64,000 bases of DNA from an uncultured Sphingomonas sp. (GTDB lineage: Bacteria; Pseudomonadota; Alphaproteobacteria; Sphingomonadales; Sphingomonadaceae). The notes under the pieces were generated by a model that worked only from the letters and a program-made list of their open reading frames with translations, ran no database searches and was not told the DNA's origin. Shown one piece after another: positions 1 to 64,000 of the stretch. Every line of letters begins with the position of its first letter. Position 1 is the first letter of the stretch. Location: positions 124,001-188,000 of the forward strand of contig CAJYIX010000010.1 in the NCBI GenBank assembly GCA_913775315.1, given 5' to 3'. A program made the position numbers and the translations under genes.

Positions 1-1
1 C

Positions 2-1042
2 ACCGGTTGGATGATCGACCGGCTGGGCGTCCGCCGTTCGATGCTGGTCGGCGTCACCGCATGGAGCATCGCCGCCGCCGCGCATGGCTGGGCCTCGACC
101 GGGTGGCAGGTGGTCGCCGCGCGCATCGGCCTTGGCGCGACGGAGGCGGTGCAGACGCCGCTTACGATCAAGACCGTCGCGACATTGTTCGGTACGAAGC
201 TGCGCAGCCTCGCCATCGGGGCGGGGACGCTTATCGGCGCGCTGGGCACGATCGCGCTGCCGTTCTTCATCCCGTTCCTGGCCGCCAACTGGGGCTGGCG
301 GGGGTCGCTGATCTTTGCCGGGGCGGGCGGATTCGTCATCCTCGCGCTCTGGTGGATCGCCGCGCGCGGGATCGTGTTCGACGACAAGGCGGAGGACCCC
401 GCGCTCGATTATGCCGATGATGGCCGCCCCTACGGCCCGATCCTGACCGAGCGGCGGACCTGGGCGATCGTCGTGGCGAAGGCGATTTCGGATTCGACCT
501 GGTGGCTGCTCAATTTCTGGCTGCCCGATTTCTATCGCCGTGTCTTCGGCCTCTCGACCGAGGGGCTGGCCAAGCCGCTGGCGATCGCGTTCCTGGGCTC
601 GGGCCTCGGCGCGCTGTTCGCCGGGTGGCTGTCGGGCCGGCTGATCGAGCGCGGCTGGGCGCCTTTGCGGGTGCGGCGCGCGGTGATGCTGGGGTCGGCG
701 CTGCTGGTGCTGCCGGTGCCGGTGGTGCTGGGATTCGGCAACCTCTGGGCCGTCGCGACGATGATGGGCGTCGTGCTCGCCGCGCATCAGGGCTTTTCGC
801 TCAGCATCTTCGCGACGATAACCGACATCGTGCCGCGGTCGAAGGTGGGACGCGTGACCGCGTTCGGTGCCTTCTGCGGCAATCTCGGCGGCGTGGCGAT
901 CGTGTGGGTGACGGGCGAGGTGCTGGCGGGGGGCGCGGGGTATGTGCCCGTGTTCGTGTTCGCCGCCGTCTCCTACCTGATCGCGTTCGCCTGGCTGCGC
1001 GTCATGCTGCCCGCGGGGCCTAAAGCCGCGGTGGAGGGCTGA
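2..1042 (+). CDS. MFS transporter, hexuronate/sugar-acid (ExuT/ACS-like) family, 5'-truncated by the window edge
   Basis: The reading frame is open to the left edge, so the true start and roughly the first two transmembrane helices lie outside the window; the visible ATG at 11 is internal. The remaining about 346 residues contain a run of hydrophobic helices and a loop D-R-L-G-V-R-R, typical of the TM2-TM3 region of major facilitator permeases. The pattern RIGLGATEAVQTP followed by an LxxHQGFS-type segment resembles anion:cation symporters that import hexuronates and aldonates. The MFS gene at 25583-26857 is similar in layout. A TonB receptor follows 75 bp downstream on the same strand, so the pair may take up one oligosaccharide or sugar acid across both membranes. 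The substrate is inferred only. Confidence 0.8.
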   Translation, partial: TGWMIDRLGVRRSMLVGVTAWSIAAAAHGWASTGWQVVAARIGLGATEAVQTPLTIKTVATLFGTKLRSLAIGAGTLIGALGTIALPFFIPFLAANWGWRGSLIFAGAGGFVILALWWIAARGIVFDDKAEDPALDYADDGRPYGPILTERRTWAIVVAKAISDSTWWLLNFWLPDFYRRVFGLSTEGLAKPLAIAFLGSGLGALFAGWLSGRLIERGWAPLRVRRAVMLGSALLVLPVPVVLGFGNLWAVATMMGVVLAAHQGFSLSIFATITDIVPRSKVGRVTAFGAFCGNLGGVAIVWVTGEVLAGGAGYVPVFVFAAVSYLIAFAWLRVMLPAGPKAAVEG

Positions 1043-1117
1043 CCAAAGAGAACTATATTCCCATAAGAGCACTCGGGTTTAAGAGGGCCGACGATCAAGG
1101 GACGAGGGGGATTGCCG

Positions 1118-3502
1118 ATGACAACCGCATTCGCACGCACGCTGACCGCCGCGATGGTGCTGGCGCTCGCCAATACCTCGACCGCCGCGCTGGCGCAGCA
1201 GACGCCGCCGCCCGCTGCCGAGCCGGAAGCGGAAGAGGGCCGCGCGGACATCGTCGTCACCGCGCAGAAGCGCGAGGAACGGCTTCAGGACGTGCCGATC
1301 GCCGTCTCCGTCGTGCCGGGCAGCCTGATCGCCAACCAGGGCGGCATCAACCTCGAGAGCGCGCAGTATCTCGTCCCCACGCTCAATTTCCGCAAATCGG
1401 GCACCAGCCTTAACCAGTCGCTGTTCCTGCGCGGCGTCGGCACCTCGACCTTTTCGATCGCGGGCGAGCCGTCGGTGTCCACGGTCATCGACGGCGTCGT
1501 CTATTCGCGCGCGGGCGAGGCGTTCAGCGACCTGGTCGACATCGACCGTATCGAGGTGCTGCGCGGGCCGCAGGGCACGCTGTTCGGCAAGAATGCCTCC
1601 GCCGGCGTCATCAACATCGTCAGCAGGAAGCCGGGTCGCGAGCTCGCCGGCTATGCCGAGGGCGGCTTCTATTTCGACAACGGCACCGAATATCGCGCGC
1701 GCGCGGCGATCGACGTACCGCTGGGGGAGAGAGCGGCGACGCGGATCACCGGCTTCTACAGCGACTACGACGGCAACTTGTTCAACGACGCGCCCGGCGT
1801 TCAGGATCGGGTGAACGGCTTCAAGCGCTGGGGCGTGCGCGGCACCCTCGTCGCCGATCCGACGCCGGACGTCACGATCACGCTGATCGGCGACTATCGC
1901 AAGGCGCGCGACAATTGCTGTGCCGAGGTGATCGGCACGACGCCCACCAACCTCGCCGCACAGATCCTGCCGACGCAGCAGGGCACGGAGACGCGGACGG
2001 TGCGCCAGAACCTCGTCACCTCGACCAACGAGGAAAGCTATGGCGGCTCGCTTCAGATCGACGCGACGCTGGGGCGCAACACCGTCACCTCGATCACCGC
2101 GTGGCGGCGCTACGACAATGAGGAGATCCGCGACGGCGATTGGCTGGCGGCGCCCTATGCCAATGCCGGCCTCAACGAGCTGCACGATTTCGGGCCGCAG
2201 ACAGGCGAGACGTTCAGCCAGGAACTGCGCCTGACCTCGCCCACCGGCGGCCTGATCGAATATACCGGCGGGCTGTTCTACAGCCGGGCGGAGAGCGAGC
2301 GCGACTTCACGCGCAACGATGTGGTTTGCGCGCCCAATCAGACGGCGCTGACGCCCTGCACCGCGACCGGCATCGCCGTCACGCGGCCGACCGGCACCGC
2401 CAATTTCGGATCGGTGTTCAAGAACATGGCGGCGTTCGCGCGCTTCACCGTGAACGTCAGCGACCGCTTCCGCCTGCTCGGTGGCCTCCGCTTCACGCAC
2501 GATCAGCTCGACGTGTTCCACATCCGTCGCACGACGCTGGCGGGACCGGGCATCCAGCCCAATTTCGACCAAGGTGTCTATAATCGCTACGTCCAGCTAG
2601 TCGCGGGCGGCACCTCGCCCACCGCGGCGGCGACGGCGGCGGTCGCGGCCTCGAACGGCGTGCCGTTCCGGACCAAGACGACGAACGACAACTGGTCGGG
2701 CATGGCCGGCGCGCAGTTCGACCTGACGAAGCGGAACACGCTCTACGCCAGCTGGACGCGCGGCTATAAGGGGCCGGCGTACAACATCTTCTTCAACCTG
2801 ATCGGCACCGGCACCAACGTGATCGAGCCGGAGACGGTCGACAGCTACGAAGCGGGTCTCAAGAACACGTTCTTCGACGGCAAGCTCGTCCTCAATCTCG
2901 CCGGCTATTACGCCAAGTACGACAATTTCCAGGCGAACAACCCCGACGTGGTGGCGGGCGTGCTGGTCACGCGCTTCACCAATGCGGGGCGCATCTCGAC
3001 CCGCGGCGGCGAGCTCGACCTGATTTTCGCGCCGAGCCGCGACGTGACGCTGTCGGGCGGGCTCGCCTACACCGACGCGCATGTCGACCAGTTCCGCCAG
3101 CCGACAGGCACCGTCACCGGAGTGATCGCCAACGGCACGCGGCTGGCCTATGCGCCCGAATGGAAGGCGTCGCTGGCGGGCGACTGGCGCGTCCGCACCG
3201 GCGGTGTGATCGACATCGGTCTCAATGCCAACGCATCGTGGCAGTCGGAACAGATCAGTCAGTTCGACGCCAACCCCGCGATCCGCGCGGCGACGACGAT
3301 CGGCGACTATGCGCTGGTCGACGTCGGCGTCTCACTGATCGAGGCGAAGGACCGCTTCCGCCTGGGGTTCCAGGTCAAGAACCTCTTCGACCAGACCTTT
3401 GCCGCAGCCATCACCTCGGGCGGGCCGGGGGGCAGTTATCGCTACATCATCCCGCGCGAGGCGGATCGGTATTTCGGGGTGATCGGCCGGGTGGCGTTCT
3501 GA
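1118..3502 (+). CDS. TonB-dependent outer membrane receptor
   Basis: 794 residues. The start is taken at ATG 1118 because a GAGGGGG ribosome-binding site ends 7 bp upstream; a TTG 6 bp earlier is less likely. A signal peptide ends near LAQQ. A TonB box-like stretch (ADIVVTAQKREE) follows, then a plug domain containing IDRIEVLRGPQGTLFGKNA, the classical plug signature, and INIVSRKP. A long beta-barrel with alternating aromatic residues ends in the terminal Phe of outer-membrane proteins (...VIGRVAF). The protein would take up a ligand by TonB/ExbBD energy, which is not encoded here. The neighbouring MFS gene suggests a carbohydrate or aromatic ligand rather than iron, but the sequence does not settle this. 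Confidence 0.93.
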   Translation: MTTAFARTLTAAMVLALANTSTAALAQQTPPPAAEPEAEEGRADIVVTAQKREERLQDVPIAVSVVPGSLIANQGGINLESAQYLVPTLNFRKSGTSLNQSLFLRGVGTSTFSIAGEPSVSTVIDGVVYSRAGEAFSDLVDIDRIEVLRGPQGTLFGKNASAGVINIVSRKPGRELAGYAEGGFYFDNGTEYRARAAIDVPLGERAATRITGFYSDYDGNLFNDAPGVQDRVNGFKRWGVRGTLVADPTPDVTITLIGDYRKARDNCCAEVIGTTPTNLAAQILPTQQGTETRTVRQNLVTSTNEESYGGSLQIDATLGRNTVTSITAWRRYDNEEIRDGDWLAAPYANAGLNELHDFGPQTGETFSQELRLTSPTGGLIEYTGGLFYSRAESERDFTRNDVVCAPNQTALTPCTATGIAVTRPTGTANFGSVFKNMAAFARFTVNVSDRFRLLGGLRFTHDQLDVFHIRRTTLAGPGIQPNFDQGVYNRYVQLVAGGTSPTAAATAAVAASNGVPFRTKTTNDNWSGMAGAQFDLTKRNTLYASWTRGYKGPAYNIFFNLIGTGTNVIEPETVDSYEAGLKNTFFDGKLVLNLAGYYAKYDNFQANNPDVVAGVLVTRFTNAGRISTRGGELDLIFAPSRDVTLSGGLAYTDAHVDQFRQPTGTVTGVIANGTRLAYAPEWKASLAGDWRVRTGGVIDIGLNANASWQSEQISQFDANPAIRAATTIGDYALVDVGVSLIEAKDRFRLGFQVKNLFDQTFAAAITSGGPGGSYRYIIPREADRYFGVIGRVAF

Positions 3503-3528
3503 CGTTCGATCCGGCTCACGCCGGATAG

Positions 3529-3610
3529 GCGGTGACGGCCCGCTCCCCCTCCCGGCCACCCATAGCATATCCCGACCGGGTGGCTGAGAGGGGCAGCGGG
3601 CCGTCACCGC
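3529..3610. repeat. Long inverted-repeat hairpin between convergent genes
   Basis: The left arm GCGGTGACGGCCCGCT (3529-3544) is perfectly complementary to AGCGGGCCGTCACCGC (3595-3610). Inside, GGCCACCC and GGGTGGC can pair further. The element fills almost the whole gap between the TonB receptor stop and the stop of the convergent mfd-like gene, so it can act as a bidirectional terminator in either transcript. It has no long U-tract. It may also be a copy of a dispersed palindromic repeat. Confidence 0.7.
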
Positions 3611-3613
3611 TAA

Positions 3614-6600
3614 CTAGTAAGCCAGTTCCTCCAGCAGCGCCTCGATCCGGTCGAGGCGCTGGCCGGCATCCTCGATCCGTTCGGACAGGATTAGACGGTC
3701 CTTCTTCGCCGCCAACCCCTTGGCCTGGCCCGCGAAGTCGCGGCGGGGGGTGAGGGCGATGGCGGCGGGGCCGGCGTCGATGCGCGCCACCTTCGCCTCG
3801 CGCGCGGCGATGCGGATGCCGGCGAGGCGGAGGAGCAGTTCGGCCTCGGGCGGGAGCGGGCCGAAGCGGTCCTCCACCTCCTCGCAAAAGGCCGTGAGGC
3901 CGTCCGCATCCTCGATCCGCGCGAGCCGGCAGTAGAGGGTGACGCGCAGCTCCTCGTCGGGCAGCCAGTCGGCGGGCAGACAGCCGGCGACGCCGAGGTG
4001 CAGTTCGGGCGTCCACCGCTCGACCGTCTCGCCGCGCGCGGTGCGCAGCGCCGCTTCGAGCAAGTGCTGATAAAGGTCGACGCCGATCAGCTTCATATGC
4101 CCGGCCTGCGCCTCGCCGATCAGGTCGCCGGCACCGCGCAGGTCGAGGTCGCGCGCGCTGATCGCGAAGCCCGCGCCCAATCGATCGAACGCATCCAGCG
4201 TGCGCAGCCGCTTTAGCGTGCGCGGCGCGATCTCATGCTCGGCATCGGTGAGGAGCATGACCTGGCCCCGCCGGCTGCCGCGACCCACCCGGCCGCGCAA
4301 CTGGTGGAGCTGCGACAGGCCGAAGCGGTCGGCGCGCCAGATCACCATCGTGTTGGCACGCGGCACGTCGAGCCCCGCCTCGATGATGTTGGTGGCGAGC
4401 AGCACGTCGCCGTCGCCGCGCCCGAACGCGACCATCGCCTCGTCGATCTCCGCCGCGGGCATCTTGCCATGGGCCTGCAGGACTTCGAGCTCGGGGACGA
4501 GGCGCGCGAGCTTCTCGGCCAGCGGTGCCATGTCCTCGATCCGCGGCACGACCACGAAGCTCTGCCCGCCGCGGCTGCGTTCGCGCAGCAGGGCAGTACG
4601 CACGGTTTCGGGTACGAACGCACCGACCGAGGTGCGGATCGGCTGGCGGCGTGCGGGCGGGGTGGCGATCACCGATAGCTGTTGCAGGCCGACGAGCGCG
4701 CTTTGCAGCGTACGCGGGATCGGCGTGGCGGAGAGCGCGAGGACGTGGCCGGCGCCCAGGTCGCGCATGCGACCCTTGTCGGCAGTGCCGAACCGCTGCT
4801 CCTCGTCGATGATGACCAGCGCGAGGTTCTTGTAAGCAACGCCCTTGCCCGCAACCGCGCCGGTCCCGACGACGACGCCGATCGATCCGTCGGCCAGCCC
4901 TGCCTTCACCCGCTTCTTCTCGGCGGCGGAGGACAGGCGCGAGAGGCCGGCGACCTCGATCCCCGTCCCCTCGAACCGGCGCGCGAAGCTGTCGAGATGC
5001 TGGCGCGCGAGAACGGTCGTCGGCGCGGCGATCGCCACCTGATGCCCGGCAAGCGCGGCGAGTGCGGCGGCGCGGAGCGCCACCTCGGTCTTGCCATAGC
5101 CAACATCGCCGACGACCAGCCGGTCCATCGGCTTGCCCGAGACTAGGTCGTCGCGGACCGCGGCGATGGCGCGTGCCTGATCCGCGGTTTCGGCGAAGGG
5201 GAAGCCGGCGGCGAAACGCTCATACGCGTCGCTGGGCGGATCGAGGACGGGCGCGTCGCGGGCGGCGCGTTCGGCGGCGATGGCGGTCAGGGCCTTGGCG
5301 CTTTCGGCGATGGCGGCGTCGATCGCGCCGCGCCGCTTCTGCCAGCTCGCGCCGTCGAGCCTGTCGAGCGTGACGGCATCCGCCTCCGCGCCATAGCGCC
5401 AGATACGGTCGGCCTCGGACACCGGGACCAGCCGGGTGCCGCCATCGGCATAGCAGAGGACGATCGCGTCGCCGTCATCATTTGGCATCGGCGCGAGGCC
5501 GTGGACGACGGCGAGGCCGTGATCCTCGTGCACCACCACGTCGCCGACGTTGATCTCGCCGAGCGTGAAGGGCGCGGGGTCGGCGGCGCCGGGGCCGGCG
5601 GCATCGACCTGTGCGCGGCTGCCGAGCAGGTCGGCGGCAGCGACGGCGAGGATGCGGTCGCTCTCGAACCCGCGGTCGACGGGCATGACGAGGCTGGCAA
5701 CGCTGCCCTTCTGGCCCTTCTCGACCGCGGCCCAGCTCGTCTTCGGCTGGACTTCGACCTTCAAAGCCTTGGCAACGCGACGCGAGAGGAAGCGCAGGTC
5801 GCGCTCGCTGCCGATGAGGACGACGCGCTTGCCCGCCTCGATCGCGGCGCGGGCGGCGTCGGTAAAGGCGCGCATCGGCCGCTTCGCCTCGACGAAACGC
5901 GGGGCCGGCACGGCATCGAGCGTCAGCATCGGCCGGTCGTGCTGGCCGAGCGCCTTGGCCCAGACCGCCTCGCTCGCCGTGTCGCGAATCGCGCGCTTGC
6001 CGCGCTGGCGCTGCGCATCGCCCGCGAGGGCCAGGAACCGGCGACGGCGGTCGTCGGCACCGGCGGGCAGGATGACGGCCGCATCGGGCAGATGCTCGAC
6101 CAGCGTCACGCCCTTGCCGCCCAGGTCCGGTTCGCTCACCCGGCCGAGTTCGCGCGCGTCGCAGGTGCCAGTCGTCCGCTGGTCGGCGGGGTCATAGACG
6201 CGGATGCCCGCGACCTTGCCATCCGCCGCCTCGATCCTGAGCGGCGCGGCGGCGTCGGCGGGATAGACGTCGAGGACGGCGCCGCGCAGCGCGACCTCGC
6301 CCGGCTCGTCCACCCGCTCGTCGACGATATAGCCGATCGACTGGAGTTCGGCATGGAGCGCGGCGAGGTCGATCGCCGCGCTCGTCTCGACCCTGGGCGG
6401 CGCGGCGTCGAACGCGGGCGGTTCGGGATAGAGCCGGCCGAGCGCTTCGCCGGTCGTGACGAAAGCGATGTGCGGCCGCTGCTTCAGCGACGACAGCCGC
6501 CGCACCTCGCGCAGCGCCGACACGCGCTGGCCGACATTGGCGGGGGACGCGGGGGCGTCGTCGCCGGGCAGCGCGTCGCTGCTTGGGCAGAACAGCACCG

Positions 6601-6775
6601 CCGCATCCGGAACCGCGAGGGCGAGCGCCGCGGCGAGGACGGCGGCGCGCGGTTCGTCGGGGGCGGCGTAAAAGAGGTCGCGCTTTGCCAGCAGGCCCGC
6701 CAGTTCGGCGACGATCGCCGCGGTGCCGCGCGGCGCGGCTGCCGCTGGATCGATCACTTCGGCCGCTGTCGCCAT
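3614..6775 (-). CDS. Mfd-like transcription-repair coupling translocase, short form
   Basis: 1053 residues, shorter than the usual 1150 or so of Mfd; the shortfall is at the N-terminus (UvrB-like D1/D2 region). The order is Mfd-like: a degenerate UvrB-homology part, a CarD-like RNA polymerase interaction domain (INVGDVVVHEDHGLAVVHG, about residues 410-470) and RecG-type helicase lobes. Visible helicase motifs are GDVGYGKTE (Walker A), IDEEQRFG (Walker B), SATPIPRT (III) and QLRGRVGRG (VI). A C-terminal TRCF domain covers the last 120 or so residues. Mfd removes stalled RNA polymerase and recruits UvrA. The residual N-terminus makes UvrA recruitment uncertain, and this may be a second, specialised copy alongside a full-length mfd elsewhere. 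The neighbours (a TonB receptor and a DUF4403 gene) are not the ones I would expect for a housekeeping mfd. Confidence 0.85.
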   Translation of the reverse strand: MATAAEVIDPAAAAPRGTAAIVAELAGLLAKRDLFYAAPDEPRAAVLAAALALAVPDAAVLFCPSSDALPGDDAPASPANVGQRVSALREVRRLSSLKQRPHIAFVTTGEALGRLYPEPPAFDAAPPRVETSAAIDLAALHAELQSIGYIVDERVDEPGEVALRGAVLDVYPADAAAPLRIEAADGKVAGIRVYDPADQRTTGTCDARELGRVSEPDLGGKGVTLVEHLPDAAVILPAGADDRRRRFLALAGDAQRQRGKRAIRDTASEAVWAKALGQHDRPMLTLDAVPAPRFVEAKRPMRAFTDAARAAIEAGKRVVLIGSERDLRFLSRRVAKALKVEVQPKTSWAAVEKGQKGSVASLVMPVDRGFESDRILAVAAADLLGSRAQVDAAGPGAADPAPFTLGEINVGDVVVHEDHGLAVVHGLAPMPNDDGDAIVLCYADGGTRLVPVSEADRIWRYGAEADAVTLDRLDGASWQKRRGAIDAAIAESAKALTAIAAERAARDAPVLDPPSDAYERFAAGFPFAETADQARAIAAVRDDLVSGKPMDRLVVGDVGYGKTEVALRAAALAALAGHQVAIAAPTTVLARQHLDSFARRFEGTGIEVAGLSRLSSAAEKKRVKAGLADGSIGVVVGTGAVAGKGVAYKNLALVIIDEEQRFGTADKGRMRDLGAGHVLALSATPIPRTLQSALVGLQQLSVIATPPARRQPIRTSVGAFVPETVRTALLRERSRGGQSFVVVPRIEDMAPLAEKLARLVPELEVLQAHGKMPAAEIDEAMVAFGRGDGDVLLATNIIEAGLDVPRANTMVIWRADRFGLSQLHQLRGRVGRGSRRGQVMLLTDAEHEIAPRTLKRLRTLDAFDRLGAGFAISARDLDLRGAGDLIGEAQAGHMKLIGVDLYQHLLEAALRTARGETVERWTPELHLGVAGCLPADWLPDEELRVTLYCRLARIEDADGLTAFCEEVEDRFGPLPPEAELLLRLAGIRIAAREAKVARIDAGPAAIALTPRRDFAGQAKGLAAKKDRLILSERIEDAGQRLDRIEALLEELAY

Positions 6776-6867
6776 TCGTCTGTCCGCCCCTGTCCGATGA
6801 TGCCCGAAGGCTGGACAGCCACTACCCGCGATAAGGTGTTGAAGTTCCTTGGCGACTTGGGGCCGGC

Positions 6868-8340
6868 TTAAGGCCGTATCAGGATCGACGCCGTGCCCGT
6901 CGCCCAGACGGGCAGGTAGAGGCCCGCGCCCGCCGCCTGCAACTGGCCGGTGCGCGCTTCCTTCAGGTCCGCTCTGATGAGCAGGCGCCCCTCGCGCTTG
7001 GCCTCGATCGCACGGTCGACCTTGCCGATCAGCTTGGCATAGTCGCGCTCGAAATCCTGGGCGAGCACCTCGGCGATCATGGGGGCGATGCCGGGCGCGT
7101 TGATGACGTCGATGATGAGGTCGCCGCCCACCCGGTCGGTGGTGCCGGTGACGGCGAAATCGGTGAACCCCACGCGCCGCGAATTAGGCAGCGTCACGGG
7201 CTTGCCGGTCAACCAGACGGTGCCGCGTGAAGGCTTGGTCTCGCCGGCTTCGAGCGCGGCGAAGGTCAGGCCGACCGCGATCCGCCCGCCCGTCGTGCCA
7301 TAGATGCGCACCCGTTCGAACCGGGCGCGGACGGGATCGAGGCCCGGCACGTCGAACGGCCGTGCAGCGCGCTTGGTCAGCGCCTTCATCAGCACGGGCT
7401 CGAGCACCGAATAGTCGGAAAAAACCGGGATGAAGAACGACAGCGCACCGTCCGCCGCCGCCAGCGGTTCGAGCGGGGGAAGCGGGGTGGGCGCCGGCGG
7501 GGCGGGGCGGTGGCCGACATGCGTCTCGGTAATCGCGCGCATGCCGAGCTTCAGGTGCATCCGCCCGCCCTCGATCGTGTAGCCGCCATATTGGAACGCC
7601 TGCGGCGTGATGCGCATCCAGACCGGCGGATTGGCGGCGTTGACCGACACGGTGGTGAAGGCCGAGCGCCACGCATCGTCGATCGCGCGCCGAACGCCGA
7701 TCCGCCCGAGCTCGCCGGGCAGCTCGCGCTCCAGCTTCGCGACGACGGGGGCGAGCTTCTTGTCCGCCGGCTCGGTCAGGTCAATGCGGACGCCTAAAAT
7801 CTCGACATGCGGCGTGTCGGTCCAGTCATAGTCGAGGTCGAGCGTGCCGCGCGGGGTCCAGTCGCGGGCCAGCGACAGCTTGATGACCGCATGCGCCGTC
7901 GCGCGCGCGGTTGCGGTTTCCTTGAGCATGCCGCCCGCCGTCTCTGCCCGCACGCTGGCGGTCAGCGGGATGGCGGCGCGGATCGTGCTGCCGCTGCCGG
8001 CGATGCGGATCGCGCCGCGTGTCACCTGTCCGACGATCCGGCACTTGATCGCCGGGGTCTTCAGCTTGGCGATGCCGAGGTCGATGCGCTTGTGCCCGGC
8101 ACAGGTCTGGCCGGGCTTGTCGATCTGCCACATCGTGCGCGGCAGTTCGCGTTCGAGCACGCGTTGGAGATCGACCAGATTGACGTCGACGGGAACCGCG
8201 ATGACCGAGGGGCTGGGATCGACCCGGATCGCGTCGTTCGCGCGCGGCGGCTGGCCGCGGTCGCGCGCGCCGCACGCTGACAGCGCCAGCGCGGCGACCG
8301 GCATCGCCCATGTCCATCCCCGAAACCGCCGCCTTGCCAT
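6868..8340 (-). CDS. DUF4403 family lipoprotein
   Basis: 490 residues. The N-terminus has a basic stretch, a hydrophobic segment and the lipobox LSAC, so it is probably a lipid-anchored envelope protein. The body matches my recollection of DUF4403: repeated beta-rich halves with phrases such as IAVPVDVNLVDLQRVLERELP and a central LEPLAAADGALSFFIPVFSDYSVLEPVLMKAL. Its biochemical function is unknown; the tubular lipid-binding-like look of the family is an inference. It lies 92 bp upstream of the mfd-like gene on the same strand and is divergent from the TolC-type gene at 8442. Confidence 0.75.
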   Translation of the reverse strand: MARRRFRGWTWAMPVAALALSACGARDRGQPPRANDAIRVDPSPSVIAVPVDVNLVDLQRVLERELPRTMWQIDKPGQTCAGHKRIDLGIAKLKTPAIKCRIVGQVTRGAIRIAGSGSTIRAAIPLTASVRAETAGGMLKETATARATAHAVIKLSLARDWTPRGTLDLDYDWTDTPHVEILGVRIDLTEPADKKLAPVVAKLERELPGELGRIGVRRAIDDAWRSAFTTVSVNAANPPVWMRITPQAFQYGGYTIEGGRMHLKLGMRAITETHVGHRPAPPAPTPLPPLEPLAAADGALSFFIPVFSDYSVLEPVLMKALTKRAARPFDVPGLDPVRARFERVRIYGTTGGRIAVGLTFAALEAGETKPSRGTVWLTGKPVTLPNSRRVGFTDFAVTGTTDRVGGDLIIDVINAPGIAPMIAEVLAQDFERDYAKLIGKVDRAIEAKREGRLLIRADLKEARTGQLQAAGAGLYLPVWATGTASILIRP

Positions 8341-8441
8341 GCCGTCCCCGGGTCCCTCCTTATTAAATCGATTGTAGCGAAACCCGCGAGCGTTCGTTAC
8401 GTTTCAGCATCGACCATATGGGGTCAAAAAGGGGGTCAGGG

Positions 8442-9950
8442 GTGCCAGCCTGGGGGTTGCCGCGCATCGCTGTTCGCTGGACCGCCTGGCTCGCGGTGAG
8501 CGCGGGCATGCTCGTATCGGCCGCCGCGGCGGCTCAGGAAGCGCCGGTGACGCTGTCGTTCGATGCGGCAAGCCGGCGGCTCGAAGGGGTGTCGCCCGCG
8601 GTGTCCGCCGCCGACAATGCCGAACTCGCCGCGCGTGAGACGGCGGCGGCGGTCGCGACGCTGCGGCGGCCGATCATCACGGCGTCTGCCCAATACATCG
8701 CCTATCAGAAGACGCTGGCGGTGGACCTGACCGGCTCGAAACAATCGGCGAGCGCGGCGACGCAGGATTTCCTGTCGGGCATCCCCGGCAGCGTCCCGCC
8801 GGCGTTTCAAGCGATCGCCGGCGATATAATCGGCCGCATTTCGCAGGCGCTGCCCGGCCTGTTCGCGGCGATCCCCGACACGCTGTCCTACCAGTATCGC
8901 GACGAGGTGTTTCGCCCGACGGTGCAGGGCGTGCTACCCCTCTATTCGGGCGGCGCGATCCCGGCGATCCAGCGCGGGGCGAAGGCCGGCGCCGATGCCG
9001 CGGCCGCGCGCGCAGCGCAGGCACGGGAACTGGCGCGCATCAATCTCGTCCGCGTCTATTTCGGGGAAATCGCGGCGGGCGAGCTCGCGCGGTCGGCGCG
9101 CGAGACGCTGGCGGCGCTCGACCGGTTGCTGTTCGACGCGACGAAGCTTGAAATGGCCGGCGTGACGCCGCGCGCGCGGACGCTGGAGGCACAGGTCGCG
9201 CGCGATGCCGCGGCGAGGGCGTCGGCGCGCGCCGAGATCGCGCATCGGGGCGCTCGCGACGAACTGGCGCGGTTGCTGGAGGCCGACGGCGTGCGCCCGT
9301 CGACCCCGCTGTTCGTCGCCAGCCGGCCGCTGCCCCCGGCCGAAACCTTTCTCGGTCGCGACGACCTGCCGCAGTTGCGACAGGCGGATGCGATGCGTGG
9401 CCTCGCCGATGCGGGCGTCGATCTGGCACGCTCGCGCTATCGGCCACAGGCGTTCGCGTTCGGCGAGTACAATCTCAATCGCGACAATGCGCTGCCGACC
9501 GAGCCCGATTGGGTGGCGGGCGTTGGCGTTCGCTACACGCTGCTCTCCAACGTCGACCGCGGCCACGCGCTGGCGGCGGCGCGCGCCAATGCCGCCGCCG
9601 CGTCGGACGCCGCGCGGGAATCGCGCAAGGCGGCGGTCGGGGCGACGATGCGCGCTTGGGATCTGGTCGAGAGCGCGCGGCAGTCGTTCCTGCTCCTCGA
9701 CAGCTCGCTCGCCGCCGCGACCGAGAATCTGCGCGTCCAGCAGGTGTCGTTCCGCGAGGGGGAGGGGACGCTGACCGCCGTCCTCGGCGCGGAGGCGGCA
9801 CTGGCGACCGCGCGGACGCAGCGGGCGGCGACCGCGTATGAATACGACCTCGCGCTGGCCGGGCTGCTCGCCGCCTCTGGCCAGCTCGACCGCTTTCCCG
9901 ATTATCTGCGTGCGGCCGATATCCGACTGCCGCTGGAGCCGCGCCCGTGA
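8442..9950 (+). CDS. TolC-family outer membrane efflux channel
   Basis: About 502 residues. GTG 8442 is preferred as start over ATG 8418 because AAAAAGGGGG sits 6-7 bp upstream of it and the protein then begins with a normal signal peptide (ending AAAAQEAPVT). The body is rich in long Ala/Arg helices with the repeated architecture of TolC channels (paired coiled-coil barrels, about residues 110-280 and 310-480). The stop overlaps the start of the HlyD-like gene (GTGA), so this is the first gene of a four-gene export operon: channel, adaptor, permease, permease. Confidence 0.88.
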   Translation: MPAWGLPRIAVRWTAWLAVSAGMLVSAAAAAQEAPVTLSFDAASRRLEGVSPAVSAADNAELAARETAAAVATLRRPIITASAQYIAYQKTLAVDLTGSKQSASAATQDFLSGIPGSVPPAFQAIAGDIIGRISQALPGLFAAIPDTLSYQYRDEVFRPTVQGVLPLYSGGAIPAIQRGAKAGADAAAARAAQARELARINLVRVYFGEIAAGELARSARETLAALDRLLFDATKLEMAGVTPRARTLEAQVARDAAARASARAEIAHRGARDELARLLEADGVRPSTPLFVASRPLPPAETFLGRDDLPQLRQADAMRGLADAGVDLARSRYRPQAFAFGEYNLNRDNALPTEPDWVAGVGVRYTLLSNVDRGHALAAARANAAAASDAARESRKAAVGATMRAWDLVESARQSFLLLDSSLAAATENLRVQQVSFREGEGTLTAVLGAEAALATARTQRAATAYEYDLALAGLLAASGQLDRFPDYLRAADIRLPLEPRP

Positions 9951-10945
9951 CCGACGAAGCCCCGCCGCCGCGCCGCGCGCGCATCCTGCTCTGGATCGGC
10001 CTCGCGGTCGTCGCGGTGCTGGTCGCGGCCGGCCTCTGGCTCGCCTCGCGCCCGCCCGCCGAGCAGTTGCAGGGGGAGGTCGAGGCCGAGGAGGTGAACG
10101 TCGCGACCAAGACGCTGGCGCGCGTCGACAAGCTGCTGGTCGACGAGGGCGATCGCGTGCGGCGGGGGCAGGTGCTGGCGACGCTGTCGGCGCCGGAGAT
10201 CGCCCACGGCCAGGCACAAGCCGAGGCTGCGCTCGACAGCGCACGCGCGCTGCAATCGCTGACCGAGGAGGGCGCGCGGGCGGAGGATATCGCCTCGATC
10301 CGCGCCACCTGGCTGGCGGCACAGGCGACCGCCGACCTTGCCGCCGTGTCGAGCCGCCGCGCCGATCGACTGTACGCCGAGGGGGTGATCGCCGCGCAGC
10401 GCCGCGACGAGGCGCATGCGGCGCGCGACAGCAGTGCCCGCGCCGCCCAGGCGGCGAAGGCGCAAGTTGACAAGGCGCTGGCCGGTGCCCGCCCGCAATC
10501 GCGCGCCGTCGCCGCGGCGCAGGTCCGCGCCGCCGCCGCCGCGACGGGTACCGCCGACGCGCTTATGAAGGAAACACAACTCGTCTCCCCCATCGACGGC
10601 GAGGTCGCGCGCCGGCTGCTTCGCGCGGGCGAGATCGTAAGCCCGATCCTGCCCGCGTTTCAGGTGATCGAGATCGACGACCCGCATGTGACGCTCAACG
10701 TGCGCGAGGACGATTATCGCGGGATGCGCGTCGGCCGGACGCTGACCGGCCGCGTCCCCGCACTCGGTCGCGACCTGACCTTCCGCGTCAGCAAGGTGGC
10801 GCCGCAGGGCCGGTTCGCGACGTGGCGCGCGACGCGGCAGTCGCGCGGCTACGACGTGCGCGCGTTCGCGATCACGCTGAAGCCCGCCGCCCGCGTCGAG
10901 GGGCTGCGGCCGGGGATGAGCGTGCTGTTCGACTGGCCGCAATGA
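9947..10945 (+). CDS. HlyD/AcrA-family periplasmic adaptor subunit
   Basis: 332 residues, GTG start overlapping the upstream stop. There is one N-terminal membrane anchor (about residues 14-34), a biotinyl-lipoyl-like half motif (VDKLLVDEGDRVRRGQVLATL), a long alpha-hairpin coiled coil (about 85-190), and the return half motif LVSPIDGEVARRLLRAGEIV. The C-terminal beta-barrel ends GLRPGMSVLFDWPQ. It bridges the TolC-like channel and the inner-membrane permeases encoded immediately downstream; its stop overlaps the next start (ATGA). Confidence 0.92.
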   Translation: MTDEAPPPRRARILLWIGLAVVAVLVAAGLWLASRPPAEQLQGEVEAEEVNVATKTLARVDKLLVDEGDRVRRGQVLATLSAPEIAHGQAQAEAALDSARALQSLTEEGARAEDIASIRATWLAAQATADLAAVSSRRADRLYAEGVIAAQRRDEAHAARDSSARAAQAAKAQVDKALAGARPQSRAVAAAQVRAAAAATGTADALMKETQLVSPIDGEVARRLLRAGEIVSPILPAFQVIEIDDPHVTLNVREDDYRGMRVGRTLTGRVPALGRDLTFRVSKVAPQGRFATWRATRQSRGYDVRAFAITLKPAARVEGLRPGMSVLFDWPQ

Positions 10946-12054
10946 GCGCGATCGCGCGTGGCTTTTGCGACGAACTCGCCCGGATCGCGCGGACGCCCGT
11001 CGATCTGTTCCTGCTGACCGCGATGCCGCTGCTGCTGCTCGGGTCAATGGCGGCGATGATCTTCGGCGGCAGCCCGGAGCGGCTGGGCACCGTCATCGTC
11101 GATCGCGACGGCGGCGCGCTGGCGCAGCGGATCGCGCGCGATGTCGATGCCGCGCCCGGCCTGTCCGTCGCGGCGCGCACCCCCGACCTGAACGCAGCGA
11201 TGGCGATGATTCGGCGGGAGGAGGCAGTGGCCGCTGTCGTCATCCCCCGCGGCGTCGGTACGCGCGTCGCCGACGGCGCGCCGGTCGAAATCTTTCACCA
11301 GGCGCTGTTCTTGTCGACGGGGGCACTTGCCGCAACCAACCTGCGCATTGTCGTCGCCGCCGCACTGGCGGGTGAGAAGGATGCGGGGATCGAGGCCGAC
11401 CGCCTGCCGCTGCCCGGCGTCACCGTCACCGTGCTTGGCAACCCGACGCTCAGCCTCGAATGGTATCTGGGGCTGCTGCTTGGTCCCGGCGTGCTCCACC
11501 TGCTGATCGCGGTGACGGCGGCGGCGAGCGTCGGCGTGCTGATGCGCGAGCGGTCGTTCGCCGACTATGTGCGCAGTACCGATGGCGCGGGGGGGCGGAT
11601 CGTCGGGCGGCTGGTGGTGCATGTCGCGGCGGGGACGCTCTGGGGCATCCTGTGGCTCATATGGCTGACGCTGGCGCGGGGGTATCGCGCGGATGGTAGT
11701 TTGATGCTGATCGTGCTCGGCATCGCCCTGCTGTTCACCGCGACGGCGGCGGTCGCGCTGTTGCTCGTTGTCGCGACGCGCGAAGTGGCGACCGCGCTGT
11801 CGGGGGCGGTGATCGTCGCGGGGTCGGCGCTCGCCTATTCGGGGGCGTCGCTGCCGCTCGGCGGGGCGGGGTGGTTCGCGCGGTTCTGGAGCGCGGTGCT
11901 GCCGCTCACCCATTATCTGACCCTCCAGATGGACCAGGTGCTGGGCGTCGCACCCGGCCCGTTCCTGCGCGCGGCCGGCACCCTGATGCTCTATCCGCTG
12001 ATTGCGGGCGGAGCGGGGCTGTGGCTGGTGCTGCGCGACGGGCGCGCGCGATGA
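10942..12054 (+). CDS. ABC-2 type transport permease (first of a pair)
   Basis: 370 residues from the ATG that overlaps the HlyD stop; longer upstream extensions in this frame are not needed. It has one N-terminal transmembrane segment, a large periplasmic domain (about residues 45-170) and about five C-terminal helices, the ABC2_membrane_3 (YhhJ/YbhS/YbhR-like) topology. The motif LPLTHYLTLQ near the end is typical of the last extracytoplasmic loop. No nucleotide-binding domain is fused to it and none is encoded in the operon. Confidence 0.88.
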   Translation: MSAIARGFCDELARIARTPVDLFLLTAMPLLLLGSMAAMIFGGSPERLGTVIVDRDGGALAQRIARDVDAAPGLSVAARTPDLNAAMAMIRREEAVAAVVIPRGVGTRVADGAPVEIFHQALFLSTGALAATNLRIVVAAALAGEKDAGIEADRLPLPGVTVTVLGNPTLSLEWYLGLLLGPGVLHLLIAVTAAASVGVLMRERSFADYVRSTDGAGGRIVGRLVVHVAAGTLWGILWLIWLTLARGYRADGSLMLIVLGIALLFTATAAVALLLVVATREVATALSGAVIVAGSALAYSGASLPLGGAGWFARFWSAVLPLTHYLTLQMDQVLGVAPGPFLRAAGTLMLYPLIAGGAGLWLVLRDGRAR

Positions 12055-13172
12055 GTTTTCGGCAGGCTTACGAGACGACGTTGCTGACGATCGTCACGAC
12101 GCGCGATCTGCTGTCGGTCGCGGTGCTGTCGGTCGTCCTCTACGCCTTTTACTACCCCGCGCCCTATTTGCATCAGGCGGCGCAGGCACTGCCGATCGTC
12201 GTCGTGGACGACGACCGCGGCGTGCTGGCCCGGCGGCTGATCGAACATCTGGGCGACACCCGCGCGATCGAACTGGTGGGCGAGGTGCCCGACATGGCCA
12301 CCGCGCGCGCCGCTGTGCGCGAGCGCCGGGCCGAGGGCATCCTGCTCCTCTCCAACGATTTCGCGCGGGAGGTGGCGGCGGGGCGCGCAGGGGCGGGAGT
12401 CGGCATCTGGCTGAACGGCAGCTATCTGCTCCGCGCCGAAAGCATCGCCGGCGCGCTTGCCGAAACGATCGAGGACGCGCTGGCGGAGCGGCAGGCGGCG
12501 CTCGGCACCGCGCGCGGGCGATCGCCGCCGATCCTCGTCCACCCGCTGTTCAACACGACCGGCGGCTACCGCGACTATATCTTTCCCGCGGTCGCCAACA
12601 TCATCCTGCAACAGACCTTGCTGTTCGCAAGCGCGCGGCTGGTGGCGGAGCGGCGGCGGCGCGGCTTGCGCGCGTCGTGGCTGGCCGAGAGCCTCGGCCG
12701 CTGGGCTGCCTGCACCACGATCGGGACGCTGGCCGCGGGCTTCTATTTCGGCTTCGTCTTCTGGGTGCAGGACATTCCGCGCGCCGGCAACCTGCCCGCG
12801 CTCGCGGTCGCGGTGCCGCTGTTCGCGGGGGCGGTCGCGGCGCTGGGACTGGCGGCGGGGACCTTCTTTCGCAACGGCGACGATGCGCTGAAGATACTGC
12901 TGCCAACGTCTGTGCCGCTCGTCTTTCTCGCCGGTTTCGCCTGGCCGCACGCGGCGATGCCGGGGTGGCTGGCGGCGCTGTCGTGGCTGTCGCCCGCGAC
13001 TGCGGCGATGCACCTGTTCACCCGCCTCAACCAGATGGGCGCGACGCTGTCCGAGGTGGCGGGGCCGCTGATCGTGCTGGCGCTGTCGATCGCCGTCTAT
13101 CTGTCCGTCTATCTCTGGCGGTCGCGGATCGGTACGGTCGCGCCGGATACGCGCTCGCCCGTGGCGCGTTGA
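12051..13172 (+). CDS. ABC-2 type transport permease (second of a pair)
   Basis: 373 residues, ATGA overlap with the first permease. The architecture is the same: an N-terminal helix (LLSVAVLSVVLYAFYYP), a periplasmic domain with VVDDDRGVLARRLIEHL, and a C-terminal helical bundle with the conserved end LSWLSPATAAMHLFTRLNQMGA. It probably forms a heterodimer with the preceding permease. It is the last gene of the export operon and is followed after 29 bp by a small secreted protein gene on the same strand. Confidence 0.88.
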   Translation: MSFRQAYETTLLTIVTTRDLLSVAVLSVVLYAFYYPAPYLHQAAQALPIVVVDDDRGVLARRLIEHLGDTRAIELVGEVPDMATARAAVRERRAEGILLLSNDFAREVAAGRAGAGVGIWLNGSYLLRAESIAGALAETIEDALAERQAALGTARGRSPPILVHPLFNTTGGYRDYIFPAVANIILQQTLLFASARLVAERRRRGLRASWLAESLGRWAACTTIGTLAAGFYFGFVFWVQDIPRAGNLPALAVAVPLFAGAVAALGLAAGTFFRNGDDALKILLPTSVPLVFLAGFAWPHAAMPGWLAALSWLSPATAAMHLFTRLNQMGATLSEVAGPLIVLALSIAVYLSVYLWRSRIGTVAPDTRSPVAR

Positions 13173-13201
13173 GCGATCCCGACTCCAATGAGGAACCCGT
13201 C

Positions 13202-13456
13202 TTGACCCAGTTTCGCGTTCTCGGTCTTGCCGTCGTCGCTGCGCTGTCGACCGCGTCTGCGGCTCAGGCGCAGTCTGATCCCGGCAAGAAGGCCTGCGTC
13301 GCCGAGGCGCGGCGGCTGTGCCCGGCGGAGATGAAGTCGATGAGCCGCAAGAAGGTCGAGGCATGCATGATCCAGCGGATCAACGATACCTCGCCCACCT
13401 GCCGGTCGGCGATGCTGCGGATCAAGGCCGAGCGCGAGGCGAAGGCGCGGCGGTAA
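13202..13456 (+). CDS. Small secreted cysteine-rich protein
   Basis: 84 residues from a TTG start chosen because GAGGAA lies 7 bp upstream and the product then begins with a clean signal peptide (cleavage expected after AQA). The mature part is about 60 residues, strongly basic, with four cysteines in the pattern C-x8-C-x14-C-x12-C (KKACVAEARRLC, VEACMIQR, TCRSAM). This resembles short Cys-rich repeat domains of periplasmic proteins. The function is unknown. It follows the export operon closely and may be co-transcribed. The 3' end overlaps the convergent methyltransferase gene by 35 bp. Confidence 0.7.
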   Translation: MTQFRVLGLAVVAALSTASAAQAQSDPGKKACVAEARRLCPAEMKSMSRKKVEACMIQRINDTSPTCRSAMLRIKAEREAKARR

Positions 13457-13937
13457 GGCCGAGCGCCCGGTTCTCCGCCCCAATGCGCACATAGAGCATC
13501 GCGGCGTTGAGGATCGAGAAGAGAACCGCGATCCAAACGAGCCCGAACACCAGCGGCAGCACCGCGATCTCGGCGATCACCACTGCGTAGTTGGGATGGC
13601 GCACGAGGCGGAAGGGGCCGCGCGCGACCAGCCGCTCGCCCGGCACGACGATGATCCGCGTCGTCCAGCGCGACCCGAGCGTCGCCAGCACCCAAATGCG
13701 CCCGGCCTGAAGGAACGCGAACAGGATCAGGAGCGGCCAGTGGACCGGCTGTCCGCCGACGCTGAACCAGAGTGCCGCCAGCCACGCGGTGTGCATCGCC
13801 ACCATCACCGGATAGTGCTCGCGCCCCACCTCGTGCGCGCCCGCCGCCAGCAATCGCGCGGTATTGCGCTTGGCGATGACGAGTTCGCTGAGCCGCTGGA
13901 GCGTCACGAACGCCATGATCGCATAGGGAAGGATCAA
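13422..13937 (-). CDS. Isoprenylcysteine carboxyl methyltransferase-like membrane methyltransferase
   Basis: 171 residues, four to five transmembrane helices, with the ICMT-family signature RLVRHPNYAVVIAEI (RHPxY). The start is a TTG overlapping the PKS stop (TTGA); an in-frame ATG 21 bp further in is the alternative. Genes of this family next to type III polyketide synthases methylate alkylpyrone or alkylresorcinol products (as in Bacillus bpsA-bpsB), so the likely role is O-methylation of the neighbouring synthase's product rather than prenylcysteine processing. Confidence 0.82.
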   Translation of the reverse strand: MILPYAIMAFVTLQRLSELVIAKRNTARLLAAGAHEVGREHYPVMVAMHTAWLAALWFSVGGQPVHWPLLILFAFLQAGRIWVLATLGSRWTTRIIVVPGERLVARGPFRLVRHPNYAVVIAEIAVLPLVFGLVWIAVLFSILNAAMLYVRIGAENRALGLTAAPSPRARP

Positions 13938-14986
13938 GAGAGGCGCTCCAGAACGAGGGTCGAGGCGGTGAAGCCGGGCCCGAGCGCGCTCATCACCGAC
14001 CGGGGCGGCAGGCCATCGGCGCGGTAACGGTTGAGGACGAAGAGGACGGTGGGCGCCGACATGTTGCCGTGATCGTGAAGCACGCCGCGTTCATGGGCAA
14101 GGCTGTCCGGCGGCAGATCGAGCGCATCCTCGATCGCGTCGACCACCTTGGCCCCGCCGGGGTGGCAGATGAAGCGGTCGATGTCGCCGAGGCTGAGGCC
14201 GTTCGCACCCAGCATCGCGGTCATCGCTTCCCGCATCCCGCGCCGGACGAAGCCGGGGATCGCGCGGTTCAGGACGACGCCGAGGCCGGTGGGCTCGGCG
14301 CGCCAGCCCATGATGTCGAGCGTGTCGTTCCACGTCTTTTCCGCGCTGCCGGTGATCGCGGCGAACCCGTCCTCGCCGGTGCGCAGCACGCAGGCAGCAG
14401 CGCCGTCGCCGAACAGCGCGGTGGAAATGAGGTCGGCCTTGTCCGCGCGATGGGTACGCAGCGCGAGGCTGCACAGCTCGACGGTCACGAACAGCAACGT
14501 CGATCCGGGCCGCGCGGCGGCGAGTTGCGCGGCAAGCGCCATGCCCGTCGTGCCCCCGGCGCAACCGAGGCCGAACACCGGCACCCGGCGCACATCGGTG
14601 CGAAAGGGCAGGTGCGCCATCGCCCGCGCCTCGAGGCTGGGGGTGGCGATCCCGGTCGAGGAGACGGTGACGACCGTGTCGATCCCGGCCGCGTCGATCC
14701 CCGCCAGATCCAATGCCCGGCCGGCCACTTCGACGAACAGCGCCAGCGCCACGTCGAGATAGGCGGCGCTCCGCTCCTCGAAGCTGCGTTCGGTCCGGTA
14801 CCAGTCGAGCGGCATCGCCAGCTGTCGCCGGGCGATGCCGGCATTGTCGTAGACCGGCGCCAGCCGGTCGAAATCGGCGAACTGGCCGCCGATCAATTCG
14901 CGCGCGGTCGCCAGCGCCTGTCCCTGTTCGAGGACGTGGGCCGGGGTCGCGGTGGCCAGGGAGAGAATCGAAACCGGCTGGGACAT
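13934..14986 (-). CDS. Type III polyketide synthase (chalcone/alkylpyrone synthase-like)
   Basis: 350 residues from the ATG at 14984-14986; the frame is open a little further upstream but the family normally begins here (MSQPVSILSLATATP). The catalytic triad is visible: Cys142 in FGLGCAGGTTGM, His275 in FICHPGGAK and Asn308 in HDHGNMSAP. It is a homodimeric ketosynthase extending an acyl-CoA starter with malonyl-CoA. The co-transcribed ICMT-like methyltransferase suggests a methylated pyrone or resorcinol lipid. A DHA2 exporter is divergently transcribed. Confidence 0.92.
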   Translation of the reverse strand: MSQPVSILSLATATPAHVLEQGQALATARELIGGQFADFDRLAPVYDNAGIARRQLAMPLDWYRTERSFEERSAAYLDVALALFVEVAGRALDLAGIDAAGIDTVVTVSSTGIATPSLEARAMAHLPFRTDVRRVPVFGLGCAGGTTGMALAAQLAAARPGSTLLFVTVELCSLALRTHRADKADLISTALFGDGAAACVLRTGEDGFAAITGSAEKTWNDTLDIMGWRAEPTGLGVVLNRAIPGFVRRGMREAMTAMLGANGLSLGDIDRFICHPGGAKVVDAIEDALDLPPDSLAHERGVLHDHGNMSAPTVLFVLNRYRADGLPPRSVMSALGPGFTASTLVLERLS

Positions 14987-15081
14987 GCATCGCCCGAAAG
15001 GCCGGGAATCCGGCGGTAGAGGGAGTGTGGCGCAACGATCCTGATCCATGCAAGTTCAGGCCGCTGCAATTCCGTACCTAA

Positions 15082-15091
15082 GTTACGTAAC
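15082..15091. promoter_or_regulatory. Perfect palindrome, possible repressor operator
   Basis: GTTACGTAAC is a perfect 10-bp palindrome lying 20 bp upstream of the chosen exporter start, in the divergent gap with the polyketide synthase gene. Short TTACGTAA-like palindromes are common TetR/MarR-type operators next to efflux genes. No cognate regulator gene is adjacent, so the role is inferred. Confidence 0.35.
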
Positions 15092-15110
15092 GCCGATGCC
15101 GAAGGACGCC

Positions 15111-16691
15111 ATGGCCCGACCCGACGCCCCGCCCGCCGCCGCCGCCGCGCCCGACATCGCGGGACCGCGCGCGTGGGCCGGCTTCACCTTCATGTGCATC
15201 GGCATGTTCATGGCGATCCTCGACATCCAGATCGTCGCCACCTCGCTGCCGACGATCCAGGCGGCGCTCAGGATCGCGCCCGACCGGATGGTGTGGATCC
15301 AGACCGCGTATCTGACGGCGGAGATCGTCGCGATTCCGCTGACGGGGTATCTGACGGGCCTGCTCGGCATGAGGCAGTTGTTCGTGGGGGCGGTGACGCT
15401 GTTCACGCTCGCCTCGCTCGGCTGTGCGATGAGCGGCGGGTTCGAAAGCCTGATCGCGTGGCGCGTGGTGCAGGGTTTTTCGGGCGGCGTGCTGATCCCG
15501 ATCGTCTTTTCCGCCGTGTTCCTGCTGTTTCCGGAGCGGGTGCAGGGGGCCGCGACGACGGTCGCGGGCGTCGCCGCGGTGCTGGCGCCGACGATCGGCC
15601 CGATCGTCGGCGGATACGTGACGCAGGCCTATTCTTGGCACTGGTTGTTCCTCGTCAACATCGCGCCGGGCGCGGTGTCGGCGGTCGCAGCGGCGATCCT
15701 CCTGCGCGGCAATCCGGCGACCGAACGGGCGGGTAGGCGCCGGCCGATCGATCTGCCTGCACTGGCGCTGTTGGCGACGGCGCTCGTCGCGCTTCAGATC
15801 GGGCTGAAAGATGCGCCGGGCTTCGGCTGGGGATCGCCCCGCGTTGCCGGACTGCTGGTGCTGTCGCTCGTCGCGGCGGCGGGGTTCGTTTGGCGGGCCT
15901 GGGGCGCGCGGGCGCCGCTGGTCGAGCTGCGCTGCCTTGCCGACCGTAATTTCGCGATCGGATGCGTGTTCAGCTTCGTGCTCGGTTTCGGGCTGTTCGG
16001 TTCGACCTATCTGATGCCCTTCTTCCTCGGGCTGGTGCGCGAGCATGGGGCACTGCGCATCGGCGAGATCATGCTGGTGACGGGGATCACGCAGCTCGTC
16101 GCGGCGCCGGTCGCGGTCTGGGCCGAGCGGCGGTGCGATCCGCGCTGGCTGACCGCGTTCGGCTTCGCGCTGTTCGGCGTCGGCCTGCTGATGAGCACGC
16201 GCCAGACCGCCGCGACCGATTTCGACGCGATGCTGCTGCCACAGATGGTGCGCGGGGCGGCGATCATGTTCTGCCTGTTGCCGCCCACGCGCATGGCGCT
16301 GGGCCGGCTGCCCGCGCATCTGGTCGCGGACGGCAGCGGGCTGTTCAACCTGATGCGCAACCTGGGCGGGGCGGTCGGCCTTGCGCTCGTCGATACGGTG
16401 ATCTTCAGCCGTGCCGCGACCGAAGGCCGCACGATCGCCGCGAAGCTTCAGGCGGGCGACGTGACCACCGCGGTCGGCATCGGCATCCCGCGCGACGCCT
16501 TTCTCGAACAGCGCGGCCAGCCGATTGACGAGTTCACGACGGAGATGGTGCGCCCGCTGGTCGAGAAGGCGGCGCTGGTACCCGCGATCAACGCTGCATG
16601 GCTGCTGTGCGGCGTGCTGATGCTGGTCGTGCTGGTCGCGGTATTGTGGGTCCGGCGGGTCGATCGCGACCGACCCGCCGGCCTGCATTAG
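15111..16691 (+). CDS. DHA2-family (EmrB/QacA) MFS exporter
   Basis: About 526 residues with 14 predicted helices. The start is ATG 15111, preceded by AAGGA 4 bp upstream; ATGs at 15048 and 15096 are alternatives. DHA2 features include FMAILDIQIVATSLPTIQ in TM1 (family signature LDxTIVNVALP) and GGVLIPIVFSAVFLLFPER. A motif C-like segment (AAVLAPTIGPIVGGYVT) marks proton-driven antiporters. These pumps export hydrophobic compounds and often pair with an EmrA adaptor, which is absent here. Placement opposite the polyketide operon suggests export of, or resistance to, that product. The 3' end overlaps the convergent receptor gene by 4 bp. Confidence 0.9.
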   Translation: MARPDAPPAAAAAPDIAGPRAWAGFTFMCIGMFMAILDIQIVATSLPTIQAALRIAPDRMVWIQTAYLTAEIVAIPLTGYLTGLLGMRQLFVGAVTLFTLASLGCAMSGGFESLIAWRVVQGFSGGVLIPIVFSAVFLLFPERVQGAATTVAGVAAVLAPTIGPIVGGYVTQAYSWHWLFLVNIAPGAVSAVAAAILLRGNPATERAGRRRPIDLPALALLATALVALQIGLKDAPGFGWGSPRVAGLLVLSLVAAAGFVWRAWGARAPLVELRCLADRNFAIGCVFSFVLGFGLFGSTYLMPFFLGLVREHGALRIGEIMLVTGITQLVAAPVAVWAERRCDPRWLTAFGFALFGVGLLMSTRQTAATDFDAMLLPQMVRGAAIMFCLLPPTRMALGRLPAHLVADGSGLFNLMRNLGGAVGLALVDTVIFSRAATEGRTIAAKLQAGDVTTAVGIGIPRDAFLEQRGQPIDEFTTEMVRPLVEKAALVPAINAAWLLCGVLMLVVLVAVLWVRRVDRDRPAGLH

Positions 16692-19675
16692 AAGGTGACG
16701 TTGACCGCCAATGCGAAGGTGCGGCCGAAATAAGAGGTGTAGAGCGGGTCTTTGCGCACCGAATCCGCGGTCAGCCGATTGGTCTCGTTGGTCAGGTTCG
16801 ACGCCTCGGCGATCAGCTTGATGTTGTCGGTCAGGTTGTAGGAGGCGGAGGCGTCGACGAAGATCGAACTGGCGTTCGACAGCGAGTCCGCATCGACCGA
16901 TCCGCCGCCCGGCACGCTGGTCAGGAACGACGAGCGATAATTGACCGTCGAGCGGATGCTGAACTTCTTGTCCTCGTAATAGAGCGTGCCGCTCGCCGTT
17001 TCGGGCGACAGGCCGGTCAGCGAGGCATTTACCGACTGCGTCGGCGAGATGATGTAATTGATCGTCGAGCGCACCCGCGTGAAGTTCGCCAGCACGCCGA
17101 AATTGCTGAGGGCACCCGGCAGGAAGCGGAAGGGGATCTGCGCGTTCACCTCGAACCCGCGCAGCGGTCCGCCGGGCGTGTTGTTGTTGCGCGTCACCGT
17201 GAACAGGTTGTCGGCGGTGACGCCGGTGCCGGTGTTCTGAAGCAGCGACAGCGGCAGGCCGAGATCGCGGAACGGCACGAGATCGCGCGTCGATTGGATG
17301 AACGTCTCGATGTCCTTGTAAAAATAGGCGACCGAGATGAGGGAGCCGGGCGCGAAATACCATTCGAGCGAGGCATCGAGCGTGTTGGCGCGGATGGGGT
17401 CGAGGAACGGATTGGTGATCGACGCGGTCTGGATATTGATGTTCGCCGACCCGCTCGGGATGAGCTGACCGTATGCCGGCCGCGACATGACGCGCGCGGC
17501 CGAGAAGCGGGCGATCAGGTCCGGCGTCACGTCGAGCGCGAGGTTGAGCGACGGCAGCCAGTCCTCGTACGTGCGATCGACTTCCGACACGACGTAGCGC
17601 GACGGGAAGGGCGAGCCCGCGGGCGCCGCCGCCGGGATCGCGCCGTACGTTTCGAGCTTGGTGTGGACGTAGCGCACGCCCGCGTCGCCGCGGATCGCGA
17701 AGGGGAGGATATCCGCGGTGTTGAACTTCACCATCAGATAGCCCGACTTGTACGTCTCCTTGACGCCGCCATAGGCACCCTTGGCGCATTCGAGATTGCA
17801 GTAGAGATAGTTGCCGAAGCCGACCGCATCGCGGAACTTGTCGGGATCGATCGTCACGAAGTCCTGAAGCTGGCCGTCGAGATTCTTGCCGACCCCGGTC
17901 GTCACCGTCGCGAAATTCGCGATCGTCACGCCCGCGGGCAGGGTAAGCGGCGTGTTGGTCTGCAACTGCCGCTCGCGCGCGACATATTCGTTGGTGCGGT
18001 ACTGGCCGCCGACCTGCACCGTGAAGTTCGGCGCCGCTTCCCATTCGCCGTTCAGCTCGGCGGTCTTGCTGGTGATCGTGTTGGTTCGGATAAAGTTGGA
18101 GAGCTGCCCGCGCTGCGCGCCGTTGGCCTGCGGCGGGCCGTACTGGAACAGCGCCGGGTTGGTGATGTCGATGCCGTAGCCGATCTTGGGGATATTCGGG
18201 TTGTCGCGGAAGTCGATCGAGAAGTTGCGCGTGTCGTTCGAATCGATCGCGACCTGCAGCCGGTCGACGTCGAGCTTCGATTCACTGATGCCGGCAAGAC
18301 CGTAGAAGCGCACCGTGTCGGAGAAGCGGTGATCGAAGTTGAAGTTCACCTGGCGGAAGGTCGAGGTGAACTTCTCGTTCTGCATCTCGGAGCGCAGATC
18401 GACGCCGTCGAACAGCCCGTGGAGGAGCGAGCCGTTTTCGTCGACTTCGATCTCGCGGACCGAAGTCATCGGCTGGCCCTGGTTCGAGGCGGCGCGGCCG
18501 AACGAGCGCGCGTCGATATAACTGTCGAGGCGATCGACCTTGAACCGCGAATAGAGGCCGTCGATCGACAGGTCGGTGTTCTCGCCCGGCTTCCACTGCA
18601 CGGTCACCGTACCCGCCAGCCGCTCCTGATCCTGGCTCGACTTGGCCGGGCGCGGCAGGCGGGGGAGGAAGACGCCGCCGCCGGGGCGACCCGACACACC
18701 CTTGCGGCTCATGATATAGTCATAGGCGGCCGCGTTGCCGGTGCGCGGATTGCCGGTGCTGCAATTATTGGCGTCCGCGCCCACCGCGTTGCCGCCATTG
18801 GCGAAGCCGGGCACGGGGCTGATCGTCGGGGCGCCGTTATAGGTATAGCCGATGGGCGTGCAGAACGGGAAGACGACGCCAGCATTGGGCGTGCCCGCGG
18901 GCTGCGCCTGGCCATAGACATAGGTCGGAATGACGTCGGCGGCCGAATAGGCGTATTCGTCGATGTGCCGCTTCGAATAGGCGATGCTGCCGAGCACGCC
19001 GAAGCTGTCGCCGAACTGCTTCGACACCAGCGCCGACAGGCGCGGGTCCACCTTTTGCGCGATATCGTTGTAGATGCCGCGTGCGGTGGCGGAGAAGTTG
19101 AAGTCCTTCTTCGTGTCGAAGGGCTTGGGCGCGCGCAGATCGACGGTGGCGCCGAGCGATCCTTCCTCGACATCGGCCGAGGTGGTCTTGCGCACCGCGA
19201 GCGACGAGAAGATTTCGGTGGGGAACGTCACGAAGTCGAACGAGCGGCCGGTTGCGACGCCGCCGCGAATGTCGGTGCCGCTGACCTGGGACACGCCTTC
19301 CATCCCGTTGATGCGCACGCGCGTGAACTGCGCACCGAGGCCGCGGACGGAGATGTTGCGCCCCTCGCCGCCGTCGCCGCGCGACAGGGCGACGCCCGGA
19401 ATGCGCTGCATCGATTCGGCGAGGTTCGAATCGGGGAACTTGCCAATATCCTCGGCGACGATGCTGTCGATTGCGGCGGTTTCCTGACGCTTTTCGAGCA
19501 GAGCCTGATTGAGCGAGGCGCGAAAGCCGGTGACGACGATATCCTCGGCGTTCTCGCCCTCCTGCGGGGCGGCGGCGGGCGCCGGGTCGGCGGTCTGCGC
19601 GGCGGCGGGCATCGCGATCAGCAATGCTGCAAGGCTCGTCGATGCACGGAAGCTGCGCTTGGAAACCAATGCCAC
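16688..19675 (-). CDS. TonB-dependent receptor, Xanthomonas/Caulobacter oligosaccharide-type
   Basis: 995 residues. A signal peptide ends near AAAQTADP. The TonB box region is EDIVVTGFRASLNQALLEKR, followed by the plug hallmark AAIDSIVAEDIGKFPDSNLAESMQRIPGV. That signature marks the large TonB receptors of Xanthomonadales, Caulobacter and sphingomonads, usually linked to plant-polysaccharide uptake. The barrel ends LAVNVTF with the terminal Phe. It lies just downstream of the FadR-type regulator on the same strand with a 144-bp gap that carries candidate operators. Together with the hexuronate genes to the right, this suggests uptake of an oligosaccharide containing uronic acid. Confidence 0.94.
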   Translation of the reverse strand: MALVSKRSFRASTSLAALLIAMPAAAQTADPAPAAAPQEGENAEDIVVTGFRASLNQALLEKRQETAAIDSIVAEDIGKFPDSNLAESMQRIPGVALSRGDGGEGRNISVRGLGAQFTRVRINGMEGVSQVSGTDIRGGVATGRSFDFVTFPTEIFSSLAVRKTTSADVEEGSLGATVDLRAPKPFDTKKDFNFSATARGIYNDIAQKVDPRLSALVSKQFGDSFGVLGSIAYSKRHIDEYAYSAADVIPTYVYGQAQPAGTPNAGVVFPFCTPIGYTYNGAPTISPVPGFANGGNAVGADANNCSTGNPRTGNAAAYDYIMSRKGVSGRPGGGVFLPRLPRPAKSSQDQERLAGTVTVQWKPGENTDLSIDGLYSRFKVDRLDSYIDARSFGRAASNQGQPMTSVREIEVDENGSLLHGLFDGVDLRSEMQNEKFTSTFRQVNFNFDHRFSDTVRFYGLAGISESKLDVDRLQVAIDSNDTRNFSIDFRDNPNIPKIGYGIDITNPALFQYGPPQANGAQRGQLSNFIRTNTITSKTAELNGEWEAAPNFTVQVGGQYRTNEYVARERQLQTNTPLTLPAGVTIANFATVTTGVGKNLDGQLQDFVTIDPDKFRDAVGFGNYLYCNLECAKGAYGGVKETYKSGYLMVKFNTADILPFAIRGDAGVRYVHTKLETYGAIPAAAPAGSPFPSRYVVSEVDRTYEDWLPSLNLALDVTPDLIARFSAARVMSRPAYGQLIPSGSANINIQTASITNPFLDPIRANTLDASLEWYFAPGSLISVAYFYKDIETFIQSTRDLVPFRDLGLPLSLLQNTGTGVTADNLFTVTRNNNTPGGPLRGFEVNAQIPFRFLPGALSNFGVLANFTRVRSTINYIISPTQSVNASLTGLSPETASGTLYYEDKKFSIRSTVNYRSSFLTSVPGGGSVDADSLSNASSIFVDASASYNLTDNIKLIAEASNLTNETNRLTADSVRKDPLYTSYFGRTFALAVNVTF

Positions 19676-19762
19676 GGTCGTCTCCCCTCCTGTCGCGATC
19701 CGCTCCCACGGATCGTCGTTTCCGGGCTGACGCGCTGACGGCGTTCATGCCCGACCGAAGGT

Positions 19763-19804
19763 TGTCATACGCTGGCCAAGGCTGCCTGACAATATGATCT
19801 TACA
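19763..19804. promoter_or_regulatory. Two imperfect FadR-type operator-like sites upstream of the TonB receptor gene
   Basis: TGTCATACG at 19763-19771 (plus strand) and TGTAAGATC on the minus strand at 19796-19804 each differ by one or two bases from the TGTNNNACA palindrome that is perfect at 20658 and 28153. They lie 88-130 bp upstream of the receptor start, in its promoter region. Conservation in the other two promoters is the reason for listing them; individually they are weak. Confidence 0.35.
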
Positions 19805-19819
19805 GATTCTCGCCGATCG

Positions 19820-20575
19820 TTAGACCGTTCGACGCGCGAGCGCGCGCCGGCGCTGGGCGGTTTCGGCGCGCGCGCGCTCAACCGCCTCGGTTTCGGTCAC
19901 GTCGAGCAGGTGGGTGATGACGCGATTGAGGTGGTCGCGCATCGCCGCGCGCGCCTCCACCGGGTTGCGCGTCTCGAGCGCGCGCAGGATGCGGCCATGC
20001 TCGTCGAGGCGGCTCTGCGTGCCGAGGCTGCCTGCCTTGCGCAGCACCTCACGCGCCAGCGGCGAGCGAAATCGCATGTCCCAGAAGTCGGTGACCGCGG
20101 CGATGATGACGGCGTTGCCCGTCGCCTCGGCGATGCAGATGTGGAAGCGGCGGTCGGCGACCTCCGCGGCTGCGCTGTCGGCGTCGGCCATCGCCTCCAT
20201 CAGCGATCGCAATTCGGCCAGATGCGCCTCGTCGATCTCGGTCGCGGCGACGGCAGCGACTTCGCCCTCCAGCAGGCGGCGCGCCTCGATGATCTCGAAC
20301 GCGCCGATATCGAGTTCGGATTCGCCGGGCGCGGCGGCGGCGACGCTCGAATCAAGGACGAACACGCCCGATCCCTTGCGCGCCTCGACCAGGCCGAGCA
20401 TTTCGAGTGCGATCATCGCCTCGCGGATCGTCGGGCGGCTGACGCCGAAGCGTTCGGTCAGGTCGCGCTCGGCGGGCAGGCGCGAGCCGGGGACGTAGAT
20501 CCCGTTCGCGATGTCGGCGCGGATCGCATCGACGATCCCGCGATAGAGCTTTCCGCCCTGTTCCCCCACTGCCAT
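19820..20575 (-). CDS. FadR-subfamily GntR transcriptional regulator
   Basis: 251 residues. The N-terminal winged helix (about 8-76) contains GSRLPAERDLTERFGVSRPTIREAMIALEMLGLVE, the GntR recognition motif. The C-terminal FCD all-helical domain (about 95-225) has the likely metal/ligand residues in RRFHICIAE, EHGRILRAL and MRDHLNRV. FCD regulators of this type (UxuR/ExuR/KdgR-like) usually respond to hexuronates or aldonates. It sits between the receptor gene and a divergent catabolic operon, the usual place for a local repressor, and the palindromes at 20658, 28153 and 19763-19804 are its candidate sites. Confidence 0.9.
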   Translation of the reverse strand: MAVGEQGGKLYRGIVDAIRADIANGIYVPGSRLPAERDLTERFGVSRPTIREAMIALEMLGLVEARKGSGVFVLDSSVAAAAPGESELDIGAFEIIEARRLLEGEVAAVAATEIDEAHLAELRSLMEAMADADSAAAEVADRRFHICIAEATGNAVIIAAVTDFWDMRFRSPLAREVLRKAGSLGTQSRLDEHGRILRALETRNPVEARAAMRDHLNRVITHLLDVTETEAVERARAETAQRRRALARRTV

Positions 20576-20657
20576 GCCAACCTCTTCGATCCAGTCCGGC
20601 CCGTCCTCCGACGCGGGAGCGGCACCGTCAAGCCCGACACCATCCCGGTACGCAAAA

Positions 20658-20666
20658 TGTCTGACA
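20658..20666. promoter_or_regulatory. Candidate operator TGTCTGACA
   Basis: TGTCTGACA fits the palindromic pattern TGTNNNACA. It lies in the 172-bp divergent gap between the FadR-type regulator and the DUF1080 operon, about 82 bp upstream of the DUF1080 start. The same pattern with flanking similarity (CTGT-A/C-AGACAT read on one strand) recurs at 28153-28161. Confidence 0.5.
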
Positions 20667-20747
20667 GGTGGGTTGCGTCTGGTCTAGCCACATTCTAGGC
20701 TTGCAGCATCGGCCCGATACGAAGGCTGCAAATCGAGGGGATTAGCG

Positions 20748-22124
20748 ATGCGCCTGGCCGCCATTTCGATCGTTGCCGCCTGTACGCTGGCCGCGCCCGC
20801 CGCGGCGCAGGCACCGTGGCGCGATGTCACGCCCAAGGCGGGGCTCGCCGGCTGGACGGTGGCGGGCGGCAACGCGCCCTACCGCGTCGAGAATGGCGAG
20901 CTGGTCGGCCGCGCCGCCGCAAAGACGCCGAACAGCTGGCTCGTCTCGAATCAGCAATATGGCGACTTCATCGTCGAGTTCGAGGCAAAGACCGATCCCA
21001 TCCTCAATTCGGGCATGATGATCCGCGGCCAGCGGCGCGCCGACTACCGCAACGGCGTCGTCCATGGCTATCAGGCGGAGATCGATCCGTCGAAGCGCGC
21101 ATGGAGCGGCGGCCTCTATGACGAGCAGCGCCGCCAGTGGCTCTACACGCTCGGCCGTAACGAGGCGGCGCGGCGGGCCTTCAGGTCCGGCGACTGGAAT
21201 AGCTACCGGGTCGAAGCGATCGGCAACCGCATCCGCACCTGGATCAACGGCGTCCCCGCCGCCGACCTGGTCGACGACACCGACGCCCGCGGCTTCATCG
21301 CGCTGCAGGTCCATTCGGTGTCGGACGAGGTGGCCGCGAAGAACCCCGAGGTCCGCTTCCGCAAGATCCGCGTCATCACCGACCGGCCGCAGCGATATGC
21401 GCTGCCCGAGACGAAGCTCGAGCAACAGGGGTGGCTGATGAACCGCCTCAGCCCCGGCGAGGCGCAGGCGGGATGGAAGCTCCTGTGGGACGGTCGCACC
21501 ACCAATGGCTGGCGCAGCGCCAGGGGGCCGAGCTTCCCGGCCAAGGGCTGGGCGATAAAGGACGGCATCCTGTCGGTCGAACCTTCCGGCGGCGGCGAAT
21601 CCACCAATGGCGGCGACATCATCACCACGCGGGACTATTCCGATTTCGAGCTGTCGGTCGATTTCCGCCTGACGCCGGGCGCGAACAGCGGGATCAAGTA
21701 TTTCGTCGATCCCAACCTGCTGAAGGGCGAAGGCTCGGCGATCGGCCTCGAATACCAGTTGCTCGACGACGAGCGGCATCCCGATGCGAAGATGGGGCGC
21801 GACGGCAACCGGACATTGGGCTCGCTCTACGACCTCATCACCGCGCGAAACCTGTCGGACCCCGACAGCCCGGGCAAGCGGATCAACCCGCCGGGCGAAT
21901 GGAACCGCGCACTGCTGGTCGTGCGCGGCAATCATGTCGAGCACTGGCTCAACGGGTTCAAGGTCGTCGAATATGAGCGCGGGTCGCCCGAGTTCCGGCG
22001 GCTGGTCAGCTTGAGCAAATACGCCAAATGGCCGCGCTTCGGCGAAGGGAAATCGGGTCCGATCCTGCTTCAGGATCACGGCGACCGGGTCGATTTTCGC
22101 TCGATCAAGCTGCGCGGCCGCTAA
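20748..22124 (+). CDS. Secreted double DUF1080 (3-keto-disaccharide hydrolase) protein
   Basis: 458 residues with a signal peptide ending AAAQAPW. Two copies of the DUF1080 / 3-keto-disaccharide hydrolase lectin-like beta-sandwich are visible. The first runs from about residue 25 to 210 (WRDVTPKAGLAGW, DFIVEFEAKTDPILNSGMMIRG). The second runs from about 235 to 457 (WKLLWDGRTTNGWRS, FELSVDFRLTPGANSGIKYF, EWNRALLVVRGNHVEHWLNGFKV). Characterised relatives cleave glycosides after the sugar has been oxidised at C3, which fits the Gfo/Idh/MocA oxidoreductases downstream. It is probably periplasmic and is the first gene of the operon 20748-25545. Confidence 0.88.
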   Translation: MRLAAISIVAACTLAAPAAAQAPWRDVTPKAGLAGWTVAGGNAPYRVENGELVGRAAAKTPNSWLVSNQQYGDFIVEFEAKTDPILNSGMMIRGQRRADYRNGVVHGYQAEIDPSKRAWSGGLYDEQRRQWLYTLGRNEAARRAFRSGDWNSYRVEAIGNRIRTWINGVPAADLVDDTDARGFIALQVHSVSDEVAAKNPEVRFRKIRVITDRPQRYALPETKLEQQGWLMNRLSPGEAQAGWKLLWDGRTTNGWRSARGPSFPAKGWAIKDGILSVEPSGGGESTNGGDIITTRDYSDFELSVDFRLTPGANSGIKYFVDPNLLKGEGSAIGLEYQLLDDERHPDAKMGRDGNRTLGSLYDLITARNLSDPDSPGKRINPPGEWNRALLVVRGNHVEHWLNGFKVVEYERGSPEFRRLVSLSKYAKWPRFGEGKSGPILLQDHGDRVDFRSIKLRGR

Positions 22125-22137
22125 GAGGGGATTGGGA

Positions 22138-23448
22138 ATGGACCGTCGAACGATCCTGATGGGGGCGGGCGCCGCCGCCGGCCTTGCGATGACCGCAAAG
22201 AGCTATGCGCGCATTCAGGGCGCGAACGACCGGCTGCGTGTCGCCGTCGTCGGCGTCAATGGCCGCGGACAGGCGCATATGAGCGCCTTTACCAAGGTGC
22301 CGAACGTCCAGATCACGCATTTCGTCGATGTGGACTCGGACGTGCTCGCCAAGCGCGCCGATGCGTTCGCGGGCAAGGGGTTCGCGCGGCCGAAGCTGGA
22401 GCGCGACTATCGGCAATTGCTGGCGCGCAAGGACGTCGACATCGTCACCGTCGCGACGCCCGACTTCTCGCACGCCAAGATCGGCATCGATGCGATGCGC
22501 AGCGGCGCGCACGTCTATCTCGAAAAGCCGATCGGCATCGCCCCGGCGGAGGGCGAGGCGCTGATCGCCGCGCAGAAGCGCACCGGCCGCGTGCTTCAGG
22601 TCGGCAACCAGCAGCGGTCGAGCATCGAGACGCGCCAGCTCCTCGACCTCGTTCGCGGCGGCGCGCTGGGCGACGTGTACGAGGCGCAGACCTGGTACGC
22701 CAACAACCGCAAGTCGATCGGCAAGGGCAAGGTGACCGCACCGCCCGCCAATCTCGACTGGGACCTGTGGCAGGGGCCGCGGCCGCGCGGGCCGTATCGC
22801 GACAACCTCGTCCACTATAACTGGCACTGGTTCTGGAAATACGGGACCGGCGAGATCTGCAACAACGCGATGCACGAGCTCGACATCGCCCGCTGGTTGA
22901 TGGGCGTCACCTATCCGGCCGCAGTGTCGGCGAAGGGCGCGCGCAACTTCTGGAAGGGCGACGACTGGGAGATGTACGATTCGCTCGCGCTCGCGCTCGA
23001 CTATGACGGCGGGCGGACGATCCGCTGGAACGGGCAGAGCTGCAACGGCATCCAAACGTTCGGGCGCGGGCGCGGCGTGCTGCTGCTCGGCACCAAGGGG
23101 TCGGCGATCGTCGACCGCAACGGGTTCGAGCATTACGGCCTCGACGGCAAGCTGATCCGCGAGGTGAAGGCGCCGGCCGAAAGCGCGACGACAGGGACGG
23201 TGGGCGAGGGCGCGCTCGACGTCTATCACGCGCAGAACTTCGTCGACGTGATCCGCGGCAAGAGCCGGTCGCTCAATTCGCCGATCGCGGAGGGGCATAT
23301 TAGCACCACGCTCTGTCACCTCGGCAACATGGCCTATCGCACCGACGCCGATCTAAAGGTCGATCCGCGAACCGGCCGCCCGGCGAGCGCGGCGGCGATG
23401 AAGCTCTGGTCGGTCGACTATGCGCCGGGCTGGGGCCTGAACGCTTGA
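22138..23448 (+). CDS. Gfo/Idh/MocA-family oxidoreductase with Tat-like leader (operon copy 1)
   Basis: 436 residues from ATG 22138, which has AAGAGGGG 7 bp upstream. The twin-arginine start MDRRTILMGAGAAAGLA suggests Tat export as a folded, cofactor-loaded protein. The Rossmann fold is at about 38-160 (VAVVGVNGRGQAHMSAF). The catalytic region carries YLEKPIGI, the EKP motif of the family. The C-terminal alpha/beta domain contains WHWFWKYGTGEICNNAMHELDIARW. Periplasmic members oxidise or reduce sugars with tightly bound NAD(P). Between a keto-glycoside hydrolase and a second family member, C3 oxidation of a glycoside is the likely role. Confidence 0.88.
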   Translation: MDRRTILMGAGAAAGLAMTAKSYARIQGANDRLRVAVVGVNGRGQAHMSAFTKVPNVQITHFVDVDSDVLAKRADAFAGKGFARPKLERDYRQLLARKDVDIVTVATPDFSHAKIGIDAMRSGAHVYLEKPIGIAPAEGEALIAAQKRTGRVLQVGNQQRSSIETRQLLDLVRGGALGDVYEAQTWYANNRKSIGKGKVTAPPANLDWDLWQGPRPRGPYRDNLVHYNWHWFWKYGTGEICNNAMHELDIARWLMGVTYPAAVSAKGARNFWKGDDWEMYDSLALALDYDGGRTIRWNGQSCNGIQTFGRGRGVLLLGTKGSAIVDRNGFEHYGLDGKLIREVKAPAESATTGTVGEGALDVYHAQNFVDVIRGKSRSLNSPIAEGHISTTLCHLGNMAYRTDADLKVDPRTGRPASAAAMKLWSVDYAPGWGLNA

Positions 23449-23449
23449 C

Positions 23450-24289
23450 GTGAGTGTCGAGACGCGCATCGAGCGGTTCGCCGCGATGGGGACGCGCGTC
23501 GAGTTCCATGTGTTTGGGCCGGTCGAAGAAGAAGTGATGCGCTCGGCGCGGCGGGCGGTGGAGGCGGTGGACGATTGTTTGACGATCCACCGACCCTCGC
23601 CCGCGACCGCGCTCAACGAGGCGCTGGCGGCGGGCGGTTCGGTCGAGATCGGCGACCCGCTGTTGCTGGAGGCGCTGGTGCTGGCCGACGCGGCGGTCGC
23701 GGCGACCGGCGGGCTGTTCGATCCGACCGCAGGCGAGGGTGTGGGCGGCGGCTGGGCACGGCTTTCGATCGACCGCGCAGCTGCGCGCATAACGGCGGAC
23801 GGGCCGGTTGCCTTCGACTTCGGCGGGTTCGGCAAGGGCTATGCGCTTGATCGCGCGGTCGATATCCTGCGCGGGGCGGGCATCGTCAGTGCGCTGTTGT
23901 CAGCCGGGGAAAGCTCGATCGCGGTGATCGGCGCCCATCCGCTGGGGGGTGGCTGGCCGCTGGCGATCCCCGATCCGGCGGTGCCCGGCGGCACGCTGAC
24001 GGTGATCGAGGTCGAGGATGCGGCGCTGTCGATCTCGGCCACGGTGGGGGCGGGGATGCTCGCGCCCAATCGCGCCGCGACGGTGCGCCCGCGCGACGGC
24101 CGGCCCGTCGCGGCAGCGCGCACCGCGATCGCCGTCGAGGCGAGCGGCGCGCTGGCAGAGGCGATCAGCACCGCGCTGATCGTCGCCGATGCGGGCGAGG
24201 CGGCGGTGCTGATCGCCGCGCGGCCGGGGCACCGCCACTTGTTTGACCATGCCGCGACGGCTGCGGCGCGTGAGGATGCGGATGTATGA
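23450..24289 (+). CDS. ApbE-like FAD:protein FMN transferase, atypical
   Basis: 279 residues, GTG start one base after the preceding stop. ApbE features are the N-terminal AMGTRVEFHVFG, the substrate-site loop FDPTAGEGVGGG, and the FAD motif VAFDFGGFGKGYALDRAVD. Two positions differ from the usual pattern. The loop normally written NxGGD reads LLSAGESS, and the magnesium-site Asp of ADALATA is Glu (AEAISTA). No signal peptide is visible, unlike periplasmic ApbE. ApbE attaches FMN to Thr of a target protein; no obvious flavinylated partner is encoded nearby. Activity is therefore uncertain. Confidence 0.75.
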   Translation: MSVETRIERFAAMGTRVEFHVFGPVEEEVMRSARRAVEAVDDCLTIHRPSPATALNEALAAGGSVEIGDPLLLEALVLADAAVAATGGLFDPTAGEGVGGGWARLSIDRAAARITADGPVAFDFGGFGKGYALDRAVDILRGAGIVSALLSAGESSIAVIGAHPLGGGWPLAIPDPAVPGGTLTVIEVEDAALSISATVGAGMLAPNRAATVRPRDGRPVAAARTAIAVEASGALAEAISTALIVADAGEAAVLIAARPGHRHLFDHAATAAAREDADV

Positions 24290-25545
24290 ACGAGCGTGAC
24301 TTCGACCTGACCCGCCGCGGTTTCATCGACCGCGTGCTCGCCGCCTCGACGGGCATCGGCATGGCGACCGCGGCGCCATGGGCCATGGCGGCGGCGGCGG
24401 GGATCGAGCGCGGCGACCGGGTACGGCTGGGCGTGGTCGGCACCGGCGATCGCGGGCGCGCGCTGATCCAGAACATCCTCAAGACCAAGAACTGCACCGT
24501 CGCGGCGATCTGCGACAGCTATGCGCCGCATCTGGCGCGGGGCCGCGCGTTGGTGCCCGCGGGGACGCGCAGCTTCACCGACTATCGCGCGATGCTGGAT
24601 GCCAAGGGGATCGACGCGGTCGTGATCGCCACGCCGCTCGACATGCACGCACAGCAGACGTTCATGGCGCTCGATGCCGGGCTCCACGTCTGGTGCGAAA
24701 AGGCGATGGCGCGGACGATTGCCGATTGCGGGGCGATGGTGTCGCGAGCGCGGGGCGCGCGCAAGGTCCTACAGATCGGCCACCAGCGGATGTTCCACCC
24801 CACCTACCTCGCGGCGCGAAAGCGCGCGGCGGCGGGCGAGATCGGGACGATCACGCAGGTGCGCGCCAGCTGGCATCGCAACAAGAGCTGGCGCCGCCCC
24901 GTCGCGGCCGATGCCACCGACCGGCAGATCAACTGGCGCCTCTATCGCGACCGCTCGGCTGGCCTCATGACCGAGCTGGCGACGCACCAGCTACAGGTCG
25001 CCAACTGGTTCATGGACGCGCTGCCGACACGGGTTATGGGATCGGGCAGCATCTGTTTCTGGAAGGACGGGCGCGAGGTCCACGACCATGTCGCGCTGGT
25101 GTTCGACTATCCGGGCGGGCGGAAGACGATCTACACGTCGCTGCTCAACAACGCCCGCTATGGCTGCGAGGAGCAGATCCAGGGGAGCAAGGGCACGATC
25201 GAGCCCGAACTCGGCCGCATCTATTCGGAGGACCCGAACGCCGTCCCCGCGCTCCAGCAGATGCAGTGCGACGTGGCGGCGGGCTCGAAGCGTGCGATCC
25301 CGATCGGCGGCGCGACCTGGTTCCCCGAGCTGCCCGTCCGCACGCCCGGCACCCCGCTCGGCTGGGGCGAATATGACGAGACGATGCTCCAGTTCGAGGG
25401 CTTCGGCGAGGCGGTGCGCAAAGGCCGCGAACTGCCGGGGCTGTTGAAGGAGGCGTATTACGCCAGCGTCGCCTCGCTGCTGGGCGAGCAGGCGATGGAC
25501 AGTGGGCGGACGCTCGACTGGCCGAAGGATCTCGTCGCCGTCTGA
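24286..25545 (+). CDS. Gfo/Idh/MocA-family oxidoreductase with Tat-like leader (operon copy 2)
   Basis: 419 residues, ATGA overlap with the ApbE-like gene. The leader LTRRGFIDRVLAASTGIGMATAAPWAMA is a good Tat signal. The Rossmann motif is LGVVGTGDRGRALIQNI, the EKP-equivalent is WCEKAMART (Pro replaced by Ala), and the domain-2 His motif is AGLMTELATHQLQVANW. It is divergent in sequence from the gene at 22138, so the two probably act on different substrates or opposite steps (oxidation of the glycoside, reduction of the keto-sugar). It is the last gene of the operon, facing a terminator. Confidence 0.87.
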   Translation: MNERDFDLTRRGFIDRVLAASTGIGMATAAPWAMAAAAGIERGDRVRLGVVGTGDRGRALIQNILKTKNCTVAAICDSYAPHLARGRALVPAGTRSFTDYRAMLDAKGIDAVVIATPLDMHAQQTFMALDAGLHVWCEKAMARTIADCGAMVSRARGARKVLQIGHQRMFHPTYLAARKRAAAGEIGTITQVRASWHRNKSWRRPVAADATDRQINWRLYRDRSAGLMTELATHQLQVANWFMDALPTRVMGSGSICFWKDGREVHDHVALVFDYPGGRKTIYTSLLNNARYGCEEQIQGSKGTIEPELGRIYSEDPNAVPALQQMQCDVAAGSKRAIPIGGATWFPELPVRTPGTPLGWGEYDETMLQFEGFGEAVRKGRELPGLLKEAYYASVASLLGEQAMDSGRTLDWPKDLVAV

Positions 25546-25549
25546 GAGC

Positions 25550-25579
25550 GGGGCGGCACCGATGCGGCGCCGCCCCTTT
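25550..25579. terminator. Terminator-like hairpin between convergent operons
   Basis: GGGGCGGC (25550-25557) pairs with GCCGCCCC (25569-25576), followed by TTT. It fills the 37-bp gap between two stop codons facing each other. The U-tract is short, so efficiency is uncertain. Confidence 0.6.
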
Positions 25580-25582
25580 CCG

Positions 25583-26857
25583 TCACGCGGCCGGCTTCAC
25601 CTCCAGCCGCGGCACGAGCAGGTGTATGATTGCCAGCGCCACCAGATAGGCGCTGCCCGCCCAGACGAAGACCGGCGCATAGCTGCCCACCGTCTCCAGC
25701 ACCTGTCCGACATAGGTGGACATGAGCATGCCGCCGACCGCCCCCGCCGCGCCGCCGATTCCCATGACCGAGGCGACGGAGGAACGGGGGAAGGTGTCGC
25801 TGACCATGGTGTAGAGGTTCGACGACCAGCCCTGATGCGCGGCCGCCGCCAGCCCGATGATCGCCACCGCGCTCCACAGGCCGGAGACGCTGCTGGCGAA
25901 GAAGATCGGCAGGACGAGGATCGCGCAGACCAGCAGCGCCATCTTGCGCCCGGCATTGACGCTCATCCCCCGTTTGATGAGCGCCGACGACAGCCAGCCG
26001 CCGCCGATGCTGCCCACGTCGGCCATCAGATAGACGGCGATCAGCGGCGGGCCGAAGCTCTTGAGGTCGAGGCCGTGGCGCTTGGCGAAGAAGTCGGGCA
26101 GCCAGAAGAGGAACAGGTACCAGACCGGGTCGGTCAGGAACTTGCCGACGATGAACGCCCAGGTGCCGCGGCGGCGGAACAGCGCGCTCCAGCGGATGCG
26201 CGGCTCGTCCTCCGCCGGGGCCACGTCGGAATTGATGTACGCCAGCTCCGAGGGGGAGACGCTGCGGTGCTCGGCGGGCTTGCGATAGAAGGCGAGCCAC
26301 GCGACCAGCCAGACGAAGCCCAGAAGCCCGGTGATGATGAACGCCGCCTGCCACCCCAGCTGGATGGCGAGGACGGGCACGACGATCGGCGTCGCGATCG
26401 CGCCGACATTGGCGCCGGCGTTGAGGATGCCCGCCGCCAGTGCGCGCTCCTTCTTGGGAAACCACTCGGCCACCGACTTGATCGCGGCGGGGAAGTTCGC
26501 TGCCTCACCCAGCCCCAGCGCGAACCGCGCCGCCGCGAACCCGCCGGGCGTGCGGGCGAGTGCATGGACCATCGCCGCCACGCTCCAGACCGCGATCGCG
26601 CTGGCATAGCCGAGCTTGGACCCGATCCGGTCGATGACCGGCCCGCAGGCGAGCAGGCCGAGGCCGTAGGCGGCCTGGAACCAGAAGACGATGTTGCCAT
26701 AGTCGATCTCGCTCCAGCCGAGCTCGGCCTGGAGCGTGGGTTTCAGGATGCCGATGATCTGCCGGTCGATGTAATTGATCGTGGTGGCGAAGAAGAGCAG
26801 CGCGCAGATGATCCAGCGCACGTTGCTGGCGGGCCGTATCGGTCCGGTGGTTGTCAC
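25583..26857 (-). CDS. MFS hexuronate/aldonate importer (ExuT/ACS family)
   Basis: 424 residues from a GTG start with AAAGGAGAG 5 bp upstream. It has twelve hydrophobic segments. The ACS-family signature is visible in TM1 (FFATTINYIDRQIIGILKP), TM4-5 (RFALGLGEAANFPAAIKSVAEWFP) and TM7-8 (FLTDPVWYLFLFWLPDFF). The NYIDR and GEAANFPA stretches are typical of ExuT/DgoT-like hexuronate or galactonate:H+ symporters. It lies 40 bp downstream of uxuA on the same strand, so it probably shares its mRNA. This supports import of glucuronate-type acids for the mannonate dehydratase route. Confidence 0.92.
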   Translation of the reverse strand: MTTTGPIRPASNVRWIICALLFFATTINYIDRQIIGILKPTLQAELGWSEIDYGNIVFWFQAAYGLGLLACGPVIDRIGSKLGYASAIAVWSVAAMVHALARTPGGFAAARFALGLGEAANFPAAIKSVAEWFPKKERALAAGILNAGANVGAIATPIVVPVLAIQLGWQAAFIITGLLGFVWLVAWLAFYRKPAEHRSVSPSELAYINSDVAPAEDEPRIRWSALFRRRGTWAFIVGKFLTDPVWYLFLFWLPDFFAKRHGLDLKSFGPPLIAVYLMADVGSIGGGWLSSALIKRGMSVNAGRKMALLVCAILVLPIFFASSVSGLWSAVAIIGLAAAAHQGWSSNLYTMVSDTFPRSSVASVMGIGGAAGAVGGMLMSTYVGQVLETVGSYAPVFVWAGSAYLVALAIIHLLVPRLEVKPAA

Positions 26858-26897
26858 GCTGTCTCTCCTTTGTCGCGGCGTCTCCCGCGTTGTTTCT

Positions 26898-28061
26898 TCA
26901 GGCGGCGCGGGCGTGGGCGATGCCGCGTTCGAGCCCGCGCAGTTCGGCCAGCCCGCGCATCCGCCCGAGCAGCGAATAGCCGGGGAGGGTGCGCTTGGTG
27001 AGGTCGTCGAGCATCTGATGGCCGTGGTCGGGTCGCATCGGGATCGACCGGCCTTCACGGATTTGAAGGTCGTGAACCGCCGCGACGATGCGGGCCATTT
27101 CGGCATCGCCCTCGAGATGCGGGGCCTCGTGGAAGGTGCCGCCATCCTCGCGCTGGACCGAGCGCAGGTGGAGGAAGCCGATGCGGCTGCCCAACCGCTC
27201 GACCATGCCGGGCAGGTCGTTGTCGGCGCGCGCGCCGAACGAGCCGGAGCAGAAGCACAGACCGTTGGCCGCGCTCGGCACCCGGTCGAACAGATACGCC
27301 ACGTCCGCCTCGGTACTGACGACGCGCGGCAGGCCGAACAGCGGGAAGGGCGGGTCGTCGGGATGGACGACGAGGCGGATGCCGAGGGACTCGGCATGCG
27401 GTGCTACGACGTTCAGGAAGGCGATCAGGTTGGCGCGCAGGGCATCGGGGCCGAGTTCGCCATAGCGGGCGAGCGCGGCGCGAAAGGCATCGCGGGTGAA
27501 CCCTTCCTCGCTGCCGGGCAGGCCGGCGATGATCGTCGCCTCGAGCGCCATGCACGCGGCGTCGCCCATGCCCGCGTGGCGGCGCGCCGCCTTGTCGAGC
27601 AGGTCGGGCGCGTAATCCGCCTCCGCCCCCGGCCGCTTCAGGATGAAGCAGTCATAGGCCGCCGCCATCTCGTGCTCGAAGCGAAGCGCCCTCGCACCAT
27701 CGGGCAGCTCCCAGGCGAGGTCGGTCCGCGTCCAGTCGAGCACGGGCATGAAATTGTAGGTGACGACGTCGATACCCGACGCGGCAAGGTTGGTCAGCGT
27801 CCGGCAATACGCGTCGAGATAGCGCGCGGAATCGCCGTTGCCGGTCTTGATATCGTCATGAACGGGCACGCTTTCGACCACGCGCCACTTGAGACCCGCC
27901 GCCTCGATCCGGTCCCGGTACGCGGCGATCGTCTCGGCGGGCCAGACCGCGCCGTTGGGCAGGTCGTGGAGCGCGCTCACCACGTCGGTCGCGCCCGATT
28001 GCCTGATTTCCCGAAGCGATACCGGGTCGGATGCCCCGAACCATCGCATCGCCTGCGTCAT
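26898..28061 (-). CDS. uxuA: Mannonate dehydratase
   Basis: 387 residues from ATG 28061 (MTQAMRWFGASDPVSL), matching the usual UxuA start; an upstream GTG with GGGGA about 8 bp before it is possible, and the open frame further upstream is ignored. UxuA motifs are present: GATDVVSALHDLPNG near the N-terminus, the metal-site region LCFCSGSFGARADND, then RIGFLHLRSVQREDGGTFHEAPHLEGD and RPDHGHQMLDD. It dehydrates D-mannonate to 2-keto-3-deoxygluconate in glucuronate breakdown. UxaC, UxuB, KdgK and KdgA are not in the window. Confidence 0.94.
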   Translation of the reverse strand: MTQAMRWFGASDPVSLREIRQSGATDVVSALHDLPNGAVWPAETIAAYRDRIEAAGLKWRVVESVPVHDDIKTGNGDSARYLDAYCRTLTNLAASGIDVVTYNFMPVLDWTRTDLAWELPDGARALRFEHEMAAAYDCFILKRPGAEADYAPDLLDKAARRHAGMGDAACMALEATIIAGLPGSEEGFTRDAFRAALARYGELGPDALRANLIAFLNVVAPHAESLGIRLVVHPDDPPFPLFGLPRVVSTEADVAYLFDRVPSAANGLCFCSGSFGARADNDLPGMVERLGSRIGFLHLRSVQREDGGTFHEAPHLEGDAEMARIVAAVHDLQIREGRSIPMRPDHGHQMLDDLTKRTLPGYSLLGRMRGLAELRGLERGIAHARAA

Positions 28062-28152
28062 CCACACGCGCACTGTCCCCAAAACTCGTCGCGGCCATCT
28101 CGCCGCTTCCGATTTGCTATCATAGCGGATATGACAGGCCAATATCAAAATC

Positions 28153-28161
28153 TGTAAGACA
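28153..28161. promoter_or_regulatory. Candidate operator TGTAAGACA
   Basis: TGTAAGACA matches the TGTNNNACA palindrome of the site at 20658. It lies in the 118-bp divergent gap between uxuA and the Gfo/Idh gene, 18 bp upstream of the latter's start codon and just before its GGAGGGG ribosome-binding site. A bound regulator could block both promoters. Confidence 0.5.
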
Positions 28162-28179
28162 TGTTTTTGGAGGGGTATC

Positions 28180-29346
28180 ATGCAGGAAGTCGATCGGCGT
28201 GCATTGCTCGCGGGCCTGGGCATCGGCGGCGCGGTGATGGCGATGAGCGCGGCTCATGCCCAATCGGTGACGGCGGGGAATGCGGCGCCGGATCGCGGGC
28301 CGCCGCGCGCGCCCGATCCCTCCGCCCGTCACCGCATCCGCTTCGCGGTCGTCGGCCTCGACCACCCGCATATCTTCGCGATGACCGACGCGCTGATCCG
28401 CGGCGGCGGGACACTGGCGATGGTCCATGCGCCCGACCCGAAACAGCGCGCGGCATTCCTCGGCCGCTACGGCGACGTGCGCCTGGCGCGCAGCGAGGCG
28501 GAGGTGCTGGAAGCGAACGACATCCAGCTCGTCGCCAGCGCCGCGATCCCGGACCTGCGCGCGCCGCTCGGCATCCGGGTGATGCGCGCTGGCAAGGACT
28601 TCCTGTCGGACAAGCCGGGCATCACCAGCCTGAAACAGCTTGCCGACGTACGCCGCGCCATCGTGGAAACGAAGCGCAAGTTCGCGATCCTCTATTCCGA
28701 ACGATACGAAGTGCGCGCCGCCGTCCGCGCCGGCGAACTGGTCAAGGCGGGCGCGATCGGCAAGGTGGTGCAGACCGTCAACCTGGCGCCCCACCGGATG
28801 AACCCGGCGAGCCGCCCCGACTGGTTCTGGGACACCGCGCGCTATGGCGGCATCCTGACCGATATCGGCAGCCATCAGGCCGACCAGTTCCTGTTCTATA
28901 CCGGCTCCACCCGCGCCGACGTGGTGGCGTCGCAGGCGGGCAATGTCGGCACGCCGCAGCATCCGCGCTTCCAGGATTTCGGGGACATGACGCTGACCGG
29001 CAATGGCGGCACCGGCTATGTCCGCGTCGACTGGTTCACGCCCGACGGGCTGTCGACCTGGGGCGACGGGCGGCTGTTCATCTTGGGCACGCAAGGGTTC
29101 ATCGAGCTCAGGAAATATGTCGACGTCGCCGGACGGCCGGGCGGCGACCATCTGTTCATCACCGATGCCAAGGGCTCCCGCTACGAGGATTGCAGCAAGG
29201 TGGCGTTGCCGTTCGGCCCGCAATTCGTGAGCGACGTGGTCGAGCGCACCGAAGTCGCGCAGGACCAGCGCCAGGCGTTGCTCGCCGCCGAACTGGTGCT
29301 GAAGGCCCAGGCTCGGGCGAAACCGCCGGTCCTTCCCGGCGGCTGA
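28180..29346 (+). CDS. Gfo/Idh/MocA-family oxidoreductase with Tat-like leader (copy 3)
   Basis: 388 residues with GGAGGGG 4 bp before the ATG. The leader EVDRRALLAGLGIGGAVMAMSAAHAQS has twin Arg and an AxA cleavage site, consistent with Tat export. The Rossmann segment is IRFAVVGLDHPHIFAM, with His-Pro-His rather than the usual Gly-rich turn. The EKP-equivalent is LSDKPGITS, and domain 2 has YGGILTDIGSHQADQFLFYT. It faces uxuA and carries the shared operator, so it is likely part of the same regulon as the DUF1080 operon. Confidence 0.86.
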   Translation: MQEVDRRALLAGLGIGGAVMAMSAAHAQSVTAGNAAPDRGPPRAPDPSARHRIRFAVVGLDHPHIFAMTDALIRGGGTLAMVHAPDPKQRAAFLGRYGDVRLARSEAEVLEANDIQLVASAAIPDLRAPLGIRVMRAGKDFLSDKPGITSLKQLADVRRAIVETKRKFAILYSERYEVRAAVRAGELVKAGAIGKVVQTVNLAPHRMNPASRPDWFWDTARYGGILTDIGSHQADQFLFYTGSTRADVVASQAGNVGTPQHPRFQDFGDMTLTGNGGTGYVRVDWFTPDGLSTWGDGRLFILGTQGFIELRKYVDVAGRPGGDHLFITDAKGSRYEDCSKVALPFGPQFVSDVVERTEVAQDQRQALLAAELVLKAQARAKPPVLPGG

Positions 29347-29348
29347 GG

Positions 29349-30029
29349 TCAGACGCGCACGTAGCGGAAATACCAGACCTCGTGCCCCTTGCGCCGGGCT
29401 TTCCGCTCGTAGCGCGTCTCGGGCCAGTCGGCGGGGCGGGTGAGGAAGTCGGCGGCGGTTTTCGCCTGCCATTCGAAGTCGCGTCGCTGGGTCATCACCA
29501 TCATCGACCAGCGGCAATAGGTCGGGTCGTCGGTGCCCAGCCGGAACTCGGCGCCGGGCTTCAGCTTGGCGGCGATCAGGTCGAGCGGGCCGTGATTGAC
29601 CATCCGCCGCTTGGCATGGCGCGCCTTGGGCCAGGGATCGGGGTGGAGGAGATAGGCGCGGTCGAGGCTGGCGTCGGGCAGCCGCTCCAGCACCTGCAGC
29701 GCGTCGCCCATGTGCAGGCGGACGTTGCCGAGGTCGCCGTCGCGGATATGGCCGAGCGCGCTGACGACACCGTTGAGGAACGGCTCGCAACCGATGAAGC
29801 CGGTGCCGGGCCGGACCGCGGCCTGTCCTGCCAGATGCTCGCCCCCGCCAAAGCCGATTTCGAGTTCGAGCGGTCGGTCGTCGCCGAACAGCGTCTGCGC
29901 ATCGAGCGGCCCTTCCTCGGGCACCGAGATCCGCGGCAGCAGGTCCTCGACGAGCGCGGCCTGGCCGGCGCGCAGCTTGTGCCCCTGGCGGCGGCCGTAG
30001 AGGCGGCGGATGGTCGCGGGATCGTTCAT
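29349..30029 (-). CDS. trmB: tRNA (guanine-N7-)-methyltransferase
   Basis: 226 residues. TrmB signatures are ELEIGFGGGEHLAGQA (SAM-binding motif I), AYLLHPDPWPKARHAKRRMV (the PDPWPKxRHxKRR motif specific to the family) and GTDDPTYCRWSM. It methylates G46 in the tRNA variable loop. It is convergent to the Gfo/Idh gene with a 2-bp gap, and its upstream side opens onto the gene-less stretch 30030-30801. Confidence 0.96.
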   Translation of the reverse strand: MNDPATIRRLYGRRQGHKLRAGQAALVEDLLPRISVPEEGPLDAQTLFGDDRPLELEIGFGGGEHLAGQAAVRPGTGFIGCEPFLNGVVSALGHIRDGDLGNVRLHMGDALQVLERLPDASLDRAYLLHPDPWPKARHAKRRMVNHGPLDLIAAKLKPGAEFRLGTDDPTYCRWSMMVMTQRRDFEWQAKTAADFLTRPADWPETRYERKARRKGHEVWYFRYVRV

Positions 30030-30133
30030 GGCGCGCGGGCCTAGGCGCTCGGGGGCGGGGCTGTCGAGGGGGTTGATCGGACGGCGCGGTTCGCTATTGG
30101 CATCGCCGCCGGCCAGCGATCGAGTCGCCGCGG

Positions 30134-30160
30134 TTGTCCCCGCTATCCACGTTATCCACA
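30134..30160 (+). promoter_or_regulatory. Tandem DnaA-box-like nonamers
   Basis: A perfect consensus DnaA box TTATCCACA (30152-30160) is directly preceded by CTATCCACG (30143-30151) and, more weakly, TTGTCCCCG (30134-30142), all in the same orientation and phase. They lie in the gap upstream of trmB. None of the usual alphaproteobacterial oriC neighbours (such as hemE or parAB) is in the window, so an accessory DnaA site is more likely than an origin. Confidence 0.35.
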
Positions 30161-30269
30161 GGGTCGAGGCTGCATTTGGCGCTTCGGGCGACTCGGATCG
30201 CGTGACACACTTTGCCTGTAGCCGGGACGGAGCGGTTCGAGAAATCGAAGCAAATCGAAGCGGTTATAC

Positions 30270-30704
30270 CGGATCGGACGATGCGCAGGTGCCTTCACTG
30301 GAAACCGCGCGGCGGCCTGAACCGGGGATCGAGCGAAGGCGGTGACAAGACGGCGTGCGGCCCCGGCCGGACGGCGAATGGAACCACCGGAGGACGATCG
30401 AACGATCCGGACGATGCCGGGCCTTCGGGCACAGCGGAAATCGGGTCGGCCGACGGAAACGGCGATGCGGAAACGCTTCCCCTGGAAGCGCGAAGCGAAG
30501 GCGGGACCCGAGGCGAAACGCGCCGGCACGCGCAAGCGCACCGACGTGAGGCCATCGAGGCCGGAAACGCGACACCGCCCCTTGCCGAAAGGCGACCGGC
30601 AGGCACGCGGGACCGGCCCCGATGACCGGACCCCGGCGAACACGGCGCGACAGCGCACGGCGCACCGGGTGAGGAGGGGCTGGCGGCGACGCCGGCCCCT
30701 TTTT
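30270..30704 (+). ncRNA. Gene-less, hairpin-rich stretch ending in an intrinsic terminator; possible structured RNA
   Basis: No frame in 30030-30801 looks like protein: the open frames are Arg/Pro/Gly-rich and unlike their neighbours. Many short hairpins are visible, for example CGCTTCC-cct-GGAAGCG near 30475-30491, GCCGacggaaaCGGC near 30449, and several purine-rich GAAA-type turns. The stretch ends at a strong terminator (30676-30704). A direct repeat, twice AAATCGAAGC, is at 30242-30261 just upstream. RNase P and tmRNA landmarks are absent. A long leader of the SDR gene or a decayed gene are alternatives. Confidence 0.35.
30676..30704 (+). terminator. Strong intrinsic terminator
   Basis: GGGGCTGGCG (30676-30685) pairs with CGCCGGCCCC (30690-30699) around a GCGA loop, with one G-U pair, followed by TTTTT. 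It sits 97 bp upstream of the SDR gene start and there is no coding gene before it on this strand since 29346, which implies a non-coding transcript or attenuation. Confidence 0.8.
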
Positions 30705-30801
30705 CGCGTGCGGCATCTTTCTGGCGGGCTTTGGTCCAGCGCCCCTTCCATCGCGCGCCGCCGCCCCGACATAGCCCCCGAACCAGTGTCGGAGGCGTTT
30801 C

Positions 30802-31590
30802 ATGAAGACCAGCGGCAACACCATCCTCATCACCGGCGGCGGCTCGGGCATCGGCGCCGCGCTCGCGCAGCGCTTCGCCAGGCGCGGCGACACGGTGATC
30901 GTCGCGGGCCGGCGTCAGGCCGCGCTCGACGAGGCGATTGCGGGGCACGACAACATGCACGCGCTGACGCTCGACATCGACGATGCCGCGGCGATCAAGA
31001 CGTTCGCGGCCGAGGTGATCCAGCGGTTCCCCGCGCTCAACGTCGTCATTCACAATGCCGGGATCATGCGGTTCGAGGGGCTGGAGGGCGCGCGCGACCT
31101 GTCGGATGCGGAGGCGACGATCACCACCAACCTGCTCGGCCCGATCCGGCTGACCGACGCGCTGGTCGATCATCTGAAGGGACAGGCGGACGCGGCGATC
31201 GTCACCGTCACCTCGGGCCTGGCCTTCGTCCCGCTGGTCGCTGCGCCCACCTATTCGGCGACGAAGGCGGCGGTGCACAGCTATACCGTGGCGCTGCGCG
31301 AGGCGCTGGCGGGACAGGTTGAGGTGATCGAGATCGCACCGCCGGGTGTCCGCACCGACCTGACCCCCGGACAGGCGGATCGTACCGGCTATCTCGGCCT
31401 CGACGATTTCGCCGACGAGGTGATGGCACTGATTTCGCAAGCGCCGACCCCGCCCGAAATCCTGGTCGAGCGCGTCCGCGATTTCCGCAATGCCGAGGCC
31501 GACGGTGCCTTTGCCGAGCGGTTCAAGGGCATGAACGACTTCGCCCGCGCCGAGCGGGAGAAGGCGGACAAGGCGAACGCGGACGCCTGA
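30802..31590 (+). CDS. Short-chain dehydrogenase/reductase (DltE-like)
   Basis: 262 residues of classical SDR. The NAD(P)-binding motif TGGGSGIG is at residues 11-18, NNAG is represented by HNAGIM, the catalytic Ser is in VTSGLAF, and Tyr/Lys in YSATK. The C-terminal part (GVRTDLTPGQ...) resembles the DltE/YciK-like group of oxidoreductases of unknown substrate. The start context is MKTSGNTILITGGGSG. It stands alone after the terminator at 30676. Confidence 0.9.
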   Translation: MKTSGNTILITGGGSGIGAALAQRFARRGDTVIVAGRRQAALDEAIAGHDNMHALTLDIDDAAAIKTFAAEVIQRFPALNVVIHNAGIMRFEGLEGARDLSDAEATITTNLLGPIRLTDALVDHLKGQADAAIVTVTSGLAFVPLVAAPTYSATKAAVHSYTVALREALAGQVEVIEIAPPGVRTDLTPGQADRTGYLGLDDFADEVMALISQAPTPPEILVERVRDFRNAEADGAFAERFKGMNDFARAEREKADKANADA

Positions 31591-31657
31591 CCAATTCTTT
31601 CGGTGCGGCAAGGCTTAAGTGCTTTGCCGCACCCGATGACAGGACTATCGCGCGGCG

Positions 31658-32560
31658 ATGACGACCCAGGCCCCCGACACCGCCGCCCGTTCGACCCGCA
31701 TCGGCCTGATGCAGGGGGCGGGGGCGTATCTGCTCTGGGGGCTGCTCCCGCTCTATTTCATGCCGCTGCGCGGGGTCGATGCGGGCGAGGTGGTGGCCAA
31801 CCGCGTGGTCTGGTCGCTGGCGCTTCTCTTCGCGATCGTTGCGGTGACGCGGCGGGGCGCACGGCTGTGGCTGGCGCTGACCACGCCCGCGACGCTGCGG
31901 CTGCTGGCGGCGAGCGCGGCGATGATCTCGATCAACTGGCTCGTCTATATCTGGGCGGTCCAGCATCATCATGTGCTGGAGGCGAGCCTCGGCTATTTTC
32001 TCAATCCGCTCGTCAACGTCGTTCTCGGCGTCGTCGTGCTGCATGAGAAGCTGACCCGTCCGCAGCTGGCGGCGGTGGTGCTTGCCGGCGCGGGCGTGCT
32101 GGTGCTCGCGTCACAGGCGGCGGCGGGGCTGTGGATCAGCCTCGTCCTCGCGCTCTCCTTCGGGCTCTATGGCCTCATCCGCAAAGTCGCGCCGGTCGAA
32201 TCGGTCGAGGGGCTGACGACCGAGACGCTGATCCTCACGCCGGTCGCGCTCGGCTATATGGCCTGGCTGGCGAGCCATGGCGGGCTCGCGTTGGCGGGCG
32301 GCGATACGCTGGTCACCGTGCTGCTGCTGATCGCCGGCATCGTCACCGCGATCCCGCTGCTCCTGTTCGCGGCGGGGGCGCGGCGGCTTCCCTATTCGGT
32401 GATCGGGCTGCTTCAGTACCTTGCGCCGACGATCCAGTTCGGGCTGGCGATCACGCTGTTCGGCGAGGTGGTGACGACCGCGCACCTGATCTGCTTCGCG
32501 CTGATCTGGTCGGGGCTTGGCGTGTTCGTCGTCGGGAGCCTGCGCGCGCGCAAGGTTTGA
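31658..32560 (+). CDS. rarD: RarD-type EamA family transporter
   Basis: 300 residues with ten hydrophobic helices in two EamA halves. RarD-specific segments are AYLLWGLLPLYF near the N-terminus, NWLVYIWAVQHHHVLEASLGYFLNPLVNV, and GLLQYLAPTIQFGLA near the C-terminus. RarD proteins are DMT-superfamily permeases annotated for chloramphenicol sensitivity; the true substrate is not established. It lies 32 bp upstream of argS on the same strand. Confidence 0.92.
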   Translation: MTTQAPDTAARSTRIGLMQGAGAYLLWGLLPLYFMPLRGVDAGEVVANRVVWSLALLFAIVAVTRRGARLWLALTTPATLRLLAASAAMISINWLVYIWAVQHHHVLEASLGYFLNPLVNVVLGVVVLHEKLTRPQLAAVVLAGAGVLVLASQAAAGLWISLVLALSFGLYGLIRKVAPVESVEGLTTETLILTPVALGYMAWLASHGGLALAGGDTLVTVLLLIAGIVTAIPLLLFAAGARRLPYSVIGLLQYLAPTIQFGLAITLFGEVVTTAHLICFALIWSGLGVFVVGSLRARKV

Positions 32561-32592
32561 GTCCGCGCCCGCGCTCGGCTAGGGGCGCGGCC

Positions 32593-34326
32593 ATGACGCT
32601 CTACGCCCAGTTCGCCGCCCATCTCGACTCGATCCTCGACGCGCTCGTCGCCGAGGGTACGCTGCCCGACGGCCTCAACCGCCGCGCCGTCACGGTCGAG
32701 CCGCCGCGCGACGCGAGCCACGGCGACCTTGCCACCAACGCCGCGATGGTGCTCGCCAAGCCCGCGGGCACTGCCCCTCGCGCGCTGGCCGAGGCGATCG
32801 CCGCCAAGCTCGGCGCGCTGGACGAGGTCGCGTCGGTCGCGGTGGCGGGGCCGGGGTTCATCAACCTGACGCTGAACGAGGATCGCTGGCGCGACGAACT
32901 GGCCGCGATCCATGCGGCGGGCGACGATTACGGCCGCTCGGACGCAGGCGCGGGCGTCACCGTCAATGTCGAGTACGTCTCGGCCAACCCGACCGGGCCG
33001 ATGCACATGGGTCATTGCCGCGGCGCGGTGGTCGGCGACGCGCTGTCCAGCCTGCTCGAGCATGTCGGACACAAGGTGATCCGCGAATATTACGTGAACG
33101 ATGCCGGCGGTCAGGTCGACGTGCTCGCCCGCTCGGCGCACCTGCGCTATCGCGAGGCGCTGGGCGAGGATGCGGGCGAGGTGCCCGAGGGCCTCTATCC
33201 GGGCGATTATCTGATCCCGGTGGGGCAGATGCTGGCCGCCGACTATGGCGACCGCTACGCCGCCGCGCCCGAGGCCGAGTGGCTGCCCTTGTTCCGCACG
33301 CGTGCGGTCGCGGCGATGCTGGAGCTCATCAAGGCCGACTTGGCGCTGCTCGGCATCCACCACGATCTCTTCTCGTCCGAAGCCGAGCTTCAGGCCGCGG
33401 GCAAGCCCGAAGAGGCCGAGGCGTGGCTGCGCGCGCGCGACCTCATCTATGACGGCGTGCTCGAGGCGCCGAAGGGCGAACTGCCCGACGACTGGGAGCC
33501 GGTCGAGCTGCCGCTGTTCCGCTCGACGAAGTTCGGCGACGATCAGGATCGGCCGATCAAGAAGTCGAACGGCCAGTGGACCTATTTCGGCGCCGACCTC
33601 GCCTATCACTTCCAGAAGGCGCAGTCGGCCGACCAGCTGATAGACATCTGGGGCGCGGACCATGCCGGAACGGTCAAGCGGATCGTCGCGGCGGTCGAGG
33701 CGCTGACCGAGGGGAAGACGCGCTTCGATGTGAAGCTGATCCAGATGGTCCGGCTGCTCCGCGCCGGCGAGCCGGTGAAGATGTCGAAGCGGTCGGGCAA
33801 TTTCGTCACCCTCGCCGACGTGGTGCGCGAAGTGGGCAAGGACGTCGTCCGCTTCACCATGCTGACGCGCAAGGCCGATGCGCAGATGGACTTCGACTTC
33901 GCCAAGGTGGTCGAGGCCTCGAAGGACAATCCCGTCTTCTACGTCCAGTACGCGCATGCCCGCGTCCATTCGCTGCGTCGCCGCGCGGCGGAGGCGGGGA
34001 TCGCACCCGCGACCGCGACGCCCGACCTGTCCCGGCTTGACACGGCGGAGTTGTCGCTGGTCAAGCGGCTCGCCCAGTTCCCGCGCGTGGTCGACGGCGC
34101 GGCACAGGCGCGCGAGCCGCACCGGATCGCCTTTTATCTCTATGACTTGGCCGCCGATTTCCATGGTGCCTGGAACGCGGGCAACGACGATCCCTCGCGC
34201 CGGACGGTAATCGCCGGTGACGCGTCCTTAACGCAGGCTCGGCTTTATCTCGCCGACGCGATCGGGCAGATCATCCGGTCGGGCCTCCGCATCGTGGGCG
34301 TGGAGGCGGTCGAGGAGATGAAGTGA
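32593..34326 (+). CDS. argS: Arginyl-tRNA synthetase
   Basis: 577 residues from ATG 32593. It has an N-terminal Add-1 tRNA-recognition domain, then the class I signature SANPTGPMHMGHCRGA (HIGH variant HMGH), REYYVNDAGGQ, the WGADHAG motif, and PVKMSKRSGNF (KMSK). It ends in an anticodon-binding helical domain with RIAFYLYDLAADFHGAWNAG. It charges tRNA-Arg. The 3' end overlaps the SPOR gene by one base. Confidence 0.97.
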   Translation: MTLYAQFAAHLDSILDALVAEGTLPDGLNRRAVTVEPPRDASHGDLATNAAMVLAKPAGTAPRALAEAIAAKLGALDEVASVAVAGPGFINLTLNEDRWRDELAAIHAAGDDYGRSDAGAGVTVNVEYVSANPTGPMHMGHCRGAVVGDALSSLLEHVGHKVIREYYVNDAGGQVDVLARSAHLRYREALGEDAGEVPEGLYPGDYLIPVGQMLAADYGDRYAAAPEAEWLPLFRTRAVAAMLELIKADLALLGIHHDLFSSEAELQAAGKPEEAEAWLRARDLIYDGVLEAPKGELPDDWEPVELPLFRSTKFGDDQDRPIKKSNGQWTYFGADLAYHFQKAQSADQLIDIWGADHAGTVKRIVAAVEALTEGKTRFDVKLIQMVRLLRAGEPVKMSKRSGNFVTLADVVREVGKDVVRFTMLTRKADAQMDFDFAKVVEASKDNPVFYVQYAHARVHSLRRRAAEAGIAPATATPDLSRLDTAELSLVKRLAQFPRVVDGAAQAREPHRIAFYLYDLAADFHGAWNAGNDDPSRRTVIAGDASLTQARLYLADAIGQIIRSGLRIVGVEAVEEMK

Positions 34327-35084
34327 TGGCAGCCGCTGCCGACGACACCGCAATGGCCGAAGAGGATCGGCTGCCCTGGCTGGAGACGGTCGAGGAGCGG
34401 TATGAGGAAGGCGCGCCGATGGGGCGCGTCATCCTGCTGGTCGTCATTGGCCTCGCCATCATCGGCGCGGCGATCGCCGGGCTCTACTGGTGGCAGGATC
34501 GCGCGCCGTCGACCGGCGGCGGATCGGGCGAACTCATCAACGCGGCCGAGGGCGACTACAAGGTCAAGCCCGACGAAGTGGGCGGGATGCAGGTGCCGGG
34601 CGAGGGCGACAGCGTGTTCAAGACCAGCGACGGCGGCACGAGCGCCAACGCCGCGGTCGACCTGAACGCGGTGCCCGAAGCGCCGCTGGCGACCGGCGCG
34701 CGCCCCGCACCCAAGCCGTCGGCGACCCCCACCAAGGGCGCTGCGCGCGTGACCGAGGCGGTGCCCCCGCCGGGCCGCAGCGATCCGGCCGCGGGCAAGG
34801 CGGCGGGCGTGCGCCTGCCCCCCGTCGCGGCGGGTGGTGCGGGCGGCGGCGCAGTGGTGCAGCTCGGCTCCTTCCCCAACACCGCGGCGGCCAATGCGGC
34901 GTGGAAGCAGTTGTCGGGCCGCTTCGGCTATCTCGCCGGGCTCGGCCAGTCGATCGAGGCGGCGGAGGTCAACGGTCGCACCGTCCAGCGCCTGCGCGTC
35001 AACACCGGCAGCAATGCCCAGGCCCGCGAAGTCTGCGGGAAGCTCAAGGTCGCGGGCGAGGCGTGCTTCGTGGTGGCGAACTGA
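34326..35084 (+). CDS. SPOR domain-containing cell-envelope protein
   Basis: 252 residues from ATG 34326 (TGATG overlap; a GTG 3 bp earlier also fits, with GAGGAG at 34313). It has a short cytoplasmic N-terminus, one transmembrane helix (about residues 38-58), a Pro/Ala-rich periplasmic linker (about 60-170) and a C-terminal SPOR domain (about 175-250: GGAVVQLGSFPNTAAANAAWKQL ... RTVQRLRVNTGSNAQAREVCGKL). SPOR domains bind denuded septal peptidoglycan, so a cell-division role is likely. It is followed by nagZ, another peptidoglycan gene. Confidence 0.92.
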   Translation: MAAAADDTAMAEEDRLPWLETVEERYEEGAPMGRVILLVVIGLAIIGAAIAGLYWWQDRAPSTGGGSGELINAAEGDYKVKPDEVGGMQVPGEGDSVFKTSDGGTSANAAVDLNAVPEAPLATGARPAPKPSATPTKGAARVTEAVPPPGRSDPAAGKAAGVRLPPVAAGGAGGGAVVQLGSFPNTAAANAAWKQLSGRFGYLAGLGQSIEAAEVNGRTVQRLRVNTGSNAQAREVCGKLKVAGEACFVVAN

Positions 35085-35107
35085 CGTGATCTGGGCGGCA
35101 CGGCCGT

Positions 35108-35192
35108 ACCCCGGCGAAGGCCGGGGTACAGGCACGGCCGGCACGTGAACGCCGGCGACGTTCCCCAACTGGACCCCGGCCTTCGCCGGGGT
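35108..35192. repeat. Pair of inverted palindromic repeats (REP-like)
   Basis: ACCCCGGCGAAGGCCGGGGT (35108-35127) occurs again as its exact reverse complement at 35173-35192. Each copy is itself a 7-bp hairpin with a GAAG/CTTC loop. The pair fills the 159-bp gap between the SPOR gene and nagZ. This is the layout of a BIME-like unit, with possible termination or mRNA-stabilising effect. Confidence 0.75.
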
Positions 35193-35243
35193 GCGGGGTC
35201 GTCTAGGCTTGGCCTGCTCGCCGGCCCGCGCTAACCCGGCCCC

Positions 35244-36251
35244 ATGCTTCCCGTCATCTATGGCCTGTCCGGCCCGGCGCTGACCGCCGACGAGCGCGCC
35301 TTTTTCCGCGAGGCCGAGCCGCTCGGCTACATCCTGTTCGCGCGCAACGTCGTCGATCGCGGCCAGCTTCGCGCGCTGACCGACGATCTGCGCGCGCTGT
35401 CGGGCCGCGACGACCTGCCCATCCTGATCGACCAGGAGGGCGGGCCGGTCGCGCGGATGAAGCCGCCCGAATGGCCCGCGACCCCCGCCGGCCCCGCCTT
35501 CGCAAAGCTCTGGGATATCGCGCCGTCCTCGGCGATCGAGGCGGCGCGGGTGAATGCGCAGGCGATCGGGCTGATGCTCAGCGAAGTGGGGATCAGCGTC
35601 GACTGCCTGCCGCTGCTCGACGTGGCGGTGGAGGGCGCGACCCCCGCGGTCGCCAGCCGCACCTATGGCGGCGAGCCGATGCAGGTGGCCGCATTGGGCC
35701 GCGCGGTGCTCGACGGGCTGGCGGCGGGTGGCACGATCGGCGTGGTCAAGCACATGCCCGGCCACGGCCGCGCGCGCGTCGACAGCCACCACGAACTGCC
35801 GCGCGTCACCGCGACGCCTGAGGAACTGGAGGTCGATTTCGAACCCTTCCGCACGCTTGCCCACGCGCCCATGGGCATGACCTGTCACTGCGTGTTCGAG
35901 GGCTATGACGCCGAGCGGCCGGCGACGCTCTCCCCGACGATCATCGGCGACGTGATCCGCGGCCGCATCGGCTTCGACGGCCTGCTGATGACCGACGATA
36001 TCGACATGAAGGCGCTGTCGGGCAGCGCCGGCGACAAGGCCGCGGGGGCGATCGCCGCGGGGTGCGACGTGGTGCTCGACTGCTGGGCGCGGATGCCCGA
36101 AATGGTCGATATCGCCGGCCGCCTGGCACCCGCGGGAGGGGCGACGCTCGAGCGCCTCGACCGGGCCTTGGCGACGCGCCAGCCGCCGCAGGGGGATTTC
36201 GCCGAACTGGTGGCGAAGCGGGATGCGTTGCTGGCGCTGGCGGGCGATTGA
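35244..36251 (+). CDS. nagZ: Beta-N-acetylhexosaminidase (glycoside hydrolase family 3)
   Basis: 335 residues, cytoplasmic (no signal peptide). NagZ landmarks are PLGYILFARNV, LIDQEGGPVARM, the catalytic His/Asp loop KHMPGHGRARVDSHHELP, and the nucleophile region LLMTDDIDMKAL. It removes GlcNAc from anhydromuropeptides during peptidoglycan recycling. It sits downstream of the SPOR-domain gene. Confidence 0.95.
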   Translation: MLPVIYGLSGPALTADERAFFREAEPLGYILFARNVVDRGQLRALTDDLRALSGRDDLPILIDQEGGPVARMKPPEWPATPAGPAFAKLWDIAPSSAIEAARVNAQAIGLMLSEVGISVDCLPLLDVAVEGATPAVASRTYGGEPMQVAALGRAVLDGLAAGGTIGVVKHMPGHGRARVDSHHELPRVTATPEELEVDFEPFRTLAHAPMGMTCHCVFEGYDAERPATLSPTIIGDVIRGRIGFDGLLMTDDIDMKALSGSAGDKAAGAIAAGCDVVLDCWARMPEMVDIAGRLAPAGGATLERLDRALATRQPPQGDFAELVAKRDALLALAGD

Positions 36252-36316
36252 GCCGCAGCCGCCCCGTTGAACTCCCCAATTCCCGCGGATAAGGGCGGCA
36301 AAAAAAGGGGGGGGTC

Positions 36317-36856
36317 ATGACAAATGCAACCATGCCGCTCGCGAGCCTGCGCGAGCAGTTCCGCGCCACGTCGACCGCATCGATGCCGCTGGCGGGGATG
36401 ATCCTGTGGACGATCGCGGCAGTCGGGTCGGCCATCGTGTCGCCGAAGACGTTAGGGTTCGCGGTTGCGTTCGGCAGCGGGCTGATCTTCCCGCTCGCGC
36501 TGCTGATCGACCGGCTGCGTGGGCGACAGCTCATGAAGAGCGGCGCGGGCAACCCGGTGCTCGCCAATTTCATGGGCGGCATCGTCATGGTCGGGCTGCT
36601 CTGGCCGCTGGTCATCATCGCCGGCCTGAACAATCCCGGCATCATCGTGCTGGGCGCCGCGATCCTCTTGGCGCTCGTTTGGATCCCGTTTGGCTGGTCG
36701 GCGGATGATCCAGTGGGAATGCAGCACGCGATCGGGCGCTGCGTCGCGGCCTACGCCGCCTATCTGTTCGTGCCGCGGCCGTGGCATCTGACGGCGATAT
36801 GCATCGTCGTGGTCGCGGCGTATCTCTTCTCCTTCGCGCGGATGCGCCGCGACTGA
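36317..36856 (+). CDS. Multi-pass membrane protein of unknown function (DUF7010-like)
   Basis: 179 residues with a ribosome-binding run of eight G directly preceding GTCATG. Five to six hydrophobic helices cover most of the protein, with basic loops (DRLRGRQLMKSG, FARMRRD at the end). The pattern, including MLW/ILWTIAAVGSAIVSP and the PFGWSADDPVGMQHAIGRC loop, resembles small uncharacterised integral-membrane families. No catalytic residues are evident. It lies 19 bp upstream of scpA and may share its promoter. Confidence 0.7.
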   Translation: MTNATMPLASLREQFRATSTASMPLAGMILWTIAAVGSAIVSPKTLGFAVAFGSGLIFPLALLIDRLRGRQLMKSGAGNPVLANFMGGIVMVGLLWPLVIIAGLNNPGIIVLGAAILLALVWIPFGWSADDPVGMQHAIGRCVAAYAAYLFVPRPWHLTAICIVVVAAYLFSFARMRRD

Positions 36857-36875
36857 CGGGGATGTACGATCGCCC

Positions 36876-37604
36876 ATGGCCGACGCCGACACGCTGACGA
36901 TTTCGCTCGATAGCTGGGAGGGGCCGCTCGACCTGCTGCTGGGGCTCGCCCGGACGCAGAAGGTCGACCTGCGCGCGATCTCGATCCTCGAGCTGGTCGA
37001 CCAGTATCTCGATTTCATCGCGAGCGCGCGGGACCTGAAGCTGGAGGTCGCGGCCGACTATCTCGTGATGGCCGCCTGGCTGGCGTACCTCAAGTCGGCG
37101 CTGCTGCTCCCGCGCGATCCCGAGGAGACGCCGAGCCCCGAAGAACTGGCGCTCCGCCTCACGCTGCGACTCGCGCGGCTGGACGCGATGCGGGAGGCCG
37201 GCGCACGGCTGATGGCGCGCGACCGTCTAGGGCGCGACGTGTTCACGCGCGGGTGTCCGGAGGGACTGCAGACGATCCGCCGGACCAGGTGGGACGCGAG
37301 CCTCTATGACCTGATCGCTGCCTATGGCCGGGTGAGCGCGCGGTCGCGGCCCGTGCTGCATGTCGTGCGCCAGCGGCCTGTGATGACGCTGGAGACGGCG
37401 CTGTCGCGCGTGTCGGCGATGCTGGGCGAGGCGATCGACTGGACGGCGATCGAATGCTTCATGCCCGAGGGGGGCGAGGCGCTTTGGCGGCGATCGGCGC
37501 TTGCTTCCAGCTTCCTCGCCGCGCTCGAACTCGCCAAGCAGGGGCGGATCGAGCTCGCACAGGACGCGCCCTTCGCGCCGCTTTACCTGCGATCGCTGGC
37601 ATGA
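36876..37604 (+). CDS. scpA: Segregation and condensation protein A
   Basis: 242 residues. The kleisin N-terminal signature is LDSWEGPLDLLLGLARTQKVDLRAISILELVDQYL, followed by a helical linker and a C-terminal winged helix (about residues 175-242, ending FAPLYLRSLA). ScpA bridges the Smc heads in the condensin complex. The stop overlaps the scpB start (ATGA). Confidence 0.95.
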   Translation: MADADTLTISLDSWEGPLDLLLGLARTQKVDLRAISILELVDQYLDFIASARDLKLEVAADYLVMAAWLAYLKSALLLPRDPEETPSPEELALRLTLRLARLDAMREAGARLMARDRLGRDVFTRGCPEGLQTIRRTRWDASLYDLIAAYGRVSARSRPVLHVVRQRPVMTLETALSRVSAMLGEAIDWTAIECFMPEGGEALWRRSALASSFLAALELAKQGRIELAQDAPFAPLYLRSLA

Positions 37605-38179
37605 CCCCGCCCGACGAGCGCACCCGCGCGATTGAGGCGATCCTGTTCGCCGCCACCGGACCGCTGGCGGTGGCCGAGATCGCCACGCATCTGGGCGAGC
37701 GCGAGGGGATTGCGGAGGCGTTGGAGCGGCTTCGGACCGACTATGCCGGCCGGGGCCTCAACCTCGTCCAGCGCGGCGAGCATTGGCATTTCGAGACCGC
37801 AGGCGATCTTGCCCACCTGCTCCGCCGCGACCGGGAGGACAGCCGCAAGCTCAGCCGTGCGGGGATCGAGACGCTGGCGATCATCGCCTATCACGAACCG
37901 GTCACGCGCGCGGAGATCGAGGCGATCCGCGGGGTCCAGGTGGCGAAGGGTACGATCGACGTGCTGATGGAGGCCGGCTGGATCCGTCCCGCCGGCCGGC
38001 GCGAGGTGCCGGGACGGCCGCTGACCTATGCTACGACGCCTGTGTTCCTCGATCACTTCGGCCTTGCCAGCCGCCGCGACCTGCCCGGCATCGACGAACT
38101 GCGCGCCGCGGGGCTGCTAGATCCGGTCGATTTGGCGCTCGAACAGGTATCGGTGGAAAAGGACGGAGAGGACGACTAG
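37601..38179 (+). CDS. scpB: Segregation and condensation protein B
   Basis: 192 residues from the ATG overlapping the scpA stop; longer upstream frame ignored. ScpB features are RAIEAILFAATGPL, the tandem winged-helix core SRAGIETLAIIAYHEPVTRAEIEAIRGVQ, and RPLTYATTPVFLDHFGLASRRDLP. It forms a dimer that binds ScpA and regulates Smc. Confidence 0.95.
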   Translation: MTPPDERTRAIEAILFAATGPLAVAEIATHLGEREGIAEALERLRTDYAGRGLNLVQRGEHWHFETAGDLAHLLRRDREDSRKLSRAGIETLAIIAYHEPVTRAEIEAIRGVQVAKGTIDVLMEAGWIRPAGRREVPGRPLTYATTPVFLDHFGLASRRDLPGIDELRAAGLLDPVDLALEQVSVEKDGEDD

Positions 38180-38206
38180 ATAGGCGTGACCTCTAGGAGA
38201 TTCGTC

Positions 38207-38428
38207 ATGGGTAGTTTCAGCCTGATCCACTGGCTGGTGTTCGGCGTGATTGCGATCCTGCTGCTCGGCGGCGGCCGCTTTTCGAACCTGATGGGTGACG
38301 TCGCCAAGGGCATCAAGAACTTCAAGAAGGGCATGGCCGAGGAAGAGGCCGAGCCGACGCGCATCGAGGCACAGCGCGCCGCCGAGCCCGCGTACAAGAC
38401 CGAAGAGCGCACGCGCGAGACGCGCTGA
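38207..38428 (+). CDS. tatA: Sec-independent protein translocase subunit TatA
   Basis: 73 residues from ATG 38207 (TAGGAGA 6 bp upstream); a GTG at 38186 is unlikely. It has one N-terminal helix ([17 protein letters not shown]), the conserved FGxxK-type turn replaced by [22 protein letters not shown], an amphipathic helix and a charged tail. It forms the size-variable pore for folded Tat substrates. It is first in tatA-tatB-tatC. Confidence 0.95.
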
Positions 38429-38503
38429 CACTCGCCGGACGGGGCGGGCCGCGATGCCCGCCGCATGACACGACAGCGCTAAGGGCGGGACCGACAGGGC
38501 GAG

Positions 38504-38923
38504 ATGCTCGACTTCAACATGAGCGAGATGATGGTGGTCGCCATCGTCGCGCTACTCGTCATCGGCCCCAAGGACCTGCCCAAGGCGATGCGCTTCGTCG
38601 GCTATTGGGTCGGCCGCGCGCGCGGTGTGGCGCGCCAGTTCCGTTCGGGCTTCGATGCGATGGTGCGCGAGGCCGAGCTCGCCGAAATGGAAAAGAAATG
38701 GGCGGACGAGAACGCGCGGATCATGCGCGAACACCCGCCGGAGCCCGCCGCGCAGCCCGTCGCGCTCGAGGGGCCGCCGGCTCCCGATGATGCGCACGCC
38801 GCTGCCGGCGGCGCCACGCCCATGCCGGAGGGCGACCACGGTCCTGCATCGACGCCCCAGCCGGTGATCCGCGACGAGCCCGCAGCCACGCCGGTCGATC
38901 CGGCGCAGAAGGGCCAGCCGTGA
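38504..38923 (+). CDS. tatB: Sec-independent protein translocase subunit TatB
   Basis: 139 residues. The N-terminal helix MSEMMVVAIVALLVIGPKDLPKAMR carries the TatB hallmark IGPKDLP, followed by a long amphipathic helix and a Pro/Ala-rich tail. It works with TatC in signal-peptide recognition. The stop overlaps tatC (GTGA). Confidence 0.96.
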   Translation: MLDFNMSEMMVVAIVALLVIGPKDLPKAMRFVGYWVGRARGVARQFRSGFDAMVREAELAEMEKKWADENARIMREHPPEPAAQPVALEGPPAPDDAHAAAGGATPMPEGDHGPASTPQPVIRDEPAATPVDPAQKGQP

Positions 38924-39687
38924 GGGACATCGACGACACGCAGGCCCCGCTGCTCGAACACCTGATCGAGCTGCGTCGCCGTCTGTTCTACTGCCTGCTG
39001 ACGATCCTCGTTGCGTTCGGCGTCTGCTATTATTTCGCCGAGGACGTGTTCTCGTTTCTCGTGCAACCGCTGCTGGCCGCGGGGCAGAAGAAGGTGATCT
39101 TCACCCAGCTGTTCGAGGCGTTCTTCGTCCGGGTGAAGGTCGCGTTCTTTGCGGCGATGATGATCTCCTTCCCCGTGCTCGCCAACCAGTTGTGGCAGTT
39201 CGTGGCGCCGGGCCTTTACCGCAGCGAGAAGAAGGCGCTGTTGCCGTTCCTGCTGGCGACGCCGATCCTGTTCACGATGGGGGCGGCGCTTGCCTATTTC
39301 GTGACGATCCCGGTGGCGTTACACTTCCTGCTTGGCTTCCAGGGCAATTTCGGCGGCATCCAGCAGGAGGCGTTGCCCTCGGTCGGCAATTACCTGTCGT
39401 TCGTGATGCAGTTCCTGTTTGCGTTCGGCATCGCGTTCCTGCTGCCGATCCTGCTGATGCTGTTGGAGCGCGCGGGCATCGTGACGCGCAAGCAGCTTGT
39501 GAGTGCGCGGCGCTACGCGATCGTTGCCGCGTTCGGCCTCGCCGCGGTGCTGACGCCGCCCGATATTGGCTCGCAGTTCCTGTTGGCGATCCCGCTGATC
39601 TTTCTCTATGAGGTCGCGCTGATCGGCATCTGGTTCACCGAGCGTAAGCGCGCCAGGACCGCCGCGGTCGAGGAAGAGCCCGCCTGA
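38920..39687 (+). CDS. tatC: Sec-independent protein translocase subunit TatC
   Basis: 255 residues, GTG start. Six transmembrane helices. TatC signatures are LLEHLIELRRRLFY at the N-terminus, the first periplasmic loop with VFSFLVQPL, the FEAFFVRVKVAFFA segment, and QFVAPGLYRSEKK. It is the receptor for twin-arginine signal peptides; candidate clients in this window are the three Gfo/Idh/MocA proteins with RR leaders. Confidence 0.97.
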   Translation: MRDIDDTQAPLLEHLIELRRRLFYCLLTILVAFGVCYYFAEDVFSFLVQPLLAAGQKKVIFTQLFEAFFVRVKVAFFAAMMISFPVLANQLWQFVAPGLYRSEKKALLPFLLATPILFTMGAALAYFVTIPVALHFLLGFQGNFGGIQQEALPSVGNYLSFVMQFLFAFGIAFLLPILLMLLERAGIVTRKQLVSARRYAIVAAFGLAAVLTPPDIGSQFLLAIPLIFLYEVALIGIWFTERKRARTAAVEEEPA

Positions 39688-39695
39688 CAAGAAAA

Positions 39696-39729
39696 GGCCG
39701 CGTTCCCGATCGGGAACGCGGCCTTTTTT
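39696..39729. terminator. Bidirectional intrinsic terminator
   Basis: GGCCGCGTTCCC (39696-39707) and GGGAACGCGGCC (39712-39723) form a perfect 12-bp stem, with TTTTTT after it on the plus strand and AAAA before it. It ends tatABC and also serves the minus-strand entericidin-like gene. Confidence 0.9.
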
Positions 39730-39747
39730 CAGCCTTGCGGCCGGGGC

Positions 39748-39873
39748 TTAGTTCGCGGCCTTCTCGACCGCGGTGCCCGCCGACTTCACGTCCTTGCCGA
39801 CGCCCTCGACGGTGTTGCACGCGCTGGTCAGCAGCGCACCCGCGACCACGGCCAGACCCAGAATCTTACGCAT
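39748..39873 (-). CDS. Entericidin-like small lipoprotein
   Basis: 41 residues starting MRKILGLAVV, with lipobox LTSAC (Cys19) and the mature sequence CNTVEGVGKDVKSAGTAV, the EcnA/EcnB pattern. GGAG lies 7 bp upstream of the chosen ATG; two other in-frame ATGs lie 6 and 12 bp further upstream. Such lipoproteins are stress- and stationary-phase-linked in enterobacteria. Here it lies at the edge of the general stress locus, with a near-consensus EcfG promoter 33-57 bp upstream. Confidence 0.88.
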   Translation of the reverse strand: MRKILGLAVVAGALLTSACNTVEGVGKDVKSAGTAVEKAAN

Positions 39874-39905
39874 CGTCATCTCCATCCTAGAACCAGTGGC
39901 ATCAA

Positions 39906-39930
39906 AATGCCGCTCGTCGATATTCGTTCC
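39906..39930 (-). promoter_or_regulatory. Near-consensus EcfG promoter upstream of the entericidin-like gene
   Basis: On the minus strand, GGAAC (39930-39926) is followed after exactly 16 bp by CATT (39909-39906); the EcfG consensus is GGAAC-N16/17-CGTT. One mismatch in the -10 element. The predicted transcript would start about 25 nt before the lipoprotein ATG. Confidence 0.5.
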
Positions 39931-39976
39931 GCGGCTGTAACCAGCGGATGGAAGACCAGGTGATGTTGGAAGGGGT

Positions 39977-40075
39977 AAGGCCCGAAAGCGTCGCCGGGGG
40001 GGGGGGAGGGTCGACGCTTCCGGGCCTCATGTCGTGGACGGTGAGAGCGGGGGGGCAAAAGGTCACCGTCCGGGT
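39977..40075 (-). ncRNA. Candidate EcfG-dependent small RNA with two C-tract hairpins
   Basis: Read on the minus strand, starting about 6-8 nt after a perfect EcfG promoter. Hairpin 1 pairs GGACGGTGA (40071-40063) with TCACCGTCC (40044-40036) and has a C7 tract in the loop. Hairpin 2 pairs AGGCCCGGAAGCGTCG (40027-40012 region) with CGACGCTTTCGGGCCT (39993-39978), 15 pairs around one A-C mismatch, with the loop ACCCTCCCCCCCCCCGG, and ends in TTACCCC. No ORF with a plausible start fits. C-rich, CCUCC-bearing loops that can mask ribosome-binding sites are known in alphaproteobacterial stress sRNAs such as Caulobacter GsrN. Size about 100 nt; ends are estimates. Confidence 0.6.
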
Positions 40076-40080
40076 TGCTG

Positions 40081-40105
40081 AACGTGCGTCCCAGCGGGGG
40101 GTTCC
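40081..40105 (-). promoter_or_regulatory. Perfect-consensus EcfG (general stress sigma) promoter
   Basis: On the minus strand GGAAC (40105-40101), 16 bp, then CGTT (40084-40081): an exact match to the GGAAC-N16-CGTT promoter recognised by EcfG-type sigma factors. It sits just downstream of the histidine-kinase stop and directly before the hairpins of the candidate small RNA, with no coding sequence in range. Confidence 0.75.
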
Positions 40106-40134
40106 GACGCCGCCCGCACACTCACGATTTTTTT

Positions 40135-41739
40135 TCAGGGACGGCCCATCACCGCGACGTTGATCTCGTAGGCGCCGCTCAGCGGGTCGTGATGGAGCGG
40201 CGCGCGAAGCTGGCGCGCAAGGCCGGCGATCACCCGGCCGTAACGCCCGGCGAGCAGCGCATCGAGCCCGTCGCCCTGGATCAGCGCGGGCGAGACGACG
40301 CGAAGGACGCCGATCCCAGGCTGGTCGGCGGGCTGGCGCAGCGAGATGCGCGCCTGCGTCTCCGGATTCGCGGTCATCGCCAGTTCGAGCAGCTCTGTGA
40401 CGAGGAAGGCGACGGCGATCGCGGTATCCTGCGACACCATCACCGGCTCGACCTCGATCGCGACGGCGAAGCGGTGCGCTCCCTCCGGCGCGCCGGCGCG
40501 GATGCCCGCGGCCAGCTCGCCGATCACCGCACGCATCTCGACCCCGCGATTCTCCTCGAGCTCGGCGAAGTGATAGCGGTGGACGACCGCGAGCGCGTCG
40601 ACGCGCCGCTGGATCGAGGCATAGGCAGCAGCCGCCTCGGGCGTGGCGGCGCCGCGCGCGTGGAAGTTGATGAGGCTGGCGATGACCTGAAGGTTGTTCT
40701 TGACCCGGTGGTGAACCTCGCGCGTCAGCTTGGTCTGGCGCACCAGACCCTCGGCGAGCCCCGCCTCGTGCGCGACGACGGTGTGGGTAATCGCGCGGAA
40801 GGTGTCGCCAAGTTGGCGGATCTCCTGCGCCGGCACCGCGCCATAGTCGACGGGGCCGAGCACCGTGCCCGGCGCATACGCGCCGACGCTGGCGCGCAGG
40901 CGGCGGAGCGGCCGGATCAGCAGGCGGTCGACGACGAACCACGCGATGGCGGCGGCGCCGATCCACATCAGGAACGGGATCAGCATCGCGACGAGCAAAG
41001 GCGAGGTGATCGGCGCGCCGCGCATCGCCATCTCGACGACCAGGCCGTCGATGCCGATCGGCGTCGCCGCGCTTTCGGTCCGCGCGAACGGGCCGGCATC
41101 GGGCAGGTCGGCCAGCGTCAGCGAGGCGTCGTCGTCGCGCAGCGCGATGCCCTTATCGGCGAGAAGGCCGCTCGGCTGCGCGATCGGGCCGAGGAAGCCG
41201 GCGGGAAAGAAGGCGGTGCCGACGACGCCCGAGCGCGGATCGGCAACGGCGAGGACGACGCCATCGGCGACGACCCGCGCGGCGATCCGGCCGGCATCCA
41301 GCCGTTCGCCGGCGATGGCGCGGTCGGCGGGCAGTGCCTCGCCGCAGAGGAGCCGGCCGGCCCGGTCGCGGATCGCGAAGCGGAGGCCCGCGGCATATTG
41401 CTGCGCAAAGATGCCGCGGGCGCGGGCGCAGGTCGCGTCGTTGCCCGGGTCGGCCGCGAGCGCGACGACGCTGGTGCGCAGCGCCGCCATGTCGCCCAGG
41501 AGTTCGGCGCCGATCGAGCGATTGCTCTCGGCCAGCGCCACGCGGAGCTGCGCGCGCACCTCCACATCGGCGATGCGTGTCGTCTGAACCGTGGCGAGGA
41601 AGGCGAGCAGCGCCAGCGGCAGCAACGCACCACCGAGAATCAGGAAGACGCGCGCGCCGGTCGGGAGCCCGGACAGCCAGCGGCGCGGTTCGACCTCGGG
41701 CGGCAGGTCCGGTTCGGATGCGGTATCGGGCGCGGTCAT
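40135..41739 (-). CDS. HisKA_2/HWE sensor kinase of the general stress response (PhyP/PhyK-like)
   Basis: 534 residues: TM helix about 30-52, an extracytoplasmic sensor region about 53-245, a second TM about 247-272, a HAMP-like linker, then the HisKA_2 dimerisation motif REVHHRVKNNLQVIASLI (phospho-acceptor His343/344). The following ATPase-like domain lacks the N-box Asn (ELLELAMTANPE at 449-460) and recognisable G-boxes. Autophosphorylation is therefore doubtful, and a phosphatase or phosphotransfer role towards PhyR, as described for PhyP in Sphingomonas, is plausible. It lies downstream of nepR on the same strand with an 87-bp gap. Confidence 0.85.
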   Translation of the reverse strand: MTAPDTASEPDLPPEVEPRRWLSGLPTGARVFLILGGALLPLALLAFLATVQTTRIADVEVRAQLRVALAESNRSIGAELLGDMAALRTSVVALAADPGNDATCARARGIFAQQYAAGLRFAIRDRAGRLLCGEALPADRAIAGERLDAGRIAARVVADGVVLAVADPRSGVVGTAFFPAGFLGPIAQPSGLLADKGIALRDDDASLTLADLPDAGPFARTESAATPIGIDGLVVEMAMRGAPITSPLLVAMLIPFLMWIGAAAIAWFVVDRLLIRPLRRLRASVGAYAPGTVLGPVDYGAVPAQEIRQLGDTFRAITHTVVAHEAGLAEGLVRQTKLTREVHHRVKNNLQVIASLINFHARGAATPEAAAAYASIQRRVDALAVVHRYHFAELEENRGVEMRAVIGELAAGIRAGAPEGAHRFAVAIEVEPVMVSQDTAIAVAFLVTELLELAMTANPETQARISLRQPADQPGIGVLRVVSPALIQGDGLDALLAGRYGRVIAGLARQLRAPLHHDPLSGAYEINVAVMGRP

Positions 41740-41826
41740 CGTGAACCGACGCTAAAGCAATGCGGTGCGAACGCCATGGTCAATCGGGCTTTCGCGACGG
41801 ATGGATGACGCGCCCGGGGCGCGGGC

Positions 41827-42033
41827 TCAATCGAGCTTCTTGAGCAGGTCGAGCAGGTCGTCCGGCACCGTCTCCTCCACCGCTTCGCGATAGACGGCGC
41901 GCAGCGCATCGCCGACATTCTTGTTCGCGGGCGCTGGCGGGGTCCTTGGCGGCTTCGGCGGCTGATTGTCAGAACCCACGACTTCCCCCTGCAGCCCGCC
42001 ATCCCCCGGTTTTTCGGACGACGGGTACGACAC
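41827..42033 (-). CDS. nepR: Anti-sigma factor NepR
   Basis: 68 residues from a GTG. An acidic, Pro-rich N-terminal tail precedes the NepR core VGDALRAVYREAVEETVPDDLLDLLKKLD, which forms the two helices that clamp EcfG. Phosphorylated PhyR sequesters NepR and frees the sigma factor. The exact start is uncertain (no strong ribosome-binding site). It is divergent from phyR and followed by the kinase gene, with an EcfG-like promoter 65-89 bp upstream. Confidence 0.9.
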   Translation of the reverse strand: MSYPSSEKPGDGGLQGEVVGSDNQPPKPPRTPPAPANKNVGDALRAVYREAVEETVPDDLLDLLKKLD

Positions 42034-42097
42034 TGTTCGGCGAGGCCCTTTGCAGCGCTTCGCTTCGCGCGCAACCTATGCGCGTTCGGTGCGATGA

Positions 42098-42122
42098 AAC
42101 TAAAAAGACGTTCGATGGTTCC
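42098..42122 (-). promoter_or_regulatory. EcfG-like promoter upstream of nepR
   Basis: On the minus strand GGAAC (42122-42118), 16 bp, AGTT (42101-42098): perfect -35, one mismatch in CGTT. It would give EcfG-dependent negative feedback through nepR. The rest of the 196-bp nepR-phyR gap contains no other match I could find. Confidence 0.5.
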
Positions 42123-42229
42123 GTGGCTTGTGGCTTTTCCGGGGAGGGGGGGATTTTGCCCGTCCGCGGCCTCACCACATCTGATTGGCCCGCCCGCCCC
42201 GGCGGACGGTGGAGGAGACTAGAATTACC

Positions 42230-43033
42230 ATGTCGCTTGGACAGCAGCTTGCCCCGCATCTTCCGTTTCTTCGCCGCTATGGCCGGGCACTGACCGGCAG
42301 CCAGGCCGAGGGGGACCGCTATGTCCGCGCGACGCTCGAGGCGATCGTCGCGGCGCCGGAGGAGTTTCCGCGCGACGTCGATCCGCGCCTCGGCCTCTAT
42401 CGCACGTTCCAGGCGATCTGGGGATCGAGCCAGATCGACGACCATGAGGCCGATCATGCCGGCGGCAGCGATCAGGAAGCGATCGCGCGCGCCCGCCTTG
42501 CCCGCATCGCGCCCTTGTCGCGTCAGGCGCTGCTGCTGACCGCGATGGAGGGGTTCACGGTCGAGGATACGGCCTATCTGATCGACGTCGACACAGCCGA
42601 GGTCGACGCGCTGGTCGCCGACGCGCTGGCCGAGATCGAGCAGCAGACGCGCGCCCGCGTGCTGGTGATCGAGGACGAGCCGATCATCGCCATGGACCTC
42701 GAGACGATCGTCCGCGACCTGGGCCACGAAGTGACCGGCGTCGCCGTGACCCGCGACGAGGCGGTGGCACTGGCGATGGAGGATCGCCCCGGCCTCGTCC
42801 TCGCCGACATCCAGCTGGCCGACGACAGTTCGGGTATCGATGCGGTCAAGGACATTCTGGCGCAGTTCAACGTGCCGGTGATCTTCATCACCGCCTTCCC
42901 CGAGCGGCTGCTGACGGGCGAGCGACCCGAGCCTACCTTCCTCATCACCAAGCCGTTCCAGCGGTCGACGGTGAAGGCGGCGATCAGCCAGGCGCTGTTC
43001 TTCGACCAATCGACGGTCCCGGCCGGCGCGTAA
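42230..43033 (+). CDS. phyR: PhyR, sigma-mimic response regulator / anti-anti-sigma factor
   Basis: 267 residues from ATG 42230, GGAGGAGA 11 bp upstream. The N-terminal sigma-like domain (about 1-135) mimics EcfG sigma-2 and sigma-4 regions. The C-terminal receiver (about 142-255) has acidic pocket EDE at 148-150, phospho-Asp193 (VLADIQL), the FITAFPERLLTGE motif characteristic of PhyR receivers, and Lys241 (TKPF). On phosphorylation it binds NepR and releases EcfG. Confidence 0.96.
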   Translation: MSLGQQLAPHLPFLRRYGRALTGSQAEGDRYVRATLEAIVAAPEEFPRDVDPRLGLYRTFQAIWGSSQIDDHEADHAGGSDQEAIARARLARIAPLSRQALLLTAMEGFTVEDTAYLIDVDTAEVDALVADALAEIEQQTRARVLVIEDEPIIAMDLETIVRDLGHEVTGVAVTRDEAVALAMEDRPGLVLADIQLADDSSGIDAVKDILAQFNVPVIFITAFPERLLTGERPEPTFLITKPFQRSTVKAAISQALFFDQSTVPAGA

Positions 43034-43089
43034 AGCGCTTCGGGTCAAAAGGATACGGAGCCAAAACGAACTTGGGGGGTTGAAGCGAC

Positions 43090-43227
43090 ATGGCTGATCC
43101 GAACGAACAGGTTCATATCGACACCGACCGCGCTCGCGCCGGTGCGACCCCCCATATGACGCGCTACATCCTGCCGATTTCGCTCGCGCTGGTGATCGCG
43201 ATCTTTGCGTATCTCGTCCTGGCCTGA
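43090..43227 (+). CDS. Small single-pass membrane protein between phyR and ecfG
   Basis: 45 residues starting MADPNEQVHIDTDRARAGATPHMTRY. There is a hydrophilic N-terminal half with a basic patch, then one C-terminal transmembrane helix (ILPISLALVIAIFAYLVLA). A GGGGGGTTGAAG stretch precedes the ATG. Too short for most gene callers. The function is unknown; its position in the stress locus, co-directional with phyR (56-bp gap) and ecfG, suggests co-transcription. Confidence 0.65.
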   Translation: MADPNEQVHIDTDRARAGATPHMTRYILPISLALVIAIFAYLVLA

Positions 43228-43334
43228 CCCGATTGTCCGCTTCCGATGATGCGGCGGGGATGGTCATTCCCGCCCCCACCCCTTATGTTCCAGACCGTGG
43301 CCGCGTACCGCAGGGCCCATCCGATCGGAGCTGC

Positions 43335-43979
43335 ATGTCCCAGTCTGACGAACAACAGCCGGGCGGCGAAATGCCCGAGCGCGAGCATGTCTCGCTCTCG
43401 GATCCCGAGTTCAAGGCACAGCTCACGCAGGTCATTCCGCACCTTCGCGCGTTCGGCCGCTCGCTGTCGGGCAGCCGCGATACCGCCGACGATCTGGTGC
43501 AGGAGACGCTGTTGAAAGCGTGGGCCGCGCGCAAGCGGTTCCAGGCGGGCACGAACATGCGCGCCTGGACCTTCATTATCCTGCGCAACCTCTATCTCAG
43601 CCAGATGCGCCGCGCGCGTTTCAAGGGCGAGTGGGACGATCTGGTCGCCGATCGGCTGCTCGCCGCGCCGGCCAGCCAGGATCGCCATGTGGAGCTGACC
43701 GACATGCAGCGTGCGCTGCTCCACCTGCCGCGGCCGCAGCGTGAGGCGCTGATCCTCGTCGGGGCGGGCGGGTTCGCTTATGAAGAGGCGGCCGAAATCT
43801 GTCAGGTCGCGGTCGGGACGATCAAGAGCCGGGTGGCCCGGGGCCGCGTCGCGCTCGAGAATCTGTTGACCGACGGTGCGCTGCCCAGCCGCGCGCTGCA
43901 CGATCATGGCGACAAGAGCGCGCTCGACACGATCATGGGCGAGGTCGACGAACTCAGCCGGGACCGCGGTCTGCACTGA
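43335..43979 (+). CDS. ecfG: General stress response ECF sigma factor EcfG
   Basis: 214 residues from ATG 43335 (CGGAG 4 bp before); the frame extends further upstream but lacks family-like sequence, and a second ATG 36 bp in is possible. Sigma-2 (about 32-98) has DTADDLVQETLLKAWAARKRF and MRAWTFIILRNLYLSQMRR; sigma-4 (about 122-175) has LPRPQREALILVGAGGFAYEEAAEI and VGTIKSRVARGR. This is the ECF15-type sequence. It directs RNA polymerase to GGAAC-N16/17-CGTT promoters, several of which are found in this locus. Confidence 0.95.
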   Translation: MSQSDEQQPGGEMPEREHVSLSDPEFKAQLTQVIPHLRAFGRSLSGSRDTADDLVQETLLKAWAARKRFQAGTNMRAWTFIILRNLYLSQMRRARFKGEWDDLVADRLLAAPASQDRHVELTDMQRALLHLPRPQREALILVGAGGFAYEEAAEICQVAVGTIKSRVARGRVALENLLTDGALPSRALHDHGDKSALDTIMGEVDELSRDRGLH

Positions 43980-44009
43980 CCTTCAAAATTATCGGCTGAT
44001 CACAAAAAA

Positions 44010-44041
44010 CCGCGCGGGACGATCAGTGCCGCGCGGTTTTT
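44010..44041. terminator. Bidirectional terminator shared by ecfG and the NepR-like ORF
   Basis: CCGCGCGG at 44010-44017 pairs with CCGCGCGG at 44029-44036 (self-complementary arms), with TTTTT after it on the plus strand and AAAAAA before it. The loop contains the stop codon of the minus-strand NepR-like ORF. Confidence 0.85.
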
Positions 44042-44199
44042 CTGTCGAGTTCGTGAAGCAGCCCGATCATGTCGTCGGGCAACCCCGTGTCCCGCCCATA
44101 GGCGCCGCGAAGGGCGCCGGTCAGGCGGTCGCTGGCGCAGGGCCGCGATACCTGAACGCGCTTTGCCGCGTCTCGCTCGAAGGGGGGCTGTTTGGTCAT
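44023..44199 (-). CDS. NepR-like small protein (putative second anti-sigma factor)
   Basis: 58 residues starting MTKQPPFERDAAKRVQ. The core LTGALRGAYGRDTGLPDDMIGLLHELDRK aligns with the NepR core in the first copy: LR..Y, then P-D-D, hydrophobic pair, LL..LD. It is two residues shorter between the Tyr and the Pro. It is convergent to ecfG, ends in the shared terminator loop, and a near-consensus EcfG promoter abuts its ATG so closely that the mRNA would be leaderless. It would bind EcfG or another ECF sigma, as NepR paralogues do. A decayed paralogue cannot be excluded. Confidence 0.65.
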   Translation of the reverse strand: MTKQPPFERDAAKRVQVSRPCASDRLTGALRGAYGRDTGLPDDMIGLLHELDRKTARH

Positions 44200-44207
44200 G
44201 CGGGTAT

Positions 44208-44232
44208 AACGCGGATCAAGCCCGTATGTTTC
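44208..44232 (-). promoter_or_regulatory. EcfG-like promoter of the NepR-like ORF
   Basis: On the minus strand GAAAC (44232-44228), 16 bp, CGTT (44211-44208): one mismatch in the -35 (GGAAC), perfect -10 and spacing. The ATG begins at 44199, 8 bp past the -10, and no ribosome-binding site is present, which points to a leaderless transcript. Confidence 0.5.
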
Positions 44233-44273
44233 TTGACAATACCGTCATTTGGTCGCTTCCCGAGGCTCGTGAC

Positions 44274-46952
44274 ATGATTGCGACGGTCGATCCCGAAACG
44301 ATGGCGGCAGCGCTCGTGCGCGCGTGCGAGGAATCGCCTTTCCTTCGGCTGGCCGCCCAGCGCGAGCCTGAGACGGCCGCAAGCGCAGCGGGACTGCTGG
44401 CCGATCCGCTGGCGGCGGCGTTCGATGGGCTTGACGATCTGCCGGTCGCCGCGCGGCTACGGCGCGCGCGCTGGCGGCTGGCGCTGCTCGCGGCACTGGC
44501 GGATCTGTCGGGGGCGTGGCCGCTCGAAGAGGTGGTGGGCACGCTCACCGCCTTTGCCGACCGCGCACTCGATATCGCCATCCGCGCGGCGATCGAGGAG
44601 CGGATGCCGGGCGCCGACCCCACCGGCTTCACCGCGATCGCGCTCGGCAAGCAGGGGAGCCGCGAGCTCAACTATTCGTCCGACATCGATCCCATCCTGC
44701 TGTTCGATCCCCAGACGCTGCCCACCCGCCTGCGCGAGGAGCCGCAGGAAGCAGCCGTGCGGATCGGCAAGCGCGTGGTCGAACTGCTCCAGGCGCGCGA
44801 CGGCGACGGCTATGTCCTGCGCGTCGACCTGCGCCTGCGCCCCTCGAGCGAGGTGACGCCGATCGCGCTGCCGGTCGAGGCGGCGATCGGTTACTATGAG
44901 TCCGCGGCGCTGCCGTGGGAGCGCGCCGCGTTCATTCGCGCGCGTGCCTGTGCGGGCGATGTGGCGCTGGGTGAGCGGTTCCTCGCCGCGATCGCGCCGT
45001 TCGTCTGGCGGCGCAGCCTCGACTTCGGCGCGATCACCGAGATTCGCGGCATCACCGCGCGCATCCGCGACCATCATGCGCAGGGCCAGGCGTTCGGCCC
45101 GGGCTATGACCTGAAGCGCGGGCGCGGCGGCATCCGCGAGATCGAGTTCTTCGCGCAGATCCACCAGTTGATCCATGGCGGCCGCGACCCGGCGCTGCGC
45201 GCGCCGGCGACGCTCGATGCGCTGGCGGCGTTGGGCGCGGCGGGGCGGATCGGCGCGGACGACGCGCGCGTGCTGGCCGAGGCGTATCGCCGGCTCCGCA
45301 CCGTCGAGCACCGCGTCCAGATGATCGACGATCGCCAGACGCACACGCTGCCCCCCGGCGACTCGCTCGATCGCGTCGCGCGGCTGGACGGGCTGGCGGA
45401 CGGTGCGGCGCTGCTCGCCGACCTGCGCCCGCATATCGAGGCGGTCGGCCGCATCTATGACGCGCTGGAGCCGGAGGCGTCGGACCGGCTGCCCGATGCG
45501 GAGGCCGCGCTGGCCGAGCGGTTGGCCGCGGCGGGTTTCGCCGATGGGCCGAGTGCAGTTCGCCGCGTCGCAGAATGGCGGTCGGGTGGCTATCCGGCGC
45601 TGCGCTCGGCCCCGGCGCGGGCGGCGCTGGAGGATGTGCTGCCCGGCCTGATCGCCGCGCTGGGGGAAGCGCCCGATCCCGACGCCGCGCTGCTGCGGCT
45701 CGACCGGATGCTGGGCAAGCTGCCGAGCGCGATCAATTTCTTCCGCCTGATCGACGCGCGGCCGCAGCTTGCGCGGTTGCTGGCGACGGTGCTGGCGCTC
45801 GCGCCGACACTTGCCGATGCACTGGGGCGGCGGGTGGAACTGCTCGACGGGCTGATCGACGCGAGCGCGCTGGAGCCGGTGGGCGAGGTTGGCGACCTGG
45901 TCGCAGCGATGCGCGCGGGGCGGCTCGATTACGAACAGCGGCTCGACCATGTTCGGCGGGTGGTCGCGGAGACACGGTTCGCGCTCGGCGTACAGATCGT
46001 CGCGGGCGCGCGCGATCCGCTGGAGGTCGCGCGCGGCTATTCGCGGCTGGCAGAGGCGGCGATCGAGACGCTGGCGGCTGCCGCGACCGACGAGTTCGAG
46101 CGGGCGCACGGCCGCGTGCCAGGCAGTGAACTGGTCATCCTCGCGCTCGGGCGGCTGGGCGGCGGGGCGCTGACCCATGCCAGCGACCTCGATCTCGTCT
46201 ATCTGTTCACCGGCGATCATGCGGCCGAGAGCGACGGGAAGCGGCCGCTGGGTGCGGTACATTACTACAACCGGCTGGCGCAGCGGGTGACGGCGGCGCT
46301 GTCGGTGCCGACCGCCTCCGGCCCGCTCTATCCGGTCGATACGCGGCTGCGACCGTCGGGCAATCAGGGGCCACTGGTCGTCTCGCTGGAGGGGTTCCGC
46401 CGCTATCAGACCGAAAGTGCGTGGACGTGGGAGCATATGGCGCTCACCCGCGCGCGGCCCGTCTTCGGGTCGGGCGAAGCGCGCGCGGCGACGCAGGCGA
46501 TCGTCGACGCGGTGCTGAACGGCGCGCGGCCGGAGCGCGACATCGCCGCCGACGCCGCGGCGATGCGGGCTGAGATGCGCGCGCACAAGCCGGCGCAGGG
46601 GCCGCTGGATGCCAAGCTCCTCGACGGCGGGCTGGTCGACCTCGAGTTTGCGGTGCATGTCCGCCAGCTCGTCCACCGGACGGGCTTTTCGCCCGACCTG
46701 GCGGCGGCGATCCGTGTGCTGTCGGGGGAGGGGCGGGTGTCCGACGATCTCGGCGTCGCGCTCGAACTGCTGACCCGGCTGATCGTCACGCTGCGTCTGG
46801 TCGCGCCCGATGCGCAGGAACCGGCGCCCCCGACCAAGGCCCTGATTGCCCGCGCGCTCGGCCTTGCCGATTGGGACGCGGTGGTCGCCGCGCTGGATGC
46901 CGTCCGGCAAACGGTGCGCGTGGCCTGGGACGAGGTGCAAGGAGACGAATGA
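44274..46952 (+). CDS. glnE: Bifunctional glutamine-synthetase adenylyltransferase/deadenylyltransferase
   Basis: About 892 residues from ATG 44274 (GAGG 8 bp upstream); ATG 44226 is a possible alternative start. It has two nucleotidyltransferase domains. The N-terminal deadenylylase shows GKQGSRELNYSSDIDPILLF, with Pro where Leu is usual. The C-terminal adenylylase shows LGRLGGGALTHASDLDLVYLF. Each is followed by helical regulatory segments; GGIREIEFFAQIHQLIHGG is a family hallmark. It controls glutamine synthetase by adenylylation in response to nitrogen status via PII. The stop overlaps bcp. Confidence 0.95.
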   Translation: MIATVDPETMAAALVRACEESPFLRLAAQREPETAASAAGLLADPLAAAFDGLDDLPVAARLRRARWRLALLAALADLSGAWPLEEVVGTLTAFADRALDIAIRAAIEERMPGADPTGFTAIALGKQGSRELNYSSDIDPILLFDPQTLPTRLREEPQEAAVRIGKRVVELLQARDGDGYVLRVDLRLRPSSEVTPIALPVEAAIGYYESAALPWERAAFIRARACAGDVALGERFLAAIAPFVWRRSLDFGAITEIRGITARIRDHHAQGQAFGPGYDLKRGRGGIREIEFFAQIHQLIHGGRDPALRAPATLDALAALGAAGRIGADDARVLAEAYRRLRTVEHRVQMIDDRQTHTLPPGDSLDRVARLDGLADGAALLADLRPHIEAVGRIYDALEPEASDRLPDAEAALAERLAAAGFADGPSAVRRVAEWRSGGYPALRSAPARAALEDVLPGLIAALGEAPDPDAALLRLDRMLGKLPSAINFFRLIDARPQLARLLATVLALAPTLADALGRRVELLDGLIDASALEPVGEVGDLVAAMRAGRLDYEQRLDHVRRVVAETRFALGVQIVAGARDPLEVARGYSRLAEAAIETLAAAATDEFERAHGRVPGSELVILALGRLGGGALTHASDLDLVYLFTGDHAAESDGKRPLGAVHYYNRLAQRVTAALSVPTASGPLYPVDTRLRPSGNQGPLVVSLEGFRRYQTESAWTWEHMALTRARPVFGSGEARAATQAIVDAVLNGARPERDIAADAAAMRAEMRAHKPAQGPLDAKLLDGGLVDLEFAVHVRQLVHRTGFSPDLAAAIRVLSGEGRVSDDLGVALELLTRLIVTLRLVAPDAQEPAPPTKALIARALGLADWDAVVAALDAVRQTVRVAWDEVQGDE

Positions 46953-47413
46953 TGGCGCTCGGCGAAGGTGATGCGATCCCCGCGGTCAAGGTGACGATGC
47001 CCGATGGCGCCGAACGGTCGCTTGGCAGTTTCGGCGCGCCGCTGGTCGTCTATTTCTATCCCAAGGACGACACGACCGGCTGCACCAACGAGGCCAAGGA
47101 CTTCTCTGCCGCGATGGCCGATTTCGATGCGGCGGGCGTCGCCGTGCTCGGCATCTCGAAGGACCCGCCCGCCAAGCATCAGAAGTTCGCGGCGAAGTAC
47201 GACCTCACCGTCCCGCTCGCGACCGACGCCGACGACAGCGTGTGCGATGCGTTCGGGACGTGGACCGAAAAGTCGATGTACGGAAAGAAGTACATGGGCA
47301 TCGAGCGGGCGACCTTCCTGTTCGGCAAGGACGGCACGCTCGTCCGCGCGTGGCACAAGGTGAAGGTGCCCGGTCACGTCGCCGAGGTGCTGGAGGCCGC
47401 GAAGGCGCTGTGA
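46952..47413 (+). CDS. bcp: Thioredoxin-dependent peroxiredoxin (Bcp/PrxQ)
   Basis: 153 residues from ATG 46952, with AAGGAGA 6-7 bp upstream; the ATG 3 bp earlier is less well spaced. The peroxidatic site is VYFYPKDDTTGCTNEAKDF (Cys44, Thr41). The usual resolving Cys five residues later is absent; Cys98 in DDSVCDAFG is the likely resolving residue, as in the alpha-3 type of PrxQ. It reduces peroxides. It lies in the glnE-bcp-DUF455 overlap chain. Confidence 0.93.
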   Translation: MALGEGDAIPAVKVTMPDGAERSLGSFGAPLVVYFYPKDDTTGCTNEAKDFSAAMADFDAAGVAVLGISKDPPAKHQKFAAKYDLTVPLATDADDSVCDAFGTWTEKSMYGKKYMGIERATFLFGKDGTLVRAWHKVKVPGHVAEVLEAAKAL

Positions 47414-48228
47414 ACCGGAGTGTTGCCGAAGCCGTCCATGCCGTCCTGACCGCTGCCGACCCGCGCGCCAAGGTGAAGGCAGCGCGGGCGGCGGCGCGCG
47501 ATTGGCGGCTGGGGCGGCTCGACTTCCGCTTCGACGTGGCGATGCCCGATCGCCCGGCGCGGCCGGCGGTGCCCGAATTGCTGCCGCCCAACCGGATGCC
47601 GAAGCGCGGGCGCGGCGGGTCGGAACGGGGGCGGATCGCGCTCATCCACTCACTCGCGCATATCGAGTTCGTGGCGATCGACCTGGCTTTCGACGCGGTG
47701 GGGCGGTTCGGGGCCGAGTTCCCGCGCGGGTTCACCGACGACTGGATGGCGGTCGGCGCGGACGAGGCGATGCATTTCGCGCTGGTCGAGCGGCGGCTGA
47801 ACCGGCTCGGCAGCTTTTATGGTGCGATGCCCGCGCACGACGGGCTGTGGGAGGCGGCGTTCGCGACGCGCCACGATGCGATGGCGCGGCTGGCGGTCGT
47901 GCCGATGGTGCTGGAGGCGCGCGGCCTCGACGTCACGCCGCAGACGATTGAGCGGTTCGCCAGCGCCGACGACGAGCCCACGGTGCGCATCCTGCGCCGT
48001 ATCCTGACCGACGAAGTGCGCCATGTCGCCGCGGGGACGCGCTGGTACGGATGGGGCTGCATCCGGGATTCGCTCGACCCCGCGAGCAAGTGGCAGGGCC
48101 TCGTTTCCTCATACTTTCGGGGGATCATTAAGCCACCGTTCAACGATTCGGCGCGCGCCGCTGCCGGTTTGACGCGCGATTTCTACGGCCCCCTTGCTGA
48201 CATGAATGTTACCGGACACACAGCCTGA
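47410..48228 (+). CDS. DUF455 ferritin-like family protein
   Basis: 272 residues from a GTG overlapping the bcp stop. The ferritin-like diiron pattern is visible as Glu/His sets: HSLAHIEFVAIDLAFDA, DEAMHFALVERRL and TDEVRHVAAG. The family is widespread in Proteobacteria next to redox or cell-envelope genes and remains without an assigned reaction. Linkage to bcp suggests a role in peroxide or iron chemistry, by inference only. Confidence 0.85.
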   Translation: MNRSVAEAVHAVLTAADPRAKVKAARAAARDWRLGRLDFRFDVAMPDRPARPAVPELLPPNRMPKRGRGGSERGRIALIHSLAHIEFVAIDLAFDAVGRFGAEFPRGFTDDWMAVGADEAMHFALVERRLNRLGSFYGAMPAHDGLWEAAFATRHDAMARLAVVPMVLEARGLDVTPQTIERFASADDEPTVRILRRILTDEVRHVAAGTRWYGWGCIRDSLDPASKWQGLVSSYFRGIIKPPFNDSARAAAGLTRDFYGPLADMNVTGHTA

Positions 48229-48321
48229 CGTCACGACACGCGGGTGGGGCTGCGACGGGACAATCATCAGCGGCGGGGCAATCGTGCCCGCGGCCGCGCG
48301 TGTTTGGGTCGCAAGCGCCAT

Positions 48322-49470
48322 ATGTCTGATCTGTCGAGCGATATGAACGAACCGACCGCGCAAAAGGCTTCTTTCCTTCGTACCCGCCAGTTCCTGATCC
48401 ATGACGGCCGCAAGGCGCGCCGCGTGTCGATCAGCCCGGTCCAGCAGATGCTGACGGTCGGCGCGGCGGCGATGACGCTTTCGCTGACCGGCTATGGCGC
48501 GGTGCAGGCGACCACTGCCCCCACCGGCAAGGTCGAGGCGATGCAGGCCGAGGTCGCAAAGATGCGCGCCGACGTCGCCGCCGTCCGCGAAGCCGCCAAG
48601 GTCCACGCCGCCCGCGTCGAGAAGCGCCAAGCGCTGATCGCCGCCGTGCTGAGCGGCAAGGGCAGCCCCGACGAGCTCGCCGATTTGGCCGAAGCGCCCC
48701 GCGCGAAGGCGGAGGCCGCCGCCGCTCAGATTCTCGCCCCGCTGAACAAGGTCGAGGCTCGCCAGGTCGAGTTCGCGATGGCCGCGCGCGAGGCGACCGA
48801 TGCCCGCGCCGCCGCCACCGCCCGCCAGCTCAAGAAGCTGGGTGTGAAGCCCGAGCGTGTTCTCGCTCGCGCGGGCATGGGTGGCCCCTTCCTGCCGCTC
48901 GACAGCAAGGAAGGCGCCGCGGCCGCCGCCGAGGTGAACGCCGACGCGCAGTTTCGCTCGCTGTTCCAGAGCTGGAAGAAGCTAGACACGCTCGAGCAGG
49001 CGGTGATCTCGATCCCGTCGCTTCAGCCCGTCGACAACATCTCGCTCACCTCGAGCTTCGGCGTCCGTTCCGACCCGTTCCGCGGCACCGCGGCGATGCA
49101 TGCCGGCGTCGACATTCCCGGCCCGATCGGCACGCCGGTCTATGCCACCGCAGACGGCGTCGTCCGCCGCGCCGAGCGGGCGGGCGCCTATGGCAATCTG
49201 GTCGAGATCAATCACGGCAAGGGCATCGAGACGCGCTACGGCCATCTCAGCCGGATCATGATTGGCGACAATGTCCGCGTGAAGCGCGGGCAACTTATCG
49301 GCCTGATGGGCTCGACCGGCCGTTCGACCGGCAGCCACCTGCATTACGAGGTCCGGATCGACGGCCGCCCCGTCAATCCGCTTCCCTATATGCAGACCGC
49401 CGACGTTCTGCTAGGCGCGCAGGACAAGGCGCTGCGCCAGCGCGGCGCGATGGGCGGCCCGGCCAAGTAA
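48322..49470 (+). CDS. M23 family metallopeptidase (LytM-type peptidoglycan hydrolase)
   Basis: About 382 residues from ATG 48322; the upstream frame is Arg-rich and unlikely. It has a cytoplasmic N-terminus, one TM anchor (about residues 46-64), a coiled-coil region (about 70-190), and a C-terminal M23 domain with zinc motifs intact: MHAGVDIPGP (HxxxD), YGHLSRI and GSHLHYEV (HxH). All metal ligands are present, so it is probably an active endopeptidase acting in cell separation or elongation, unlike degenerate EnvC/NlpD activators. Confidence 0.92.
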   Translation: MSDLSSDMNEPTAQKASFLRTRQFLIHDGRKARRVSISPVQQMLTVGAAAMTLSLTGYGAVQATTAPTGKVEAMQAEVAKMRADVAAVREAAKVHAARVEKRQALIAAVLSGKGSPDELADLAEAPRAKAEAAAAQILAPLNKVEARQVEFAMAAREATDARAAATARQLKKLGVKPERVLARAGMGGPFLPLDSKEGAAAAAEVNADAQFRSLFQSWKKLDTLEQAVISIPSLQPVDNISLTSSFGVRSDPFRGTAAMHAGVDIPGPIGTPVYATADGVVRRAERAGAYGNLVEINHGKGIETRYGHLSRIMIGDNVRVKRGQLIGLMGSTGRSTGSHLHYEVRIDGRPVNPLPYMQTADVLLGAQDKALRQRGAMGGPAK

Positions 49471-49550
49471 GCCGCCCGACGAGTTTCAGAGGTAGGGGAG
49501 GAGAGGGGTCGTCCATTGATGGCGACCCCCACTTCCCTTATCTCCACCCC

Positions 49551-49895
49551 ATGACCGACACCGCCACCCAGCCCGAGATCGCGCTCAGCGCGTCCGCCGC
49601 CGCTCGCGTCGCCGCGATCGCCGAGCGCCAGAAAAAGCCGGCGATCCTGAGGCTTTCGGTCGAGGGGGGTGGCTGTTCGGGCTTCCAGTACCGCTTCGGC
49701 CTTGCCGACACGATCGAGGGTGACGACAGCGTCGCCGAGACGGCGGGCGTCCGGTTGGTGGTCGATCCGGTCAGCCTCGATCTCGTCCGTGGGGCAGAGG
49801 TCGATTTCGTCGAGTCGCTCGGCGGCGCGGCGTTCCGAGTGACCAATCCGCAGGCCGCGTCGGGCTGTGGCTGCGGCACCAGCTTCTCGGTCTGA
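49551..49895 (+). CDS. erpA: Iron-sulfur cluster insertion protein, A-type carrier
   Basis: 114 residues. The three cluster-binding cysteines are present: one in GGGCSGFQYRF and two in the C-terminal SGCGCGTSF. A-type carriers deliver Fe-S clusters to apo-enzymes; ErpA or IscA cannot be separated with certainty from sequence alone. It is followed 7 bp later by xthA. Confidence 0.92.
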   Translation: MTDTATQPEIALSASAAARVAAIAERQKKPAILRLSVEGGGCSGFQYRFGLADTIEGDDSVAETAGVRLVVDPVSLDLVRGAEVDFVESLGGAAFRVTNPQAASGCGCGTSFSV

Positions 49896-49902
49896 CGCGC
49901 GC

Positions 49903-50673
49903 GTGAAGATCGTCAGCTACAACGTCAACGGCATCAAGGCTCGGCTCCCCCGCCTCCTTGAATATCTTGAGGAGCAGGCGCCCGACGTGGTGTGCCTTCA
50001 GGAACTCAAGTCCAGCGACGAGACCTTTCCCGAGGCCGATATCCGCGCGGCCGGATACGGCGCCGTTTGGCACGGGCAAAAGGGGTTCAACGGCGTTGCG
50101 ATCCTCGCCAAGGGTAACGACCCCGTCGAACGCAAGCGCGGGCTGGCGGGCGAGCCGGAGGACGAGCACAGCCGTTATGTCGAGGCCGAGGTGAACGGTG
50201 TCGTCATCGCCTCGATCTACCTGCCCAACGGCAATCCGGTGCCCGGCCCCAAGTTCGATTACAAGCTGCGCTGGATCGAGCGGCTGTCGGCCCACGCGCT
50301 CGATCTGCTGGCAGAAGAGAAGCCCGTCGTGCTCGCCGGCGACTATAACGTCATTCCCAATGACGACGACACCTTCTCGGTCCGGGCGATGGAAAGCGAC
50401 GCGCTGATGCAGCCGGAGTCGAGGCAAGGCTATCGCCAGTTGCTGGCACAGGGTTGGACCGACGCGCTGCGCACCCGCTATCCGAGCGGCGGGGTCTGGA
50501 CGTTCTGGGACTATCAGGCGGGCGCCTGGCAGCGCGATGCGGGCTTTCGCATCGACCATCTGCTGCTCAGCCCCACCGCGGCCGATCGCCTTGCCGATGC
50601 CGGCGTCGACAAGGCGTATCGCGGCCGCGAAAAGGCGAGCGACCATGCACCGACCTGGGTCAGCCTGCGCTGA
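49903..50673 (+). CDS. xthA: Exodeoxyribonuclease III
   Basis: 256 residues from a GTG (VKIVSYNVNGIKARL). EEP-superfamily catalytic residues are visible: Asn7, Glu34 in CLQELKSSDE, the GDYNVIPND loop and the C-terminal SDHAPTW. It is an AP endonuclease and 3'-exonuclease in base-excision repair. Confidence 0.95.
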   Translation: MKIVSYNVNGIKARLPRLLEYLEEQAPDVVCLQELKSSDETFPEADIRAAGYGAVWHGQKGFNGVAILAKGNDPVERKRGLAGEPEDEHSRYVEAEVNGVVIASIYLPNGNPVPGPKFDYKLRWIERLSAHALDLLAEEKPVVLAGDYNVIPNDDDTFSVRAMESDALMQPESRQGYRQLLAQGWTDALRTRYPSGGVWTFWDYQAGAWQRDAGFRIDHLLLSPTAADRLADAGVDKAYRGREKASDHAPTWVSLR

Positions 50674-50736
50674 GAATTAACGCTTCCGGAGCGTCTGCCC
50701 GCTAGACCATGCGCCGAGCGATCGACGGGGCGGTGC

Positions 50737-51924
50737 ATGGAAGCGGGCGGATACGGACTGGCGGCGAATGTCGGCGTGGCGCTGTTGTTCGCGCTCAGCT
50801 TTGCGGCGATCGCGATCACCGACCCGGGACAGCGCCATGCGCGGCGATTCGCTGCCGCGTATCTGATCGGCATGCTGACGCCGATCTGTGAGCTGCTCGT
50901 CCGCTATACCGATCTGCCGGGCCTGTTCTCGATCGTCGGCTATGCGGCGTTCCTCGCTTCGATGGTGTTCACCGCGCACAGCGTCGCGACCTTTCATGGC
51001 GAGCGCAGCCCGCGGCGATTGCTGATCGGCCTGTTCGTCGGCGGGGTGGCGATCCGCATCATGATCCATGGGGGCCAGCGGGACTGGCTGCCCTATGAGC
51101 TTGCCTATCAGATGCCGTTCGCGCTGGCGTTGTTCGCAGCCGCCTGGGCCGCGTCGCGGGCACGGCCGCGGCGGCTGCTGACGACGGCGCTGGCGATCGA
51201 CTTCGCGCTGGTCGCGCTCCATTTTCCGATCAAGGCGGTTGCCTCGACCTGGCTCGGGTCGGGCGCGACCGCGCGCGACTATGCCTCCAGCAACTATGCG
51301 GTGCTGTCACAGGCGGCGACGGGGCTTTTGCTGACCTCGGTCGGGCTGATCCTGCTGCTGCTGGTGCACGAGGCGTCGGTGCTGCGTTCGCGCAGCGAGG
51401 CGAACAGCGATCCGCTGACGGGCCTCGACAACCGGCGCGGCCTGTTCGCGCGGCTGGCCCCGATCCTGGCCGATGCCGACCGGGACGGAATGCCGGTGCA
51501 GGTGGTCCTCTTTGATCTGGACACGTTCAAGGCGATCAACGATCGCTTCGGCCATGCCGAGGGGGACCGGGTGATCGCCGGTTTCGGTGCGATCCTGCGC
51601 GCGCACCTGCCACAGGGCGCGGTCGCGGCGCGGATGGGCGGCGAGGAGTTCGCCGTGATGGTGCCGGGCATCACCCTCGACAGCGGGTGGCGGCTGGCCG
51701 AGCGGATTCGCCACGCGGCCGAACGGGCGGGCGGGGCCGGGATCGCCTTTACCGTCAGCGGCGGCGTCGCGACACGCGCGCCGGGCCTGGCGATCGAGCC
51801 GGTCCTCGCGCGTGCCGACGCCGCGCTCTACGGCGCGAAAGCGCAGGGACGGAACCGCGTGGTGCGCGCCTCGACCGAGCCCGAACGCGCGGCGGCGATC
51901 ATGATGCTGGACCGCGCAAGCTGA
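50737..51924 (+). CDS. Membrane-anchored diguanylate cyclase (GGDEF)
   Basis: 395 residues. Six to seven N-terminal hydrophobic helices (about 8-215) form an uncharacterised sensor, followed by a GGDEF domain (about 228-380) beginning DPLTGLDNRRGLFARL. The active site reads RMGGEEFAVM (GGEEF, competent). The RxxD product-inhibition site normally five residues before it is missing, so feedback inhibition is probably absent. It makes c-di-GMP. Confidence 0.93.
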   Translation: MEAGGYGLAANVGVALLFALSFAAIAITDPGQRHARRFAAAYLIGMLTPICELLVRYTDLPGLFSIVGYAAFLASMVFTAHSVATFHGERSPRRLLIGLFVGGVAIRIMIHGGQRDWLPYELAYQMPFALALFAAAWAASRARPRRLLTTALAIDFALVALHFPIKAVASTWLGSGATARDYASSNYAVLSQAATGLLLTSVGLILLLLVHEASVLRSRSEANSDPLTGLDNRRGLFARLAPILADADRDGMPVQVVLFDLDTFKAINDRFGHAEGDRVIAGFGAILRAHLPQGAVAARMGGEEFAVMVPGITLDSGWRLAERIRHAAERAGGAGIAFTVSGGVATRAPGLAIEPVLARADAALYGAKAQGRNRVVRASTEPERAAAIMMLDRAS

Positions 51925-52093
51925 GCCCGGCGAAATTTCCCGACCCTTGGCAAAAACCGCCGACTACATGTGTAATCGACAATCTGCCCGCTCGTAAGTT
52001 ATTGTATTTAGGTTCGCCGGTGTCTGGCACGACTAATGCACTCTTCCGAACGTCGCCTGCCCCCGTGGCGACGCCAAGTGGAGGAGGACCCCA

Positions 52094-52324
52094 ATGTCGA
52101 TCATCGCTATCGCCGCACTCTCGCTCGGTTTCGCCGCTCCGGCGGTTGCCGAGGACCCCAAGCCCGCCGAAGCGCGGCCTTCTGCGGCCGCTGCCGCCTA
52201 TCAGCCGTCGGACGCGACCCGTGTCTGCATCAAGGGTAAGATCACGGGCTCGATCCTGCCGCTGACTGTCTGTGACACGATGAAGGGCTGGAAGGCCAGG
52301 GGCGTCGACCCGTTCAAGCGCTGA
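52094..52324 (+). CDS. Small exported protein of unknown function
   Basis: 76 residues with a very strong ribosome-binding site (GGAGGAGG 6 bp before the ATG). The signal peptide ends near AVAEDP. A short Pro/Ala linker precedes a compact domain with two cysteines (VCIKGKITGSILPLTVCDTM) that can form one disulfide. No known fold is recognised. It stands alone after an AT-richer 169-bp upstream gap (51925-52093), suggesting its own strong promoter. Confidence 0.75.
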   Translation: MSIIAIAALSLGFAAPAVAEDPKPAEARPSAAAAAYQPSDATRVCIKGKITGSILPLTVCDTMKGWKARGVDPFKR

Positions 52325-52337
52325 CGCCCGTCTTGCC

Positions 52338-52362
52338 GCTCCGGGGCCGCGCGCCCCGGAGC
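52338..52362. terminator. Terminator hairpin between convergent genes
   Basis: GCTCCGGGGC (52338-52347) pairs perfectly with GCCCCGGAGC (52353-52362). It lies between two facing stop codons; a weak T run (TTTTT) occurs further on at 52377. Confidence 0.7.
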
Positions 52363-52369
52363 CGGCGGA

Positions 52370-53515
52370 TCAAAGATTTTTGCCGAAGATCGTGTAGCGC
52401 TTGTTGATCCGGCTCTGGATCGCATCGGCGATCGCGATCATCCCCTGATTGTCGTCGAGGATCCAGCCGATCTCGCCGCGCGTCGCACCGTAATGCGCGA
52501 CCGAATCGCGGCGGATATATTCGATCATCATGAAGGCGAGCTGGCTCGCCATGCGCGATGCCTGGAGCCGCTTGACCACGCCCATCAGCGGCACGCGCAT
52601 CGTCCTGGCCTTGGGCTTGCGCAGCCAGAGCAGCAGCTTGGCCCAGCCGAAGGGGAGGAGGCTGCCGTTGAGCGGCGCCACCGCCTCGTTGAGGTCGGGC
52701 AGGGTAATCATGAACGCCACCGGCTCGCCGTCGAGTTCGGCGATGCGGATGAGGTCGTTGAAGACGATCGGCTTCAGCTTCTTGCCGACATCGTCGATCT
52801 CGGGCTGGGTCAGCGGCACGAAGCCCCAATTGTCGCCCCAGGCGTCGTTGAGAATGCCGAGGATGATCGCCGCTTCCTCGGCGAACTTCGATTTGTCGAC
52901 CTGGCGGATGCGGATGCGCTTGTTCTTCTCGCCCGCCGCGACGATGCGCTGGACGATCGGCGGAAATTCCTGGCTGATGTCGAGGTCGTAGGTGACCAGT
53001 TCCTTGGCCGAGGTATAGCCGGCCGCCTCGATCCATTCGCGATAGTCCGACTTGTTATGACCCATCAGCACCGTCGGCGGATGGTCGAAGCCATCGGTGA
53101 GCAGACCCGGCTGTTCCCAGATCGACAGGCTGATCGGCCCGAGGACGCGGGTCATCCCCTTGCCGCGCAGCCACGTCTCCGCCGTGGCGATCAGCGCGGC
53201 GGCGACCTCGCCATCCTCGGCCTCGAGCAGGCCCCACTGGCCGCAGCCGGGGCCGAAGCCCTTGTCCGCGGGCATGGTGAGCGCCAGCGTGTCGATATGC
53301 GCCGAGATCCGCCCGACGATCTTGCCGCTCCGCTCGGCGAGGAAAAGCTGGCCCTCGGCATGACTGAACCAGCCGTTCTTGGCCGGGCTGATCGTCTCCG
53401 CCACTTCCTGGCGGAGCGGCGGGACCCAGTTCGGATCGTCGGCGTTCAGCCGATAGGCGATGTCGATGAAGGCGCGGGTATCGGCCTTGGTGGCGACGGG
53501 GCGGACCTGGATCAT
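52370..53515 (-). CDS. GNAT-fold N-acetyltransferase-like protein
   Basis: 381 residues. The N-terminal part (about 1-160) looks like an acetyl-CoA-binding GNAT domain (FLAERSGKIVGRISAHID, AETWLRGKGMTRVLGP); the C-terminal half repeats a GNAT-like pattern (GEPVAFMITLPDLNEAV, SQLAFMMIEYIRR). Relatives are often labelled dATP pyrophosphohydrolase, for which I see no motif support. The substrate is unknown. It is divergent from the desaturase gene. Confidence 0.75.
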   Translation of the reverse strand: MIQVRPVATKADTRAFIDIAYRLNADDPNWVPPLRQEVAETISPAKNGWFSHAEGQLFLAERSGKIVGRISAHIDTLALTMPADKGFGPGCGQWGLLEAEDGEVAAALIATAETWLRGKGMTRVLGPISLSIWEQPGLLTDGFDHPPTVLMGHNKSDYREWIEAAGYTSAKELVTYDLDISQEFPPIVQRIVAAGEKNKRIRIRQVDKSKFAEEAAIILGILNDAWGDNWGFVPLTQPEIDDVGKKLKPIVFNDLIRIAELDGEPVAFMITLPDLNEAVAPLNGSLLPFGWAKLLLWLRKPKARTMRVPLMGVVKRLQASRMASQLAFMMIEYIRRDSVAHYGATRGEIGWILDDNQGMIAIADAIQSRINKRYTIFGKNL

Positions 53516-53598
53516 GGCCGCTTCACGTCCTCCCGCAGCGGTCCGCTGTCAAGCGTCCGAACGCGGGCAATTGCACGCCAACATATAGCCACTATCTC

Positions 53599-54717
53599 AT
53601 GCCAATGCCTGCGACCATGAACATGTTGTCTGTGACCCAGATCGATGCGAGCGGCGTCGCTTCGCGGCGGATGGCCGCGCCGGCGCGTGACCGGCTCGCC
53701 GAGGACAAGGCGATGCTGCGCACCGCCGCCGAACTGACGCGCGACCTGCTCAAGCCGCGACCGGCGATCTACTGGACCGACCTGATCGCGTCGAGCGTGG
53801 TCGGCTACGGCGCGCTGCTGGCTTCGATGACGCTTGCTTCGACGGGCTGGGCCGTGGCGGCGTTCGTCGTCGCGGTGCTTGCGCTCTATCGCGCGGCCAG
53901 CTTCATCCACGAGGTCAGCCACATCAAGCATTCGGCGCTGCCGGGCTTTCGCACCGGCTGGAACGCGCTGATCGGCGTGCCGCTGCTTGCGCCGTCGTTC
54001 CTCTATGAGGGCGTGCACAATCTGCATCACCAGCGGACGAAGTACGGCACCGCCGAGGACCCCGAATATCTGCCGCTCGCGCATATGAAGCCGTGGAGCG
54101 TGCCGCTGTTCGTCCTCGTCGCCGCGCTGGCGCCGATCGGCTTTCTGATCCGGTTCGGCATCATGGTGCCGGTGGGGCTGGTGAGCCCGAAGCTGCGCGC
54201 GGAGATTGACGCGCGATTCTCGGCGCTGGCGATCAACCCCGACTTCCGCCGCCGCCCGCTGGAGGGCGAGGCGCTGACGCTGTTCCGCCGTTACGAGCGG
54301 ATGGCGAGCGTGTGGGCGATAGCGCTGGTTGGGCTGACCGTCGTCGGCGTGATCCCGCTCAAGGCGTTCGGCATCTATCTGGCCGCGATCTCGGTCCTGA
54401 TGATCGTTAACCAGGTCCGCACCCTTGTTGCGCATCTGTGGGAGAACGAGGGCGAGGCGATGTCGGTGACCGCGCAGTATCTCGATTCGGTCAACGTGCC
54501 GCCGCCGGGGATGCTGCCCTTCTTGTGGGCGCCGGTGGGTCTGCGCTACCATGCGCTCCACCACCTGCTGCCGGGGCTGCCCTATCACTCGCTGGGCGAG
54601 GCGCATCGCAGGCTGTCGGGCGTGCTGGAGCCGGCCTCGCCCTTCCACGCGGCGAACTATCGCGGGCTGCCTGGGCTGCTGACGCGGCTGGTGAAGGGCA
54701 CGTTCGGCGTCCGCTAA
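53599..54717 (+). CDS. Membrane fatty acid desaturase
   Basis: 372 residues; the ATG is at 53599, with other in-frame ATGs shortly downstream. Four or so TM helices and the three His boxes of the di-iron desaturase/hydroxylase family are visible: HEVSHIKH, HNLHHQRTKYG and LRYHALHHLLP. The conserved residues between boxes 2 and 3 (MPYHSLGEAH-like, here LPYHSLGEAHRRL) are typical of bacterial acyl-lipid desaturases. It could act on membrane or sphingolipid acyl chains. Confidence 0.92.
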   Translation: MPMPATMNMLSVTQIDASGVASRRMAAPARDRLAEDKAMLRTAAELTRDLLKPRPAIYWTDLIASSVVGYGALLASMTLASTGWAVAAFVVAVLALYRAASFIHEVSHIKHSALPGFRTGWNALIGVPLLAPSFLYEGVHNLHHQRTKYGTAEDPEYLPLAHMKPWSVPLFVLVAALAPIGFLIRFGIMVPVGLVSPKLRAEIDARFSALAINPDFRRRPLEGEALTLFRRYERMASVWAIALVGLTVVGVIPLKAFGIYLAAISVLMIVNQVRTLVAHLWENEGEAMSVTAQYLDSVNVPPPGMLPFLWAPVGLRYHALHHLLPGLPYHSLGEAHRRLSGVLEPASPFHAANYRGLPGLLTRLVKGTFGVR

Positions 54718-54723
54718 GCCGTC

Positions 54724-54762
54724 ACTCCGGAGGCGATCCGGAGTCCTTTGTTGAAAACAAAG
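54724..54762 (+). terminator. Two tandem hairpins after the desaturase gene
   Basis: ACTCCGGA-ggcga-TCCGGAGT (54724-54744) and CTTTGTT-gaa-AACAAAG (54746-54762) are perfect hairpins starting 6 bp after the stop codon. Termination or 3'-end protection is likely, although the U-tract is poor. Confidence 0.55.
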
Positions 54763-54764
54763 TT

Positions 54765-54900
54765 GGTTCACGCGGAGGCGCGGAGATGTGGCGATCTCTG
54801 CCGCGGAGCGGCTCAAGCGGCTGCTGCGTTCGCCTGCGGGAGGCCTGCGAAAGCCGCTATGCGGCAGTGATCAAGACTTCTCCGCGCCTCCGCGTAAACC
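54765..54900. repeat. 136-bp unit bounded by 22-bp inverted repeats, possible MITE-like element
   Basis: GGTTCACGCGGAGGCGCGGAGA (54765-54786; first 20 bases GGTTCACGCGGAGGCGCGGA) recurs in inverted orientation at 54879-54900 with a single mismatch. The 92-bp interior codes for nothing convincing and contains short palindromes. No transposase is encoded. Together with the neighbouring palindromes this is a repeat patch in the desaturase-lptG gap. Confidence 0.55.
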
Positions 54901-54918
54901 CGGCTCTTATCAATCGGG

Positions 54919-54939
54919 ACCCCGGATCAGGTCCGGGGT
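54919..54939. repeat. Palindromic repeat ACCCCGGATC...GTCCGGGGT
   Basis: ACCCCGGA (54919-54926) and TCCGGGGT (54932-54939) pair around TCAGG. The arms resemble those of the repeat at 35108 in having an ACCCCGG/CCGGGGT stem with a different loop. It lies 7 bp before the lptG stop on the opposite side and can act as its terminator hairpin. Confidence 0.6.
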
Positions 54940-54945
54940 GACGGA

Positions 54946-56046
54946 TTATTCTTCGGTCCGTACCAGCACCGCTTCGCCGATCAGGAAGAACAGCAGGAAC
55001 GGCGCCCAGGCGGCGAGGAACGGCGGGTAGGCGCCAAGATTGCCCATCGCCAGCGCGAAATTGTCGGCGACGAAATAGGCGAAGCCCAGCGCCATGCCGA
55101 TCACCGCGCGGACGAACAGCTTGCCCGACCGCGCGACGCCGAACGCCGCGACCGCGCCGAGCAGCGGCATCAGTACCGACGACAGCGGCCCGGACAGCTT
55201 GTGCCACAGCGCCCCCTCCAGCGCCTTGGTCGGGCGACCGGCGGTGTCGAGTTCGTCGATCGCGCTCTTCAGCTCGCCGAACGGCAGGCCGTCGGCATTG
55301 ACGCTGGCCAGCGTGAACTGGTCGGGGCTGATCCCGTCGCCGATATGGGTCGTGCCGAGCGCCTCGACCTTGCCGGCATTCACGTCGAAGCGGCGCGCGC
55401 CCTCGACCCGCCAGCCCTGACCCTCGCGCACGCCCTTGGTCGCGGTCAGGACCGAGCGGAGGGTACCGCCCTCCCGCACGAACAGCGTGATCCCGGCGAT
55501 CTGCACCGCCGCCCCGCGCCCGACGGCCAGGCGGACGTTCATCAGGTTGTTGCCCTCCCGCACCCAGACGTTGGTGCGGTTGCCGCGATCGACGGGGAGG
55601 GGGCCGTAGTCCACGTCCTGCCACGCATCGAGCGTGGCGGTCGCGCGCGTGACGATGCGTTCGTTGAAGACGAAGCTGACCGCCGCCACACCCAGCGCCG
55701 CGACGATCAGCGGTGCCAGCACCTGATGTGCGGACAGCCCCGCCGCCTTCATCGAGATGACTTCGCTGTTCTGGTTGAGCGTCGACAGCGTGATGATCGT
55801 GCCGAGCAGGACCGAGAAGGGCAGGAACCGGGCGATGATCTCCGGCGTCCGCAGGCTGACGTAGCGCAGCACCTCGCCCTGACCGTTGCCGGCAACGGCC
55901 AGAATCCGCCCGCTTTCGGAGAGCAGATCGAGCGCCTGAAGGACGAGCACCAGCGCCGCGAGGATCGCGAAGCTGCGCGTCAGGAACATCTTGCCCATGT
56001 AGAGCGTGACGGTCCGCGACGGGAAGAAGCTGGTCGCGCCGCTCAT
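54946..56046 (-). CDS. lptG: LPS export ABC transporter permease LptG
   Basis: 366 residues from the ATG overlapping the lptF stop (ATGA); the longer open frame upstream is spurious. Six TM helices flank a periplasmic beta-jellyroll. N-terminal SRTVTLYMGKMFLTRSFAILAAL and the helix LPFSVLLGTIITLSTLNQNSEVISMKAAGLS match YjgP/YjgQ permeases. With LptF and the LptB ATPase (not here) it extracts lipid from the inner membrane. In sphingomonads, which are known for glycosphingolipids instead of LPS, the cargo may be different. Confidence 0.92.
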   Translation of the reverse strand: MSGATSFFPSRTVTLYMGKMFLTRSFAILAALVLVLQALDLLSESGRILAVAGNGQGEVLRYVSLRTPEIIARFLPFSVLLGTIITLSTLNQNSEVISMKAAGLSAHQVLAPLIVAALGVAAVSFVFNERIVTRATATLDAWQDVDYGPLPVDRGNRTNVWVREGNNLMNVRLAVGRGAAVQIAGITLFVREGGTLRSVLTATKGVREGQGWRVEGARRFDVNAGKVEALGTTHIGDGISPDQFTLASVNADGLPFGELKSAIDELDTAGRPTKALEGALWHKLSGPLSSVLMPLLGAVAAFGVARSGKLFVRAVIGMALGFAYFVADNFALAMGNLGAYPPFLAAWAPFLLFFLIGEAVLVRTEE

Positions 56047-57233
56047 GCCATGCGCCTCCGGCCGGGCAGGCGGCGGGCGATCGCGCTCGCGATTTTGCCC
56101 ACCCAGCGTTCGAGTGCGGCGATCGGCTGCCCGCCGGGGACATAGGCGGTCTGATAGTACATCCAGATCACCAGCCCGGCGAAGATCGCGAACGGTCCCC
56201 ACAGCGCCAGGATCGGGTCGATCCGGCCGAGGCCGCCCACCGCTTCGCCATATTCGTTCACCTTGTGATACGTCACCAGCATCACGATCGACAGGAACAC
56301 GCCGAGCGCCGAGGACGACCGCTTGGGCGGGATGCCGAGTGCGAGCGCGAGCAGCGGCAGCAGGAACATCGTCGCCACCTCGACCACGCGGAAGTGGAAC
56401 GCGGCGCGGCTGGTGTCGCGAATCTCCTCGGTCACGCGCGGATCCTTGCCTAGCACGACGAGTTCGGGGAGCGTGCGTTCCAAATTGCGGTCGCCGCGCG
56501 CGCGGAACTGGCCGAATTCGGGAAGCGGGATCGGCAGGTCGTGGCTGGTGAAGGTCAGCACCCGCGGCTGGACGAAGCCGGGCGAGTTGTGGACCAGTGC
56601 GCCGCGGGTCAGGCGGAAGATGATCGTGTTGGGATCGTCGGTGCGCAGGAACTGGCCCTTTTCCGCGGTGGCGGCGTACCAACTGCCGTCCTTTGAACGG
56701 AAATGGACGAAGATACCCGACAGATCGGCGCCGCTGTCGCGGCTCTCCTCGATGCGGAGCGTCATCGCGTCGCCGAAATTGGTGAACTCGCCTACCTTGA
56801 TCGACGCGCCGAGTGCGCCGGAGCGCAGCTCGAACCGCAGCTCCTCATAAGCGTAGCGCGCCTTGGGCTGCACATAGCCGACGATGGCCAGATTCAGCGC
56901 GGCGAGCGCGATCGTGTACATGTACGGCACGCGCAGCAGCCGCCCATAGCTCATGCCGACGCCGCGTAGAACGTCGAGCTCGCTTTGCGAGGCCAGCTTG
57001 CGGAAGGCGAGCAGGATGCCGAGGACGAGGCCGATCGGGATGCCGAGGCCCAGATATTCGGGCAGCAGGTTGGCCAGCATCTTCCACACGACCGCCACCG
57101 GACCGCCCTCTGTCGCGACGAAGTCGAACAGGCGCAGCATGCGGTCGAGCACCAGCAGCATCGCCGCGATGATGAGGGTCGAGAACAGCGGCACCGCGAT
57201 CAGGCGGGCCATGTAGCGGTCGATCGAGCCCAT
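56043..57233 (-). CDS. lptF: LPS export ABC transporter permease LptF
   Basis: 396 residues taking ATG 57233 (MGSIDRYMARLIAVPL, the usual LptF start); a GTG at 57272 with GGAG 7 bp upstream would add 13 residues. YjgP/YjgQ family pattern: three TM helices, a periplasmic domain (about 115-260), three more TM helices. RKLASQSELDVLRGVGMSYGRLLR is the conserved coupling-helix region. It is the partner of LptG. Confidence 0.92.
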   Translation of the reverse strand: MGSIDRYMARLIAVPLFSTLIIAAMLLVLDRMLRLFDFVATEGGPVAVVWKMLANLLPEYLGLGIPIGLVLGILLAFRKLASQSELDVLRGVGMSYGRLLRVPYMYTIALAALNLAIVGYVQPKARYAYEELRFELRSGALGASIKVGEFTNFGDAMTLRIEESRDSGADLSGIFVHFRSKDGSWYAATAEKGQFLRTDDPNTIIFRLTRGALVHNSPGFVQPRVLTFTSHDLPIPLPEFGQFRARGDRNLERTLPELVVLGKDPRVTEEIRDTSRAAFHFRVVEVATMFLLPLLALALGIPPKRSSSALGVFLSIVMLVTYHKVNEYGEAVGGLGRIDPILALWGPFAIFAGLVIWMYYQTAYVPGGQPIAALERWVGKIASAIARRLPGRRRMA

Positions 57234-57315
57234 AGAGAGGTCGGCACTGCCTTTCGCGTCGACGCCCGCCACATGGGGGCTCCGCGCCGGCTATAGGGCC
57301 GACCCTGCGCGCTTG

Positions 57316-59244
57316 TCATCCCCCGGCAGCGGACGCGACCGCATCGCCGAGCGCGGCGAGCGTGAACGGCTTTCGGATCACCGGATCGCGCCCCAGCGCA
57401 TCGTCGTCGATGTCGCCGGCAAAGCCCGTCATGAACAGGACCCGCAGGTCGGGGCGATGGGCGCGCAGGCTCGTCACCATCTCCGGCCCGGTCACGCCGG
57501 GCATCAGCACGTCGGACAGGACGAGGTCGACATTGGCCATGCCGCCCAGCGTATCGGCTGCCCGCGCCGGATCGTCGCACGAGACCGGCCGATGGCCGAG
57601 CTCGCCGAGCGCCGCGACGACGGAGCGCAGGACGCGCGGATCGTCCTCGACGACGAGGATGTCGCGGCCCGTGGTGGCGGCTTCGGCAACGGGCGCGTCC
57701 GGGGCGTCGGTCGGGGCGTCGGCCGCGGCGTGATGACGGGGCAGGTAGAGCGAGACCGACGTGCCGCGACCGGGTGCCGATTCGATACCGATCTCCCCGC
57801 CGAAGCGGCGGACGGTGCCGAACACCTGGCTGAGGCCGAGGCCGGTGCCGCGTCCGACCGGCTTGGTGGTGAAGAAGGGTTCGAAGACGCGCGCCTGGAT
57901 GTCGGGCGTCATGCCGTGGCCGGTGTCGGCCACGACGAAGACGACGTGATCGCCGGCGCCGCACGCCCCGACCTGTCCCGCCGCCAGCGTCATCGCCCGG
58001 GCGGCGATCGTCAGCGTGCCGCGACCCTCCATCGCGTCGCGCGCGTTGACCGCCAGGTTGAGGATCGCGTTTTCGAGCTGGTGCCGGTCGGCCCAGACGC
58101 GCCAGTCGCGCGCGTCCCCCGCCACCTCGATCCGCATCGCGTCGCCGAGCGTGCGGTCGAGCAGCGGTGTCATGCCGGCGATCAGCGCGGGCGGGTCGAT
58201 CGCCTCGGGCGCGACGGGTTCCGCGCGGGCGAAGGCGAGGAGCTGGCGGGTGAGCGCGGCGGCGCGTTGCGCGCCCTCCGTCGCATGATCGAGGTGACGG
58301 ACGACCCGCTCGTCGATCGCGGGCTGCCGCCGCGCCAGCTCGATCCCGCCGATGACGACCGCGAGCATGTTGTTGAAGTCGTGCGCGATGCCGCCGGTCA
58401 GCTGGCCGATCGCCTCCATCTTCTGCGCCTGGCTCAATTGCGCCTCGGCCGCCTCCCGCTCGGCCTGTTCGGCGCGCAGGCTTTCCGTGGCAGCGGCGAC
58501 GGCGGTTTCGAGGCTGGCGGCGCGCGCACGCTCGGCATCGGCCTCGTCCGCGGCGGCGCGGCGCTCTGCGATCGCGCGGACGAGGTGCCAGCCGAAGAAC
58601 AGGCCGATCCCGAGCAGCGCGATGCCGAGGAGCAGCAGCCCGCCCGCCAGCCGGTTCGAGCGTGCGACGCTGGCGTCGAGCTCGATCGAGCGGGCGTCGA
58701 GGAGCAGTCGCTCGGCCTCCATCGTCTGGCCGAGCAGATCGTCGATCCGGCGCAGCGCCGCACTGTCGCGCGCATCGTAGAAGGCGGCGATCGCCCGATC
58801 GGGACTGCGTTCGCCCGCGCCCGCGGCGATCGACGACAATTCGCGCCCACGATCGGCATAAGCGCGTTCGAGCGCAGCGAGGCGCGCGCGCTGGAGCGCG
58901 TTGTCGCGCATCATGCGGCCGAGCATGTCGAGCTGCCGCCCCGCCGCGGACCATTCGCCCGCGAACCGGACGCCAAGCTGCCGGTCGCCGCTGATGACGT
59001 AGCGGCCAAGCGACGCCTCTGCCTGCGCCAGGTTCTCGCCCAGTGAGCGGGCGAGGATCATTACCTCGAAACTGTGCGAGCGACGCTCGATCGCGCGGTC
59101 GCGCGCGGCATTCGAATCGAGGACGGTGGTGACGAGGCCGACGGTCACGCCGATCCCGAGGATCAGGATCAGCGCCAGCACCCAACCGCGCCAGTCCTCG
59201 GGCAGCCAGTCGGGCCGGAAGCGGCGGCGGGCGGCCGCCTTCAC
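57316..59244 (-). CDS. Hybrid sensor histidine kinase with CHASE3-like sensor and receiver
   Basis: 642 residues. TM1 is about 21-43, then a periplasmic four-helix CHASE3-like domain (about 45-200, with YVISGDRQLG), TM2 about 202-222 and a coiled coil about 225-275. The HisKA domain has IGQLTGGIAHDFNNMLAVV (catalytic His). HATPase_c shows intact N (ILNLAVNARDAM), G1 (VADTGHGM) and G2 (GRGTGLGLSQV) boxes. The C-terminal receiver (about 530-640) has VEDDPRV, phospho-Asp in VLSDVLMPG and Lys in RKPF. No cognate regulator gene is adjacent. It lies 19 bp downstream of spt on the same strand. Confidence 0.93.
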   Translation of the reverse strand: MKAAARRRFRPDWLPEDWRGWVLALILILGIGVTVGLVTTVLDSNAARDRAIERRSHSFEVMILARSLGENLAQAEASLGRYVISGDRQLGVRFAGEWSAAGRQLDMLGRMMRDNALQRARLAALERAYADRGRELSSIAAGAGERSPDRAIAAFYDARDSAALRRIDDLLGQTMEAERLLLDARSIELDASVARSNRLAGGLLLLGIALLGIGLFFGWHLVRAIAERRAAADEADAERARAASLETAVAAATESLRAEQAEREAAEAQLSQAQKMEAIGQLTGGIAHDFNNMLAVVIGGIELARRQPAIDERVVRHLDHATEGAQRAAALTRQLLAFARAEPVAPEAIDPPALIAGMTPLLDRTLGDAMRIEVAGDARDWRVWADRHQLENAILNLAVNARDAMEGRGTLTIAARAMTLAAGQVGACGAGDHVVFVVADTGHGMTPDIQARVFEPFFTTKPVGRGTGLGLSQVFGTVRRFGGEIGIESAPGRGTSVSLYLPRHHAAADAPTDAPDAPVAEAATTGRDILVVEDDPRVLRSVVAALGELGHRPVSCDDPARAADTLGGMANVDLVLSDVLMPGVTGPEMVTSLRAHRPDLRVLFMTGFAGDIDDDALGRDPVIRKPFTLAALGDAVASAAGG

Positions 59245-59263
59245 GCGCGCCGCCCCCCGGCGA

Positions 59264-60532
59264 TCAGGCGATCACGCCGACGGCGCGTCCCGCCTCGGCG
59301 AACATTGCGGTGATCGCCTCGATCTGTTCGGGCCGATGCTCGGCGCAGAGCGAGCAGCGCAGGAGGAACGTGCCCGCGGGAGTCGCGGGCGGGCGCGCCA
59401 TGTTGACGTAGAGGCCGGCCTCCAGCAGCGCCTGCCACATCACCACCGCCTGTTGCTGGTCGGTGAGGATGACGGCGATGATCGCGCTGTCGGCCTGTTC
59501 GGTGCCCAGCTTGAAGCCCAGTCCGCGCAGATTGGCGTGCAGCGTGCGTGCGTTGCGCCACAGTCGCTCGCGCTTCTCGGTCGCGGTCATCAGCTTGGTG
59601 ATCGAGGTCGCGGCGGTGGCGACGACGCTCGGCGGCAGGCTGGCGGTGAAGATGTACGGGCGGCAGGCGAGGCGCATCACCTCGAACTTCGGGTGGTTCG
59701 ACACGCAGAAGCCGCCGACGGTGCCGACCGACTTCGAAAAGGTGCCGATGACGAAGTCGATGTCGCGGCCGAGCTCCAGCCCCTGCGCCTCGTACACACC
59801 GCGGCCATGCTCGCCGAAGAAGCCCATCGAGTGCGCTTCGTCGCTCAAGGTCATCGCGCCGTGCTTGCGCGCGACGGCCACCATCTGGTCGAGCGGGGCG
59901 AGGTCGCCGAGCATCGAATAGACGCCCTCGAGGATGACGAGCTTGCCCGCATCCTTGGGCAGGCGGCCGAGGCGCTTGTCGAGGTCCTCGACCGAATTGT
60001 GGCGGAAGCGCACGACCTCCGCATTGCCGAGCGCGCAGCCGTCGTAGATCGAGGCATGGCTGTCGGCGTCGAGGATGATGTAATCCCCCTTGCCCGCGAT
60101 GGTCGAGATGATGCCGAGATTGGCCTGGTAGCCGGTCGAGAACACCATCGCATGATCGGCACCGTAGAAGGCGCGCAGCGCGTCCTCCGCCGCCACATGG
60201 TCGCGGAAGGTGCCGTTGAGCATCCGGCTGCCGTTGGTGCCCGAGCCGAATTCGTCGAGCGCCGCCTTGCCCGCCGCGATGACATCGGCGTCAAAGGTCA
60301 TGCCCATGTAATTGTAGGTGCCGGCGAGGATCGTCGGCTTGCCGCGGATCACCGCCTCGGTCGGCGAATGCACCTCGTCCATCACGATCGCGAACGGATC
60401 GCGCACGCCGGTCGCCAGCAGCGCCTCACGCTCGGCGATCAGGCCGTCGAACTTGGAGAACAGGTCGCGCTTCGGCTCGGCGGCGGGGGCGTCGGCGGGC
60501 AGCTCGTGCGCGGTGGCGGCGGCTTCGGTCAT
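59264..60532 (-). CDS. spt: Serine palmitoyltransferase
   Basis: 422 residues, an alpha-oxoamine synthase with PLP. The active-site Lys267 is in GTFSKSVGTVGGF; the ring-stacking His159 is in DADSHASIYDG; Asp231 and His234 are in LSDEAHSMG. The length and soluble N-terminus fit the dimeric bacterial enzyme of Sphingomonas, which condenses L-serine with palmitoyl thioester to 3-ketodihydrosphingosine. A dedicated acyl carrier protein gene follows 8 bp upstream in coordinates, so the acyl donor may be an acyl-ACP. Confidence 0.95.
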   Translation of the reverse strand: MTEAAATAHELPADAPAAEPKRDLFSKFDGLIAEREALLATGVRDPFAIVMDEVHSPTEAVIRGKPTILAGTYNYMGMTFDADVIAAGKAALDEFGSGTNGSRMLNGTFRDHVAAEDALRAFYGADHAMVFSTGYQANLGIISTIAGKGDYIILDADSHASIYDGCALGNAEVVRFRHNSVEDLDKRLGRLPKDAGKLVILEGVYSMLGDLAPLDQMVAVARKHGAMTLSDEAHSMGFFGEHGRGVYEAQGLELGRDIDFVIGTFSKSVGTVGGFCVSNHPKFEVMRLACRPYIFTASLPPSVVATAATSITKLMTATEKRERLWRNARTLHANLRGLGFKLGTEQADSAIIAVILTDQQQAVVMWQALLEAGLYVNMARPPATPAGTFLLRCSLCAEHRPEQIEAITAMFAEAGRAVGVIA

Positions 60533-60539
60533 GGTGGGG

Positions 60540-60785
60540 TTACTCGGCCTTCAGCTTCTGGACGGCGTCGACCAGCTGACCGACGGTCTCGATCTCGGCC
60601 TGCATGTTCATGGTGATGAGGATGTCGAACTCGTCCTCGATCGCGGCGACGAAATCCATGACGGTCAGGCTGTCCCATTCGAGATCGCCGGCAAAGGTCG
60701 TCGCCTCGGTCAGGGCGACGCCCTTCTTGTTGAAAGGTTCGATCTGGGCGGCGACGGTGTCGAAAACGGCCTGACGGTCGGACAT
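60540..60785 (-). CDS. Acyl carrier protein dedicated to sphingolipid synthesis
   Basis: 81 residues from the ATG at 60783-60785, with AAGGAAAG about 10 bp upstream. The 4'-phosphopantetheine site is Ser39 in LEWDSLTVMDFV. The surroundings (EDEFDILITMNMQAEIETVGQLVDAV) are those of non-housekeeping ACPs. Immediately precedes spt on the same strand, as in the Caulobacter ceramide cluster. Confidence 0.92.
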   Translation of the reverse strand: MSDRQAVFDTVAAQIEPFNKKGVALTEATTFAGDLEWDSLTVMDFVAAIEDEFDILITMNMQAEIETVGQLVDAVQKLKAE

Positions 60786-60852
60786 TCGCGGTGTTCTTTC
60801 CTTGCGGTTCGCCGACGCCCTGACAGGGCAATGCGGCGGCTTTCGGGAGGGG

Positions 60853-61748
60853 TTATAGCAAGCCCGCGGCGCGATACCACTCGGCCGTGGCGGCAAGGCC
60901 GGGTTCGGTCGCGATCGCGGGGCGCCAGAGCGCGGGCGGGGGGCGGCGGTCGGCGCGGACGACCCAGTCGGGATGGCTGAAATAGGCGGCGCGGTCGGGC
61001 GTGAGTTTGGCCCTGTCGCCCTTTACCGCGCGCGCGATCCTGGCCGAAAGCATCAGAAGCGCGCGCGGGGTCGAGAGCGGGACGACGCGTCTGCCCACCG
61101 CGCAGCCGAGCGCGCGGGCAAAGTCGACATGCGACCAGCCCATCGGCGCCTCGTCATCCGCCTCGAACACGCCGGCCACCTCGCTGGCGGCGAGCGCGAG
61201 CAAGAGGTCGGCGAGGTCGTCGACATGGATGGTCGAGAAGCGGCCGGGCGGGGGCAGGGGAACGACGCCCTTCCTCGCCAGCCGGAACAGCTCGAGCATT
61301 TCCATGTCGCCGGGGCCGTAGATGGCGGGCGGGCGCACGACCGCCGCGCCGGGGATCGCGGCGAGGATGGCGGCCTCTCCCTCCGCCTTCGACCAGCCAT
61401 AGGTGGAGAGGGCGGGCTCACGCGCGGACAGCGAGGAGACGTGGACGAAGCGGCGGACGCCTGCAGCTTTTGCGGCGGCGGCGACGGCCTGCGTGCCGGT
61501 CACGTTGCCCGCGACGAAGCCAGCCTTGTCCGGCGCGTTGACGACGCCGGCGACGTGGATGACGGCATCGGCACCGCTCGCGAGGTCGCGCAGCGCATCG
61601 GGCGTGTCGAGCGCGCCGGCGATCCACGCGACGCCTTCGCGTGCCGCCTGTGGCCGGCGGGTGAGCGCGCGGATATTGTGCCCGGCGGCAAGCGCGCGGT
61701 CGATCAGGCGCTTGCCGACGAAGCCGGTGCCGCCGGTGATGGCGAGGA

Positions 61749-61752
<4 letters not shown>
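60853..61752 (-). CDS. NAD(P)-dependent epimerase-type reductase (ceramide reductase-like)
   Basis: 299 residues, a GTG start overlapping the proB stop. Extended-SDR features are ITGGTGFVGKRLIDRAL (NAD(P) binding), HVSSLSAREPALSTYGWSKAE (Ser and YxxxK) and VRPPAIYGPGD. Equivalent genes beside spt and acp in Caulobacter reduce the 3-keto group of oxidised ceramide (CerR). The same order here supports that role, but substrate identity is inferred from context. Confidence 0.82.
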
Positions 61753-63958
<2,206 letters not shown>

Positions 63959-64000
63959 TTAGCGCAAAGGGCCGCTTGCGTCACCCTTTTGGCGCGCACC

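Follow-up and report, generated by a model that had tools for sequence, protein, structure and literature searches.

The window analyzed here, a 64,000-nucleotide stretch of DNA, contains a PhyR-NepR-EcfG general stress response (GSR) locus. On its minus strand, a histidine kinase gene with a HisKA_2/HWE_HK domain is located at 40135..41739 (PF07568, E 5.1e-17; PF07536, E 3.3e-8), and the gene for the anti-sigma factor NepR at 41827..42033 (PF18557, E 3.2e-10). The plus strand carries phyR, which encodes the anti-anti-sigma response regulator, at 42230..43033 (PF22029, E 1.9e-25; PF22233, E 1.8e-21; PF00072, E 9.4e-13), and an ECF-type sigma factor gene at 43233..43979 (PF04542, E 5.2e-14; PF22029, E 2.1e-13; PF08281, E 2.7e-13), which, judged from the locus, we take as ecfG; its start codon is uncertain, and the Pfam scan took 43332-43979. 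An entericidin-like lipoprotein gene of 41 amino acids is found at 39748..39873 of the minus strand (PF08085, E 6.1e-8), and Pfam also names TatC among the window genes. Between the kinase gene as upstream neighbor and the entericidin gene as downstream neighbor lies a predicted small RNA (sRNA) of ~100 nt, at 39972..40075 of the minus strand, which is called on the basis of fold, covariation, and homologues. Its ends are deduced, the start lying 6-9 nt past the -10 box and the end after the second of two hairpins. The entericidin gene has a separate EcfG-like promoter, GGAAC-N16-CATT, at 39906..39930 of the minus strand, in tandem behind the sRNA. Between the convergent tatC and entericidin genes, at 39692-39729, is a strong hairpin that resembles a two-way terminator (ggccgcgttcccgatcgggaacgcggcc, with runs of A and T). 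The initial annotation of this DNA placed the sRNA in the PhyR-NepR-EcfG locus, which is correct, and next to its own sigma factor, which is not: the sigma gene is ~3.1 kb away, with the kinase gene, nepR, and phyR standing between the two.

The sRNA is preceded by an EcfG-type promoter, GGAAC-N16-CGTT, read from the sequence at 40081..40105 of the minus strand, with the GGAAC box at 40105-40101, the CGTT box at 40084-40081, and a 16-nt spacer between them. Nine bases after CGTT, hairpin 1 (40036..40071) begins with a 9-bp stem, in which 40071-40063 pairs to 40044-40036, and exposes an 18-nt loop that contains a C7 run (40055-40049) and the core GCCCCCCCG. A 9-nt linker on the same strand leads to hairpin 2 (39979..40026), whose 15-bp stem (40026-40012 paired to 39993-39979) carries the loop ACCCUCCCCCCCCCCCGG. 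The initial annotation had described just this arrangement, a minus-strand GGAAC-N16-CGTT before about 100 nt with two C-loop hairpins, and both the sequence and the fold bear it out: the 120-nt piece 40079-39960 has a minimum free energy of -52.1 kcal/mol, as compared with a mean of -29.14 (sd 3) for its dinucleotide shuffles, none of 200 being as stable (z = -7.65). The stem lengths given there, 9 and 15 bp, are also right, while the mismatch assigned to the longer stem is in fact a G-U wobble (40020/39985). Hairpin 2 probably serves as the terminator stem, with a weakly U-rich tail; the 12 nt after it contain on average 5.2 T (range 2-10) in the 67 aligned members of the family described below, and the U-tail is weak in many of them, the window one included.

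The promoter string alone has to be rejected as proof of a transcription unit. GGAAC-N16/17-CGTT has a single match in the window, where shuffling leads one to expect 0.66, and at least one match turns up in 48 of 100 shuffled windows; at this chance level in a GC-rich window, the string by itself proves nothing, and the evidence for the sRNA is its conservation. It had also been stated that no open reading frame fits the element. Mechanical frames do overlap it, for example an 81-aa GTG frame at 39876-40121 of the minus strand, and what stands of the statement is that no frame is kept among relatives, since the C-runs differ by single bases from one relative to the next. With the stems covarying in addition, we reject a coding reading.

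A blastn search with 151 nt finds one copy in the genome of origin and the element in 24 of 41 relatives, made up of 24 of 25 same-genus genomes (own included) and 0 of 16 from other families; the same-genus miss, G007, is an 84% complete genome. Alignment A1 and covariance model R1 were built from 23 of the 24 blastn sequences, omitting L024, which is cut by a contig end, and at E <= 0.01 R1 finds the RNA in 81 of the 296 genomes searched from the order. Alignment A3 and model R2 comprise 67 loci, all matching R1 at E <= 1e-7, from which duplicates, fragments, and the weak matches L073-L080 were left out. At E <= 0.001, R2 has matches in 140 of 397 genomes from the order. The covariance-model search of sphingomonad genomes proposed at the outset thus recovers the two-hairpin structure in 128 of the 397 genomes, which are counted as members (E <= 2.4e-8) and belong to a single family, 51 being of the same genus and 77 of other genera. 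G223 and G263 (loci L222 and L223; ~33 bits) were added to the 128 because nepR, kinase, entericidin, and tatC surround both; the other ten weak R2 genomes are uncounted, and at least three of them (G306, G401, and G385) carry another element. Among the best 20 of the 257 genomes not matched by R2, sorted by kinship, there is one same-genus miss, G249. In a draw of 387 genomes from the class, R2 finds five at E <= 0.01, two from the same genus and three from outside the family; the latter (27.8-36 bits) were rejected, as they have neither an EcfG-like promoter nor a GSR neighbor within 3 kb. Finally, an exact-pattern scan of named genomes yields at least 120 stretches, and the 80 matches listed come from Sphingomonas, Sphingorhabdus, Stakelama, Hephaestia, Sphingosinicella, Sphingomicrobium, Parasphingopyxis, and unclassified or uncultured bacteria.

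The weak R2 matches L073, L074, L077, L078, L079, L224, and L228 do not belong to the family; inspection by eye places them behind a stop codon that ends ...VGKI. At L078:3034-3099, and similarly in the other six, a hairpin resembling a terminator, with a loop of the CUCCCCCUCCC type, comes right after the stop. The gene before it in L078 is presumably an AhpC-like peroxiredoxin, and the hairpin is perhaps part of an RNA derived from the 3'UTR, its loop being anti-Shine-Dalgarno. At L231:3054-3155, in a genome of another family, there is a two-hairpin RNA with C-run and CCUCCCCC loops and without an EcfG-like promoter, which is possibly another C-loop sRNA.

The alignments reveal a consistent pattern of covariation in both stems. 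In A1, both sides change in 9 of 24 pairs, and 98.9% of cells pair, as compared with 32-46% when the partners are slid. In A3, compensatory changes are seen in 23 of 24 pairs (177 cells versus 27.8 in shuffles), namely in 8 of the 9 pairs of hairpin 1 and in all 15 of hairpin 2, 98.0% of cells pair versus 31-45% when slid, and none of 500 shuffles reaches the observed value of any measure; these figures are to be read with the caveat that A3 was fitted to the structure and that kinship alone can lift sequences above shuffles. A1 was built without the structure, as was a MAFFT alignment of 20 diverse members, in which double changes occur in 12 of 15 predicted pairs, and sliding preserves relatedness. 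While the stem letters vary, the loop letters are conserved more. Within fixed position windows, a C-run is present near loop 1 in 66 of 67 members and near loop 2 in all 67, and CCUCC near loop 2 in 58; distant members keep the C-run as well, for example L219 and L220, where loop 1 is ATGCCCCCTCCCTGC.

The promoter is conserved as well. GGAAC with an EcfG-like -10 box is kept in 65 of the 67 members, the window one included, with a spacer of 16 in 53 and of 17 in 12. The -10 boxes are CGTT (49), GGTT (8), TGTT (5), AGTT (2), and CATT (1); of the two exceptions, L084 has GGAAC without an accepted -10 box and L065 lacks GGAAC. In the part of the Sphingopyxis granuli study drawn on here, the -10 boxes of general-stress promoters are CGTT, TGTT, CATT, and GGTT (PMC7083833). 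The initial annotation had named, among the outcomes that would refute it, a promoter and stem pairing not conserved across further sphingomonads; both are conserved.

The common gene order is phyR-nepR-kinase-RNA-entericidin-tatC. We examined 34 matches and found phyR and kinase within 3 kb on the 5' side in 14, the entericidin/tatC side only in 11 (two of these by contig ends), and neither side in 9, which are member L066 and eight weak uncounted matches. The same-locus expectation is thereby confirmed in 25 of the 34, in which the stress-response locus or its tatC side is kept. On the 5' side of L066, we see by eye a dehydrogenase-like and an amidohydrolase-like gene, which are also present in L241 and L242. 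In 18-kb stretches around the RNA in eight further-afield members, phyR, nepR, kinase, and ecfG were not found, and the RNA therefore lies away from the core locus in those genera.

The response itself extends beyond the RNA. In 19 of the best 20 of the 257 genomes without an R2 match (G042 was left out), a PhyR search gives a clear hit (E <= 2.3e-69) in 15; G076, G094, G139, and G140 show weak matches only (E 2.5e-8 or worse), which resemble ordinary receiver domains. The 15 genomes with clear PhyR indicate that the GSR can work without the RNA. A pattern scan of the stretch beyond tatC in 16 RNA-free genomes, rough in L283 and L284 owing to contig ends, shows some EcfG-like strings, none followed by C-rich hairpins, and R2 run over 32 stretches of RNA-free genomes gives one match, at 15.2 bits (E 0.071). 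In G249 (L298:3351-3427), ecfG, phyR, nepR, kinase, and tatC are in order, the kinase and tatC matches are 76 nt apart, and the gap holds neither an R2 nor an entericidin match. In this same-genus genome, the RNA and the entericidin gene were lost, or never gained, together.

We compared the element with known RNAs. Rfam 15 returns no family at gathering score in the window. In nine diverse members, no family reaches that score at the element; CRISPR repeats appear in L222 only, where six matches (RF01317) lie at 1876-2205 of the minus strand, flanking the RNA locus in this distant relative. Six sub-threshold matches (Scr3202, E 0.26; Atu_C10; mir-671; ar14; CcsR1; HTT-AS1_1) were set aside as chance or shared C-rich hairpins, and membership in CcsR1 (RF02791) was rejected, the model match being 10.5 bits versus a gathering score of 65.3. 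Membership in RF01529 was also rejected: its covariance model has no match at E <= 10 in 39940-40120 and, at E <= 0.01, finds nothing in 147 genomes from the order, among them the own genome. The RNA has no name or description in Rfam 15 or in the literature, as covered by titles and abstract starts among the matches listed, and a study of the EcfG transcriptome in S. melonis (PMC6599016) has 0 mentions of sRNA, small RNA, non-coding, GsrN, or intergenic in its main text. Judged from these genomes, the element defines a new family of structured RNAs in Sphingomonadaceae, strongly conserved and linked to an EcfG promoter.

The closest analogue is GsrN (ccna_R0081), a general stress sRNA of Caulobacter of ~106 nt that, in the sections of PMC5869019 used here, depends on a sigma factor of the EcfG type, presents a C-rich loop on its 5' side, and has an intrinsic terminator. 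Table 1 of that paper provides 50 predicted interaction sites once rows lacking a site are dropped. Loop 1 of the window RNA forms at least six contiguous Watson-Crick pairs with 24 of these 50 sites, as compared with a mean of 6.0 and a maximum of 23 for 200 shuffled loops; for the consensus loop 1, shuffles reach 26 on the same sites, so C content explains much of the pairing and the comparison is suggestive only. Loop 2 is no better than its shuffles (23 versus 19.4). For katG, the best-known GsrN target, we find no support: leaders at 15 loci, including one of the two own-genome copies, contain no conserved G-rich site by eye, and a five-G run occurs in 2 of the 15, one of them in the own genome. 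A sense-strand G-rich motif complementary to loop 2 is enriched upstream of phyR, in 24 of 96 distinct sequences versus 2.3 expected and 0 antisense; the same motif is found in 1 of 88 tatA, 0 of 28 kinase, 0 of 121 entericidin, and 0 of 17 nepR leaders. In the window, a GGGGAGGG-like G-rich motif lies at 42141-42152 on the plus strand, the sense strand of phyR. The phyR-upstream motif is clumped in related species and, by eye, seemingly sits at or above a sigma-70-like promoter with a TTGCA element. Despite the enrichment, we do not trust the phyR leader as a target, given the clustering among kin and a promoter-like position that may not be transcribed.

The proximity of the entericidin gene suggests an alternative in which the element is a structured 5' leader (attenuator) of the entericidin mRNA and not a free sRNA. 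While 58 of the 67 loci have the gene on the same strand no more than ~400 nt behind the RNA, and RNA and entericidin are jointly absent in G249, an EcfG-like (GGAAC-type) promoter stands between the two in 49 of those 58, hairpin 2 resembles a terminator, and nine loci contain the RNA with no entericidin gene found in the flank, tatC coming immediately after it in L082 and L084. The intervening promoters and the nine entericidin-free loci argue that the RNA is a unit of its own, to which a second unit of the EcfG type is often joined in tandem, and these nine loci together with the clean joint loss in G249 fit a separate gene segment. We consider a leader quite improbable. That the element consists of mere strong hairpins, terminators or DNA repeats, behind a chance promoter match is hardly credible: the expected number of promoter strings in a window would by itself allow such a match, but the reading is already contradicted by the promoter kept in nearly all members and the compensatory pairs, with the single copy in the own genome and the shared gene neighborhood also speaking against it. 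CsrB-type RNAs are decoys or sponges for CsrA, and the C tracts could similarly bind a protein instead of pairing with mRNA. The conservation of loop letters above stem letters is what a protein site would show, and the C tract is present in two copies, although we know of no candidate C-tract-binding protein. Loop 2, moreover, is CCUCC in some members and a run of C only in others, and the loops differ in length, which G-tract pairing would tolerate, and GsrN is modelled in PMC5869019, as far as its text is used here, to recognize G-rich sites through six tandem Cs. On balance, a protein decoy is unlikely.

We therefore return to the reading in which the element is an EcfG-induced, GsrN-like, trans-acting sRNA whose C loops pair with G-rich mRNA sites, to which we assign a probability of roughly 0.78. 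That the gene encodes a real regulatory RNA, much like GsrN of Caulobacter, is very probable. The analysis shows directly the sequence, the fold, the conserved promoter, the covarying stems, the kept C loops, the locus, and the range in the sampled genomes. The PhyR-NepR-EcfG cascade itself is established knowledge. Under stress, PhyR would take NepR off EcfG, and EcfG-RNA polymerase would then initiate at GGAAC-N16-CGTT to produce an RNA of ~100 nt, with hairpin 2 as its end. Both stems would act as scaffolds for single-stranded C tracts, G-C6/7-G in loop 1 and a CCUCCC-like run in loop 2, and these tracts would be the seeds for G-rich sites, mainly in Shine-Dalgarno regions and mRNA leaders. 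Through such seed pairing, the RNA could affect the translation of numerous stress-related mRNAs, or their stability, in the way of GsrN in Caulobacter. The model predicts transcription and its dependence on EcfG, the position of the 3' end, trans pairing, post-transcriptional action, and all targets. If these predictions hold, the RNA likely adds a post-transcriptional arm to the general stress response in Sphingomonas and its relatives, a large family that is common in the environment.

More tentatively, and with some doubt on our part, Sphingomonadaceae may have arrived at a GSR-coupled RNA of their own that shares no ancestry with GsrN, in which two interchangeable C-tract loops on freely drifting stems make a broad competitor for G-tracts and Shine-Dalgarno sequences that re-sets translation when EcfG is active. 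If this is true, two unrelated RNAs at the same locus would have converged on one GC6-7G seed, and the alphaproteobacterial stress switch would seem to favor such an RNA arm. The sections of PMC5869019 on which we rely report that GsrN blastn matches ended at Caulobacteraceae, that GsrN relatives are usually near the GSR locus, C. crescentus itself being an exception, and that Erythrobacter litoralis has no apparent gsrN-like gene (Figure 9 legend); the present family complements that survey, whose single named member of Sphingomonadales was the one without such a gene.

A pattern scan for an EcfG promoter with C6G is positive in 31 of 387 class genomes; two contain the window-type RNA and one is L306. 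Six of 30 fetched stretches, as well as L311, were viewed singly and the rest by neighbor search. At L306:1415-1521 of the minus strand, in a genome of another family, an RNA with an EcfG promoter and the loop GACGCCCCCCCGACTTGA lies ~0.6 kb from phyR, and it matches RF01529 'CC3552' at 101.3 bits over 1-106. Since the L306 loop is complementary to published GsrN interaction sites, the length of 106 is equal, and RF01529 matches only Caulobacter vibrioides among 14 control genomes, we infer that RF01529 is the GsrN family. In the GsrN-type RNA of L306, the C loop is embedded in a stem that is long and branched, and a GAAA loop caps the terminator, whereas the window RNA has two simple hairpins, each with a C-rich loop; R2 run without filters at the L306 RNA gives 9 bits, over positions 59-96 only. 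CcsR1 (RF02791), for which the Rfam title gives a conserved CCUCCUCCC motif, ar14 (RF02344), and Atu_C10 (RF02497) have C-rich hairpin loops like those of the window RNA, their local similarity to hairpin 2 being 10.5-13.9 bits, far under gathering scores of 58.8-65.3. The GsrN-like RNAs proposed for Rhizobiaceae, Rhodopseudomonas, and Bradyrhizobium, likened here by their description in the portions of PMC5869019 used, were likewise predicted on the strength of an EcfG site and GSR-locus proximity, and for Rhizobiaceae an exposed C-rich 5' loop is described. By its predicted features, the sphingomonad sRNA shows three of the four criteria given there for GsrN-like RNAs, among them a near-consensus EcfG site in 65 of 67 members and, in the window, proximity to the ecfG/nepR/phyR locus, and the fold together with the C-run at loop 1 in 66 of 67 members bears on the third; intergenic transcription is the fourth. 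The comparison with GsrN made by the initial annotation therefore holds as an analogy, homology by descent being a separate claim: the two RNAs share an EcfG-type promoter and a place near phyR/nepR/ecfG, as is typical of GsrN relatives, and would also share a length of ~100 nt, a separate 3' terminator hairpin, and a C tract exposed on the 5' side whose core, GCCCCCC(C)G, is deduced for GsrN.
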